Source: a virus
Virus record (IMG/VR): IMGVR_UViG_3300031951_000447
Span: 1-39,722 of that record
Length of the DNA: 39,722 nt
Reading direction: 5' to 3' (one strand)
Within the stretch, counting starts at the first letter, position 1; each line of letters begins with the position of its first letter. The notes below the pieces were generated by a model. It was not told where the DNA came from, did not search any database, and was given only the letters and a program-made list of their open reading frames with translations. Positions 1 through 39,722 of this stretch are shown here, piece by piece. The translations under genes were made by a program, and so were the position numbers.

Positions 1-1
1 G

Positions 2-91
2 ATGGTGAACATTCAGCGTTTGCGCCGCGAACGGATCACTGCAGAATCAGGTCGACTCAAGGCACAGTTCCCGATCAAGTTCAGGAAGTAG
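2..91 (+). CDS. Head-tail adaptor protein, C-terminal 29 residues only (5' truncated by window edge)
   Basis: The frame is open from the first base and ends at TAG 89-91. Its last residues (RLRRERI.AESGRLKAQ.PIKFRK) match the C-terminus of the 294-aa adaptor at 37596-38480 almost residue for residue, although many codons differ. It therefore represents a second version of that gene cut by the window edge. As in the intact copy, it is followed within a few bases by the large tail gene. The spacer is 3 nt here and 2 nt in the other copy. Confidence 0.75.
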   Translation: MVNIQRLRRERITAESGRLKAQFPIKFRK

Positions 92-94
92 CCG

Positions 95-1948
95 ATGGCT
101 ACGCTGCTGCGTTTCACCGACGCATACAACCCCGCCACCGCGTTCTACACGGGTACGGGCGCAACCGAACTTGTTCCAGACATTTTCCCGATTGCGATCA
201 ACGGTCGCCCGTACATGTTGGACATGAAGTCGGGACAGTTCACACGCCAGTTTGATGCCCGTGTCCGTGACTCGGTTGACCAGTCAACGGAACCTGGTGA
301 AGCAGCATTGAACCCGCAGGGGCTTTGGCGCAGGTCGCAGTCCTCATGGCATTACGGTGCAGGACAACAGTATTCGGATACCTCGGATGCTGAGCCGTTC
401 CGTTTCTACGGCAGCAAAGGCGTCAACGTTTGGGATAAGGGCCGCCTCACCTTGTTGAAGGACACCACGAAGGTGTACACGTCAGCGAACAGCAACCTGT
501 ATGCGACCACCGCTGACGGTCGCCTGTACGGGTCGGACGGTCAGAACGTCAAATACACCACCGACTTCAACACGGTGACCACGGTGACGGGCACCGCGGC
601 TTCAAACATTTACAGTATCACCTCAAACGGCTACAACGTGTTTTACTCGTACGCCAACGGAGACATTGACCAAACAAACGCAGGCGTGTCCACCTCATCC
701 GCATACATCACAGGTATCGAGGCTGGCTACCTGTCGTATGTCAAAGGCCGTCTCATGGTCGCAGGTCAGGGTGCTGACAAGCACAAGATTTGGAACATCA
801 CCACGGCGCCAGGGTCATCAGCGAACAACCCGTCCCCGTTGTACACGCATCCCAACTCCAACTTCACATGGGTTGGGTTCGCTGCCGGACAGAACCACAT
901 CTATGCGGCAGGAACCGCAGGCAACATCAGCCTCGTGTACAAGACCACGATCCAACCTGACGGCACCGCGCTCGCCACCCCCTCTGTCGCAGCGGAACTT
1001 CCTCAGGGTGAAATCATCCGAAGCATCTACGGTTACCTCAGTTACGTCATTATCGGGACAACGACAGGGTTCCGTTTGTGCACCGCAGACGACAACGGAA
1101 ACCTCATCATCGGACCGTTGAACAACATCAACACCCCGATCACCGCGTTCGCAGGCATCGGCCAGTACGTGTACTTCGCGTGGACCAACTTTGATGCCAC
1201 TTCCACTGGCATCGGACGCATGGACATCTCGGTGTTCATTTCCACCAACCAGCCCGCCTACGCCTCCGACCTGATGGCAACCACCCAGGGGACGGTGGTG
1301 GCGATCCACGAGTACAACAACCAGCCCATGTTCACCGTCGCAGGTCAGGGTGTGTACATTCCCCACGCCACCAACCTTGTCTCTTCCGGCTACCTGCGAT
1401 CAGGCATCTACCGTTGGGGTGTCCCTGACGCCAAGTTCATCCCGAAGCTGGACATCCGCTGCCTGCCGCTTGACGGCTCAATCCGCGTTGCGGTCGCTTC
1501 GGACGGTGGGGAGTTTGAAAACTTCCAGTTGTTTGACACCCAGGACGCCAGGGACAAGACAATCGACGGCCTTGAGGCCAAGGTATTTGAAGCCGAGGTC
1601 AAGGTGACCCTTAATAGGGCTGCATCTGGGATGGTCGGCCCAACAGTCACTCGCTGGATGGCCCGTGCTTACGCCGCCCCCCTTCGATCCCAGATCTTTA
1701 CCGTGCCGGTGCTGATGCATCACAAGCTAAATATCAACGGACGCGAGTACTACCAGGACGTGGACCACGAGATGGCGCTCCTCCGCGACCTGGTGGACAC
1801 CCCCAGGGTTATCTCATACCAGGAAAACACTTCGACATTTGCTGTTGTGGTGGAGAACGTCCAAATGCAGTACCGGCAGGTAACCCAGTCCCATAACAAA
1901 AATGACTTCGAAGGCACTGCTATCGTTGTCATGCGTAGTGTAAGGTAA
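95..1948 (+). CDS. Large podovirus-type tail protein (617 aa), probable tail tubular/hub protein
   Basis: This 617-aa protein directly follows the head-tail adaptor, where short-tailed phages carry the tail tubular B / stabilisation protein. I recognise no enzyme motif. The sequence is rich in short beta-strand stretches with recurring aromatic-Gly patterns (for example YVYFAWTNFD and SYVKGRLMVAGQG), which suggests a beta-propeller-like body. That fold is my inference, by analogy with T7 gp12. The C-terminal 100 residues (HHKLNINGREYYQDVDHEMALLRD, split by my reading into NGREYYQD and EMALLRDL) look like a separate domain. Start ATG 95 matches the start of the second copy at 38483. The two copies align without indels within the gene, with strongly uneven divergence. 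Tail assignment is moderately secure; the exact role is not. Confidence 0.7.
   Translation: MATLLRFTDAYNPATAFYTGTGATELVPDIFPIAINGRPYMLDMKSGQFTRQFDARVRDSVDQSTEPGEAALNPQGLWRRSQSSWHYGAGQQYSDTSDAEPFRFYGSKGVNVWDKGRLTLLKDTTKVYTSANSNLYATTADGRLYGSDGQNVKYTTDFNTVTTVTGTAASNIYSITSNGYNVFYSYANGDIDQTNAGVSTSSAYITGIEAGYLSYVKGRLMVAGQGADKHKIWNITTAPGSSANNPSPLYTHPNSNFTWVGFAAGQNHIYAAGTAGNISLVYKTTIQPDGTALATPSVAAELPQGEIIRSIYGYLSYVIIGTTTGFRLCTADDNGNLIIGPLNNINTPITAFAGIGQYVYFAWTNFDATSTGIGRMDISVFISTNQPAYASDLMATTQGTVVAIHEYNNQPMFTVAGQGVYIPHATNLVSSGYLRSGIYRWGVPDAKFIPKLDIRCLPLDGSIRVAVASDGGEFENFQLFDTQDARDKTIDGLEAKVFEAEVKVTLNRAASGMVGPTVTRWMARAYAAPLRSQIFTVPVLMHHKLNINGREYYQDVDHEMALLRDLVDTPRVISYQENTSTFAVVVENVQMQYRQVTQSHNKNDFEGTAIVVMRSVR
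1208..1334 (+). repeat. 127-bp exact direct repeat, identical to 39596-39722
   Basis: Read base by base, positions 1208-1334 equal the last 127 bases of the window. The base before the repeat differs (T at 1207, A at 39595). 127 is the largest k-mer commonly used by SPAdes-type assemblers, so the match may mark where the contig path rejoins its own start rather than a biological repeat. Confidence 0.9.
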
Positions 1949-1955
1949 GGAAGGT

Positions 1956-2576
1956 ATGGCCGCAGTAACACGTAGACAGTACAAGGGTGCAGCAGCACAG
2001 ACGACGATCGTTAACGCGATTGGCGCTGGCGACACCTCCTGCACGCTTGCTGCCACAACTGGGTGGCCCACCGGGGCAGAGCCATTCTTCGTCGTCATTA
2101 GTCCTGGTACCGCGTCTGAAGAGAAGTGCTCGGCAACGATCTCAAGCTCAGTGCTGACGCTCACCCGCGCCCAGGACAACACGAGCGCACAATCACACGC
2201 CTCCGGCGCGACCATTTACCCAGTCTTCACTGCAACTGAAGCAGACGAGGCAAACTTCATTGCGTCGCGCTTGACCACGCGCGGCGATCTCGTCTACATG
2301 GGTAGCGGTCCCACGGCTGCTCGTCTTGCTGTTGGCACCAACGGCCAGGTTCTTAAGTCAGATGGCACTGACCCGGTCTGGGGCACCGACCCGACGACTG
2401 ACGTTGTCACCACCAAGGGCGATCTCATTGTCGGCACCGCGGCTGATACCGTAAACCGACTTGGCGTTGGTGCTGATGGGGCGATCCTGATGGCAGCTTC
2501 TGGCGAGACCACTGGTCTCCGTTGGGCTGGCGTCGAAGATGATCAGATTGTTCTTGCCGGACAAATCTTCGGCTAA
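1956..2576 (+). CDS. Tail fibre-like protein with GDL/VG repeats (206 aa)
   Basis: The 206-aa product has an N-terminal domain (VNAIGAGDTSCTLAATTGWP and TRAQDNTSAQSHASGATIYP) of the kind that anchors phage fibres. It is followed by two copies of a repeat of the form TTxGDL...RLxVGxxGxxL...WG, at roughly residues 104-145 and 148-192. This GDL/VG repeat is common in fibre and appendage proteins of environmental tailed phages. The ATG at 1956 lies 7 nt after the preceding stop, with GGAAGG upstream. Its position between the tail protein and the glycine-rich adhesin supports a host-contact appendage role. Confidence 0.65.
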   Translation: MAAVTRRQYKGAAAQTTIVNAIGAGDTSCTLAATTGWPTGAEPFFVVISPGTASEEKCSATISSSVLTLTRAQDNTSAQSHASGATIYPVFTATEADEANFIASRLTTRGDLVYMGSGPTAARLAVGTNGQVLKSDGTDPVWGTDPTTDVVTTKGDLIVGTAADTVNRLGVGADGAILMAASGETTGLRWAGVEDDQIVLAGQIFG

Positions 2577-2588
2577 CATAGGAGCGAC

Positions 2589-2951
2589 ATGGCAACATTC
2601 AGCAAGGTTCATCTCAGCGGGTCGACGGGTGGTCGACTCATCAAGGTCGCTGCTACCGCTACGACTGGCACGACCATTCACGCGACCGGCACGTCGTCAA
2701 GCGCCATTGACGAAGTTTGGTTGTACGCGGTTAACACCGATACGACGGATCGCAAGTTGACGATTGAGTTTGGTGGCACCTCGTCACCTGACGACTTGAT
2801 CGAGTACACCGTCAAGGCAGAAAACGGTTTGTATCTGATTGTTCCCGGCCTGCTTCTTTCTGGCACGGGGTCTGCTGCGCGCACGATTACCGCGTTCGCA
2901 GCTACGGCAAACGTCGTTCTCATTGGCGGATACGTCAACCGAATCTCGTAG
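2589..2951 (+). CDS. Small virion-associated protein of unknown function (120 aa)
   Basis: I do not recognise the family. The 120-aa product is Thr/Ser/Gly rich with alternating hydrophobic residues. It carries a segment (DRKLTIEFGGTSSPDDLIEY) and a C-terminal strand pattern (AATANVVLIGGYVNRIS) that look like a compact beta-sandwich. The start ATG 2589 has GGAGCG upstream and sits 12 nt after the fibre gene stop. Similar short beta proteins next to fibre genes are often appendage decoration or adaptor proteins; this role is inferred from position. Confidence 0.55.
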   Translation: MATFSKVHLSGSTGGRLIKVAATATTGTTIHATGTSSSAIDEVWLYAVNTDTTDRKLTIEFGGTSSPDDLIEYTVKAENGLYLIVPGLLLSGTGSAARTITAFAATANVVLIGGYVNRIS

Positions 2952-2957
2952 GTCGAG

Positions 2958-3932
2958 ATGCCTCGGCAGGAAATCAACACCCAGGGCGGGAAGTCACTAG
3001 CTGGTCAGCTGCGCCCGCGTGGTCGCCGCACTGGCACCGGCCAGGTTGACTCGCTATGGCGTGGCGGATCAGCAAGCATCAACGTGGAGTTCGTTGTTGC
3101 TGCTGGTGGTGCCGGTGGTGCCGCTTGGGCTGGTGGAGGCGGTGGTGGTGGATACCGTTCGTCGATCCCCGGTGAGAGTTCTGGTGGCGGTGCATCAGCT
3201 GAACCAGTACTTCCCGTCGATCTTGGTACTGCACTTACGCTGACTGTCGGAGCCGGTGGTGCGCAGAGCGCCAATGGAAGCAACTCTGTGTTCCACAACA
3301 TCACATCAACTGGTGGCGGAACAACGGGAACGAATGGTGGATGCGGTGGTGGTGGTGGTGCTAGCGCTGGAGGCGCTGGTACCGCAAATCAGGGATACGG
3401 CGGTGGCACAGGTAGCAATACAAGCGACTGCAATGGAAACGGCAGATTCCCCGGTGGCGGTGGCGGTGGTGCTGGAAGCGCTGGCGAAAACACATTTGTG
3501 AGCGGTGGATTCCAGTACTCGGGCATGGGTGGAGCTGCTATTTCAACCAGCGCAACTGGTACCTCACTGCTCCATGGAGCAGGCGGAAATGGCGGTGCGA
3601 AATCACACACCTCCGACAACCAAGGCTGCAACTACCGTCGTTCGCGAGGCCAGGGCGAGGGTTCGGGCGGACACGAAGGCCACGGAGACTGTGGTGGCCG
3701 CTCTGTTGGCACATCGGGTTCCGCCAACTACGCAAGCGGTGGCGGTGGCATTCCGTATGCATATGCTCCCTCAGGCGAATACCAGGGCGGCTCTGGCCGC
3801 GTCATTGTTCGCTGGTTGACTGGCACTGCAACGGCAACTGTTTCTGCTGGGGTTACTTATACGTCTGGGACCACCGGCTTGTACAGTTTCATTAACTGCA
3901 CTGCTGGCAGTGGAACGGTTACTTTCAACTAA
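2958..3932 (+). CDS. Glycine-rich tail adhesin / fibre tip protein (324 aa)
   Basis: An N-terminal basic segment of about 25 residues is followed by a long glycine-rich body (about residues 45-285) with runs such as WAGGGGGGGYRS and GGCGGGGGASAGG. A Thr/Gly-rich C-terminus of roughly 35 residues (TATVSAGVTYTSGTTGLYSF) ends the protein. Poly-Gly motif bodies of this kind form the receptor-binding region of some phage adhesins (the gp38-type adhesins of T2/S16-like phages are the best known) and occur in many environmental fibre proteins. The stop overlaps the next start (TAATGG, sharing base 3932). Homology to gp38 itself is not claimed; only the glycine-rich architecture is shared. Confidence 0.6.
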   Translation: MPRQEINTQGGKSLAGQLRPRGRRTGTGQVDSLWRGGSASINVEFVVAAGGAGGAAWAGGGGGGGYRSSIPGESSGGGASAEPVLPVDLGTALTLTVGAGGAQSANGSNSVFHNITSTGGGTTGTNGGCGGGGGASAGGAGTANQGYGGGTGSNTSDCNGNGRFPGGGGGGAGSAGENTFVSGGFQYSGMGGAAISTSATGTSLLHGAGGNGGAKSHTSDNQGCNYRRSRGQGEGSGGHEGHGDCGGRSVGTSGSANYASGGGGIPYAYAPSGEYQGGSGRVIVRWLTGTATATVSAGVTYTSGTTGLYSFINCTAGSGTVTFN

Positions 3933-4327
3933 TGGCTCACTACGCGCTGATTGACGAAAACAATCTTGTTGTCCAGGTAATTACTGGGCGCAACGAGGAC
4001 GAGGTCGTAGACGGTATCTCTGACTGGGAGGAGTACTACGGCAACTTTCACGGCCTGAAGTGCAAGCGAACCAGCTACAACTGGAATCTGCGCAAGCAGT
4101 TTGCTGGCGTTGGCTATTCATACGATGAGGCCAACGACATCTTCATCAAGCCTCAGCCCTACCCGTCGTGGACATTGGACGAGAATCACGACTGGCAACC
4201 GCCAGTTGCAATGCCGATTGAAGTTGAGATGGGATTCCCAGTCAACTACACGTGGGACGAATCGTCGCTATCCTGGATTCGTGAAGTCTTCGCAGGACCA
4301 TTCTCTGAGGGCCCAAGTCCCGAATAA
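3932..4327 (+). CDS. Conserved small structural protein of the cyanophage-type 'MAHYALIDENN' family (131 aa)
   Basis: The sequence shows the hallmarks of a family very common in cyanophages and other aquatic phages: an N-terminal MAHYALIDENNLVVQVI strand, a central SYNWNLRKQFAGVGYSYDEA segment, and a PQPYPSWTLDENHDWQPPV block. Members usually lie among tail or fibre genes and are annotated as virion proteins of unknown role. Here it sits between the glycine-rich adhesin, sharing base 3932, and two oxygenase genes. The family match is from memory and unsearched; function is unknown. Confidence 0.7.
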   Translation: MAHYALIDENNLVVQVITGRNEDEVVDGISDWEEYYGNFHGLKCKRTSYNWNLRKQFAGVGYSYDEANDIFIKPQPYPSWTLDENHDWQPPVAMPIEVEMGFPVNYTWDESSLSWIREVFAGPFSEGPSPE

Positions 4328-4907
4328 GGACAACTGGATAGCAAATATTCGCGTCCTGGACGGGGTGCTGGATGAAGAAGAGTATTCGCTTTTCAACTCC
4401 TACATCGCCAAAGAAAAAGTAAACAGGACACCGCTTCCGGATGCGCACAGATTCATGTGCTACGACCAGGACATCAAGGCTGTATTTGACAACAAGCTGA
4501 CAGGGCTGACCTCTTCTCTGATGGGCATGCCCTTGACCCAGCACATCAAGCCGATATTTATTTCTTATGTCCAGGGTTCTCTAATGCAGCCCCACTCTGA
4601 CGGCTTCCACTATCCGGTCAGGTTCTTGCAAAAAGCGCAAGGCAATTCCAATTTGACCTATTGCACAGCGATCATCTATCTGGATGTCGACTGCGTTGGC
4701 GGCGAGTTGTACTTCAACAACCTTGACCACGCATACGTGCCACGCAGCAACCAGATGGTTGTGTTCCCGGCTCACGAGATATACCGGCACTCTGTCAAAG
4801 AGGTGGTGTCCGGATTTAGAGACACGTGCCTGATGTTCTACGCGTCAGACATCATGCTTGAGATGCACAAGGTTATGGTCGAGTACTCACCCTGGAAGGA
4901 TCTCTGA
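4281..4907 (+). CDS. 2OG-Fe(II) dioxygenase family protein (start uncertain)
   Basis: The protein resembles the Fe(II)- and 2-oxoglutarate-dependent dioxygenase fold. A metal-binding HxD lies in QPHSDGFHYP (H105, D107 counted from 4281). A distal His occurs in YRHSVKEV (H170), and Arg180 in GFRDTCLMF would bind 2-oxoglutarate. The start is doubtful. The conserved part begins at about 4332 (NWIANIRVLDGVLDEEEY), yet the frame has no ATG between 4101 and that point. GTG 4281 overlaps the preceding gene by 47 nt; GTG 4365 would cut into the domain. It is translationally coupled to a second oxygenase (TGATG at 4905-4909). A protein hydroxylase acting on a virion or host protein is plausible; the substrate is unknown. 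Confidence 0.72.
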   Translation: MKSSQDHSLRAQVPNKDNWIANIRVLDGVLDEEEYSLFNSYIAKEKVNRTPLPDAHRFMCYDQDIKAVFDNKLTGLTSSLMGMPLTQHIKPIFISYVQGSLMQPHSDGFHYPVRFLQKAQGNSNLTYCTAIIYLDVDCVGGELYFNNLDHAYVPRSNQMVVFPAHEIYRHSVKEVVSGFRDTCLMFYASDIMLEMHKVMVEYSPWKDL

Positions 4908-5500
4908 TGGTTGCAGAATTTGATCTCGGCTGCCAGTTCATGGGCGCATGGTTCATCAGCGAAGACGCATGCGACGGGCTGATTTCCTACTACGAAGAGC
5001 ACCCAAACAAAACACCTGGGTACATCAACAACATGGCTGGCGAACAAATGTTGCGCCCAGAGGTGAAGATCTCGACCGAGGTGTACTTTGATTTCTTCGA
5101 GGAAGACCCAAGGATCCAGGCATATGTCAGCCAGCTATCCCAGTGCTTCGGTAAGTACAGAGAGGCGTATCCAGCCGTTGACGCATCCATCGCCAGGTGG
5201 GGATTTACCGAACCTGTAAACATCCAGAGGTACAGGCCGGGTGAGGGGTTCTTTGCTTGGCACACCGAGCGCAATTCACCCGGCTCCAATGCACGCGTGT
5301 TCGTGTTTATGACTTACCTGAACGACGTGACAGACGGGGGACAAACAGAATGGAAGCACCAAGAGCTTTCTGTGTCCCCGCGAAAGGGGCTCACCGTAAT
5401 CTGGCCAGCGGAGTGGATGTTCCTTCACCGCGGTGTGCCGTCTCCAACTCAGGAAAAGACAATTGCTACTGGTTGGATGTCGTTCATGGGCCATAATTGA
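4907..5500 (+). CDS. Prolyl 4-hydroxylase-like 2OG-Fe(II) oxygenase (197 aa)
   Basis: This is a second and different 2OG-Fe(II) oxygenase, closer to the phage and bacterial prolyl 4-hydroxylase group. The motif WHTERNSPGS gives an HxE metal pair (H119, E121; the family has HxD or HxE). FVFMTYLNDVTDGGQTEW is the typical core strand. LHRGVPS supplies the distal His (H174), and Lys184 in QEKTIATGW is the likely 2-oxoglutarate ligand. The start overlaps the stop of the upstream oxygenase by one base. Such genes are frequent in aquatic phages near tail genes, where they are proposed to hydroxylate structural proteins. The gene immediately downstream encodes a secreted Pro/Thr-rich protein, a conceivable substrate (inference). 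Confidence 0.85.
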   Translation: MVAEFDLGCQFMGAWFISEDACDGLISYYEEHPNKTPGYINNMAGEQMLRPEVKISTEVYFDFFEEDPRIQAYVSQLSQCFGKYREAYPAVDASIARWGFTEPVNIQRYRPGEGFFAWHTERNSPGSNARVFVFMTYLNDVTDGGQTEWKHQELSVSPRKGLTVIWPAEWMFLHRGVPSPTQEKTIATGWMSFMGHN

Positions 5501-5503
5501 CGG

Positions 5504-6433
5504 GTGGCCCGTCGTCTACGCTGGATAATCTTTCTACCCGCAGCAACTATCGCTTGGTTTGCCCCAGCCTCAGCACAGGACTACATCACATGGACATGCC
5601 AATCGAATACGACATGGCAGATGCAGCAACCGATAGCCGACTACCAGGCAGGAAAGTATCCGACCTGGCAGGACTGCGAAGCTTGGCGAAATGGCAACCC
5701 TGGACCCGAGTACGTCTGGTCCTACGGCGCTTCCGTAGCTACGACAACCTCAACGACATCTACTACCACTACCTCGTCAACGACTACGGTTCCCGAGACC
5801 ACTACGACGACAGTGCCGGAAACGACAACCACTCAGGAGTCAACAACTACAACGGTGGAAGAAAGGGCTACTACGACCCTTCCGCCAACTACGACTACCT
5901 CATCAACTACGACGACTCAGGCTCCACCGCCTCCCCCGCCACCGCCGCCTCCGCCGCCAACAACGACTGAGCCACCGACGACAACGACGACGGTTCCCGA
6001 AACGACAACTGTTCCGGAGACGACGGTTCCTGTCGAAACAACCACCACAACAATCCGGCCAACGCCGCGAACAACGACAACAACAGAGCCCCTGTTGCCA
6101 ACCACAGTCGTAGAAACCAGTGCACCGCCACAGGTTACCGTTGCCGCCTCCCCAGCTCCCACGGTTATGGTTGTTGTTGAGGAGACGACAACGGATTCGC
6201 CAGTCGCGTCACTGACGATCGACACGATACCGGCTCCACCGGCAGATGCAACCCCGGAGGAGAAAGAAGCGTTTGAAGCCCAGGTCGATGTCTACTCTGG
6301 GGCTTACGACGAGTACGTGCCCGAGGGCTCCAAGATCTCAGTGGCTGAGCGCCGTGCCGTTGTGGCCGCAACCGCGGTGATCTTTATGATGCCCGCCCCG
6401 GTGCCGGTCTCTTCGCGCAGATCCCTGAAGTAG
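5504..6433 (+). CDS. Secreted Thr/Pro-rich low-complexity protein with signal peptide (309 aa)
   Basis: The GTG start at 5504 gives a classical signal peptide: a basic MARRLRW, a hydrophobic core to residue 24, and an ASA-QD cleavage site. A short folded part follows (about residues 25-75: ITWTCQSNTTWQMQQP, then WQDCEAW and two Cys). Next comes a long Thr/Pro linker (about residues 78-200) with repeated VPETTTTT units and a run of 12 prolines, and a C-terminal part whose last 35 residues include a hydrophobic stretch (VVAATAVIFMMPAPVPV) followed by basic residues. This is an exported or surface-anchored mucin-like protein. Linkers of this style are common in actinobacterial, particularly Acidimicrobiia, exported proteins, so host origin is possible. 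Its location between hydroxylases and the lysis genes allows a virion or envelope role. Function unknown. Confidence 0.7.
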   Translation: MARRLRWIIFLPAATIAWFAPASAQDYITWTCQSNTTWQMQQPIADYQAGKYPTWQDCEAWRNGNPGPEYVWSYGASVATTTSTTSTTTTSSTTTVPETTTTTVPETTTTQESTTTTVEERATTTLPPTTTTSSTTTTQAPPPPPPPPPPPPTTTEPPTTTTTVPETTTVPETTVPVETTTTTIRPTPRTTTTTEPLLPTTVVETSAPPQVTVAASPAPTVMVVVEETTTDSPVASLTIDTIPAPPADATPEEKEAFEAQVDVYSGAYDEYVPEGSKISVAERRAVVAATAVIFMMPAPVPVSSRRSLK

Positions 6434-6445
6434 GATTCTCGTACC

Positions 6446-6604
6446 ATGTGGAATTACATCAAAGAACAGACATGGACCCTCGCAGGGGTGGGGTTGGTCC
6501 TTATCACGTTGTCCGGCCCGACATTGCGCCAAGCGCTATGGCTCACTGGCGTTGCGCTAGTGTTACACTCTATTTTGACCGCTACTACAGGGGAGAAGGA
6601 CTGA
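6446..6604 (+). CDS. Small membrane protein, holin/antiholin candidate (52 aa)
   Basis: This short ORF starts MWNYIKEQTWTL and has two hydrophobic segments (about residues 12-23, LAGVGLVLITLS, and 31-44, LWLTGVALVLHSIL) separated by a short GPTLRQA turn. It ends TTGEKD. ATG 6446 is 12 nt after the previous stop, and its TGA (6602-6604) shares a base with the next ATG. The size, two-helix hairpin and position before a peptidoglycan peptidase fit a small holin or antiholin. No sequence family is recognised. Confidence 0.6.
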   Translation: MWNYIKEQTWTLAGVGLVLITLSGPTLRQALWLTGVALVLHSILTATTGEKD

Positions 6605-6852
6605 TGACTTTCATGAAGGCAGCCAACAAGGCCGTTGCATTGACGCTGGATATTGGGCAGCGCCTGTTCTCCCTGTTCGTGGCCACGGCACTCCCGGCCA
6701 TCACTGGTGGTGCGGTCATCGGCGTGTCTGTCGTGAAGTCAGCCCTCATCGCAGGATTCATGGCAGTCGCTGGTGTTCTCCAGAAGCTTGCCGCAGCCAG
6801 CACCGACGGGGAGCTGACGCGGGAAGAAATCGCAGAAGCGTTCAAGAAGTAA
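6604..6852 (+). CDS. Small membrane protein, holin candidate (82 aa)
   Basis: I chose ATG 6604 because GGAGAAGG lies just upstream and because it overlaps the preceding stop (TGATG). The 82-aa product begins MTFMKAANKAVAL and has two hydrophobic stretches (about residues 20-40, LFSLFVATALPAITGGAVIG, and 44-58, SALIAGFMAVAGVLQ). It ends in a charged tail (DGELTREEIAEAFKK). It immediately precedes the M15 peptidase. A holin role is inferred from topology and context only. Confidence 0.65.
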   Translation: MTFMKAANKAVALTLDIGQRLFSLFVATALPAITGGAVIGVSVVKSALIAGFMAVAGVLQKLAAASTDGELTREEIAEAFKK

Positions 6853-6855
6853 GCC

Positions 6856-7404
6856 ATGGCTGACAAGTACCCTGTCGTCAAGGTCAAGCTGTGCTCGCAT
6901 CTGAAGGACTGCAAGCCAGGTGAGCTGAGCCCCGATCTGCTTCGCGGCATCGAGGGCAAGGGCAAGCTGCATCAATGTGCAGCTGACGCCTATGAGGCCA
7001 TGGACGCTGCTGCCAATGCTGATGGGATTGACTTGTCACCCACTTCGCAGGCCGACACGTATCGTTCGTTGGAGACCCAGGAATACGGCTTCTACCAGCG
7101 CTACACGGACAAGCCGAACAAGAAGATCATGAAGCAGACGCCGCGTATCTACAAGGGTAAGGCGTGGTACCTCAAGAAGGGGCTGGCGCCGATGGCCGTG
7201 CCGGGTACCTCGCAGCATAATTACGGGATCGCTATCGATATTGCCAATGCCAGTGGCAAACGCTTGGAGTGGTTGCTTGCCAACGCACAGCGTTTTGGAT
7301 TCAGCTGGGAAGTGCAGAGCGAACCATGGCACCTGCGTTACGTGGCCGGTGATGACACACCAGATGCAGTCCGCGAGTGGCTCAAGAGTAAGCCAACTGA
7401 GTAG
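6856..7404 (+). CDS. Endolysin, M15 (VanY-like) D-Ala-D-Ala carboxypeptidase/endopeptidase (182 aa)
   Basis: This zinc peptidase cleaves peptidoglycan peptide bridges and is the probable lysis enzyme. It shows the M15 metal-binding set: SQHNYGIAID gives the SxHxxGxAxD motif with H121 and D128, and EPWHLRY gives the ExWH motif with E156 and H159. Length (182 aa) and motif spacing suit a single-domain VanY-type catalytic unit. There is no signal peptide, so release would need a holin, and three small membrane-protein genes lie around it. It starts 3 nt after the upstream stop and its TAG overlaps the next GTG (TAGTG). Confidence 0.85.
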   Translation: MADKYPVVKVKLCSHLKDCKPGELSPDLLRGIEGKGKLHQCAADAYEAMDAAANADGIDLSPTSQADTYRSLETQEYGFYQRYTDKPNKKIMKQTPRIYKGKAWYLKKGLAPMAVPGTSQHNYGIAIDIANASGKRLEWLLANAQRFGFSWEVQSEPWHLRYVAGDDTPDAVREWLKSKPTE

Positions 7405-7691
7405 TGGACGCAGGATGGGCGATGGTCCTCGCCGCCGTTGTTGCGGCGGTGGGTGGGGTTATCGTCGCCGTCCTCGACAAGTTCCGTAAAGAGAACAGCC
7501 AAGATCATCAGGTTGTTCTTGGCATGTTGAAGATGGTCCACAAGTCCCAGCAGCGCACAGAAGAAAAGGTTGACGGGGTTGGAGAACGCCTCAACCAGCA
7601 CCTACAGTTCCACGCGGAGAAGGAAGGGGCTGCGGGTGCCAAGCGATCTGACAAGGCGGGATCTCGTAAAACTAAGGGGATTCCTAACTAG
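7404..7691 (+). CDS. Single-span membrane protein with C-terminal coiled coil, holin-like (95 aa)
   Basis: Start GTG 7404 overlaps the peptidase stop. One strong N-terminal transmembrane helix (about residues 6-24, AMVLAAVVAAVGGVIVAVL) is followed by a charged helical segment (about residues 30-70: HQVVLGMLKMVHKSQQRTEE) and a basic tail rich in Lys/Arg. This topology resembles small phage holins or spanin-like accessory lysis proteins that follow an endolysin. No exact family is recognised. Codon use looks like its neighbours. Confidence 0.6.
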   Translation: MDAGWAMVLAAVVAAVGGVIVAVLDKFRKENSQDHQVVLGMLKMVHKSQQRTEEKVDGVGERLNQHLQFHAEKEGAAGAKRSDKAGSRKTKGIPN

Positions 7692-7768
7692 GATCTTTAC
7701 TGGGGTTGGGGAGCAAGAAGAGCTTCTTCACCTGATAGGCAAACTCGACAACTTGATTAGGGGAGAAG

Positions 7769-8227
7769 ATGGAAAAGCAAGCCACGCCGGGAAGTGAAGT
7801 ATTGCTTGAGGCATACAACCTCGTAAACCAGGACCGGCAGTCGTCCTACGGCCACCCACTCGATGACTACAGCACGGTGGTGGAGATCTACAAGTCCCTG
7901 ACTGGCATCGACCTGACTGTCTATGAGGCGGTTCTGTTCATGGTCAGCGTCAAGCTTGCAAGGCTCAAGACAAATATGCACGGTGGGTCCTTGCATCATG
8001 ACAGCCTTGTTGATACCCTTGGTTATGTCACATTGTTGAGCATGATCAAGGAGGCACAAGATGTCCTTTCTGAACGAAGCGAAGGAAGAAGCACAAGTAC
8101 CCATCGGGCGCAAGCCAACGAAGCTGGCGGAGATCGAGAAGAAGCTCGGTCCGAAGCAGTACAAGGAATTCGTGGTGGCGTGCAGAGACGAAGGAATTTC
8201 ATCAGCCGGTATTTCTCGCGCGCTTAA
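7769..8227 (+). CDS. DUF6378-like phage protein with an out-of-register C-terminal tail (152 aa)
   Basis: The first ~100 residues match the widespread phage DUF6378 pattern: an N-terminal EAYNLVNQDRQSSYGHPLDD block, then a helix with VKLARLKTN and a HDSLVDTLGYVTLL block. The family is small, largely helical and of unknown function, often near replication or nucleotide genes. Members usually end soon after the DTLGY helix. Here the frame runs on for about 52 more residues (RSEGRSTSTHRAQANEAGG and so on) that lie wholly over the next gene in another frame and look non-native. Either a stop was lost, so 167 nt genuinely overlap, or an indel is present near 8060. ATG 7769 has GGGGAGA upstream. 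Confidence 0.7.
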   Translation: MEKQATPGSEVLLEAYNLVNQDRQSSYGHPLDDYSTVVEIYKSLTGIDLTVYEAVLFMVSVKLARLKTNMHGGSLHHDSLVDTLGYVTLLSMIKEAQDVLSERSEGRSTSTHRAQANEAGGDREEARSEAVQGIRGGVQRRRNFISRYFSRA

Positions 8228-8300
8228 GAAGCGCGGTGTGAACATCGCAGGCAACACAGTTGCCTACTTGCGCCGTCAGTTGCAGGAGGAATCGGAATGA
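8061..8300 (+). CDS. Small helix-turn-helix protein (79 aa)
   Basis: The start is fixed by a strong AGGAGG seven bases before ATG 8061. The 79-aa product is basic. Its segment from about residue 39 to 72 (FVVACRDEGISSAGISRAL, then KKRGVNIAGNTVAYLRRQL) has the form of a helix-turn-helix with the spacing of small phage DNA-binding proteins. A DNA-binding or transcriptional role is inferred. It overlaps the upstream DUF6378 gene by 167 nt in another frame, and its TGA overlaps the next ATG (ATGA at 8297-8300). Confidence 0.65.
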   Translation: MSFLNEAKEEAQVPIGRKPTKLAEIEKKLGPKQYKEFVVACRDEGISSAGISRALKKRGVNIAGNTVAYLRRQLQEESE

Positions 8301-9298
8301 CCATCAGCGAAGAGGCAGCACTCGAAGCGGAGGTCATCGATCTACGTCGTGCATTGGAGAACGCGCAGCGCGCAACTGCTCGGGCAAAGCGCCGCAACGA
8401 AGAACTCGTTGAGGCCGTCTATCAGGCAGCAAAAGACGCATCGCTTGTTCAGCCGCGTGTCAAGGTGAAACCACCCAAGCCGCAGAAGAAGTCAAAGAAG
8501 CAAGAGGTTGCACTCATCCACCTGACCGACTGGCAGGCTGGCAAAGTGTCGGTCTCCTACAACACCGACGTTCTGCGCAGGCGTATTGACCAGATGATCG
8601 ACAAGGTTGTGCACCTCACCGACATTCAGCGCGCACACCACCCGGTAAACGAGTGTGTGCTTGTGCTGGGTGGAGATATGGTCGAGGGACTAACCGTATT
8701 TCCGGGCCAGATCTACGAGATAGGACCGCACCTGTTCGACCAGCTGTTCACGGTATCGAGCATCATCGAGAACTGCGTGAACAATCTCGCCAGCCACTTC
8801 ACCAAGATCCATGTTGTCTGTGAGTATGGCAACCACGGGCGAATCGGGCGCAAGGGAGACATGCCATCTTCCGACAACGTGGACCGCATGGCCTACAAGA
8901 TTGCAGCTGACCGCTGCACGCACCTGAAGAACGTCACTTGGCAGATGTCCGAGGACTGGTATCAGATTGCCACCATCGGCAACTACAAGATGCTCATTGT
9001 CCATGGTGACGAGATCCCGTCGTTTGGTGGGCAAACGCCAAGCTACTCGATCCTTCGCAAGGTGAATGCTTGGGCTACCTTCATGGGCTTTGACGATTGC
9101 ATGATGGGCCACTTCCACACTCCGATGAGCCTGACCATGGCAAATGGTGGGCGCATCTGGGTAAGCGGATCCCCGGAGTCAGACAACCAGTACGCCAAGA
9201 CATTCGTTGCAGCAGTGGGGAAACCCTCACAAAGACTGATGTTTGTGGACCCAGACAAGGGCAGGGTAACCTGCGAGTATGTCTGTTGGCTTGACTGA
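8297..9298 (+). CDS. Calcineurin-like metallophosphoesterase with N-terminal coiled coil (333 aa)
   Basis: Residues 1-50 form a charged coiled coil, and a Lys/Pro-rich linker follows to about residue 70. The phosphoesterase core carries the classic motifs in order: HLTDWQAG (about residue 76), LGGDMVEG (GDxxxG, about 125), EYGNHGR (GNH, about 177), IVHGDE (about 234) and MGHFHTP (GHxH, about 272). The enzyme would hydrolyse phosphomonoesters or diesters with two bound metals. Such phage proteins are annotated as DNA-repair (SbcD/Mre11-like) exonucleases or general phosphatases. The upstream HTH gene and the downstream recombination pair favour a nucleic-acid role (inference). Confidence 0.85.
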   Translation: MTISEEAALEAEVIDLRRALENAQRATARAKRRNEELVEAVYQAAKDASLVQPRVKVKPPKPQKKSKKQEVALIHLTDWQAGKVSVSYNTDVLRRRIDQMIDKVVHLTDIQRAHHPVNECVLVLGGDMVEGLTVFPGQIYEIGPHLFDQLFTVSSIIENCVNNLASHFTKIHVVCEYGNHGRIGRKGDMPSSDNVDRMAYKIAADRCTHLKNVTWQMSEDWYQIATIGNYKMLIVHGDEIPSFGGQTPSYSILRKVNAWATFMGFDDCMMGHFHTPMSLTMANGGRIWVSGSPESDNQYAKTFVAAVGKPSQRLMFVDPDKGRVTCEYVCWLD

Positions 9299-9581
9299 GG
9301 TTCAGCACTGCCCATGGTCCCTTGTAGCAATACATTGGACTGACGCATTTGACTCACAGAACGGGTGGGTCGATGTCAACGAGTATCACCCCAAAGCAAC
9401 GCACGTCGTGTCTGTCGGGTATCTCTACCCAGAGGCACTTGAGGGTTACGTATCAATCACCGGCTCTTACATGCCGGACGAGTTGCCAGACATGGAAACG
9501 ATTGGTATGGTGACACACATCCCGAACGGCATGATCAATAAGATCGTCGTTCTCGACCAACCAAACTGGGTTGCAACTTAG
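9279..9581 (+). CDS. Conserved phage protein of unknown function (100 aa)
   Basis: The protein has an N-terminal pattern seen in many small phage proteins (LVAIHWTDAFDSQNGWVDVNEY), in which an acidic residue follows Trp and a GW dipeptide precedes an acidic patch. Beta strands follow (HVVSVGYLYPE and MINKIVVLDQPN). ATG 9279 overlaps the phosphoesterase by 20 nt. No catalytic motif is visible and the function is unknown. Confidence 0.6.
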   Translation: MSVGLTEVQHCPWSLVAIHWTDAFDSQNGWVDVNEYHPKATHVVSVGYLYPEALEGYVSITGSYMPDELPDMETIGMVTHIPNGMINKIVVLDQPNWVAT

Positions 9582-9599
9582 ACCGAGCGCGGTTAGTCT
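9571..9599 (+). promoter_or_regulatory. Probable sigma-70-type promoter upstream of the recombination genes
   Basis: TTGCAA (9571-9576), exactly 17 bases of spacer, then TAGTCT (9594-9599). It overlaps the end of the preceding gene and lies 30 nt before the YqaJ-family start. An AAGGAGG ribosome site precedes ATG 9630. Prediction by eye. Confidence 0.5.
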
Positions 9600-9629
9600 C
9601 ACAACACAACACGAGCAAGGAGGCTCTAC

Positions 9630-10571
9630 ATGAAACACACAACTATCAGCAAGCCGACGCACGGCTCGCCCGAGTGGCTGGCGGTGCGCTGGAAGAATGA
9701 AGACGGACTGGCCCGCATCTCGGCGAGCGTCGCGGCTGCGATCTACGACTCGCATCCGTATGTAACGTCCGCCGATCTCGCGACGCAACTGCTCGCGAGC
9801 GAAGCCCCGCAGCCGATCGAGCAAAACGCTGCGATGCTGCGCGGTACGACATTGGAAGGCCCGGTCCGCGAGTGGGCACAGACACTGCTTAACGTTGAGT
9901 TGACCGAGCCCGACGTGATGTACGTGTATGAAGAGGACGGCGTTCGCTTGATCGCGACGCTCGATGCAATCAGCACGATGGGCGCCGTGTACGAGATCAA
10001 GACCAGCAAGAAGCGCTTCGATGGCGTGCTTCCAGTCATGTGGTACTGGCAGGGCGTACACCAGGCGATCTGCGCTGACGTCAGCGAGATCACGTGGTGC
10101 GTACTGGATGGTGACCTTGACCTCAAGTTCCACACCCAGAAGGTCAGCTCGGATGAGAAACGCCAGCACATCGAAGCATGCCGTAATTACTTGGCGTGCA
10201 TTGACATGGGCATGTACCCGGAGACTGCGATCCCCAGTTATGAGAACATCTCAACGCTTCACCCGAATGCCAACGGTGGCAGCGTCGAGCTGTCTGCCGA
10301 TGCAGTGCAGTTGCTGGAGCAGCTGACCAAGACGAAGGCGATGGTGTCCGAACTGGAAGAGCATGCGTCTGCGTTGCAGGCCGCGATCTGCCAGGAGATC
10401 GGCGACAACTCCCAGGCCACCGTCGACGGCAATGTCGTCGCCACGTGGAAGGAAGTGTCCCGCAACTCATTTGACCAGAAGAAGTTTGAGAAGGAGCACT
10501 CAGCGCTCCACGACAAGTACAAGAAGACCACGACATACCGTCAGTTCCGTATCAACAAAGGAGACAAGTAA
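9630..10571 (+). CDS. YqaJ-like viral exonuclease/recombinase (313 aa)
   Basis: Motifs of the YqaJ / lambda-exonuclease group of PD-(D/E)XK nucleases appear in order: HGSPEWLAVRW near the N-terminus, RISASVAAAIYDS, LRGTTLEGPVREWA, the catalytic LIATLDAI with YEIKTSKK (D about 112, E about 122, K about 124), and YWQGVHQAI. Enzymes of this family degrade the 5' strand of DNA ends to expose 3' ssDNA for annealing. The C-terminal 100 residues contain a coiled-coil segment. It is paired with an ssDNA-annealing-type protein 1 bp downstream, forming a Red-like recombination unit. The start is set by AAGGAGG and ATG 9630. Confidence 0.85.
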   Translation: MKHTTISKPTHGSPEWLAVRWKNEDGLARISASVAAAIYDSHPYVTSADLATQLLASEAPQPIEQNAAMLRGTTLEGPVREWAQTLLNVELTEPDVMYVYEEDGVRLIATLDAISTMGAVYEIKTSKKRFDGVLPVMWYWQGVHQAICADVSEITWCVLDGDLDLKFHTQKVSSDEKRQHIEACRNYLACIDMGMYPETAIPSYENISTLHPNANGGSVELSADAVQLLEQLTKTKAMVSELEEHASALQAAICQEIGDNSQATVDGNVVATWKEVSRNSFDQKKFEKEHSALHDKYKKTTTYRQFRINKGDK

Positions 10572-11374
10572 TGCGATTCAACCTTGACAACTACGAGACA
10601 GTCGAAGCACGGCTGGCAAAGTTCTGGGAGCTCTGCCCGAACGGACGTGTAGTCACCGAGATGGTGCACTACGACGAGAACCGTGTTGTGTTTCGTGCTG
10701 CGCTGTACAAGGACATCAATGATCCGGTTCCGGTATCGACTGGGTTCGCCGAGGAAGTGCGTGATGCATCACCAGTGAACCGCACATCACATGTCGAGAA
10801 CTGTGAGACGTCGAGTTTGGGACGCGCCGCGTCGAACTGGGTCCTTTCAGCCAAGGCATCACCGCGTCCGTCCCGTGAGGAGATGGCCAAGGTTGAGCGC
10901 ATGAACCAGACCAAGCCAGAGATGAAGCCGTCTGACCTGTTGAGTAAGTTCCGCGAGGCTTGCGCTAAGGCTGGACTCGATCCAGAAGCTGTGGCCATGG
11001 AAGCCAACGTTGATCTCAATGCGTTGACAGATGCAGTCATGCCTGCACTGCGCAGTGCTTTCAAGAAGATCAACGACGGCATGAATGACAAGCCGAAGCC
11101 TGAGGTGCAGGAGATCATCGACAAGGTGACTGCTGCATTCCCCGGTGCCATCGCCACAGATGAACCACAGATCAAGGACCCTGGTGCTAAGGCGAGCAGC
11201 GCTCAGCTTGGCAAGATCCGCGCCATGTTGAATGGTGTAAGCCTTAACACCAGGGCCGACCAGCATGACTACATTGCCGAGATCATCAACCGTCCGATCA
11301 GCGCACTCGATGAACTGAACAAGGGCGAGGCCAATGCTGTGATCAAGGCGTTGGATGCGCGAGGTCGCAAGTGA
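10571..11374 (+). CDS. Predicted ssDNA-binding/annealing recombination protein (267 aa)
   Basis: The N-terminal domain carries the SHVENCETSSLGRAASNW motif typical of actinophage ERF/Rad52-like or SSB-like annealing proteins (usual form ENaETSAlGRALA). The C-terminal domain (about residues 208-265: KASSAQLGKIRAML, then YIAEIINRPISALDELNKGE) is a small helical module frequently fused to such proteins in actinophages. The gene overlaps the exonuclease stop by one base (TAATG), so both are probably made together. Annealing function is inferred from motif and partnership. Confidence 0.7.
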   Translation: MRFNLDNYETVEARLAKFWELCPNGRVVTEMVHYDENRVVFRAALYKDINDPVPVSTGFAEEVRDASPVNRTSHVENCETSSLGRAASNWVLSAKASPRPSREEMAKVERMNQTKPEMKPSDLLSKFREACAKAGLDPEAVAMEANVDLNALTDAVMPALRSAFKKINDGMNDKPKPEVQEIIDKVTAAFPGAIATDEPQIKDPGAKASSAQLGKIRAMLNGVSLNTRADQHDYIAEIINRPISALDELNKGEANAVIKALDARGRK

Positions 11375-11457
11375 TCACAAACTTCTTGATCATTGTGGCT
11401 GTCAGCATTGTTACTGCCGTCATCACCAACGCGTGTCTCAACCGCTGGGGTCGGTGA
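11371..11457 (+). CDS. Micro membrane protein (28 aa)
   Basis: GTG 11371 overlaps the preceding stop (GTGA) and the TGA at 11455-11457 overlaps the next ATG. The product starts MITNFLIIVAVSIVTAVIT and is essentially one transmembrane helix followed by NACLNRWGR. Tight coupling on both sides supports translation. Function is unknown; it may exist mainly to couple its neighbours. Confidence 0.45.
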   Translation: MITNFLIIVAVSIVTAVITNACLNRWGR

Positions 11458-11903
11458 TGGATGAACGCAAGGGTGAATGTCAAGGCAACAGAGACAAGTG
11501 CTCGCTACATGAGTGTCCCAAATTCGGAACTCTGGGTCGTGCTGATCGACAAGGAAAGCGCAGAGTTCGAGGCTGCGGCGACCCTGCTGCCAGAGGGAAG
11601 CGCAACCGCACCAAGGGGGATGCAAAGGCGCGTCGTGCCCGTAAGAAACTGGGGCTGGGTGGTCACCTTACCCGTCACGAGGAAAATTGGGGCGGTGCTC
11701 TGCGTACCGAGATCAAAGCGGGCGCGCAGGTCGGTCCAATTTGGACTCGGTTTCAGCAAGCCAAAAGTCAGAGTGATGCTGCGAAAGCGCTTGGTGATAT
11801 ACGTCCGTTCGTGATGGTCGCCATGCCTGATGGCACAAGCAAGGGCGTAGTGCTAATGGACCTGGAAGAGTTCAGTCAGCTAGTATCGTTGCTGCAAGAT
11901 TAA
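11457..11903 (+). CDS. PD-(D/E)XK nuclease, Holliday-junction-resolvase-like (148 aa)
   Basis: The start ATG 11457 is chosen because it overlaps the previous stop. The N-terminus is Cys-rich (CQGNRDKCSLHEC, a possible zinc knuckle), followed by a basic stretch (KRNRTKGDAKARRARKKLGL). A nuclease core then shows HEENWGGALR and the RTEIKAGAQVG motif (E85-I-K87), the expected E-x-K of PD-(D/E)XK enzymes. The C-terminal VAMPDGTSKGVVLMDLEEF matches a pattern I associate with actinophage resolvase-like nucleases. It is likely to resolve branched DNA after recombination or before packaging. The family assignment is from motifs only. Confidence 0.65.
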   Translation: MDERKGECQGNRDKCSLHECPKFGTLGRADRQGKRRVRGCGDPAARGKRNRTKGDAKARRARKKLGLGGHLTRHEENWGGALRTEIKAGAQVGPIWTRFQQAKSQSDAAKALGDIRPFVMVAMPDGTSKGVVLMDLEEFSQLVSLLQD

Positions 11904-11944
11904 CGACAAGACAAAGGGTCCCCTTCCTCCTTGGGGGCTTGTCG
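11904..11944 (+). terminator. Hairpin after the nuclease gene, possible terminator or processing site
   Basis: CGACAAG (11904-11910) pairs with CTTGTCG (11938-11944), and CCCC (about 11920-11923) can pair with GGGG inside it. It begins directly after the stop codon of the nuclease gene. There is no T-run, so intrinsic termination would be weak; RNA processing or protection is equally possible. Confidence 0.45.
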
Positions 11945-11945
11945 T

Positions 11946-11980
11946 CCCCGGCTAGGTGAAGTAGTTGCATCTAGCCGGGG
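11946..11980 (+). promoter_or_regulatory. Perfect 10-bp stem-loop in the 5' region of the transglycosylase gene
   Basis: CCCCGGCTAG (11946-11955) and CTAGCCGGGG (11971-11980) are perfect inverted repeats around a 15-nt loop. It sits one base after the previous hairpin and about 20 nt before the ribosome site GAGGGGAAG of the next gene. Because AAAA rather than T follows it, a 5'-UTR regulatory or mRNA-stability element is more likely than a terminator. Confidence 0.5.
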
Positions 11981-12001
11981 AAAACCCTTAGAGGGGAAGA
12001 A

Positions 12002-12517
12002 ATGGAAACAATGACCAGAAGCTTCGCTGCCATAGCCGCAGCCCTGATCTCATTGGGGAGCGTCTTCGGCGGGAAAGGCGAGGCGGTCCAGGCCCCCGTG
12101 CCCGTAGCGGTGGCAACTACAACCACCACCCAGCCGCCAGTCACAACAACCACGGCACCAGCCGGGGCGCTGTGCCCCCAGTGGTGGGAGCTAGCCAAGC
12201 GTGCTGGCTGGCATGCCGAAAGCATGCCGACGCTGGACTACGTGATGCACCGCGAGAGCAGGTGCGATCCGACCCAGCACAACACGACGCTCAATGCCGA
12301 TGGCTCTACCGATATCGGCCTGACGCAGATCAACGACCGTTCGTGGTGCCTGCCAACCAGGTGGTATCCGAATGGGTATTTGCAGACAGTTGGTGTACTC
12401 AGTAGCGTTGGGTGCGATCAGCTGTTCGACGCAGCCACAAACCTCAAAGCCGCAAAGGCAATCTATGACTACTCACAAGAAGCAAACGGGGACGGGTTCT
12501 CGCCGTGGAACTTATAG
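12002..12517 (+). CDS. Secreted lytic transglycosylase-like (SLT/lysozyme fold) protein (171 aa)
   Basis: A signal-peptide-like N-terminus (basic MTRSF, then AAIAAALISLGSVFGG) is followed by a Thr/Pro linker (VATTTTTQPPVTTTTAPAG) and a lysozyme-fold domain. Catalytic E85 lies in VMHRESRCDP, and DIGLTQINDRSW is the signature of soluble lytic transglycosylases. Four Cys in the domain could form disulfides outside the cell. It would cleave the glycan strand of peptidoglycan from the outer side of the membrane. It lies far from the lysis genes, between recombination genes and WhiB, so it may act early (cell-wall remodelling, superinfection control) or be a virion-independent lysin. The ribosome site is GAGGGGAAG before ATG 12002. 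Confidence 0.75.
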   Translation: METMTRSFAAIAAALISLGSVFGGKGEAVQAPVPVAVATTTTTQPPVTTTTAPAGALCPQWWELAKRAGWHAESMPTLDYVMHRESRCDPTQHNTTLNADGSTDIGLTQINDRSWCLPTRWYPNGYLQTVGVLSSVGCDQLFDAATNLKAAKAIYDYSQEANGDGFSPWNL

Positions 12518-12524
12518 TTACGCC

Positions 12525-12809
12525 ATGTTGATGGCAGAGTGGGCACTGCCCTACACAAACGACAAGTGGATGAAGCACGCTGCCTGCAAGGGTGAAGATC
12601 AGAAGCTCTTCTTCCCTGACCGCGGGGCGAACGGCGGACATCACAAGGCCAAGCAGATCTGCGCCAAGTGTCCGGTGCGCGTTGAGTGCTTGCGTTACGC
12701 GCTCAAGAACAACATCTCGTATGGTGTGTGGGGTGGCGTGCCACCGGCTTCGCGTCAGAAGAACAAGCGAAAGCTGTTAGCAGAGATCGGAGATGTCGAT
12801 GTCAGTTGA
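12525..12809 (+). CDS. whiB: WhiB-like Fe-S transcription regulator (94 aa)
   Basis: All four cysteines of the WhiB [4Fe-4S] cluster are present: HAACKGED for the first and ICAKCPVRVECLRYAL (CxxC-x5-C) for the other three, followed by the GVWGG turn and a basic C-terminus (SRQKNKRKLL) that binds DNA. WhiB proteins bind the sigma-A region 4 and redirect actinobacterial RNA polymerase; phage TM4 encodes one that represses host whiB2. ATG 12525 was taken as the start (ATG 12531 is an alternative), 7 nt after the previous stop. It is likely to be expressed early and may act on the promoter-like elements of this genome or on host genes. Confidence 0.9.
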   Translation: MLMAEWALPYTNDKWMKHAACKGEDQKLFFPDRGANGGHHKAKQICAKCPVRVECLRYALKNNISYGVWGGVPPASRQKNKRKLLAEIGDVDVS

Positions 12810-12981
12810 TGAACATGCAATGCAGGCTTGGGTTGCGGAAATGCAGATCTCGCTTGATACGCTGCGTGATGACAAGAAGGATCTACAAGCTCGGGTTACT
12901 GAGCTTGAGAAACAGATAGCCATGTACAAATCCATGGTGGACCGACTACGGCTGCTACTCAGCCAGGGGAGCAATGAATAA
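12793..12981 (+). CDS. Small coiled-coil protein (62 aa)
   Basis: After MSMSVDEHAMQAWVAEM the product is a continuous heptad-like helix (LRDDKKDLQARVTELEKQ and MYKSMVDRLRLLL), so a coiled-coil dimer is expected. ATG 12793 overlaps the whiB end by 17 nt (ATG 12799 is also possible). No family is recognised. Its overlap with whiB suggests co-translation and perhaps a partner or anti-factor role, which is speculation. Confidence 0.5.
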   Translation: MSMSVDEHAMQAWVAEMQISLDTLRDDKKDLQARVTELEKQIAMYKSMVDRLRLLLSQGSNE

Positions 12982-13189
12982 CATGTCAGACAACACTTGG
13001 TACAAGCTTCGTGACGGCACCTGGGGTGCCAAGATCAAGCACAAGGGCGAGCCGGGTGACACCGTGCATCTCGTCAACAAGAAGGGTGAGGAGACTCAGG
13101 TATGGCTCGTGCGTCGCATCGCAGAGTTTCCCGACGCTCAGCTGTGGTCATGCACCACGGACCAGCCCGCAGAAGAAGAAGCGTTCTAG
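12974..13189 (+). CDS. Small conserved phage protein of unknown function (71 aa)
   Basis: The sequence DNTWYKLRDGTWGAKIKHKG, followed by DTVHLVNKKGEETQVWLVRR, predicts a small beta-barrel such as an SH3-like fold. The length and alternating strands resemble the other small ORFs at 13528, 17698 and 18149, but direct similarity is weak. ATG 12974 overlaps the upstream gene; ATG 12983 is the alternative start. Function unknown. Confidence 0.5.
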   Translation: MNNMSDNTWYKLRDGTWGAKIKHKGEPGDTVHLVNKKGEETQVWLVRRIAEFPDAQLWSCTTDQPAEEEAF

Positions 13190-13191
13190 TT

Positions 13192-13413
13192 ATGAAAGAT
13201 CTCGGTGAGATCCCAGACTTCAGCGACAACGAACGTCAGATTGCAGAAGAAGTACTTACCGAGCTATTGGTCATGGCCCTCACCATTCGCCCAGCGTTGC
13301 GTGCTTACATCACCAACCTGTGCGAAGGTGTGGCCCATGCACTGCCACCCGAAGCAGTTGAAAGAAGTCGGGACTACGCCTCGCTGCGCGTGAAGCAGCT
13401 GTCCTCCACGTAG
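13192..13413 (+). CDS. Small helical protein of unknown function (73 aa)
   Basis: ATG 13192 is 2 nt after the previous stop. The product is acidic at the N-terminus (MKDLGEIPDFSDNERQIAEE) and then mostly helical with a moderately hydrophobic centre (VLTELLVMALTIRPALRAYI). It ends the gene run that begins at the WhiB gene; a repeated regulatory-like element follows directly. No recognisable family. Confidence 0.45.
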   Translation: MKDLGEIPDFSDNERQIAEEVLTELLVMALTIRPALRAYITNLCEGVAHALPPEAVERSRDYASLRVKQLSST

Positions 13414-13484
13414 CGCTACCGCTACCGCTACCGTTGCCGTCGGGTCTGCCCGATGGGCGGTCGGCTTGACGGGTCGGGCATACT
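13414..13484 (+). promoter_or_regulatory. Repeated regulatory-like element, copy A (CGCTACCG box plus TTGAC..CATACT box)
   Basis: Three tandem CGCTAC units (about 13415-13432) are followed by TTGAC (13466-13470) and GGCATACT (13477-13484), about 45 nt before the start of the next gene. The same TTGACGnGGnnGGCATACT arrangement recurs at 17626-17644 and, diverged, at 18075-18093, each time ahead of a small ORF with a strong ribosome site. The 8-nt gap between TTGAC(G) and CATACT is too short for a standard -35/-10 pair, so it may be an extended -10 promoter with an operator, possibly read by the phage WhiB. Confidence 0.45.
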
Positions 13485-13527
13485 CGATCGCGTCGGCAAA
13501 CCGCCGATCACAAGGAGGCAAGCACCA

Positions 13528-13761
13528 ATGACCAACGACAATGTCCAAGCGTTCCACCGCTGGGATCACCGCTACAACCACGCTGGCGACAACCAGTTCC
13601 TAGTGCGTAGTGCCAAACGACTGCGCAAGGGGACTCAGGTTCTCGCAAGGCTCAACAGTCAAGAGCAAGTTCTTGTATGGGTGAACAAGCCAGCAGAGTC
13701 CTTTGACGCTGGCTACCACACTTACCTTGCTCGTCCAGTCTGGGCAGGTAGCCATGTCTGA
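13528..13761 (+). CDS. Small unknown protein, first gene of the MoxR/VWA operon (77 aa)
   Basis: ATG 13528 has an AAGGAGG ribosome site. The product (MTNDNVQAFHRWDHRYNHAG then KRLRKGTQVLARLNSQEQVLVW) looks like a small beta-rich domain. Its length and general pattern (a charged loop, then VLxxL strands and a final YLARP strand) recall the paralogues at 17698 and 18149, though identity is low. Its TGA overlaps the start of the next gene by 8 nt, so it is probably co-translated with the accessory module. Confidence 0.45.
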   Translation: MTNDNVQAFHRWDHRYNHAGDNQFLVRSAKRLRKGTQVLARLNSQEQVLVWVNKPAESFDAGYHTYLARPVWAGSHV

Positions 13762-14488
13762 GTACGACGATCAGATCTTGGCAGAAGCCGCAAAGATCCT
13801 TTCTGAGGCTGAGAAAGCCATTGAGTCAGAGCGACCAGACAGCATGGCAGATGAGTTCTCTCGCCTTGAGCAGGCTATGTGGGAGCACATCGGCAACAAA
13901 GATCAAGAGCACATGATGTTCTTGCTACAACTTGTACCCCAAGACAGGCACAAGGAGACCATCGAGCAGGCAGAAGGTCGCCTCATCAAAGGTGAGCCCA
14001 ATGTGGTGACTGGCGAGCAACCAGATCTACTGCTCTCCATCACGCCACTATGCCAAGGTGGCGACATCTACGACATGCTGGAGGATCAGTACCTTGCTGC
14101 CCATGTCGCAACTTTGGAGTCAGAAGGCGTACTTGTTCGTATGACCGGTACTGCTACTGCCATCGACAAGGTTCCAGAAGTCAAGCGCGAGGTGATCGTC
14201 ACCACCATGCTTGTTGGTGATGCCATCTACATTGCGACAAGGTTCCTTGACGACAATGAGGTACAGCACACCACGATCCATGCGACCGAGTACAAGCAGG
14301 GTGAGAGCAAGATGATTGACGCAGTGCTCATGTTCTACATGGCACCCAAGGCAATGAGGCAGATGCGACCAGTGGTCTTTGATGCCTTGTTGGAAGATCT
14401 TACCGCACAGCGGATAAGAAACGGTGAGGAAGTATTCCCCACCGCGCAAGCAACCAACAGTCCAAAGGAGGACAACAGCAATGAGTAG
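13754..14488 (+). CDS. Unknown protein preceding the MoxR ATPase (244 aa)
   Basis: ATG 13754 is used because it overlaps the previous stop; an upstream ATG at 13703 would overlap more. The 244-aa product starts with an acidic helix (MSEYDDQILAEAAKILSEAE), followed by mixed alpha/beta sequence (REVIVTTMLVGDAIYIATRF) and a helix MAPKAMRQMRPVVFDALLED near the end. I recognise no family. The N-terminal helix and the C-terminal helix resemble those of the protein after the VWA gene (16654), suggesting distant paralogy. The gene overlaps the MoxR start by 8 nt, which implies a shared complex or regulation. Confidence 0.55.
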   Translation: MSEYDDQILAEAAKILSEAEKAIESERPDSMADEFSRLEQAMWEHIGNKDQEHMMFLLQLVPQDRHKETIEQAEGRLIKGEPNVVTGEQPDLLLSITPLCQGGDIYDMLEDQYLAAHVATLESEGVLVRMTGTATAIDKVPEVKREVIVTTMLVGDAIYIATRFLDDNEVQHTTIHATEYKQGESKMIDAVLMFYMAPKAMRQMRPVVFDALLEDLTAQRIRNGEEVFPTAQATNSPKEDNSNE

Positions 14489-15206
14489 CACAGTAGACAC
14501 CAACGCCATGACCACATGGCAGAAAGCCGAGTTCGCCATTGAGCACTCCAACAGAGTGCTTCTCTATGGTCTCCCCGGCACAGGCAAGACATACTTCGGC
14601 TTGACGCATGGTACGCAAGGCAAGAAGTCGTACCGTCTGGCTTGTACCGAGGACATGAGTTCAGCAGATCTTGAGGGCTTCTGGCGCCGTGAGGCATCAG
14701 GTTCACTCAAGTGGCACGAAGGCGTAGGTATCCGAGCATGGCGCGAAGGCGCACGGCTCGTGGTGGACGAGGTCAATCGCATCAACGGTGACGTTGAGTC
14801 AAAGTTGATGATGCTCTTGGACACTGAGGCAAGCGCATCGTGGGAGAACCCAGATACTGGCGAGATCGTCAAGCCCCACAAGGACTTCTCGGTCGTTGCC
14901 ACTATGAACGGTATGCCCGAGGATCTTGCGCCTGCGGTGCTTGACCGCTTGACGGTGCGTTGTGCGGTCAATACGCCCAACCCCAAGGCGATTGAGACTC
15001 TGCCCGAGTATCTGCGACAGTTGGCAATCGCCTTCACCGCAGAGGACGCACAGTACCGCTACTCCTTGCGCTCGTTCGTGGAGTTCCAGTCCATGTACGA
15101 GAAGTCCAAGAACCTCAAGGCTTGCGCTCAGGTTCTGTTCCCCGAGGTTCATGAGTCCATGATTGACTCATTGAGCATCGTGGCAAGTGAAGCAGGTCTC
15201 CTGTGA
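14481..15206 (+). CDS. MoxR/CbbQ/NorQ-type AAA+ ATPase (241 aa)
   Basis: A single AAA+ domain with Walker A GLPGTGKT (residues 30-37), Walker B RLVVDEVNR (about 94-102), sensor-1 VVATMNG (about 136-142) and arginine-finger region LDRLTVR. The size (241 aa) and DEVNR sequence fit the MoxR class (MoxR, NorQ, CbbQ, CobS), which act as hexameric chaperones that remodel or load metal into partner proteins, always with a VWA-domain adaptor. Here the adaptor gene follows at once with a GTGA overlap. An upstream AAAGGAGG precedes ATG 14481. In phages, CobS-like proteins occur in cyanophages, and an ATV-type archaeal virus uses a MoxR/VWA pair in tail extension. Confidence 0.85.
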   Translation: MSSTVDTNAMTTWQKAEFAIEHSNRVLLYGLPGTGKTYFGLTHGTQGKKSYRLACTEDMSSADLEGFWRREASGSLKWHEGVGIRAWREGARLVVDEVNRINGDVESKLMMLLDTEASASWENPDTGEIVKPHKDFSVVATMNGMPEDLAPAVLDRLTVRCAVNTPNPKAIETLPEYLRQLAIAFTAEDAQYRYSLRSFVEFQSMYEKSKNLKACAQVLFPEVHESMIDSLSIVASEAGLL

Positions 15207-16657
15207 CCACGACCCAACGCTTTGCGCCAGAGGCTCTCTCTGTACGCAAGGGTGCCAAGCACAACAACTTTGAGTCAAGCGGCAGTCTGCCCACAAGTCT
15301 TGACGGAGTGAGCGTTGTGCTTTCACCCACTGCGGCAGAGCACCAGTACTCTGCGCCTGTGGAGGAGGGTGATGCCATGCGGCGACTTCGTCGCTACGGC
15401 TTGATGCTCTCTCGCTACGGCTTGATGAACAAGCGCAAGATTGCTCACTCAGCCAATGCCTCAATCGAGTTGGTCAATGCCGCAGAGCGCATCGTCGCTT
15501 CGCGGTTGTACGAGACCATCTTCGGCGAGGATCCCACCATTGGCACAGTGAACCTTGTCCCACTTGCTCAGATCCTTGACCGAGATGAGCCAAGTCCAAG
15601 TGCCATGGCAGCAGCAATGGCGTATGTAGGTACACAAGCAGCATCAGACCTTGTCGCTCTCATCAAGAACGAGAAGGTGCGAGAGGTGCTTGAGTCCAAC
15701 TACAGGGACTTACAGTGGGCTTGCGAGCACTACTCACGTGTTGTACAGGCGCACATCAACAAAGATGGCGCATCTGCCACACGCACGTCCAACAAGGCAT
15801 ACCGCAACTTGGTCGCCAATCTCAAGCGCGAGATCACTTGGGGACAGAACGTCCTTGAGTCCACTCGCATGGAGATGGAAGCCAAGAAGGCAAAGGAGAA
15901 GTCAGAAGCGCACAAGCAAGCGTCTGGCAAGGACTCTTACTCAAGGCGCAAGGAAGATGAGATTTATGGCAGAAGGTTCCAGAATGGTAAGAGAACCTTG
16001 CGCCAGATAGTCCCTTCCATTGACGGGTGGGCTCCTGCCATTCTTGAGAAGTTGCCGCTTGTGTCCCCTCACACTGGGCGCAAGGGTCGCAAGATTGTGC
16101 CTGAGGCATACGGCAAGGACATCAAGTTCATCTCCCGTGAGGACACAGACCCAGAGCAGAAGATCTTTGGTCGCTATGTCCGTGCGACAGGTGGCGTAGT
16201 CATTGTCGATTGCTCAGGCTCAATGTCGCTTGACGAGAACGACCTGCGCACGATCATGGACGCTTCCGCTGGCACCACAGTCATCTGCTACTCAGATGGC
16301 GGTAGGTACAGAGGCACAGATGAGCCGAACATCTGGCTCGTGGCTTCTCGCGGCAGACGAGCAAGCGCATTGCCAGAGTTCCCCGGTGGCAATGGTGTAG
16401 ATGGTCCTGCCCTTGAGGTAGGTGTCTCAATGCGCAGGCACAATGAGCCAGTCATCTGGATCTCAGACACAAGGGTTACTGGCGCACGCGACATCGCGTC
16501 AGATGCCCTTCGTGACTGGTGCTTGATGTTTGCTGGCAGGCACAACATCTACATCGTCAGGCGACCAGAGGAAGCGGCAACGCTCCTTCGCCAGTTCCAG
16601 ATGGGCGCAAAGCCCAAGCGCAAGAAGTACAAGCACAGTGGAGGAGATGAAGTATGA
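15203..16657 (+). CDS. VWA-domain protein, MoxR partner (CobT/CbbO/NorD-like, 484 aa)
   Basis: GTG 15203 overlaps the ATPase stop. The N-terminal 200 residues are helical and unrecognised. Residues about 225-260 are a charged coiled coil (ESTRMEMEAKKAKEKSEAHK). The C-terminal third is a von Willebrand factor A domain with a complete-looking MIDAS motif DCSGSMS (D336-x-S-x-S), a downstream GGNGVDGPAL loop and a WISDTRVTG strand with the third metal ligand. The C-terminus is strongly basic (KPKRKKYKHSGG). In MoxR systems the VWA protein binds the client through the MIDAS metal while the ATPase remodels it. The client here is unknown, with virion proteins or host machinery as candidates. Confidence 0.85.
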   Translation: MTTTQRFAPEALSVRKGAKHNNFESSGSLPTSLDGVSVVLSPTAAEHQYSAPVEEGDAMRRLRRYGLMLSRYGLMNKRKIAHSANASIELVNAAERIVASRLYETIFGEDPTIGTVNLVPLAQILDRDEPSPSAMAAAMAYVGTQAASDLVALIKNEKVREVLESNYRDLQWACEHYSRVVQAHINKDGASATRTSNKAYRNLVANLKREITWGQNVLESTRMEMEAKKAKEKSEAHKQASGKDSYSRRKEDEIYGRRFQNGKRTLRQIVPSIDGWAPAILEKLPLVSPHTGRKGRKIVPEAYGKDIKFISREDTDPEQKIFGRYVRATGGVVIVDCSGSMSLDENDLRTIMDASAGTTVICYSDGGRYRGTDEPNIWLVASRGRRASALPEFPGGNGVDGPALEVGVSMRRHNEPVIWISDTRVTGARDIASDALRDWCLMFAGRHNIYIVRRPEEAATLLRQFQMGAKPKRKKYKHSGGDEV

Positions 16658-17346
16658 CCGATAGCAACGAGGAACTCATGTCTCAGGTCAAGGCGATCCT
16701 TGACGAGGCGAATGCCGACCTCAGCAAGAAGCAGATGGAGGAAGCAGTCAGGCTAGTTGAGACTGTGTCCACCAGCATTGGCAAGGAGTTTGAGATAGAA
16801 GGGGACAAGGTGCTTCTGTTCATGATGTACCAGACTCCTGTGTCAGAGGTGGACAAGGACAATGTCCTCAATGCCCACCTCATCGCAGGCTTGTCTGACA
16901 CAGAGGCAGAGGCACGAGGTTTCTCTGGGGGGAGTATCCAGATGCCCTTCACCTTTGACTCCATGTCAGATGCGGTAGAGAACATGAACAGCAGAATGGC
17001 TGCCGTCATGGCAGACATGGCGGCTGAAGGCAAAGGCTGGGCGACCATCACAGCGCACAAGCACCAAGCGACCACGATCTACATGTGTGTCGCAGGCGGC
17101 TCGCTCACTGTGACCAAGGTGCTACCCACAGGCGACAAGTTGTCAGAGTCCCGGGCAACTGGCGGCACTATGTCCACGCCACCTGCTGTGGAGTCTCTAC
17201 CCTCTGAGGCTTCACCATTGGCAGATGCTCAATGGCAGTTCACCGCCATGCCGCAGGTACTCAGGCAGCAGTACCCCAAGGCATACAAGGCGATGGTCAC
17301 AGAGATCATGAGCAAACTGGAAGGAATGACTGGAGATGATGAATGA
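16654..17346 (+). CDS. Unknown protein following the VWA gene (230 aa)
   Basis: ATG 16654 overlaps the VWA stop (ATGA). The N-terminus (NEELMSQVKAILDEANADLS) is a helix like that of the protein before the ATPase, and the C-terminus (MPQVLRQQYPKAYKAMVTEI) matches its MAPKAMRQMRP helix in spacing. Between them lie beta strands (VLLFMMYQTPVSE and TTIYMCVAGGSLTVTKVL) and a Ser/Thr/Pro linker (about residues 170-190). No known family is seen. The strict overlaps across 13754-17346 suggest that the four proteins form one functional unit. Confidence 0.55.
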   Translation: MTDSNEELMSQVKAILDEANADLSKKQMEEAVRLVETVSTSIGKEFEIEGDKVLLFMMYQTPVSEVDKDNVLNAHLIAGLSDTEAEARGFSGGSIQMPFTFDSMSDAVENMNSRMAAVMADMAAEGKGWATITAHKHQATTIYMCVAGGSLTVTKVLPTGDKLSESRATGGTMSTPPAVESLPSEASPLADAQWQFTAMPQVLRQQYPKAYKAMVTEIMSKLEGMTGDDE

Positions 17347-17488
17347 GCCAAGTGTCTTGCTTTATGGCACTCTTATTGTGCTCACGTCACAGGCTAAGGA
17401 GTATCAAGGCGTTGGACTGTACGCCAGACTCTTTGTCGCTTGTGCCGTGATCGTTGGGCTTTGGTACGCCCATCACTCAAGCAAGTAG
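17336..17488 (+). CDS. Small membrane protein at the end of the MoxR/VWA operon (50 aa)
   Basis: ATG 17336 (or 17339) overlaps the end of the upstream gene. The product starts MMNEPSVLLYGTLIVL and contains two hydrophobic stretches: residues 6-18, and 29-45 with LYARLFVACAVIVGLWYA. It ends HHSSK. The coupling suggests that the preceding module may be tied to the membrane. Function unknown. Confidence 0.5.
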   Translation: MMNEPSVLLYGTLIVLTSQAKEYQGVGLYARLFVACAVIVGLWYAHHSSK

Positions 17489-17559
17489 AGACGTGGGGGC
17501 TACGGGTAGGCAGCAGAATGACGCTGAACCTCCTTACAACCTGCTCGTAGCCCTCACTC

Positions 17560-17644
17560 TTGACAGATACCGCTACCGATGTTGGGGCGCAATACGCACA
17601 AGCACACGCAGTTGGGGACGACGGCTTGACGAGGCTGGCATACT
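17560..17644 (+). promoter_or_regulatory. Repeated regulatory-like element, copy B
   Basis: TTGACA (17560-17565) runs into CGCTACCG (17571-17578), then GCAATAC (17589-17595), and further on TTGAC (17626-17630) with GGCATACT (17637-17644). The CGCTACCG-to-GCAATAC distance (18 nt) equals that in copy C. It stands in the 209-nt gap before the paralogous ORF at 17698. It is probably a promoter/operator; the TTGACA could be a -35 of its own. Confidence 0.5.
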
Positions 17645-17697
17645 GGGTGCGTCGCCGATCAACCAACGGCGACAAGGAGCGAGGAGGCTCCTACGTC

Positions 17698-17976
17698 ATG
17701 GACAATGAGAACCTGAATGGACTGCGACAAGCAGTCGCTATGTTCCCCAAGGGCAAGTGGTATTCCACGAACCCCAAGGACAAGGAGACACCTTGGTATG
17801 TGTCCGTCGCAGATGGACAAGTCACGGGTGAAGTCACCGTTGGTGCCTACGTCTGGGTGACCAAGTCACGGAGCGCATTCCAAGTCGTGGAAGTGTTGCG
17901 ACATGAGGGCAGTCATACCGACAAGGAGGGACTGAAGCGCAGTCTGTTCTCAGTCAGGATCCTGTCGGAGATCTGA
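17698..17976 (+). CDS. Small unknown protein, paralogue 1 (92 aa)
   Basis: ATG 17698 follows a GAGGAGG site inside a conserved leader (CTACGTCATGGA in both copies). The product contains MFPKGKWYSTNPKDKETPWY and a C-terminal half (WVTKSRSAFQVVEVL, then HTDKEGLKRSLFSVRILSEI) that is nearly identical to the ORF at 18149. It is predicted to be a compact beta-rich domain of unknown role. It is monocistronic, with its own upstream element and a terminator directly behind, which suggests strong independent expression. Confidence 0.7.
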   Translation: MDNENLNGLRQAVAMFPKGKWYSTNPKDKETPWYVSVADGQVTGEVTVGAYVWVTKSRSAFQVVEVLRHEGSHTDKEGLKRSLFSVRILSEI

Positions 17977-17987
17977 CCGAGACAAGG

Positions 17988-18016
17988 GGAGGGGGGCGCA
18001 AGCCCCCCTCCTTATT
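17988..18016 (+). terminator. Intrinsic terminator after paralogue 1
   Basis: A perfect 9-bp stem, GGAGGGGGG (17988-17996) with CCCCCCTCC (18003-18011), loop CGCAAG, followed by TTATT. It lies 11 nt after the stop codon at 17976. Confidence 0.85.
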
Positions 18017-18017
18017 G

Positions 18018-18093
18018 CGCTACCGATGTCGGCGCGCAATACGTACAGGCACCTGCGCATCAAGCGACCCCGACTTGACGGGGGTGCGATACT
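18018..18093 (+). promoter_or_regulatory. Repeated regulatory-like element, copy C
   Basis: CGCTACCG (18018-18025), GCAATAC (18036-18042), then TTGACG (18075-18080) and GATACT (18088-18093), in the same order and nearly the same spacing as copy B. It lies between the terminator of paralogue 1 and the start of paralogue 2, so gene, leader and element appear to have been duplicated as one unit. Confidence 0.5.
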
Positions 18094-18148
18094 GGAGGCG
18101 TCGCAAGGGACGGTCCCGAGCGACAGGGGCGAAGGAGGCCCCTACGTC

Positions 18149-18430
18149 ATGGATAACACGCAACGCATGGAGGCCCTGCGAAACGCAGTGGCACTCTTCC
18201 CGAGAGGCAAGTGGCACAGTGCCAATCCGAAGGACAAGGACACACCGTGGTTCGTGTCCGTCGCTGATGGGCAGGCAACAGGAACCGTCGAAGTGGGTTC
18301 GATGGTCTGGGTCACGAAGAGCCGATCGGCTTTCCAGGTAGTCGAAGTGCTGAAGGCGGAAGGTCAGCACACGGACAAGGAAGGACTCAAGCGGTCCCTC
18401 TTCTCGGTTCGGATCCTCTCAGAGATCTAG
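18149..18430 (+). CDS. Small unknown protein, paralogue 2 (93 aa)
   Basis: A tandem paralogue of the ORF at 17698. LFPRGKWHSANPKDKDTPWF and VSVADGQATGTVEVG align without gaps, and the last 20 residues (HTDKEGLKRSLFSVRILSEI) are the same in both. Third-codon positions differ often, so the protein has been kept under selection since duplication. ATG 18149 has GAAGGAGG upstream. A strong terminator follows. No known family; two retained copies with separate promoters and terminators suggest a dose-dependent or divergent role. Confidence 0.7.
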   Translation: MDNTQRMEALRNAVALFPRGKWHSANPKDKDTPWFVSVADGQATGTVEVGSMVWVTKSRSAFQVVEVLKAEGQHTDKEGLKRSLFSVRILSEI

Positions 18431-18450
18431 TACCGGCACTGGATGGGGAG

Positions 18451-18489
18451 AGCCCCCGCCGCCTTCGGGCGGTGGGGGTTCTTTTTTTT
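18451..18489 (+). terminator. Strong intrinsic terminator closing the early/accessory region
   Basis: An 11-bp stem, CCCCCGCCGCC (18453-18463) with GGCGGTGGGGG (18468-18478), a UUCG tetraloop, and a run of eight T (18482-18489). It lies 20 nt after the last accessory gene and separates it from the packaging and structural genes. Confidence 0.93.
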
Positions 18490-18875
18490 GTCTTCGAGCT
18501 CGAAGGGAACCGGGGGTCTGCCGCTACCGTGGGGGTGGTGGGGGGCAATATACCCGTCCTCTCCATAGAGCCATATCAGCCCTAGAAGCCTCAGCTTCAA
18601 TATTCGAACTAGGGCTACTCGCCCGTCAGTAGAACTTCTCTAGCCCCCCCAAGTTCTGTTTAACGTCTGAACCCGTCTGTCTAGATACCGAAAGAAGACG
18701 AACACCAACGGTCCCCTTTTCAGGCCACTCATCCCGTGCGATCTAGCGATACTGCCCTGGCGGTTGTTTAACGCGAGGAGGAATCTAATCGTTTAGGGTC
18801 CGGTATTCGATTCGCTTGTGAGCCGATACGGTAGCACGCCGGTCAAGTGCCAACAACCTGTGCTATCTTTTTTTT
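18490..18875 (+). other. 386-nt non-coding region before the packaging genes; candidate cos/pac or origin
   Basis: No convincing ORF or tRNA is seen. It contains a 14-bp palindrome CTTCGAGCTCGAAG (18492-18505), a fourth CGCTACCG box (18522-18529) with GCAATAT (18545-18551), an inverted repeat AGCCCTAG/CTAGGGCT (18578-18585 and 18609-18616) with an inner GAAGC/GCTTC stem, and a 9-bp direct repeat TGTTTAACG (18657-18665 and 18765-18773). An AGGAGG at about 18776 is not followed by a start codon. Its place just upstream of terminase is where packaging sites are often found; function is inferred from location. Confidence 0.5.
18861..18869 (+). promoter_or_regulatory. Extended -10 promoter, probably giving a leaderless mRNA
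   Basis: TGC-TATCTT (18861-18869) is an extended -10. The expected transcription start, about seven bases after it, coincides with GTG 18876, and no ribosome site is present between them. The matching elements at 21674, 33086 and 34677 support it. Confidence 0.55.
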
Positions 18876-19712
18876 GTGGCACGCGCAAAGAACCCGATCA
18901 AAGATATTGGTGAGACGGTCGGCGGCTGGCTGAACAGCGCGGCTAAGTCGACGGACGTGTTCCTCAAAGGCAATCAGAATCCTTTTATTCCCACTCCGGC
19001 TCGTAAGGGCATCGGGGCCAGTCAGACCGTTGGCGATGCGCTTTCGGGCGGGTTGGTATCCGCAGCCCAGAAGGGTGGGGACGCTTTTGGCAAGCAGCTG
19101 GCCATCAATGCCGTTACCGGTGCCACCATCTCTGGTGCTGGGGCTGGGGTTATGAAGGCCCTGCGTAGCCCGGCTGTCCGTAGTTCTGTCAAGGGTGCTA
19201 TTGGCTCAGCCAGCGAATACCTCCCGACAACGCGCAAGAACATGCTGAATGCGGTTGATGCGGAGCGCAAGATCGCCAAACTGGCATTCCAGAAGGAAGC
19301 CGATATTATGACCCGGCGCTGGACGACCGAGATGTCTGGCATGAAGCGGATGCTGGAGGGTTCCCAGCAAGCCCTTGCCAAGAGCGAATTGCGCAAGCGC
19401 ACTTACCGGTCCGGGATGATGGATCTGTACGAGGAGACCCCTGCCTACACGGAGATGATCGACCAGAACGACATTTCACAGATGACCCGTGGTGCGATCA
19501 ACAAAGAGATCATCAGGAACGCCCAGCTTCAGGATCTATCGGACGACATCCTCGGAACTGGCCGTCCAGCCGAGAAGATGGCTGAAAAGTACCTCAGGGC
19601 CAAGGGTGAAATTGTCAAGGAATCCCTCAAGTACCTGACCCCTGAGCAGAAGAAGAAAGCATTGGAAAGCCAGCTCGGCAAGTCGATTCTTCGCCGCCAA
19701 GGCCCCAAATAG
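18876..19712 (+). CDS. Unknown protein upstream of terminase, possible virion or packaging protein (278 aa)
   Basis: The GTG at 18876 lies directly after the -10-like TATCTTTTTTTT, so translation is probably leaderless. The first half is Gly/Ala-rich (GDALSGGLVSAAQKGGDAFG, then TGATISGAGAGVMKAL, a possible membrane-active stretch). The second half is a long charged helix region (residues 120-275) with KNMLNAVDAERKIAKLAFQK and YLTPEQKKKALESQL. I recognise no family, and it does not look like a classic small terminase. Position before the large terminase and portal suggests a structural or packaging role; ejection proteins also have this Gly/Ala plus coiled-coil make-up. Confidence 0.6.
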   Translation: MARAKNPIKDIGETVGGWLNSAAKSTDVFLKGNQNPFIPTPARKGIGASQTVGDALSGGLVSAAQKGGDAFGKQLAINAVTGATISGAGAGVMKALRSPAVRSSVKGAIGSASEYLPTTRKNMLNAVDAERKIAKLAFQKEADIMTRRWTTEMSGMKRMLEGSQQALAKSELRKRTYRSGMMDLYEETPAYTEMIDQNDISQMTRGAINKEIIRNAQLQDLSDDILGTGRPAEKMAEKYLRAKGEIVKESLKYLTPEQKKKALESQLGKSILRRQGPK

Positions 19713-19718
19713 GACAAA

Positions 19719-21671
19719 ATGCCCAAGGGGAAACGAGTTGTATCGGCGGAAGATCGCGCCATCTTTTTCCAGGCTATGCAGTCTGGGACGAATATCAAGG
19801 AAGCTGCCCGGCTGGCCGGGATCTCCTACACCACTGCCCGCAACTGGGTAGACAGGGCTGAAAAGACCAAGCTCGAATTAGATCAGGCTTCCATCAAGGA
19901 AGGCCGAAACGCCAAGGGTGGCAACGTCATCGAACGGGATCTGGCCGCCATGAAGGACGTGCCGCCGGTAATCCCAAGCGGACGCCTGAAGGATCGTGCC
20001 AAGCGGGGGCTGGAGGACTTCGACTACTTCCGGCGCGTGTATCTGGGTCGCGTGCCCAGCAACTGGCAGGTCGATGCCGCGTACAAGATTGTCGAGCGCC
20101 TTGAGAACAAGGACAAAAAGTTCATGGTTCTCAACTGCCCGCCTGGTGCTGGCAAGTCCACGCTGTTCCACGACGTGGCAGTTTGGGCGATTGTGCGCAA
20201 CCGCGCAGTGCGCGTGATGATCGGATCAATCTCCCAGACTTTGGCAAAGATGTACTCCCGTCGTATCCGCGAGACTTTGGAGCGCACCAGCCCATTGCGT
20301 CCCGACCCGGAAATGGTCAAACGCGGCCTGGCGCTGGATGCCGAGTCGTGTTTATCCCTGGATTACGGTAGGTTCAAGCCAACATCTTCCGGCGCTTTGT
20401 GGCGTGCAGAAGAGTTCATCGTGGAACAGTACGCAGGAGGCGGACTTGACAACAAGGAACCCACGGTCTCGGCGTACGGAATCGAGTCGGAATTCATCGG
20501 ACACCGCGCCGATCTCTGTCTCTTCGACGACGTCGCGTCCCCAGAAAACGCCAAAGAATCTGTGGCGCGAGACAAACTCATTGAGAGATGGGACTCCATG
20601 GCAGAAGCTCGCGTGGACCCAGGTGGGCTACTTGCGGTCATCGGTCAGAGACTTGGACCCCTGGACCTCTATGCACACTGCCTTGCGAAAGTAACCTACG
20701 AGGACGAAGAAGAGTACGACGGCGGCGACGTTTCAGATATTTCAGATGTCAAGGAACCGGTAAAAAGCCACAAGTACGAGCACTTGGTATACAAGGCTTA
20801 CTACGACGACCTTGATACCGGGCCAGAGTCTCGCAGAACCGACGCCGCCCCATGGCCGGACGGCCCACTTCTTGAGCCATACCGCCTGTCGTGGCGTGAC
20901 CTTTCGTATATCAGGCACTCCAGCCCCCAGAAGTTCGCCACTGTTTACCAGCAGGAAGACATGGCTGAGGGCAACTATCTCATCGAAAGAGTCTGGGCAA
21001 CCGGGGGAATCGGGCCAGATGGGGTGATGTATCCGGGCTGCATCGATAGGGACCGACGGCCCGGCTACATCCCCTATGGCCTGGAGCCGCCAATCATTTC
21101 GATTGCCACAGTCGACCCGTCACCCACCCAGTTCTGGGCCATCCAATGGTGGCTTTACCAGCCAGAAACAAATCTCAGGTACCTGATTGACCTTGAGCGC
21201 GTCAAGTTGACAGCCGAAGACCTACTTGGTTACTACACCGAATCTCGCACATACGGCGGAATAATGGATGCTTGGCAAGAGCGGTCGTTCGAGTACGGGT
21301 ACCCAATCTCGCACTGGGTCGTCGAGATCAACGCCGCCCAGCGCTTCCTCCTTGCACACGACTTCGTGCGCAAGTGGCAAGCCCTTCACGGTGTGATGAT
21401 CATTCCCCATACGACCTCCAGGAACAAACTAGACGAGAACCTCGGCGTGGAAGCTTTGCTTCCACCATTGTGGCGTGCCGGTCAAGTCCGTATCCCGATG
21501 CTTACGGACAACTGGCGCTCGCTGGCGTTCATCGACGAAATGACTTCGTGGACACGTGATAAGAAGAACGGGACAGACTTGGTGATGGCGCACTGGTTTG
21601 CCGAGTTGCACATGCCAAGTCTCGGGCCGGTAAAGGCCCCACCCAAACTTTGGCGTCCATCCTGGATATAG
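19719..21671 (+). CDS. terL: Terminase large subunit with N-terminal HTH (650 aa)
   Basis: This is the packaging motor. Residues 20-50 form a helix-turn-helix (TNIKEAARLAGISYTTARNW) usually found in small terminases, so DNA recognition may be fused here. The ATPase has Walker A NCPPGAGKST (about 138-147) and Walker B LCLFDDV (about 265-271). The RNase-H-like nuclease begins around IATVDPSPTQF (D about 465), followed by the expected second-acid region and ending with MAHWFAELH. Length 650 aa is long for the family because of the N-terminal extension. It begins 7 nt after the upstream stop. No separate small-terminase gene was recognised. Confidence 0.9.
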   Translation: MPKGKRVVSAEDRAIFFQAMQSGTNIKEAARLAGISYTTARNWVDRAEKTKLELDQASIKEGRNAKGGNVIERDLAAMKDVPPVIPSGRLKDRAKRGLEDFDYFRRVYLGRVPSNWQVDAAYKIVERLENKDKKFMVLNCPPGAGKSTLFHDVAVWAIVRNRAVRVMIGSISQTLAKMYSRRIRETLERTSPLRPDPEMVKRGLALDAESCLSLDYGRFKPTSSGALWRAEEFIVEQYAGGGLDNKEPTVSAYGIESEFIGHRADLCLFDDVASPENAKESVARDKLIERWDSMAEARVDPGGLLAVIGQRLGPLDLYAHCLAKVTYEDEEEYDGGDVSDISDVKEPVKSHKYEHLVYKAYYDDLDTGPESRRTDAAPWPDGPLLEPYRLSWRDLSYIRHSSPQKFATVYQQEDMAEGNYLIERVWATGGIGPDGVMYPGCIDRDRRPGYIPYGLEPPIISIATVDPSPTQFWAIQWWLYQPETNLRYLIDLERVKLTAEDLLGYYTESRTYGGIMDAWQERSFEYGYPISHWVVEINAAQRFLLAHDFVRKWQALHGVMIIPHTTSRNKLDENLGVEALLPPLWRAGQVRIPMLTDNWRSLAFIDEMTSWTRDKKNGTDLVMAHWFAELHMPSLGPVKAPPKLWRPSWI

Positions 21672-21673
21672 TG

Positions 21674-21682
21674 TGTTATCTT
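21674..21682 (+). promoter_or_regulatory. Extended -10 promoter before the 449-aa gene
   Basis: TGT-TATCTT (21674-21682) straddles the end of the terminase gap. The predicted start of transcription is at about 21689, leaving only 3-4 nt before ATG 21693 and no ribosome site, like the element at 18861. Confidence 0.5.
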
Positions 21683-21692
21683 TTAACTAGCC

Positions 21693-23042
21693 ATGGCCAA
21701 GAAGAAACTTAACGCCTACGAACAGGCTCAGCGCCAGTTTGTGCAATCAAGAATCGCTCAGAGTGGTCAAGAGGCCACTCCCGAACTTCGCGCTCGCTTT
21801 CGCCAGCGCTTTGAGAATCTTGCACAGGAGAAGTCTGGCCGCACGAAGATCGCTCAGCGCGTACTCGCCGACGCAACTCCGGAAGAGCGTAAGTCGTTCA
21901 AGCGCACGCTTGCCACCGAGTTGCCGTCGCGCAAGATTGTTAATACTTCTGGTACTACGACTACGCCAACTGGACCAATATACGGCCCAACATATGCGCC
22001 CATCTCACAAGAAGACAAGCGCTTGCAGCGTAGCCGCGGCACCATGGGTCCAGTTGTATCAAAAACACAGAACGTCAGCACCAGCGGCGGCCAAGGCGAT
22101 CGCGGCAAGTACACGGTTGGGCAACTCACCTCCGGTGTAACTGGTGCAATTTCAAATCGCCGCAACAACGTTATTGGCCAGGGCATCAACTACCCAGGTC
22201 GCGGATTTGTGGAGTCAATCACAAATCCATTTGGTGGAGCTGGGAGAGTTGAGTTCTCTGGCAAGGGAATCCTCAAGGCTGTTGGGGTAGAGGCGGCAGA
22301 AGCATTCACCGTTGCTGGTCCGGCTGGAAAAGTGGCCGCCAAGGGCATTGGATTGACAAAGAAAGTTCTCGGGTTTGGGCTTCGTCAAGTCGGTAGGGGT
22401 TTGATTCGCGCTGATCAGCAATCACCAACACCAGCAGCGCAGAGCAAGCCGATTGAACCGGTGAAAGTTGACAAGCCTGTAACTACAACCAAGCCCGCAT
22501 CGGTAAAGGGTGGCACCAAAACGCGCGGCAGTAAAGCTTCCACCAAGACAAAAGAAGTCAAGGTTGAGCCCGCCAAGGCCGAGAGCAAGCCGATTGAACC
22601 GGTTAAGGTCGACAAGCCAACCACCGCTGTCAAGTCGACAAAGTCGAAGGGCGGGACCACCACGCGTGGTAGCAAAGCTAACCCTCAAAAAAAAAGTGAT
22701 TTAGCGTACCCAACTCCGCTGTCTCGACAAGTCAGGGAAGAGTTGGCAAATCCCAGCAGCCAGGTGTCTCAGGGTCTTGGACGAATTGCCAAGTTTCTGG
22801 AAGACAACCCCAAGGGAGAACTCCCAATGGCATTGAGGGCTGAGCGCACAACCCCGAAGGCCACTGGGAAAAACGATCCGTTTGGGGCAATCCCAAGCTG
22901 GCTTGACAAGACTTTCGTGAAGCAGTACGAAAGCGCACTCGAAACGGTGAAGAACCGCGGCGCTGGCTGGCAGCAGGCAAAGGTCTTTGTCCGCACGCAG
23001 GCAAACATCCAGAAGTACGGCAAACTCAAGGGATTCAAATAA
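21693..23042 (+). CDS. Basic, repeat-containing protein of unknown function (449 aa)
   Basis: The N-terminal 80 residues are a charged helix (YEQAQRQFVQSRIAQSGQEA). A Gly/Ser-rich centre follows with an amphipathic stretch (EAAEAFTVAGPAGKVAAKGI), and then a Lys/Pro/Thr linker (about residues 250-340) containing two copies of a 47-residue repeat that starts SKPIEPVKVDKP. The C-terminal 100 residues are folded (VSQGLGRIAKFLEDNPKGE). The strongly basic linker could contact DNA. The position between terminase and portal, with an overlap of the portal start (TAATG), indicates a virion or head-assembly protein. No family recognised. Confidence 0.55.
   Translation: MAKKKLNAYEQAQRQFVQSRIAQSGQEATPELRARFRQRFENLAQEKSGRTKIAQRVLADATPEERKSFKRTLATELPSRKIVNTSGTTTTPTGPIYGPTYAPISQEDKRLQRSRGTMGPVVSKTQNVSTSGGQGDRGKYTVGQLTSGVTGAISNRRNNVIGQGINYPGRGFVESITNPFGGAGRVEFSGKGILKAVGVEAAEAFTVAGPAGKVAAKGIGLTKKVLGFGLRQVGRGLIRADQQSPTPAAQSKPIEPVKVDKPVTTTKPASVKGGTKTRGSKASTKTKEVKVEPAKAESKPIEPVKVDKPTTAVKSTKSKGGTTTRGSKANPQKKSDLAYPTPLSRQVREELANPSSQVSQGLGRIAKFLEDNPKGELPMALRAERTTPKATGKNDPFGAIPSWLDKTFVKQYESALETVKNRGAGWQQAKVFVRTQANIQKYGKLKGFK
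22443..22680 (+). repeat. In-frame imperfect tandem repeat, 141-bp unit (about 1.7 copies)
   Basis: AGCAAGCCGATTGAACCGGT starts at both 22443 and 22584. Each copy continues through a KVDKP segment, a Thr/Lys-rich stretch and a GGT.TRGSKA segment. Synonymous changes between the copies show that the repeat is not recent. It forms the basic linker of the 449-aa protein. Confidence 0.8.
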
Positions 23043-24799
23043 TGCTTGACGCACTAGAGATTGTCGAGCTGTACCGACAGCGCCAGATGAAGCTCGGGCC
23101 CGTGTTCGAGCAGATGCGCCGTGTGCGCGACCTAGCCAACGGCGAAGTCATCGTGCCGCTAAACGAACTTGATCGCTCTGCCAAGTCAAACGTTGCGAAC
23201 TTGCTTGTAACGGGCCTTGATCAGATGTCGATGCGCATCTCGTCAACAATGCCTATGGCTTACTTCCCGCCGCTGAAGGACGGGTCGGAGCGCTCAAAGA
23301 GCTACGCCCGCATGCGCCGCAAGGCAACGCTCGCGTTTTGGGATCACAACAAGATGCAGATGAAGCTGCGTCGTCGCGCCCGCCACCTGCTTGCGTACTC
23401 GCAGTCGGCTGTATTCATCAAGCCCGACTTCCGCACGCTCATGCCCAAGTGGGTTGTTCGCAATCCGCTCGATACATACCCTGCGCCCGTTGAGGACCAG
23501 GACGACATTTTGCCCGAGGACTGCATCTTCACCCACAAAGTTTCAGCTTCGTGGTTGTTGAAGAACTACGGAGAACTCGTATCCGGCCAGCTTCGCATGG
23601 GCGAAGTGGACACCGACTCCAAGTACACGCTGCTTGAGTATGTATCGCGCGATGCATTGCAGCTCGTGGTCCTTGGTGCAGAAGACGACCCCGAGCTCAG
23701 CCCCGCACAGCGCGCTGGCATGAGCGAAATGATGCTTGAGGGAATCCCCAATCGCACCGGATTGCCCCTTGCAGTTGTGGCCAGCCGAATCACACTTGAC
23801 AAGAACCGCGGTCAGTTCGACGGCGTACTTGGCATGTACTACACCCGCGCACGCCTGCAGGCCCTGACCGAGATTGCCATCGAGCGCGGCATCTTCCCTG
23901 AGGAATATCTGGTTGCGCGTACTGGCGAAAACCCGGAGATCATCCAGCTTGCAGATAGCAAGAGTGGCATTCTCGGCGTTGTCCGCGGCGGCGACATTCG
24001 TAGCCAGGATTTGAACCCGGGCTACAAGACGTACGAAGCGCTCGATCGCCTTGAGCGCCAGGAGCGCCTTGAAGGCGCCATCCCTGCCGAGTTCGGCGGT
24101 GAATCGGCGACCAACATCCGAACTGGCCGCCGTGGTGAGAACGTGCTGTCGGCAACCGTTGACTTCCGCGTTCAGGAAGCTCAGGCTGTATTCGAGAACT
24201 CGCTGCTCGAAGAAGACAAGATTGCAATCGCACTTGAAAAGGCGTACTGGGGTGAGACGCCCAAGCTGTTCTTCATGGCTTCGCGCGCGTCCGCTGGTCT
24301 TGAAACGTACATCCCAAACAAGGTCTGGGAGACGGACTTCCACTACGTCACCTACCCGGCTGCAGGATCTGACGTCAACTCGCTGATCGTTGGACTCGGT
24401 CAGCGACTCGGCACCGGACTCATGAGTAAGGAAACCGCCCGCGAAGCAGATCCGCTCATCACCGACCCAGAGTTCGAACACGACCGCATCATCTCCGAAG
24501 GCGTTGAGGCTGCACTGCTGTCAAGCATCCAACAGCAAGCGGTCGATCCGAATGGCCCGTATCAGCCTGAAGATCTTGCGTACCTCACTAAACTGGTGAT
24601 GGAAAACGATGTGACTCTGTACGAAGCAGTAGAAGCGACAAACCGCAGGGCACAAGAACGACAAGCGGCAGCGATGCCGATGGGAGCCCCAGAGACGATG
24701 CCAGGATTGGCAATGCCTGGTATGGGTGCTGAGGCTCCGGTTGCTGGACCCACTGGCGAACCAAGCCTTGAGCAGCTCCTGAGTCAGTTGGGAGGATGA
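23042..24799 (+). CDS. Portal protein (585 aa)
   Basis: This should be the dodecameric portal through which DNA enters and leaves the head. Evidence: position right after terminase and before the capsid genes, a suitable length, a helical N-terminus (IVELYRQRQMKLGPVFEQMR), a typical portal core (NLLVTGLDQMSMRISSTMP, then LLAYSQSAVFIKPD and RNPLDTYPAP), and a long C-terminal clip/crown region ending in a flexible Met/Pro/Gly-rich tail (MPMGAPETMPGLAMPGMG). The start overlaps the preceding stop. Confidence 0.8.
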   Translation: MLDALEIVELYRQRQMKLGPVFEQMRRVRDLANGEVIVPLNELDRSAKSNVANLLVTGLDQMSMRISSTMPMAYFPPLKDGSERSKSYARMRRKATLAFWDHNKMQMKLRRRARHLLAYSQSAVFIKPDFRTLMPKWVVRNPLDTYPAPVEDQDDILPEDCIFTHKVSASWLLKNYGELVSGQLRMGEVDTDSKYTLLEYVSRDALQLVVLGAEDDPELSPAQRAGMSEMMLEGIPNRTGLPLAVVASRITLDKNRGQFDGVLGMYYTRARLQALTEIAIERGIFPEEYLVARTGENPEIIQLADSKSGILGVVRGGDIRSQDLNPGYKTYEALDRLERQERLEGAIPAEFGGESATNIRTGRRGENVLSATVDFRVQEAQAVFENSLLEEDKIAIALEKAYWGETPKLFFMASRASAGLETYIPNKVWETDFHYVTYPAAGSDVNSLIVGLGQRLGTGLMSKETAREADPLITDPEFEHDRIISEGVEAALLSSIQQQAVDPNGPYQPEDLAYLTKLVMENDVTLYEAVEATNRRAQERQAAAMPMGAPETMPGLAMPGMGAEAPVAGPTGEPSLEQLLSQLGG

Positions 24800-24800
24800 G

Positions 24801-25178
24801 ATGGCGAACCGATTTGATCTACAGAATCCCGCACAGAGGATTGCTAAATCAGCAGCCAAAGGGCAGACCTACGGACGAGCAAAGCAACAGCTCGACGCGC
24901 AGTCAATCGTCCCGATGGGTGCATCACCAGCTGAAGTTTCTGCAGCGCAAGCAGCAAAGCCAGCGCGTCGACAACTGACATCAATCACGGCGCCGACGTT
25001 GCGTCCGGATGAACCAATCACAGCGGGAGCACCGTTTGGCCCTGGACCTAACACCTTCCAGGCTGGAATGCCGATGATGAACGACGGTCAGATGGCACTT
25101 CAGGAGATCCGCCAGATCGCTGCAATGTTCCCTAGCGAGGATCTCGAAGATCTCCTGTCTCGCTATGGGGCGTTTTAG
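24801..25178 (+). CDS. Small head-associated protein of unknown function (125 aa)
   Basis: ATG 24801 lies 1 nt after the portal stop, with GGAGGATGAG upstream. The protein has a basic N-terminal half (RFDLQNPAQRIAKSAAKGQT), a Pro/Gly-rich centre (FGPGPNTFQAGMPM) and an acidic helical end (QEIRQIAAMFPSEDLEDLLS). It overlaps the giant downstream gene by one base (TAGTG). It may be an assembly partner of the portal or the 1707-aa protein; no family recognised. Confidence 0.5.
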   Translation: MANRFDLQNPAQRIAKSAAKGQTYGRAKQQLDAQSIVPMGASPAEVSAAQAAKPARRQLTSITAPTLRPDEPITAGAPFGPGPNTFQAGMPMMNDGQMALQEIRQIAAMFPSEDLEDLLSRYGAF

Positions 25179-28100
25179 TGGCTTACGAAACGCTTTTCCC
25201 TGAGGATCGCGAGTATCTCGGCCAGCTAGGCCGGGACATGAATACGTTCCAGTACCAGGTTTCGCCTGCGTACGCGCGTTCTACTGCAATGAAGTTGCAG
25301 CAGATTGAGTACCGCGCACCTTGGCTTTCGCCAGAAGTAAAGCTCTCATTGGCTAAGGCCGGTGCTTCTACTGCGGCAATTGACCAGGTCGGGAAGATGG
25401 CGGCGAATCGCGATCTTGATTCGTTTGACCAGAAGAAAGCAGCAATCGGAGCGTTGAACGTTCCGATCCAAGCCGCATACAACGCAGCTGGTTACACAAA
25501 GCGTGTGATTGCAAAAACTCTTCAGACTGTCGGTTTGAAGCCCATTGAGTTTGCCACGGACATTGTGTCGAATGAGCTTGCTGGGGCTGTAAAGCAAGCT
25601 GTATATCCGAAGATTAAGTTTACTTCGCGCTGGTCACTCGGAACACTTATGGGCGTACCGGAACTTGCTAATACTTTTATTGGTCAGACGGTAACAGGAA
25701 AAGGAATTGACATCCCTGGGGCGCTTAGCTCCACCACACTTGCAACAATGTTGGACAATCGGTCTCTCGTTGGTGAAGGCTTCCTGCCAGGAAAAGAAAT
25801 TGTTCTCCAGCAAGCGGCGCGATCGCGCGCAACTCGTGGCACCGTGTATGGGTCTGCATTCACTCTTGGACGCGGAGTCATGTCCACCGCTGGAATCTTC
25901 AAGAAAGATGACATCGCCTATCGTTACGGCTCGGGCTTGATCGACGCGCTCTTCAACATCTTTCTTCCGGAGCCAGGGAAATACGTTTCAAAAGGTCTTA
26001 ACCTTGCAAAGTACGGGATTGCAGCTCGGATAAGTGGTGAAGGCCGCGAAGAGCTCATGAAAGCCGGAGGTGCAATTGCTGGCTTAAAGGGCCTCGTCCC
26101 TCTACTCAGCGAGGCAGACGCCAAGAGCTTGGTGAAGAGTCTGACAAAGACAAAGCAGAAGTATCTGCGCGAATCGGGCGTGACCATCGAGGCGTCTGGT
26201 GCGACCTTCAATGCGATCAAGTTCGATAAGTTCTGGCGGACCAATCCCTATGCCAAGAAGATGGTCCAGGCATTGCGCGACAGCGACGATGCCGGATACA
26301 TCTGGGAAGACGTTTTCAACGGCCAAATCACAACCGACATGGCGCTGCGTCTGCAGAAAGCAAAGACGGAAGACGAAATTATTTCCGCTTTGTCAGAGCC
26401 GTGGACCATGGGCGAGAGAACCCTCAAGGCTGCAATCGGTGAATACAAAGTTGAGCGCAATGTGGTTGGTTCAACGCTGCGCAAAGTTCGCGCATTGCGC
26501 GAGGTTCCGGGCAATGAGGTAATTATCCGTGGTGGCGACATTGAGAACCAAACCTCAGTCAAGAACATGGTTCTTTCGTTGCGTGCCGGTGGCGCAACTG
26601 ACGAGGAGATCAAGGCTGTATTGAACGGCTCCGATGGGCGGATTGGTCTGCTCCAGGGCTTTTCAAAGTTTGCAACTCCGACAACAAAGCGCGCAGCCAT
26701 CAACTCATACAAGGGATATCTGCGTCAGTTCATGACCTCGGCTGGAATCGAGGAGGACGTCATCAGCGACGTCCTTAAGGGTGGAGAGATCTGGATTGAT
26801 CAAGCACAAACATGGTTCAGAAATAGGGCTGGAGTCGAAACGGACAATGGCTTGATGAACACCCTGTTCGAATCATTCCGCGACGAACTACCTCCGGAGT
26901 TGTTCAACGAGATGTTCGAGGGAGCCGGGCTCACCTTCCAGGATGTCAGGTTCGCTCAACCTGCTCAGCTCGCAGACCTGTTGTCGCGAGGCCAGATTTT
27001 GCCCAACGTCCGTGAAGTCCGCAGACTGACAAGAAGCCCATTGTTCAGGAAGCTGCTGACCAGCGAGGTAACTGGTAAACAGGTAATTCCGAAGCTTGGC
27101 ATCACTAGCCGCAGCCCGCTCAGGAAAGTCCAGCAAGTTGAGAGGCAGAACCTTGCGAAGTACAACTCTCTGCTCGACGAGCGTGAAAGCCTTGAGCGCC
27201 TGAAGGGCCCGGCCCGAATCAACGCACGTGATCGCATTGACGAGATCGACCTTGAAACCAAGGCTTTGGAAAAGACTGTCATCCGGCCAGTTGCCACTGG
27301 CGAGCAGCGCTTTACATTGGCTGCAGTTGAACTACTGCAGCAGCGCATCTGGAAGATGGCCACTTTGGCTACCGGTGGTTACGCGCTCAGAAACATGCTT
27401 GATGCTCAGGTTCGAATGGCAACCGGCGGAGTCAACCAGTTCCGCCACCCCGTCGACTACATCAACACATTTGTTGGTGCCAGATTCGGGAAGAGCCTTA
27501 CCGGCGTTGACTTCACTGACCTTGGTGCTGGTGCTGCACGAACCGCCGCAGAAGAGGGACGCGCGTTGGCGGTGGCCGGTGTGCGCCCCCGCGCCTGGGA
27601 AGAGACAAGCCCAAGCCGTGCTCTTGAGCAGCTCCGTGAGGCATTCGACGTTGCGGCGATGCGGCCTGGATTTACGCTCCAAGACAAAATGCTGCACAGC
27701 AGGCAGTCGAATTCATTTGTTCAGTTTGATAGAGCAGGTGGTCCGAAGGGATACAAGAAGCAGTACCACACGGACGGAGTTATCCAGTCTGCGCAAAAGC
27801 GACTTTCTGAAACTCTGGACAACAGGGTCCTGCTCTCGCTTAGCGCGGGAAAGACTGACGATGAGATCGTCGAGGAAGTAATTAAATTCCTCGATAACGA
27901 TCGGACCGACACGTTCAAGCGCCTCGATGGACTTTTTGCTGGAGGGCTCGAATTCTACGATCGCGCCACCGACTCCCTTCAGCAGTTCCCGCCTATTTTC
28001 CTGCGCCAACTCAAAACCGCCCAGCCAGAACTATACCGAAGAGTCCTTAACGACTACATCCGCACAGTTGTCATTGATGGCATCAAGTATGACACGGGCC

Positions 28101-30301
28101 AACTTGACGACATCGTTTTCTTGTTTGCCCACAACGCAGTTGGCGATCTGAAGAACGCACAGGTTGTAAGCGCGTCTGCCTTCCCGCTCAAGGCCAAGGA
28201 GAAACTGAGCATTGGCCAGACGCGCAAGCTTGAGATCGACGGCAATGAAGTGAAGGGGATCATCCAGAGGATTGACGGCGATACCGTTACGTTTGTCCCC
28301 ATCCTCAAAGAGAATGCTGCAACTGCTGGCTTCAACGGTCTTGGCGCGAAAGAAGCACGCAGACTGATTGATGACGCTCCGCTTTACGACAGCGCACAGG
28401 GCAAGGGACTCGCAGTTACTTATCCGCGTGAACAGCGCATGCACTACCGGGCAAATAGCAAGCTTGACTCACTCGACGAAACTGCCGTACGCGGAATGGA
28501 AAAAGCCACTGGTTGGTGGTTCAATCTTTACGATATGGCTTCACGAAAGCTTGAGAAGTCCGTAGTGTTCCGCCAGTACTACTACGACGAGGTGGTCAAG
28601 CACATCGATCAGCTGTCGTACGAAGAGGGCATGAAGCTGTACGCGGACATCTACGAGAAGTCAAACGGCAATATCCGCGCATACTTCGGTGAAAGCAAGT
28701 TGCGCCGACAGGTGACAGATGCAATTGAGAATCTGCCGAAGCGCAAGGGCGTCACCGGCACACTTACCGTCGAGGAGCTCGATGACTATTCGCGATTTGT
28801 CGGCATTGAGGAAACCAAGAACCTGTTGTACAACGCGTCGTTCCGCAGGAACTACCAGGATGCGATGCGGATCATTGCACCGTTCGAAGCCGCATGGAGA
28901 GATGTTCTCAGCCAGTACATGAAGCTCGCAGTTGAGGACAACATCCACCTGTACCGTCAGTTCCACAAGGTGTACCGCGGTGTTTCCGAAGCCGACCCAG
29001 ACCAAGACGGTCGCGGCTTCATCTATCAGGATCCGACTACGGGCGAGCAGATGTTCACTTTCCCGATGTCGGGCACAATCACAAAACTGTTTACCGGCAT
29101 CAGCGCGCCACTTGCCGCACCGTTGAACAGGCTTTCGCAGGGCATCAGCTTTTATCCCGCCCTTGGGCCATGGGCCAGCTTCTCGCTGTCTTCGATCCTG
29201 CCTGATGTGCCGAAGTACGACCAGGTAAAGACACTGCTGCTTCCATACGGAGAAGTCAGCATGGCCGATGCCGCAAACCCAGTCCCCTCGTGGCTACAAA
29301 AAATGTTGCCGGTAGTCGATGCCATTCGTACAAACAAGGTGGCGATGAACACCACCTATGGCAATACATACATGGAGACACTCCGCGCCTTGTCCGTCAA
29401 TACGGCAAAGTATGACCTGTCTACGGAAGAGGGCCAGACGCAGCTGATGGCCGATGCAAAGAAATTTGCTGGGGTTATCACCATCATGCGCGCTCTTGGC
29501 CAGTTCACCGGCCCGGCCTCCCCGGCCCCCGAGTTCCAGGTTCCGACAAAGCAGGGCGACAAGTTCGTCAACGAACTCCAGAAGGAGCTTCGTCAGTTTG
29601 AGTCCGAGGACTACGACACTGCGGTTGACAAGTTCCTCAAGCTGTACGGCGAGGATCTCCTGCTGTACGTCAGCTCGAAGAGCCGCGCCGTAGCCCAGGG
29701 TCTTGAAGCGACCTACGAGTTCGGTGCATGGGAGCGCGAGAACAAAGACCTGATCAACCAGTACCCAGATACCGCTTACTTCATGGCCCCCCGCGGCGGC
29801 GGTGATTTTGACTTCACCGTCTGGCAACGTCAGTTGCAGGAGGGCAGCCGAGAGAAGCTGACTGATAAGGAAATGATTGAGCTCGCCCAGCAGCGCCTCG
29901 GCTCAATCAAGTATCGCTCAGCCAGACGTATGTTCGGTGCCAACCCGAATGACAAGCAGATTGAGATTCTCCGCAACTACCGCGAATATCTCAACCAGAA
30001 ACTCCCGGGCTTCCCCAAGCGCGCGCAGTTCGAAGCGAACAAACTGACCAACGACATTGACCAGATGTACAAGTTGGTTGAGGACCCGAGACTGAAGGGC
30101 AACGAGATTGCGTCCTTGGTTCGCGGCTATCTGACTCGGCGTGCTGCTCTGATGCGATCCGGTGATCTCGTGAGCTTCCAGTCCAAGAAGTCAGCCAACG
30201 CAAGATACGAGCTGTACCGATACGGCGAAGCCATCGCAGCGCGCAACCCAGAGTTTGATAGAGTTTGGCAGCGTTTCTTGGTTCAGGAAGTGGACATCTA
30301 G
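25178..30301 (+). CDS. Giant virion protein, probable internal/ejection protein (1707 aa)
   Basis: At 1707 aa this is the largest gene. It begins at GTG 25178 and is mainly charged alpha/beta sequence, with no long coiled coil of the tape-measure type. A Gly/Ala-rich stretch near residue 200-260 and hydrophobic segments near residues 140-180 and 720-740 (RIWKMATLATGGYALRNML) could contact membranes. Portal-proximal giant proteins in short-tailed phages (T7 gp16 type) are held in the head core and injected ahead of the DNA; that role is inferred from size and place. No lysozyme or protease motif was found by eye. The C-terminal region (DTAYFMAPRGGGDFDFTVWQ, then MIELAQQRLGSIKYRSARRM) looks like a distinct helical domain. 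Confidence 0.6.
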   Translation: MAYETLFPEDREYLGQLGRDMNTFQYQVSPAYARSTAMKLQQIEYRAPWLSPEVKLSLAKAGASTAAIDQVGKMAANRDLDSFDQKKAAIGALNVPIQAAYNAAGYTKRVIAKTLQTVGLKPIEFATDIVSNELAGAVKQAVYPKIKFTSRWSLGTLMGVPELANTFIGQTVTGKGIDIPGALSSTTLATMLDNRSLVGEGFLPGKEIVLQQAARSRATRGTVYGSAFTLGRGVMSTAGIFKKDDIAYRYGSGLIDALFNIFLPEPGKYVSKGLNLAKYGIAARISGEGREELMKAGGAIAGLKGLVPLLSEADAKSLVKSLTKTKQKYLRESGVTIEASGATFNAIKFDKFWRTNPYAKKMVQALRDSDDAGYIWEDVFNGQITTDMALRLQKAKTEDEIISALSEPWTMGERTLKAAIGEYKVERNVVGSTLRKVRALREVPGNEVIIRGGDIENQTSVKNMVLSLRAGGATDEEIKAVLNGSDGRIGLLQGFSKFATPTTKRAAINSYKGYLRQFMTSAGIEEDVISDVLKGGEIWIDQAQTWFRNRAGVETDNGLMNTLFESFRDELPPELFNEMFEGAGLTFQDVRFAQPAQLADLLSRGQILPNVREVRRLTRSPLFRKLLTSEVTGKQVIPKLGITSRSPLRKVQQVERQNLAKYNSLLDERESLERLKGPARINARDRIDEIDLETKALEKTVIRPVATGEQRFTLAAVELLQQRIWKMATLATGGYALRNMLDAQVRMATGGVNQFRHPVDYINTFVGARFGKSLTGVDFTDLGAGAARTAAEEGRALAVAGVRPRAWEETSPSRALEQLREAFDVAAMRPGFTLQDKMLHSRQSNSFVQFDRAGGPKGYKKQYHTDGVIQSAQKRLSETLDNRVLLSLSAGKTDDEIVEEVIKFLDNDRTDTFKRLDGLFAGGLEFYDRATDSLQQFPPIFLRQLKTAQPELYRRVLNDYIRTVVIDGIKYDTGQLDDIVFLFAHNAVGDLKNAQVVSASAFPLKAKEKLSIGQTRKLEIDGNEVKGIIQRIDGDTVTFVPILKENAATAGFNGLGAKEARRLIDDAPLYDSAQGKGLAVTYPREQRMHYRANSKLDSLDETAVRGMEKATGWWFNLYDMASRKLEKSVVFRQYYYDEVVKHIDQLSYEEGMKLYADIYEKSNGNIRAYFGESKLRRQVTDAIENLPKRKGVTGTLTVEELDDYSRFVGIEETKNLLYNASFRRNYQDAMRIIAPFEAAWRDVLSQYMKLAVEDNIHLYRQFHKVYRGVSEADPDQDGRGFIYQDPTTGEQMFTFPMSGTITKLFTGISAPLAAPLNRLSQGISFYPALGPWASFSLSSILPDVPKYDQVKTLLLPYGEVSMADAANPVPSWLQKMLPVVDAIRTNKVAMNTTYGNTYMETLRALSVNTAKYDLSTEEGQTQLMADAKKFAGVITIMRALGQFTGPASPAPEFQVPTKQGDKFVNELQKELRQFESEDYDTAVDKFLKLYGEDLLLYVSSKSRAVAQGLEATYEFGAWERENKDLINQYPDTAYFMAPRGGGDFDFTVWQRQLQEGSREKLTDKEMIELAQQRLGSIKYRSARRMFGANPNDKQIEILRNYREYLNQKLPGFPKRAQFEANKLTNDIDQMYKLVEDPRLKGNEIASLVRGYLTRRAALMRSGDLVSFQSKKSANARYELYRYGEAIAARNPEFDRVWQRFLVQEVDI

Positions 30302-31059
30302 TGGCAGAAGACCTTACAATCCCAGGGCTTAGCAACCATCAGCCGGTTGTATTCAATGGCTACTCCTCGTCCATGAGCGAGGCAGAGATCAAGTCGCTCC
30401 AGGAGAGCGGAAGAGTCAAGATCTACTACAGCGGCGGCAAGGCAAAGACCGTTGCGCAGACCCGCTACATCCAGGGTCCAGTCCTCTTTGATGCCGATGG
30501 ACGTGTGGCCGCACAGGAGTACGACCTCTCCGATCCGTTTACTGTTTACAAGACGCTGACCAGCCCGAAGTTCACAACCGAACAAAAGGTCACGATCTCC
30601 GAAGAACTCAAGCGCATTGGCTGGTACGGGGATTCCGAGGTCAGCGAGCAGTTACGCGAGGGTCTGGGCTGGGGCAACCAAGACGAAAAAGCTTGGGCTC
30701 AGCTTCTTAACTTTGCAAACCAGAACCGGGTGACCATCGATGTTGCAATTGGCTACCTCAACAGACTTAGCGGCCAGACAAGCGGACCGTCAATCCGCGT
30801 TAGTTCAGATGAGGACGTCATGGCTTACAGCCGCGAGCTTTTTCTCCAGCAGCTTGGCCGCATGCCGACAAAGAAGGAGCTTGCCGAGGCGGCCAGCTTC
30901 ATCCGCAGCCGTGAACGTGGTGCTTATGCCAGCGGCCAGCAGACCCCACAGACGGGACTTGTAGCAAAGGAATTCGCCCAGCAGGCAGATCCTTCGCAAC
31001 GTGTTGCGTATGGATTGGGCAAGGCAATGTCAGTCGCGTTTGAGGCGCTGGGTCAGTAA
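30301..31059 (+). CDS. Virion protein of unknown function, internal-protein cluster 1 (252 aa)
   Basis: GTG 30301 overlaps the stop of the giant gene (TAGTG). An N-terminal beta region (YSSSMSEAEIKSLQESGRVK, then KTVAQTRYIQGPVLF) is followed by helical sequence (QKVTISEELKRIGWYGDSEV) and a C-terminal segment with LFLQQLGRMPTKKELAEAAS. The latter pattern recurs in virion proteins of actinophages and cyanophages. It ends with TAATG overlapping the next gene. Its place in a tight 4-gene block suggests co-packaging with the 1707-aa protein. Confidence 0.5.
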   Translation: MAEDLTIPGLSNHQPVVFNGYSSSMSEAEIKSLQESGRVKIYYSGGKAKTVAQTRYIQGPVLFDADGRVAAQEYDLSDPFTVYKTLTSPKFTTEQKVTISEELKRIGWYGDSEVSEQLREGLGWGNQDEKAWAQLLNFANQNRVTIDVAIGYLNRLSGQTSGPSIRVSSDEDVMAYSRELFLQQLGRMPTKKELAEAASFIRSRERGAYASGQQTPQTGLVAKEFAQQADPSQRVAYGLGKAMSVAFEALGQ

Positions 31060-32009
31060 TGGCTGCTAAAGACAAGAAGAAAAAGCCGGTTGACTGGCGC
31101 GCAAACTTCATTGCGCAGTTCCCCAACTACGCGTCCATTGTCGACGGCGGAGAAGGCGAAGCAGCAGCACGCCGGGAGCTCGGTGGTGACTTTGTTGACC
31201 TACTCCTTGACTACGCAAACAACCCCGATCAATACGATCTTGATAGCCAGGCTGGCCGGGATGCGTGGGCAAGAAAAGTCCAGGCAACCAACCTCTACAC
31301 CAAAGTCGGTCCTAGTCGTCGCGAGTGGGCAATCCTCCCCCCGGCCACAAAGCAGGAACAGCTTGACAACAAGATTGTTGAGTTGCGTAAGACATTCGGT
31401 GAACTCCAGCTTGATGACAGCCAGCTCACCAAGATTGCTACGTATGCCCTGAGCAACAAGGCAAGTGAGCTTCAGACGAGGTACTACGCGTACTCGGTAA
31501 TTCCGGATCGCCAAACTGCTCGTGACGGAGCCCCGACTCTTGAGCAGACTGACATGGCTGGCGCGCTTCGCGAGGCACTTAACGCATACGGCTACTCCCC
31601 GCCGAATCTGGACAAGCGCATTCAGTCAGCGTTGACCGGGACCGAATACTCGGGCATCACCTATACGGAAGAGGGCCTGATGAAGCAGGCTCGTGACTAC
31701 GCAAAGATCATGTACCCGCAGTTCTCGCAGCAGCTCGACCAGGGCTACAGCATGGAAGACGTCTTTGAGCCTTACCGAGAGATCGCAGCCAGTACCCTGG
31801 ATATAAACAAGTTTGACATCAAGGTCACGGACAAGAAGTTCTCCCGCGCCCTACAGAAGAACGCCAATGGTGAAAGCCTCAGCCCCGACGAATGGGCATA
31901 CATGCTCCGCAGGGATCCGCAGTACGGGTGGCAGAACACCCGCGAGGCCAAGACAGAGGCGGCAAACCTAATCAGCATTCTTGAGAGAACATTCGGGACG
32001 CAGATCTAA
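31059..32009 (+). CDS. Virion protein of unknown function, internal-protein cluster 2 (316 aa)
   Basis: The protein starts with a Lys-rich tag (MAAKDKKKKPVDWR) and is then largely helical. The C-terminal half has a recognisable pattern: MKQARDYAKIMYPQFSQQLD, YSMEDVFEPYREIAASTLDI, then DEWAYMLRRDPQYGWQNTRE. Phage proteins with such a YA...P.....I..G....D...PY block occur with portal or internal virion genes, but have no settled function. Start and stop both overlap neighbours (TAATG each), so it is part of the same translational unit. Confidence 0.5.
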   Translation: MAAKDKKKKPVDWRANFIAQFPNYASIVDGGEGEAAARRELGGDFVDLLLDYANNPDQYDLDSQAGRDAWARKVQATNLYTKVGPSRREWAILPPATKQEQLDNKIVELRKTFGELQLDDSQLTKIATYALSNKASELQTRYYAYSVIPDRQTARDGAPTLEQTDMAGALREALNAYGYSPPNLDKRIQSALTGTEYSGITYTEEGLMKQARDYAKIMYPQFSQQLDQGYSMEDVFEPYREIAASTLDINKFDIKVTDKKFSRALQKNANGESLSPDEWAYMLRRDPQYGWQNTREAKTEAANLISILERTFGTQI

Positions 32010-33064
32010 TGAGTGACGTCAACTACCAGCGCGCAGCATCAGAGGGCATGATCGGGGTTGATACCCCGTTCGAGGGCGAAAGGTTCACGCCCCCGGAAGT
32101 CAAGAAGCCCGATGAGACCAACCAGGACAAACCAGACGACCAGTACGGGCGCAAGTGGGGAGACCCCCTCTATGGCGTCGACCTCACCCCAGATGACGAT
32201 GGCGAAGACGAAGAGGCACTCGACCCAACAGTAGAGAATGCCTTCTCACGCATCAAGGCGTACCTGTCGGAGTTCGGCTTGGACGACATGGAGGACAAGA
32301 TCAACGAGCTGCTGGCTCGTGGCGTCAAGGAGCCAACATCGGTTATCTACGAGATCCGAAATACTGAGGCTTACCAGAAGCGTTTTGCCGCCAATGTGAA
32401 GCGGGCTGCCAACGGCCTGCCAGCCCTGGCCCCGGCCACCTACATTGGCCTTGAGCGCTCCTACCGCGAGGCGTTGCGTTCGGCTGGCATGCTGGACTAC
32501 TTCAACCGCCAGGACATCTTCGAGGAGCTCATGGCTGGCGACGTTGCCCCCCAGGAGCTTTACGACCGGGTGTCAGATGCGTATAACGAGGTTGTCAACG
32601 CAGACGCCGCCACCAAGACCCAGATGAAAGAGCTTTACCAGGTCGAGGACAAAGACCTCGTGGCCTACTTCCTGAACCCGAGCGAGAGCATCACGATGCT
32701 GAAGCGTCGCGCCACGGCTGCCAAGATCGCTGGTAGGGCCGCCGAGCAGGCTGGCCTGAAGCTGACCGCGGAGACCGCCGAGGACCTGGCCGCGCGTGGT
32801 GTCACGATGGCTGAGGCCCAGAAGCAATTCAGCACCATCGCCCAGCAACGCGAGCTCTTCGGTGGGCTCCCCGGCATGGCCGAAGAGACCTTCACACAGC
32901 AGCAACAGCTCGGTGCCGCATTTGGCTATGACGAGGCAGCCAAGGCTGAGATCGAGCGCCGCAAGAAAGCCCGCGTTGCAGCACTTTCCGGTGGTGGCCG
33001 ATTCGCGGCCACTAGCGGTGCGACGTCGGGCTCTGTGGAAACCGGAGTAGGAACCGCGCAGTAA
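32009..33064 (+). CDS. Virion protein of unknown function, internal-protein cluster 3 (351 aa)
   Basis: An acidic, disordered N-terminus (DETNQDKPDDQYGRKWGDPL, then DDDGEDEEALDP) is followed by a helical body (ENAFSRIKAYLSEFGLDDME, then YIGLERSYREALRSAGMLDY) and a Gln-rich, Gly/Ser tail. The central pattern (LD..FNRQDIFEELMAGDVAPQEL) resembles proteins that accompany the preceding one in actinophages. It ends the block that began at 23042; a promoter follows. Function unknown; a head core or ejection component is likely. Confidence 0.5.
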   Translation: MSDVNYQRAASEGMIGVDTPFEGERFTPPEVKKPDETNQDKPDDQYGRKWGDPLYGVDLTPDDDGEDEEALDPTVENAFSRIKAYLSEFGLDDMEDKINELLARGVKEPTSVIYEIRNTEAYQKRFAANVKRAANGLPALAPATYIGLERSYREALRSAGMLDYFNRQDIFEELMAGDVAPQELYDRVSDAYNEVVNADAATKTQMKELYQVEDKDLVAYFLNPSESITMLKRRATAAKIAGRAAEQAGLKLTAETAEDLAARGVTMAEAQKQFSTIAQQRELFGGLPGMAEETFTQQQQLGAAFGYDEAAKAEIERRKKARVAALSGGGRFAATSGATSGSVETGVGTAQ

Positions 33065-33067
33065 CCA

Positions 33068-33094
33068 TTGACACAATGGGTCTTGTGCTATAGT
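33068..33094 (+). promoter_or_regulatory. Promoter for the scaffold/capsid genes
   Basis: TTGACA (33068-33073) with an extended -10 TGC-TATAGT (33086-33094); the spacer is 15 nt. It is 63 nt before the scaffold start, in a 92-nt gap within an otherwise tightly packed region. It matches the TGn-TATnnT elements at 18861, 21674 and 34677. Confidence 0.65.
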
Positions 33095-33156
33095 TTCCAT
33101 AACGCAGCCTTCTCGGACCTCCTCTGGGAAGTGGGCAGAAAGAAACGGAGTGAGCC

Positions 33157-33609
33157 ATGTCAGATGTCATCGATGAGTTCGACGACGAGACGAGCGATCA
33201 GTCGCACAAGGATCCCGTCCGCGCACACCTGAAGAAGATGGAGCAGGAAAACAAGCTCCTTCGTCAGCAGGCAGCGGAGTTCGAATCCTTGAAGAGGAAG
33301 ATGGCGTTTGCCGAAGCAGGCATTGATGTGAATGCTCCGGTTGCCAAGTACTTCATCAAGGGTTACGAAGGCGAGATCTCACCCGAGGCTATTCGCGCAG
33401 CAGCTGAAGAGGCTCAGATTCTCAAGCCCACCCAGAAAGAGGTTGCGGACGATTCCGAGAAGCGAGCCTGGGACAGACTGCAGCGTGCAGGCAACGCCAG
33501 TGAGACCGCCAATCAGGAACTGGATCTCCACACGAAGATCAATCAGGCTCGTAGTCAAGACGAAGTGATGCAGCTGCTGGCTCAGGCTAACCAACTAGGC
33601 AATATCTAG
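33157..33609 (+). CDS. Capsid scaffolding protein (150 aa)
   Basis: The acidic N-terminus (SDVIDEFDDETSDQ), a central coiled coil (HLKKMEQENKLLRQQAAEFE) and a polar helical C-terminus (DLHTKINQARSQDEVMQLLA) are typical of phage scaffold proteins, and the gene stands directly before the capsid gene. It would guide prohead assembly and then leave. Length is at the short end for the family. ATG 33157 has GGAG upstream. Confidence 0.75.
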   Translation: MSDVIDEFDDETSDQSHKDPVRAHLKKMEQENKLLRQQAAEFESLKRKMAFAEAGIDVNAPVAKYFIKGYEGEISPEAIRAAAEEAQILKPTQKEVADDSEKRAWDRLQRAGNASETANQELDLHTKINQARSQDEVMQLLAQANQLGNI

Positions 33610-33651
33610 CCCGCAGGACCCCGCGCCTGTCGGGGGAAAGAAATAACAGGT

Positions 33652-34620
33652 ATGTCATACACACAGCAAAGCAGCCTGCTCACTGATCAGGTTGCATTTG
33701 ACCGGATTGCGTATTTCGCACTCCGCAGCGAACTTTTGTTCGACGCGGTTGCGGACGTCATGCCGGTCGCCCAGGCAATGCCTGGTTCGTCCGTCAAGTT
33801 CACGATCTTCAACGATCTTGCTGCGGCGACCACGGCTCTGACCGAAACTTCGGATGTCAGCGCAGTTGCGATGTCCGACAGCCAGGTCGAAGTAACCCTG
33901 GCCGAATACGGCAATGCGGTCAACACGACCGCCAAGTTGCGTGGCACGTCGTTCCTCGACGTCGACGCTGCTGCGGCGAACGTCGTTGGCTACAACGCAG
34001 GTATCTCGATTGACTCGATCATCCGCGATGTCCTCGCCGCTGGCACCAACGTCGTTTACGGCGGTGGCGGCTCATCGGACGAGACCTCCCGCACGGCGAT
34101 CGAAGCCGAAGACATCATCGAGGCGAACGACGTCCGCAAGATCGTCGCCGCTCTCCGCAAGGCGAACTCGGTGTCGTTCAATGGCATGTACATGGGCTTC
34201 ATCCACCCCGACGTGTCGTACGATCTTCGTCGCGAGACGGGCGTTGCCTCTTGGCGCGACCCGCACGTGTACAGCGACCCGGCCAACATCTACAACGGCG
34301 AAGTCGGAGCCTTCGAAGGCGTGCGTTTCATTGAGACGCCGCGCGCGAAGATCTTCGAGAACGCGTCGGACGGAGCTGGCAGCACGGGCAACATCGACGT
34401 GTACTGCACGCACATCATGGGCCGTCAGGCGCTTGCAAAGGCGCACTCGATTGTCGATGGCAACGGACCGTTCCCGCGCGTGATTCGCGGACCGGTGGTT
34501 GACTCGCTGCAGCGCTTCCAGCCCGTCGGTTGGTACTGGCTCGGTGGCTACGCTCGCTTCCGCGAAGCGTCGCTCCGTCGCATCGAGAGCTCGTCGAGCA
34601 TCGGCGCAAACGCCTCGTAA
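33652..34620 (+). CDS. Major capsid protein, N4-gp56-like family (322 aa)
   Basis: The 322-aa product has features of the N4-gp56 capsid family: the N-terminal FDRIAYFALRSELLFDAVAD, a Val/Ala/Thr-rich insertion with SQVEVTLAEYGNAVNTTAKL, the GFIHPDVSYDLRRETG block and NIYNGEVGAFEGVRFIETPR. The end is basic and Ser-rich. Codon use is strongly GC-biased (gac, gcg, atc, tcg) compared with several neighbours, as expected for a highly expressed gene. A terminator follows immediately. Confidence 0.85.
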   Translation: MSYTQQSSLLTDQVAFDRIAYFALRSELLFDAVADVMPVAQAMPGSSVKFTIFNDLAAATTALTETSDVSAVAMSDSQVEVTLAEYGNAVNTTAKLRGTSFLDVDAAAANVVGYNAGISIDSIIRDVLAAGTNVVYGGGGSSDETSRTAIEAEDIIEANDVRKIVAALRKANSVSFNGMYMGFIHPDVSYDLRRETGVASWRDPHVYSDPANIYNGEVGAFEGVRFIETPRAKIFENASDGAGSTGNIDVYCTHIMGRQALAKAHSIVDGNGPFPRVIRGPVVDSLQRFQPVGWYWLGGYARFREASLRRIESSSSIGANAS

Positions 34621-34639
34621 GCAACCAGTAGAAAAAGTG

Positions 34640-34675
34640 GGGGGCGGGTCGTTCTCCCCTCGGCCCGCCCCCTTT
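34640..34675 (+). terminator. Intrinsic terminator after the capsid gene
   Basis: A 9-bp stem, GGGGGCGGG (34640-34648) with CCCGCCCCC (34664-34672), and TTT (34673-34675) after it. The 15-nt loop is long and the T-run short, so it may attenuate rather than stop transcription. Confidence 0.75.
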
Positions 34676-34676
34676 C

Positions 34677-34685
34677 TGCTATATT
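34677..34685 (+). promoter_or_regulatory. Extended -10 promoter before the Gp80-like gene
   Basis: TGC-TATATT (34677-34685) follows directly after the capsid terminator and lies 17 nt before ATG 34702, with GAGAGG as ribosome site. A terminator-promoter junction would let the downstream genes be set apart from the very strong capsid transcript. Confidence 0.55.
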
Positions 34686-34701
34686 CAGACGAGAGGTAAT
34701 C

Positions 34702-35064
34702 ATGTCGATTTCGAATTACGCTGAGAACAAGTTGCTTGAGACGCTCTCGAACACGGCGTTCTCCGTTGCGAACACTTACATCAAGTTGCACACTGGCGAC
34801 CCGGGCGAAGCTGGCACGAACAACGCCGCAACTGAAGCAACGCGTAAGGTTGTTTCGTGGAGCGCTGCGTCAAGCGGCAGCATGGCCACATCTGGAACCG
34901 CAGAGTGGACGAACGTTTCCAGCACGGAGACCTACACGCACTGGTCGCTCTGGGATGCAAGCACGAGCGGCAACTGCCTGTGGACTGGCGCACTCTCCTC
35001 ATCTGCTGCGGTTACTGCTGGAGACACCTTCCAGATCACCACGCTGACTCTGTCGCTGGACTAA
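34702..35064 (+). CDS. Gp80-like minor structural/tail fibre-related protein (120 aa)
   Basis: The pattern SNYAENKLLETLSNTAFSVA, then YIKLHTGDPGEAGTNNAATE, followed by THWSLWDASTSGN and LTLSLD, matches the phage Gp80-like family (small beta-sandwich proteins annotated as structural or tail-fibre-related). Family recognition is from memory. It sits just after the capsid and before the TGSG-repeat protein; a head decoration or fibre-anchor role is possible. Confidence 0.7.
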   Translation: MSISNYAENKLLETLSNTAFSVANTYIKLHTGDPGEAGTNNAATEATRKVVSWSAASSGSMATSGTAEWTNVSSTETYTHWSLWDASTSGNCLWTGALSSSAAVTAGDTFQITTLTLSLD

Positions 35065-35078
35065 ACAGGTAGCCCTTC

Positions 35079-36689
35079 GTGGCCCTGACAATCACAGAGG
35101 CTGGCAAAGCCAACTCAACAACGTCGTCGTCGTCTTTGACGGTGACGCTTACTGCGTCATTCGCTGTCGGGGACACAGTGTTTGCCATTGTTGCGGCGGA
35201 CAATGCCGGGACAAATGGCGCTTCATCCACTAGTGGGATTTCGGATTCGAAGTCGAACACCTGGACGACAGCAGGAACACAAAATCATGATCCCGGTGCT
35301 GCTAACGCTGGTACGACATTGTCGGTTTTTTTGTGCCATGTGACCACTGCGCTTACAACATCTGACACGCTCACCGTAAATTTTTCACCAGACACGACAA
35401 GTAAAGCAATACTCGTTTGGAAGCTTGTTGCACCAAGCGGTTACAAGGCGTCCGTCTATGCAACAAGTGGTAATGCACAACTTTCCACCTCTTTGAACAG
35501 AAGCATGACTATTAACGCTGGTAATTCGGCAATCGGAGCACAGGGATGGGCAACAAACGCAACTGTAACCGCTGACGGCGATATTACTAGAGGCGCTTGG
35601 TCAACTCTTTATTCCGAGGTCGCAGATACTGGTACTTCCTCGACATCGATGACCGTTGTTTCCCAATGGAAAAATCCCACAGGAGGCACAACTGCGCAAA
35701 ATTTCACAACGAGTGTTGCCGCAAACACGTCAACAGCAATTATACTTTTTGAACTCACCGAAGTTCTTTCTGTAACAACAAGAACAGCGACTGGCAGTGG
35801 GACTGGCTCGGAATACGCCGCAATCCAAGCCAACCCAAGCGGAAATCAAGTTTCAGACTTTCAGTTTGCTTTTGTAAATACCCCCGGGTATTTCGGCAGG
35901 GCAGAGATTGAGTCACCAACCAGGTATTCAACAGAACGTCAGACGTCTTTCGCGTCTGCGTACTATGACCCGGCCCCAGCGTTTTTCCTCGGCGTATCGG
36001 CACGTCTAGCAACTGGTTCCGGCGCTGGGACACAGACAGCATCTGGGTTGCACATTGCTCCGCGCACGGCCACCGGGTCTGGATCCGGCTCTGCTTCGGT
36101 TGCATACTTTGAAATCCTTTCTCGTAGTGCCACGGGTTCTGGTGCGGGTTCAAGTGGCGGCGGTGCTACGCGCCTAGTCATCAACATCAGAACGGCAACT
36201 GGTTCTGGCGCAGGAACACACACGGACGAATCAACGTTCGGTGCAGTTAGGCAAGCATTTGGATCTGGGACTGGGGAATCAGTTGCCGCATTCAGACGCG
36301 AACACTTCCGTGCGTCGACTGGCTCTGGCGCTGGAACCGAAACTGGCAGTGGCAGGAAGGTATACCGCCGGACGGCGACTGGATCCGGCACGGGTTCAGA
36401 TACTGCGGCTACATGGGCAAAGGTCATGTTCTTCCGCCCACCTACCGACGATGTTGTTCGTTGGGCCGACTACCAGGGATACGGAATTGCCAATCGTTTC
36501 TTTCGGTACCTCACCCCGGGCGAGCGCGGCAAGAATGTTTACAAGCTCACAAACGGTACGTACACTGAGAACGAGCAGCGCGATCCCTCAGTTGTCGTCA
36601 AGATCTACTACGGCGGCCACGAGAACCCGATCACGCAGCAAGAGAAGGAAGACCTCACCGCCGCCGGATACGGCGCATACGTCAGCTAG
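35079..36689 (+). CDS. TGSG-repeat surface protein (536 aa)
   Basis: GTG 35079 starts a 536-aa protein with three parts. Residues 1-225 are a Thr/Ser/Ala-rich beta domain (DTVFAIVAADNAGTNGASST). Residues about 235-440 hold eight copies of R(T/S)ATGSG(A/T/S)G(T/S), mostly 25-30 residues apart but about 75 between the first two. Residues about 448-536 form a C-terminal domain (FFRPPTDDVVRWADYQGYGI, then VYKLTNGTYTE and VVVKIYYGGHENPI) of a type that ends minor tail or surface proteins in actinophages. The repeat part may form a fibrous stalk. DNA in the first half is visibly more AT-rich than that of the capsid gene, a hint of separate history. A receptor-contact role is inferred. Confidence 0.65.
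   Translation: MALTITEAGKANSTTSSSSLTVTLTASFAVGDTVFAIVAADNAGTNGASSTSGISDSKSNTWTTAGTQNHDPGAANAGTTLSVFLCHVTTALTTSDTLTVNFSPDTTSKAILVWKLVAPSGYKASVYATSGNAQLSTSLNRSMTINAGNSAIGAQGWATNATVTADGDITRGAWSTLYSEVADTGTSSTSMTVVSQWKNPTGGTTAQNFTTSVAANTSTAIILFELTEVLSVTTRTATGSGTGSEYAAIQANPSGNQVSDFQFAFVNTPGYFGRAEIESPTRYSTERQTSFASAYYDPAPAFFLGVSARLATGSGAGTQTASGLHIAPRTATGSGSGSASVAYFEILSRSATGSGAGSSGGGATRLVINIRTATGSGAGTHTDESTFGAVRQAFGSGTGESVAAFRREHFRASTGSGAGTETGSGRKVYRRTATGSGTGSDTAATWAKVMFFRPPTDDVVRWADYQGYGIANRFFRYLTPGERGKNVYKLTNGTYTENEQRDPSVVVKIYYGGHENPITQQEKEDLTAAGYGAYVS
35781..36398 (+). repeat. Eight TGSG-type amino-acid repeats encoded in DNA
   Basis: Copies of RTATGSGTGS (35781-), RLATGSGAGT, RTATGSGSGS, RSATGSGAGS, RTATGSGAGT, RQAFGSGTGE, RASTGSGAGT and RTATGSGTGS (to 36398). 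The codons vary between copies, so the repeat is old or selected against DNA-level recombination. Confidence 0.85.
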
Positions 36690-36695
36690 GGGATT

Positions 36696-36929
36696 ATGAA
36701 ACACAGGGAAACACACCCGAATCTTGATGTCGAGGGCTGCTTTGCATGCCGCATTGCACACGTCGGAGTGTCTGGTGCAGCCACCCCAACCAGGGGCAAT
36801 GTAAGGGACATGAACCTAAAAGAACGCCGTCTAGACAAGGATCTTGACGCATACAAGCGCATCCGCCAGTCGGGTGGGCAGCCGACACAGATAGACGGAT
36901 CGGCCCGTCTGGAAAAGACAGCGGACTAA
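36696..36929 (+). CDS. Small Cys-containing phage protein (77 aa)
   Basis: The N-terminal KHRETHPNLDVEGCFACRIA contains CxxC with nearby His residues, a possible zinc site. It is followed by a charged helix (NLKERRLDKDLDAYKRIRQS). Short proteins of this style are common in actinophages but lack a known function. The start is 6 nt after the previous stop and the end overlaps the next ATG (TAATG). Confidence 0.55.
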   Translation: MKHRETHPNLDVEGCFACRIAHVGVSGAATPTRGNVRDMNLKERRLDKDLDAYKRIRQSGGQPTQIDGSARLEKTAD

Positions 36930-37201
36930 TGACAATCGAATACAGGGGCGAGAAGTTTGCTGGCTACAACAAGCCGAAGCGTACGCCCAACGCCACCAAG
37001 TCACATGCCGTCCTAGCCAAAGAGGGCAGCCGCGTGAAGCTGATCCGCTTTGGGCAGCAGGGCGTATCTGGATCACCCAAGAAAAAGGGCGAGTCCGAGT
37101 CATACCGAAAGCGCCGCGAATCCTTCAAGGCTCGCCACGCCAAGAACATCGCCAAGGGTAAGATGTCTGCGGCCTACTGGGCCAATAAGGTAAAGTGGTG
37201 A
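36929..37201 (+). CDS. Small basic phage protein (90 aa)
   Basis: A very basic protein with the pattern SRVKLIRFGQQGVSG, then SYRKRRESFKARHAKNIAKG and MSAAYWANKVKW. This VKLIRFG...RRESFKARH...YW pattern belongs to a small protein family I know from marine phages, annotated only as hypothetical or virion-associated. Its charge and the run of Lys-rich micro-proteins behind it suggest nucleic-acid binding inside the head (inference). Confidence 0.6.
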   Translation: MTIEYRGEKFAGYNKPKRTPNATKSHAVLAKEGSRVKLIRFGQQGVSGSPKKKGESESYRKRRESFKARHAKNIAKGKMSAAYWANKVKW

Positions 37202-37219
37202 GACGAAAGGAAGTTGATC

Positions 37220-37339
37220 ATGCCTAAGGTTGGGAAAAAGGAATACGCATACACCGCGAAGGGTATGGCCATGGCTAAGGCTGAGGCCAAGAAGACTGGC
37301 AAGACCATGAAGATGGGCAAGGGAAAGAAGAAGAAGTAA
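37220..37339 (+). CDS. Lysine-rich micro-protein 1 (39 aa)
   Basis: ATG 37220 has an AAAGGAAG ribosome site. The product begins MPKVGKKEYAYTAKGMAMAK and ends KMGKGKKKK, with Lys as the most frequent residue. Similar short MPKVGKK..YT proteins occur in other aquatic phages. The TAA overlaps the next ATG (TAATG). It is a likely DNA-binding or capsid-binding peptide. Confidence 0.65.
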   Translation: MPKVGKKEYAYTAKGMAMAKAEAKKTGKTMKMGKGKKKK

Positions 37340-37461
37340 TGGCCAAGGGAAAGATGAGCGGCAAAAACCGCAAGCACGAGATGGCCGAGGGCCCCAAGGA
37401 GCGCATGATGGAATACGGCTCCAAGAAGGCTGGTATGAAGAAGGGCAAGAAGAAGAAGTGA
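37339..37461 (+). CDS. Lysine-rich micro-protein 2 (40 aa)
   Basis: The product begins MAKGKMSGKNRKHEMAEGPK and ends KKAGMKKGKKKK. It shares its start with the upstream stop (TAATG) and its end with the downstream GTG (GTGA). The C-terminal Lys cluster is nearly the same as in micro-protein 1, indicating a common origin or function. Confidence 0.6.
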   Translation: MAKGKMSGKNRKHEMAEGPKERMMEYGSKKAGMKKGKKKK

Positions 37462-37595
37462 AGAAGTCCAAGGGGAGGAAGCCAGCTAAAGAAATGGCTG
37501 GTTCCCCCAAGACCACGAAGAAGTCACGAAAGGCGAACAAGGCTGCTCGTGCTCAGGCAGGTTCATTCCCTGGGTACGGTGGCTACACCTACTAA
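37458..37595 (+). CDS. Lysine-rich micro-protein 3 (45 aa)
   Basis: GTG 37458 overlaps the previous gene by four bases. The product begins MKKSKGRKPAKEMAGSPKTT, continues with Lys/Arg/Ala (KKSRKANKAARAQAG), and ends with an aromatic Gly/Tyr tail (SFPGYGGYTY). The TAA is followed at once by the adaptor ATG 37596. The tail differs from the Lys clusters in the other two. Confidence 0.55.
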   Translation: MKKSKGRKPAKEMAGSPKTTKKSRKANKAARAQAGSFPGYGGYTY

Positions 37596-38480
37596 ATGAC
37601 CACCGTTGCGACGATCCTCAATCGAGCGTCGCGCCAAATGTTAGCGGGGACCGTTGAAGAGCGGAACAAACTGGCGGCGACTATTGACGCAGATGACACC
37701 ACTGTTATCTGCTCTTACGATCTTGGCGGGATCCGTGCTGGTGCTGTATTTGAAATTGACTCAGAACTCTTCTATGTCTGGGAAGCAAACTCCTCCACAA
37801 AGTCACTGACGGTACAACGCGGGTACGCGGGATCAGCGGCCACGTCTCACACCTCTGGTGCGATGATCACTCTTGGCCCGCGCTTTCCGCGGGCGCAGAT
37901 GTTTGACGCAGTCAACTCAGAGCTTGACGATCTTTCCTCGTCTTCTAACGGCTTGTTTCGCGTCGTAAGTGTCGACCTGGAATACAACGGAAGCGACCGT
38001 CAGATTGACATCGAGAACTCTGGCACTGTCCTGGGGATCCTTGATGCGCGCCTTCGCTACCTGACCGATGAGCACCCCGTCGTGCGTAATGTGCGTCTTG
38101 AGACCGGGCTGCCCACCACCGACTTCCCGTCTGGCAACACGCTCGTGTTTGACGAGTCAATCATGGCGGGAGATGTCAGGGTCAGATATAAGGCGCCGTT
38201 TGTACGCGCCAGCAGTGAGTCATCCGATCTCACGACCAACTGCTTTCTACCGTCAACGTGTGATGACATTGTTGAGATGGGCGTCATCCTGCGCATGATG
38301 GCTGGCCGAGAGATCAAGCGCAACTTCACAGAGGCTCAGGGAGACACGCGCAGGGCAGAAGAAGTTCCAGCCGGTGCAATCACCAGTTCTATTGCGAACA
38401 TCCTCAGGCTCCGCCGCGAACGCATCATTGCTGAATCAGGAAGACTGAAGGCTCAGTACCCAATCAAGTTTAGGAAGTAG
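37596..38480 (+). CDS. Head-tail adaptor protein (294 aa)
   Basis: The protein precedes the large tail protein and is of the size of podovirus tail tubular A/adaptor proteins, which join portal and tail. The N-terminal part is beta-rich with a repeated small-domain feel (EIDSELFYVWEANSSTKSLT, then VQRGYAGSAATSHTSG). The second half is alpha/beta with PRAQMFDAVNSELDDLSS and the basic C-terminus shared with the truncated copy at 2-91. The N-terminal motif (IDSELFYV...LTVQRGYAGS.A..H..G) also resembles the start of fibre-type domains such as that at 1956. Assignment by order and pattern. Confidence 0.65.
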   Translation: MTTVATILNRASRQMLAGTVEERNKLAATIDADDTTVICSYDLGGIRAGAVFEIDSELFYVWEANSSTKSLTVQRGYAGSAATSHTSGAMITLGPRFPRAQMFDAVNSELDDLSSSSNGLFRVVSVDLEYNGSDRQIDIENSGTVLGILDARLRYLTDEHPVVRNVRLETGLPTTDFPSGNTLVFDESIMAGDVRVRYKAPFVRASSESSDLTTNCFLPSTCDDIVEMGVILRMMAGREIKRNFTEAQGDTRRAEEVPAGAITSSIANILRLRRERIIAESGRLKAQYPIKFRK

Positions 38481-38482
38481 CG

Positions 38483-39722
38483 ATGACTACGCTCAGGCGT
38501 TTTACGAATGCCTACTTCCCGGCAGCTGCTTACTACACGGGAACAGGTTCAACTCAGCTCGTTCCAGATGTTTTTCCTGTGGCAATTAATGGACGACCGT
38601 ACATGGTTGATCTTCGCTCCAACGAATTCAACCGGCAATTTGATGCGCGAGTCCGAGACTCCGTTGACCAATCCGCCGAACCCGGAGAATCCGCAATCAA
38701 TCCCCAGGGTTTGTGGCGGCGCTCCCAGTCGTCGTGGCATTACGGAGCTGGCCAGGAATACTCAGATGCATCTGACTCTGAGCCGTTTAGGTTCTACTCC
38801 TCAAAAGGAATCAATGTCTGGAGCAAGGGCCGTCTGTCCTTGTTGAAGGACACGACGAAGGTGTACTCGTCAGCAAACAGCAACCTGTATGCGACCACCG
38901 CCGACGGTCGCCTCTACGGGTCGGACGGTCAGAACGTGAAGTTCACCACCGACTTCAACACCGTGACCACGGTGACGGGCACCGCGGCATCAAACATTTA
39001 CAGCATCACCTCAGACGGCTACAACGTGTTCTACTCGTACGCCAACGGAGACATTGACCAAACCAACGCAGTCGTATCCACCTCGTCGGCGTACATCACG
39101 GGTATTGAGGCTGGCTACCTGTCGTATGTCAAAGGCCGTCTCATGGTCGCAGGTCAGGGTTCAGACAAACACAAGATTTGGAACATCACCACGTCGCCAG
39201 GGTCATCTGCGAATAACCCGTCCCCGTTGTACGCGCACCCGAACTCCAACTTCAGATGGGTTGGGTTCGCTGCCGGACAGAACCACATCTATGCGGCGGG
39301 AACCGCAGGCAACATCAGTCTGATTTACAAGACAACGATCAAGGCCGACGGCACAGCGCTAGATATTCCAACAGTTGCCGCAGAGCTACCGCAGGGCGAA
39401 ATTATTCAGACCATTTACGGATATCTCAGCTACGTGGTTATCGGCACCACGACAGGATTCCGTTTGTGCACCGCAGACGACAACGGCAACCTCATCGTCG
39501 GACCGCTGAACAACATCAACACTCCGATCACCGCGTTCGCAGGCATCGGCCAGTACGTGTACTTCGCGTGGACCAACTTTGATGCCACCTCCACAGGCAT
39601 CGGACGCATGGACATCTCGGTGTTCATTTCCACCAACCAGCCCGCCTACGCCTCCGACCTGATGGCAACCACCCAGGGGACGGTGGTGGCGATCCACGAG
39701 TACAACAACCAGCCCATGTTCA
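38483..39722 (+). CDS. Large tail protein, second version (N-terminal 413 residues, cut by window end)
   Basis: ATG 38483 opens a frame that reaches the window end. It aligns without gaps to the first 413 residues of the protein at 95-1948. The first 120 residues differ often (RRFTNAYFPAAAYYTGTGST against LRFTDAYNPATAFYTGTGAT), later parts are nearly the same, and the final 127 bases are identical. It is either a second strain's allele assembled at the contig end or a real duplicate. As in the first copy, the adaptor C-terminus precedes it. Confidence 0.8.
   Translation, partial: MTTLRRFTNAYFPAAAYYTGTGSTQLVPDVFPVAINGRPYMVDLRSNEFNRQFDARVRDSVDQSAEPGESAINPQGLWRRSQSSWHYGAGQEYSDASDSEPFRFYSSKGINVWSKGRLSLLKDTTKVYSSANSNLYATTADGRLYGSDGQNVKFTTDFNTVTTVTGTAASNIYSITSDGYNVFYSYANGDIDQTNAVVSTSSAYITGIEAGYLSYVKGRLMVAGQGSDKHKIWNITTSPGSSANNPSPLYAHPNSNFRWVGFAAGQNHIYAAGTAGNISLIYKTTIKADGTALDIPTVAAELPQGEIIQTIYGYLSYVVIGTTTGFRLCTADDNGNLIVGPLNNINTPITAFAGIGQYVYFAWTNFDATSTGIGRMDISVFISTNQPAYASDLMATTQGTVVAIHEYNNQPMF
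39596..39722 (+). repeat. Terminal exact direct repeat of 1208-1334 (127 bp)
   Basis: The last 127 bases of the window equal 1208-1334 with no mismatch, while flanking bases differ. If the contig is closed here, the circle is 38,388 bp (1208-39595). Confidence 0.9.

Follow-up and report, generated by a model that had tools for sequence, protein, structure and literature searches.

Organization of the cassette and its genomic setting

The locus described here raises the question of what function may be served in a phage by a MoxR-class ATPase and a putative VWA protein whose genes are enclosed by those of two further proteins, A and D. The window, that is, the whole stretch of DNA analysed, is a 39,722-base IMG/VR virus record (IMGVR_UViG_3300031951_000447). 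Within it, five ORFs follow one another on the plus strand: gene A (13754–14488; 244 aa, pI 4.5), the MoxR gene (14481–15206; 241 aa), the VWA gene (15203–16657; 484 aa, pI 9.4), gene D (16654–17346; 230 aa, pI 4.5) and a gene for a membrane micro-protein (17336–17488; 50 aa). Successive ORFs overlap by 8, 4, 4 and 11 nt, which bears out the overlapping five-gene operon proposed in a first-pass annotation of this DNA. Gene A shares its first 8 nt with an additional ORF that ends at 13761, and the start of the operon is therefore likely to lie further upstream.

Genes for WhiB (6.7e-23), an SLT-type lysozyme and a YqaJ recombinase lie upstream of the cassette and the terminase large subunit gene lies downstream, a setting which is consistent with an actinophage. 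At the boundary between the cassette operon and the terminase and head genes, a candidate intrinsic terminator with a 19-bp stem and a T tail was found on the plus strand (18445–18486) by pattern match only. It should also be noted that positions 17698–17976 and 18150–18430 encode a tandem pair of small paralogous proteins, KGKWYSTNPKDKETPWYVSVADGQ and RGKWHSANPKDKDTPWFVSVADGQ, and that genes resembling this pair also come after the cassette in relatives. Elsewhere in the window, a 2OG-Fe(II) oxygenase domain was detected at 4101–4907 (PF13640, 1.8e-8).

The MoxR ATPase and the VWA protein

The product of 14481–15206 matched PF07728 (AAA_5) over the cut-off at 2.4e-18 and phrog_16448 at 3e-54, with a further match to phrog_249, the CobS of cyanophages. 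Its Walker A motif (GLPGTGKT, residues 30–37; 14568–14591) is invariant in an alignment of 11 relatives, as are D96 and E97 of the Walker B motif (VVDE, residues 94–97; 14760–14771) and the sensor-1 and Arg-finger residues. The family profile matches the structures of midasin, NorQ and CbbQ. By these matches the protein belongs to the AAA+ ATPases typified by NorQ, CbbQ and midasin, in agreement with the MoxR class to which it had initially been assigned.

The VWA protein (phrog_33218, 1.4e-91) appears to consist of a degenerate metallopeptidase-like N-domain and a C-terminal VWA domain. Taken alone it gave no Pfam match, to VWA or otherwise, and no VWA domain was retrieved when the VWA profiles were run against the sequences of the PDB. 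In a set of 30 sequences of the C-terminal domain, VWA_CoxE was matched in 10, VWA_2 in six and VWA in one, all weakly. The assignment of the window protein to the VWA class thus rests on motifs together with weak VWA_CoxE and VWA_2 matches of its family.

The MIDAS of this protein had been described as intact, a claim which holds in part. The DxSxS motif (D336, S338 and S340, within DCSGS at residues 336–340; 16208–16222) and the late aspartate D422 (within WISDTRVTG; 16466–16468) are invariant in the family, but the canonical threonine of motif 2 is absent family-wide and GN[GA][VC]D[GAL]PAL stands in its place. By sequence, therefore, the MIDAS is to be regarded as non-canonical and partial. 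The absence of the threonine may matter, since the T534V change of the MIDAS threonine in NorD abolishes activation of the client (PMC9976466).

A superfamily of flanking proteins

The first-pass annotation had also suggested that the two flanking proteins could be paralogous on account of similar N- and C-terminal motifs. Both likenesses are present, at the N-terminus as AAKILSEA in A and VKAILDEA in D, and near the C-terminus as PKAMRQMRP in A and PQVLRQQYP in D, the latter pair being placed in register by profile–profile alignment. This alignment (hhalign) gave a probability of 97.3% and an E-value of 2.2e-11 over 218 columns, compared with at most 2% for unrelated pairs, and the homology spans the whole length of both proteins. 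Circular iteration was ruled out as the source of the similarity by single-pass cross-matches obtained without iteration: a model built from A only reached D genes down to 4e-8, while a model built from D only reached A genes to 9e-11 and found a copy identical to the A of the window at 4.2e-6. In an iterated search of 6,735 ORFs, all matches with E<1 sat at A, C or D positions, C being the third member described below. AlphaFold2 models (mean pLDDT of 72 for A and 83.5 for D) have a common order of secondary-structure elements. In a tree of 181 trimmed columns, with midpoint rooting and modest deep supports, the downstream (D) genes fall together in a single clade with 50 members (support 0.94), and the A genes are paraphyletic to it.

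No Pfam, PHROG or NCBIfam family was found for A, and neither A nor D gave a significant match in Pfam, NCBIfam or PADLOC, so that the outcome named in the first-pass annotation as refuting its reading, flanking proteins that fall into known unrelated families, did not arise. Foldseek searches of A and D against the PDB returned nothing usable (best E-values of 0.03 and 0.09), and the BFVD structure matches of D were two uncharacterised viral proteins.

In some contigs MoxR is adjoined by C, a protein of 150–190 aa of the same superfamily. A profile comparison of A with C gave 83% and 9.6e-6, for which a clean set of 11 A sequences was used, a larger A set having been discarded as it contained C members. 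C is also present in larger phages, with MoxR found in 16 of 28 such records tested; the others may be fragments. Outside phages, C was detected in 36 bacterial loci, to judge by title mostly in MAGs of freshwater Acidimicrobiia and Ilumatobacteraceae, where it lies directly upstream of nadA (36 loci) and nadB (35 loci), and it is rare across the phylum (four of 296 genomes sampled). The homology of A and D, and their membership with C of one undescribed superfamily, is strongly supported by these sequence comparisons.

C also aligned with PPA1309 proteins (85%, 5.8e-6, 50 columns). The likeness to this family (NCBIfam NF040618) is confined to C, A and D giving no direct alignment, and against the curated cut-off of 70 bits the best superfamily member, of C type, scored 16.3 bits and A and D nothing. 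The possible distant relationship of C to PPA1309 is accordingly offered as a lead, not as proof.

Conservation of the cassette across phages

Relatives of the MoxR of the window were collected from 15 and then 69 IMG/VR contigs, and a profile of the VWA domain extended the collection to 117, of which 80 were kept. The viruses bearing the cassette appear to be a group of freshwater viruses infecting Actinobacteria. The gene order of the cassette recurs in related phages. Flanking sequence was long enough for inspection in 30 of the 69 contigs. All 30 have VWA after MoxR, 29 have D after that, and in 29 the gene before MoxR is A or C; the quartet therefore does co-occur elsewhere, a point on which the first-pass reading had been staked. 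YqaJ, GemA-like, lysozyme, WhiB and TerL genes are also syntenic around the cassette in relatives, which indicates that these contigs represent one phage group, and linkage inside a group carries less weight than linkage between groups. Between groups, the MoxR and VWA genes remain adjacent in contigs of 48–170 kb, and copies of A, C and D occur around the pair in varied arrangements. The cassette is a conserved, widespread module and a novel form of MoxR–VWA system. In the open-access literature, pairs in jumbo phages have been described (PMC7824862) and no description of a four-part phage version was found, as the earlier reading had supposed.

The cassette genes are under purifying selection, with dN/dS of about 0.13–0.6 where dS is unsaturated. 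A and D diverge fastest (median dN of 0.53 and 0.71, against 0.18 for MoxR), which fits partners of a variable target, or merely weaker constraint. Contig IMGVR_UViG_3300008120_000885 has its A gene and its VWA gene each broken into two pieces in different frames, through either decay or assembly error.

In tblastn searches of isolate phages, the VWA protein and C had zero matches and MoxR matched at about 27–31% identity only. A more distant MoxR and VWA pair was seen in Actinomycetia phage DSL-LC01 (6695–9657), the VWA protein being annotated there as a cobalamin biosynthesis protein; none of A, C and D was seen nearby.

The product of 17336–17488 contains one hydrophobic segment, at about residues 24–44, as expected of the membrane micro-protein originally proposed, and 11 close relatives have homologues of it. 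Of 41 contigs, 16 carry a hydrophobic micro-ORF no more than about 20 nt from the end of D, whereas the rate at random positions is 7%. The micro-protein is lineage-restricted, being absent or undetected in other lineages.

A chromosomal pair and the lost HExxH motif

A peptide-pattern search for the VWA protein in bacterial genomes found none, which reflects a limit of sensitivity, since homologues were later found by profile search. The latter detected the VWA domain in three of 296 genomes of the phylum and in 13 of 247 genomes of one actinobacterial class. In 11 of the 13 chromosomal regions read, nrdR, a PIG-L-like gene and dinB come after a VWA gene encoding an HExxH motif, and lexA lies beside the chromosomal MoxR in six; we take these genes to be those of LexA, NrdR, PIG-L and DinB, as recognised from their sequence alone. 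None of the 13 regions showed A, C or D in the vicinity of the pair. The chromosomal pair is possibly SOS-linked and, as far as could be found, is without a published description.

In the VWA proteins of large phages and bacteria, the HExxH motif lies near residue 55–90 in a conserved setting, for example SRVIRAHEMTHAKVSP, and is present in 22 of 78 non-redundant proteins. None of these proteins was assigned to a peptidase family by Pfam, and it is the motif alone that suggests zinc binding and activity as a peptidase. The N-domain of the window protein is homologous to this HExxH-bearing domain (hhalign 99.4%, 5.3e-22, 280 columns; unrelated controls below 1%). In the window, the columns aligned with HExxH read YGLML (Y65 to L69; 15395–15409), and in the small-phage clade YGLML, FGLLL and similar. 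Alignment noise was ruled out as a cause of the apparent loss by the profile alignment with controls.

In a set of 87 VWA proteins, HExxH is absent from all 50 with an adjacent D, an adjacent D is absent from all 30 with HExxH, and seven are without both. As the two groups occupy different parts of the MoxR tree, having split once, the correlation probably represents one evolutionary event rather than many and is suggestive, not statistical proof.

Proposed function

The cassette probably specifies a machine of MoxR–VWA type that remodels proteins with the energy of ATP, and in which a dead peptidase domain serves as docking platform and A and D as dedicated adaptors or clients. MoxR would form a hexameric ring, with the VWA domain docked into it in the manner of NorD in NorQ. 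In the VWA protein, the dead peptidase domain would act as a docking platform instead of an enzyme. A and D would attach to this protein, in the role of adaptors or else of clients, and steer the motor to its target. In some lineages the complex may be anchored to the membrane by the micro-protein. This explanation draws on the MoxR motifs, the conservation of the VWA protein, the constant pairing of the two, the homology of A and D, the charge complementarity between A and D (pI 4.5) and the VWA protein (pI 9.4), purifying selection, the coincidence of HExxH loss with D, and the precedents of NorQD and ATV (Acidianus two-tailed virus). A MIDAS without the threonine whose change inactivates NorD (T534V, PMC9976466) counts against it. 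Since in large phages and bacteria the pair persists with no A or D gene next to it, these partners would not be required in every version of the machine.

Within the remodelling machine, virion assembly is tentatively put forward as the likeliest single use, a guess which is weakened by the candidate terminators separating the cassette from the head genes. A strict form of it, in which MoxR and VWA fold A and D, as structural or scaffold-like clients, or assemble them into the head or tail, is possible but rather unlikely. The cassette does lie directly 5' of the terminase large subunit gene in those relatives whose sequence covers that stretch, and the jumbo-phage MoxR–vWA (PMC7824862) and Acidianus two-tailed virus (PMC4124505) systems offer precedents. 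However, the presence of C on chromosomes beside nadAB (36 loci) and its possible distant relation to PPA1309 suggest that the superfamily is not intrinsically structural, and the same terminators argue against the strict form.

Doubtful, too, is a role in host takeover or counter-defence, whereby the phage pair would mimic or compete with the MoxR–peptidase–VWA system of the host near lexA, nrdR and dinB, for example as a dead decoy. The homologous chromosomal pair with intact HExxH and its gene neighbourhood, the phage version without HExxH and the rapid evolution of A and D would all suit such a role. Set against this, the pair is present in only 13 of 247 genomes of the class and hosts of these phages may or may not carry it, larger phages retain HExxH, and the PADLOC matches are at P-loop level only. 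A more speculative proposal, to which we give still less weight, is that of an undescribed viral MoxR–VWA class, in which a peptidase–VWA chaperone akin to the lexA–nrdR–dinB pair would have become a pseudopeptidase platform with PPA1309-related adaptors, countering or redirecting the host system.

It is improbable that the cassette serves to insert a cofactor or metal into a metalloenzyme, as NorQD or CobNST does: in favour are the likeness of the MoxR profile to NorQ and CbbQ and the match to phrog_249, but CobT_C was unmatched, the MIDAS threonine is missing, and NorB, rubisco and CobN were not noticed among the cassette neighbours. That the genes are chance neighbours kept by descent in one phage group is scarcely credible, for although the largely syntenic surroundings make linkage within the group weak evidence, MoxR and VWA keep together on bacterial chromosomes and in phages as large as 170 kb, with A, C and D copies around the pair in varied arrangements.

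With these results an unannotated phage operon becomes a defined, widespread module. The contrast between a peptidase motif without adjacent partners and partners without the motif makes the roles of N-domain and adaptors in MoxR machines directly testable. In addition, the A/C/D superfamily links freshwater actinophages to chromosomal genes adjoining nadAB, and the study points to an uncharacterised chromosomal MoxR–VWA pair near lexA, nrdR and dinB.

Comparison with known systems

Membership of the CobNST cobaltochelatases was rejected as CobT_C (PF11775) had no match in the genome record, and known defence systems were unsupported, the PADLOC IetA matches covering the P-loop only. The ternary conflict systems, VMAP and others (PMC7159879), likewise combine MoxR and VWA with a third conserved operon protein, which may be VMAP, iSTAND, FtsH-type or beta-propeller. 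For A and D no significant match was obtained in Pfam, NCBIfam or PADLOC, libraries that may cover only some of these components; the match to PF20030 (bpMoxR), at 0.045, was far under the cut-off.

With NorQ–NorD and CbbQ–CbbO the cassette has in common the broad MoxR type and a VWA partner with an extra N-terminal domain. In NorQD, a VWA finger enters the pore of the ring and rotation remodels the client (PMC13036017), with contact between MIDAS and client as a further precedent (PMC13036017; PMC9976466), and a similar finger-in-pore arrangement would be expected here. The window differs from these systems in that no NOR or rubisco client was noticed near the cassette, the MIDAS threonine is lacking and extra paralogous partners are present.

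Closer in gene arrangement are the group 2.2 MoxR–vWA systems of jumbo phages, which likewise have adjacent MoxR and VWA genes and a peptidase-like N-domain in the form of a metallopeptidase–vWA fusion, and for which a role in virion assembly was proposed (PMC7824862). CobS of cyanophages is similarly paired with a neighbour annotated as a peptidase (phrog_459), that of Syn1 reading HEVGH. In contrast to both, the VWA protein of the window is without HExxH and without a tblastn match in isolate phages, and is flanked by A and D. Acidianus two-tailed virus resembles the cassette in combining a viral MoxR and VWA with further interacting viral proteins (PMC4124505). It differs in being an archaeal virus with p618 in the virion. 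In that virus the MoxR protein p618 binds both the VWA protein p892 and p387, each of which raises its ATPase activity (PMC4124505), and p618–p892–p387 is the nearest functional analogue of a viral MoxR–VWA pair with extra partners.
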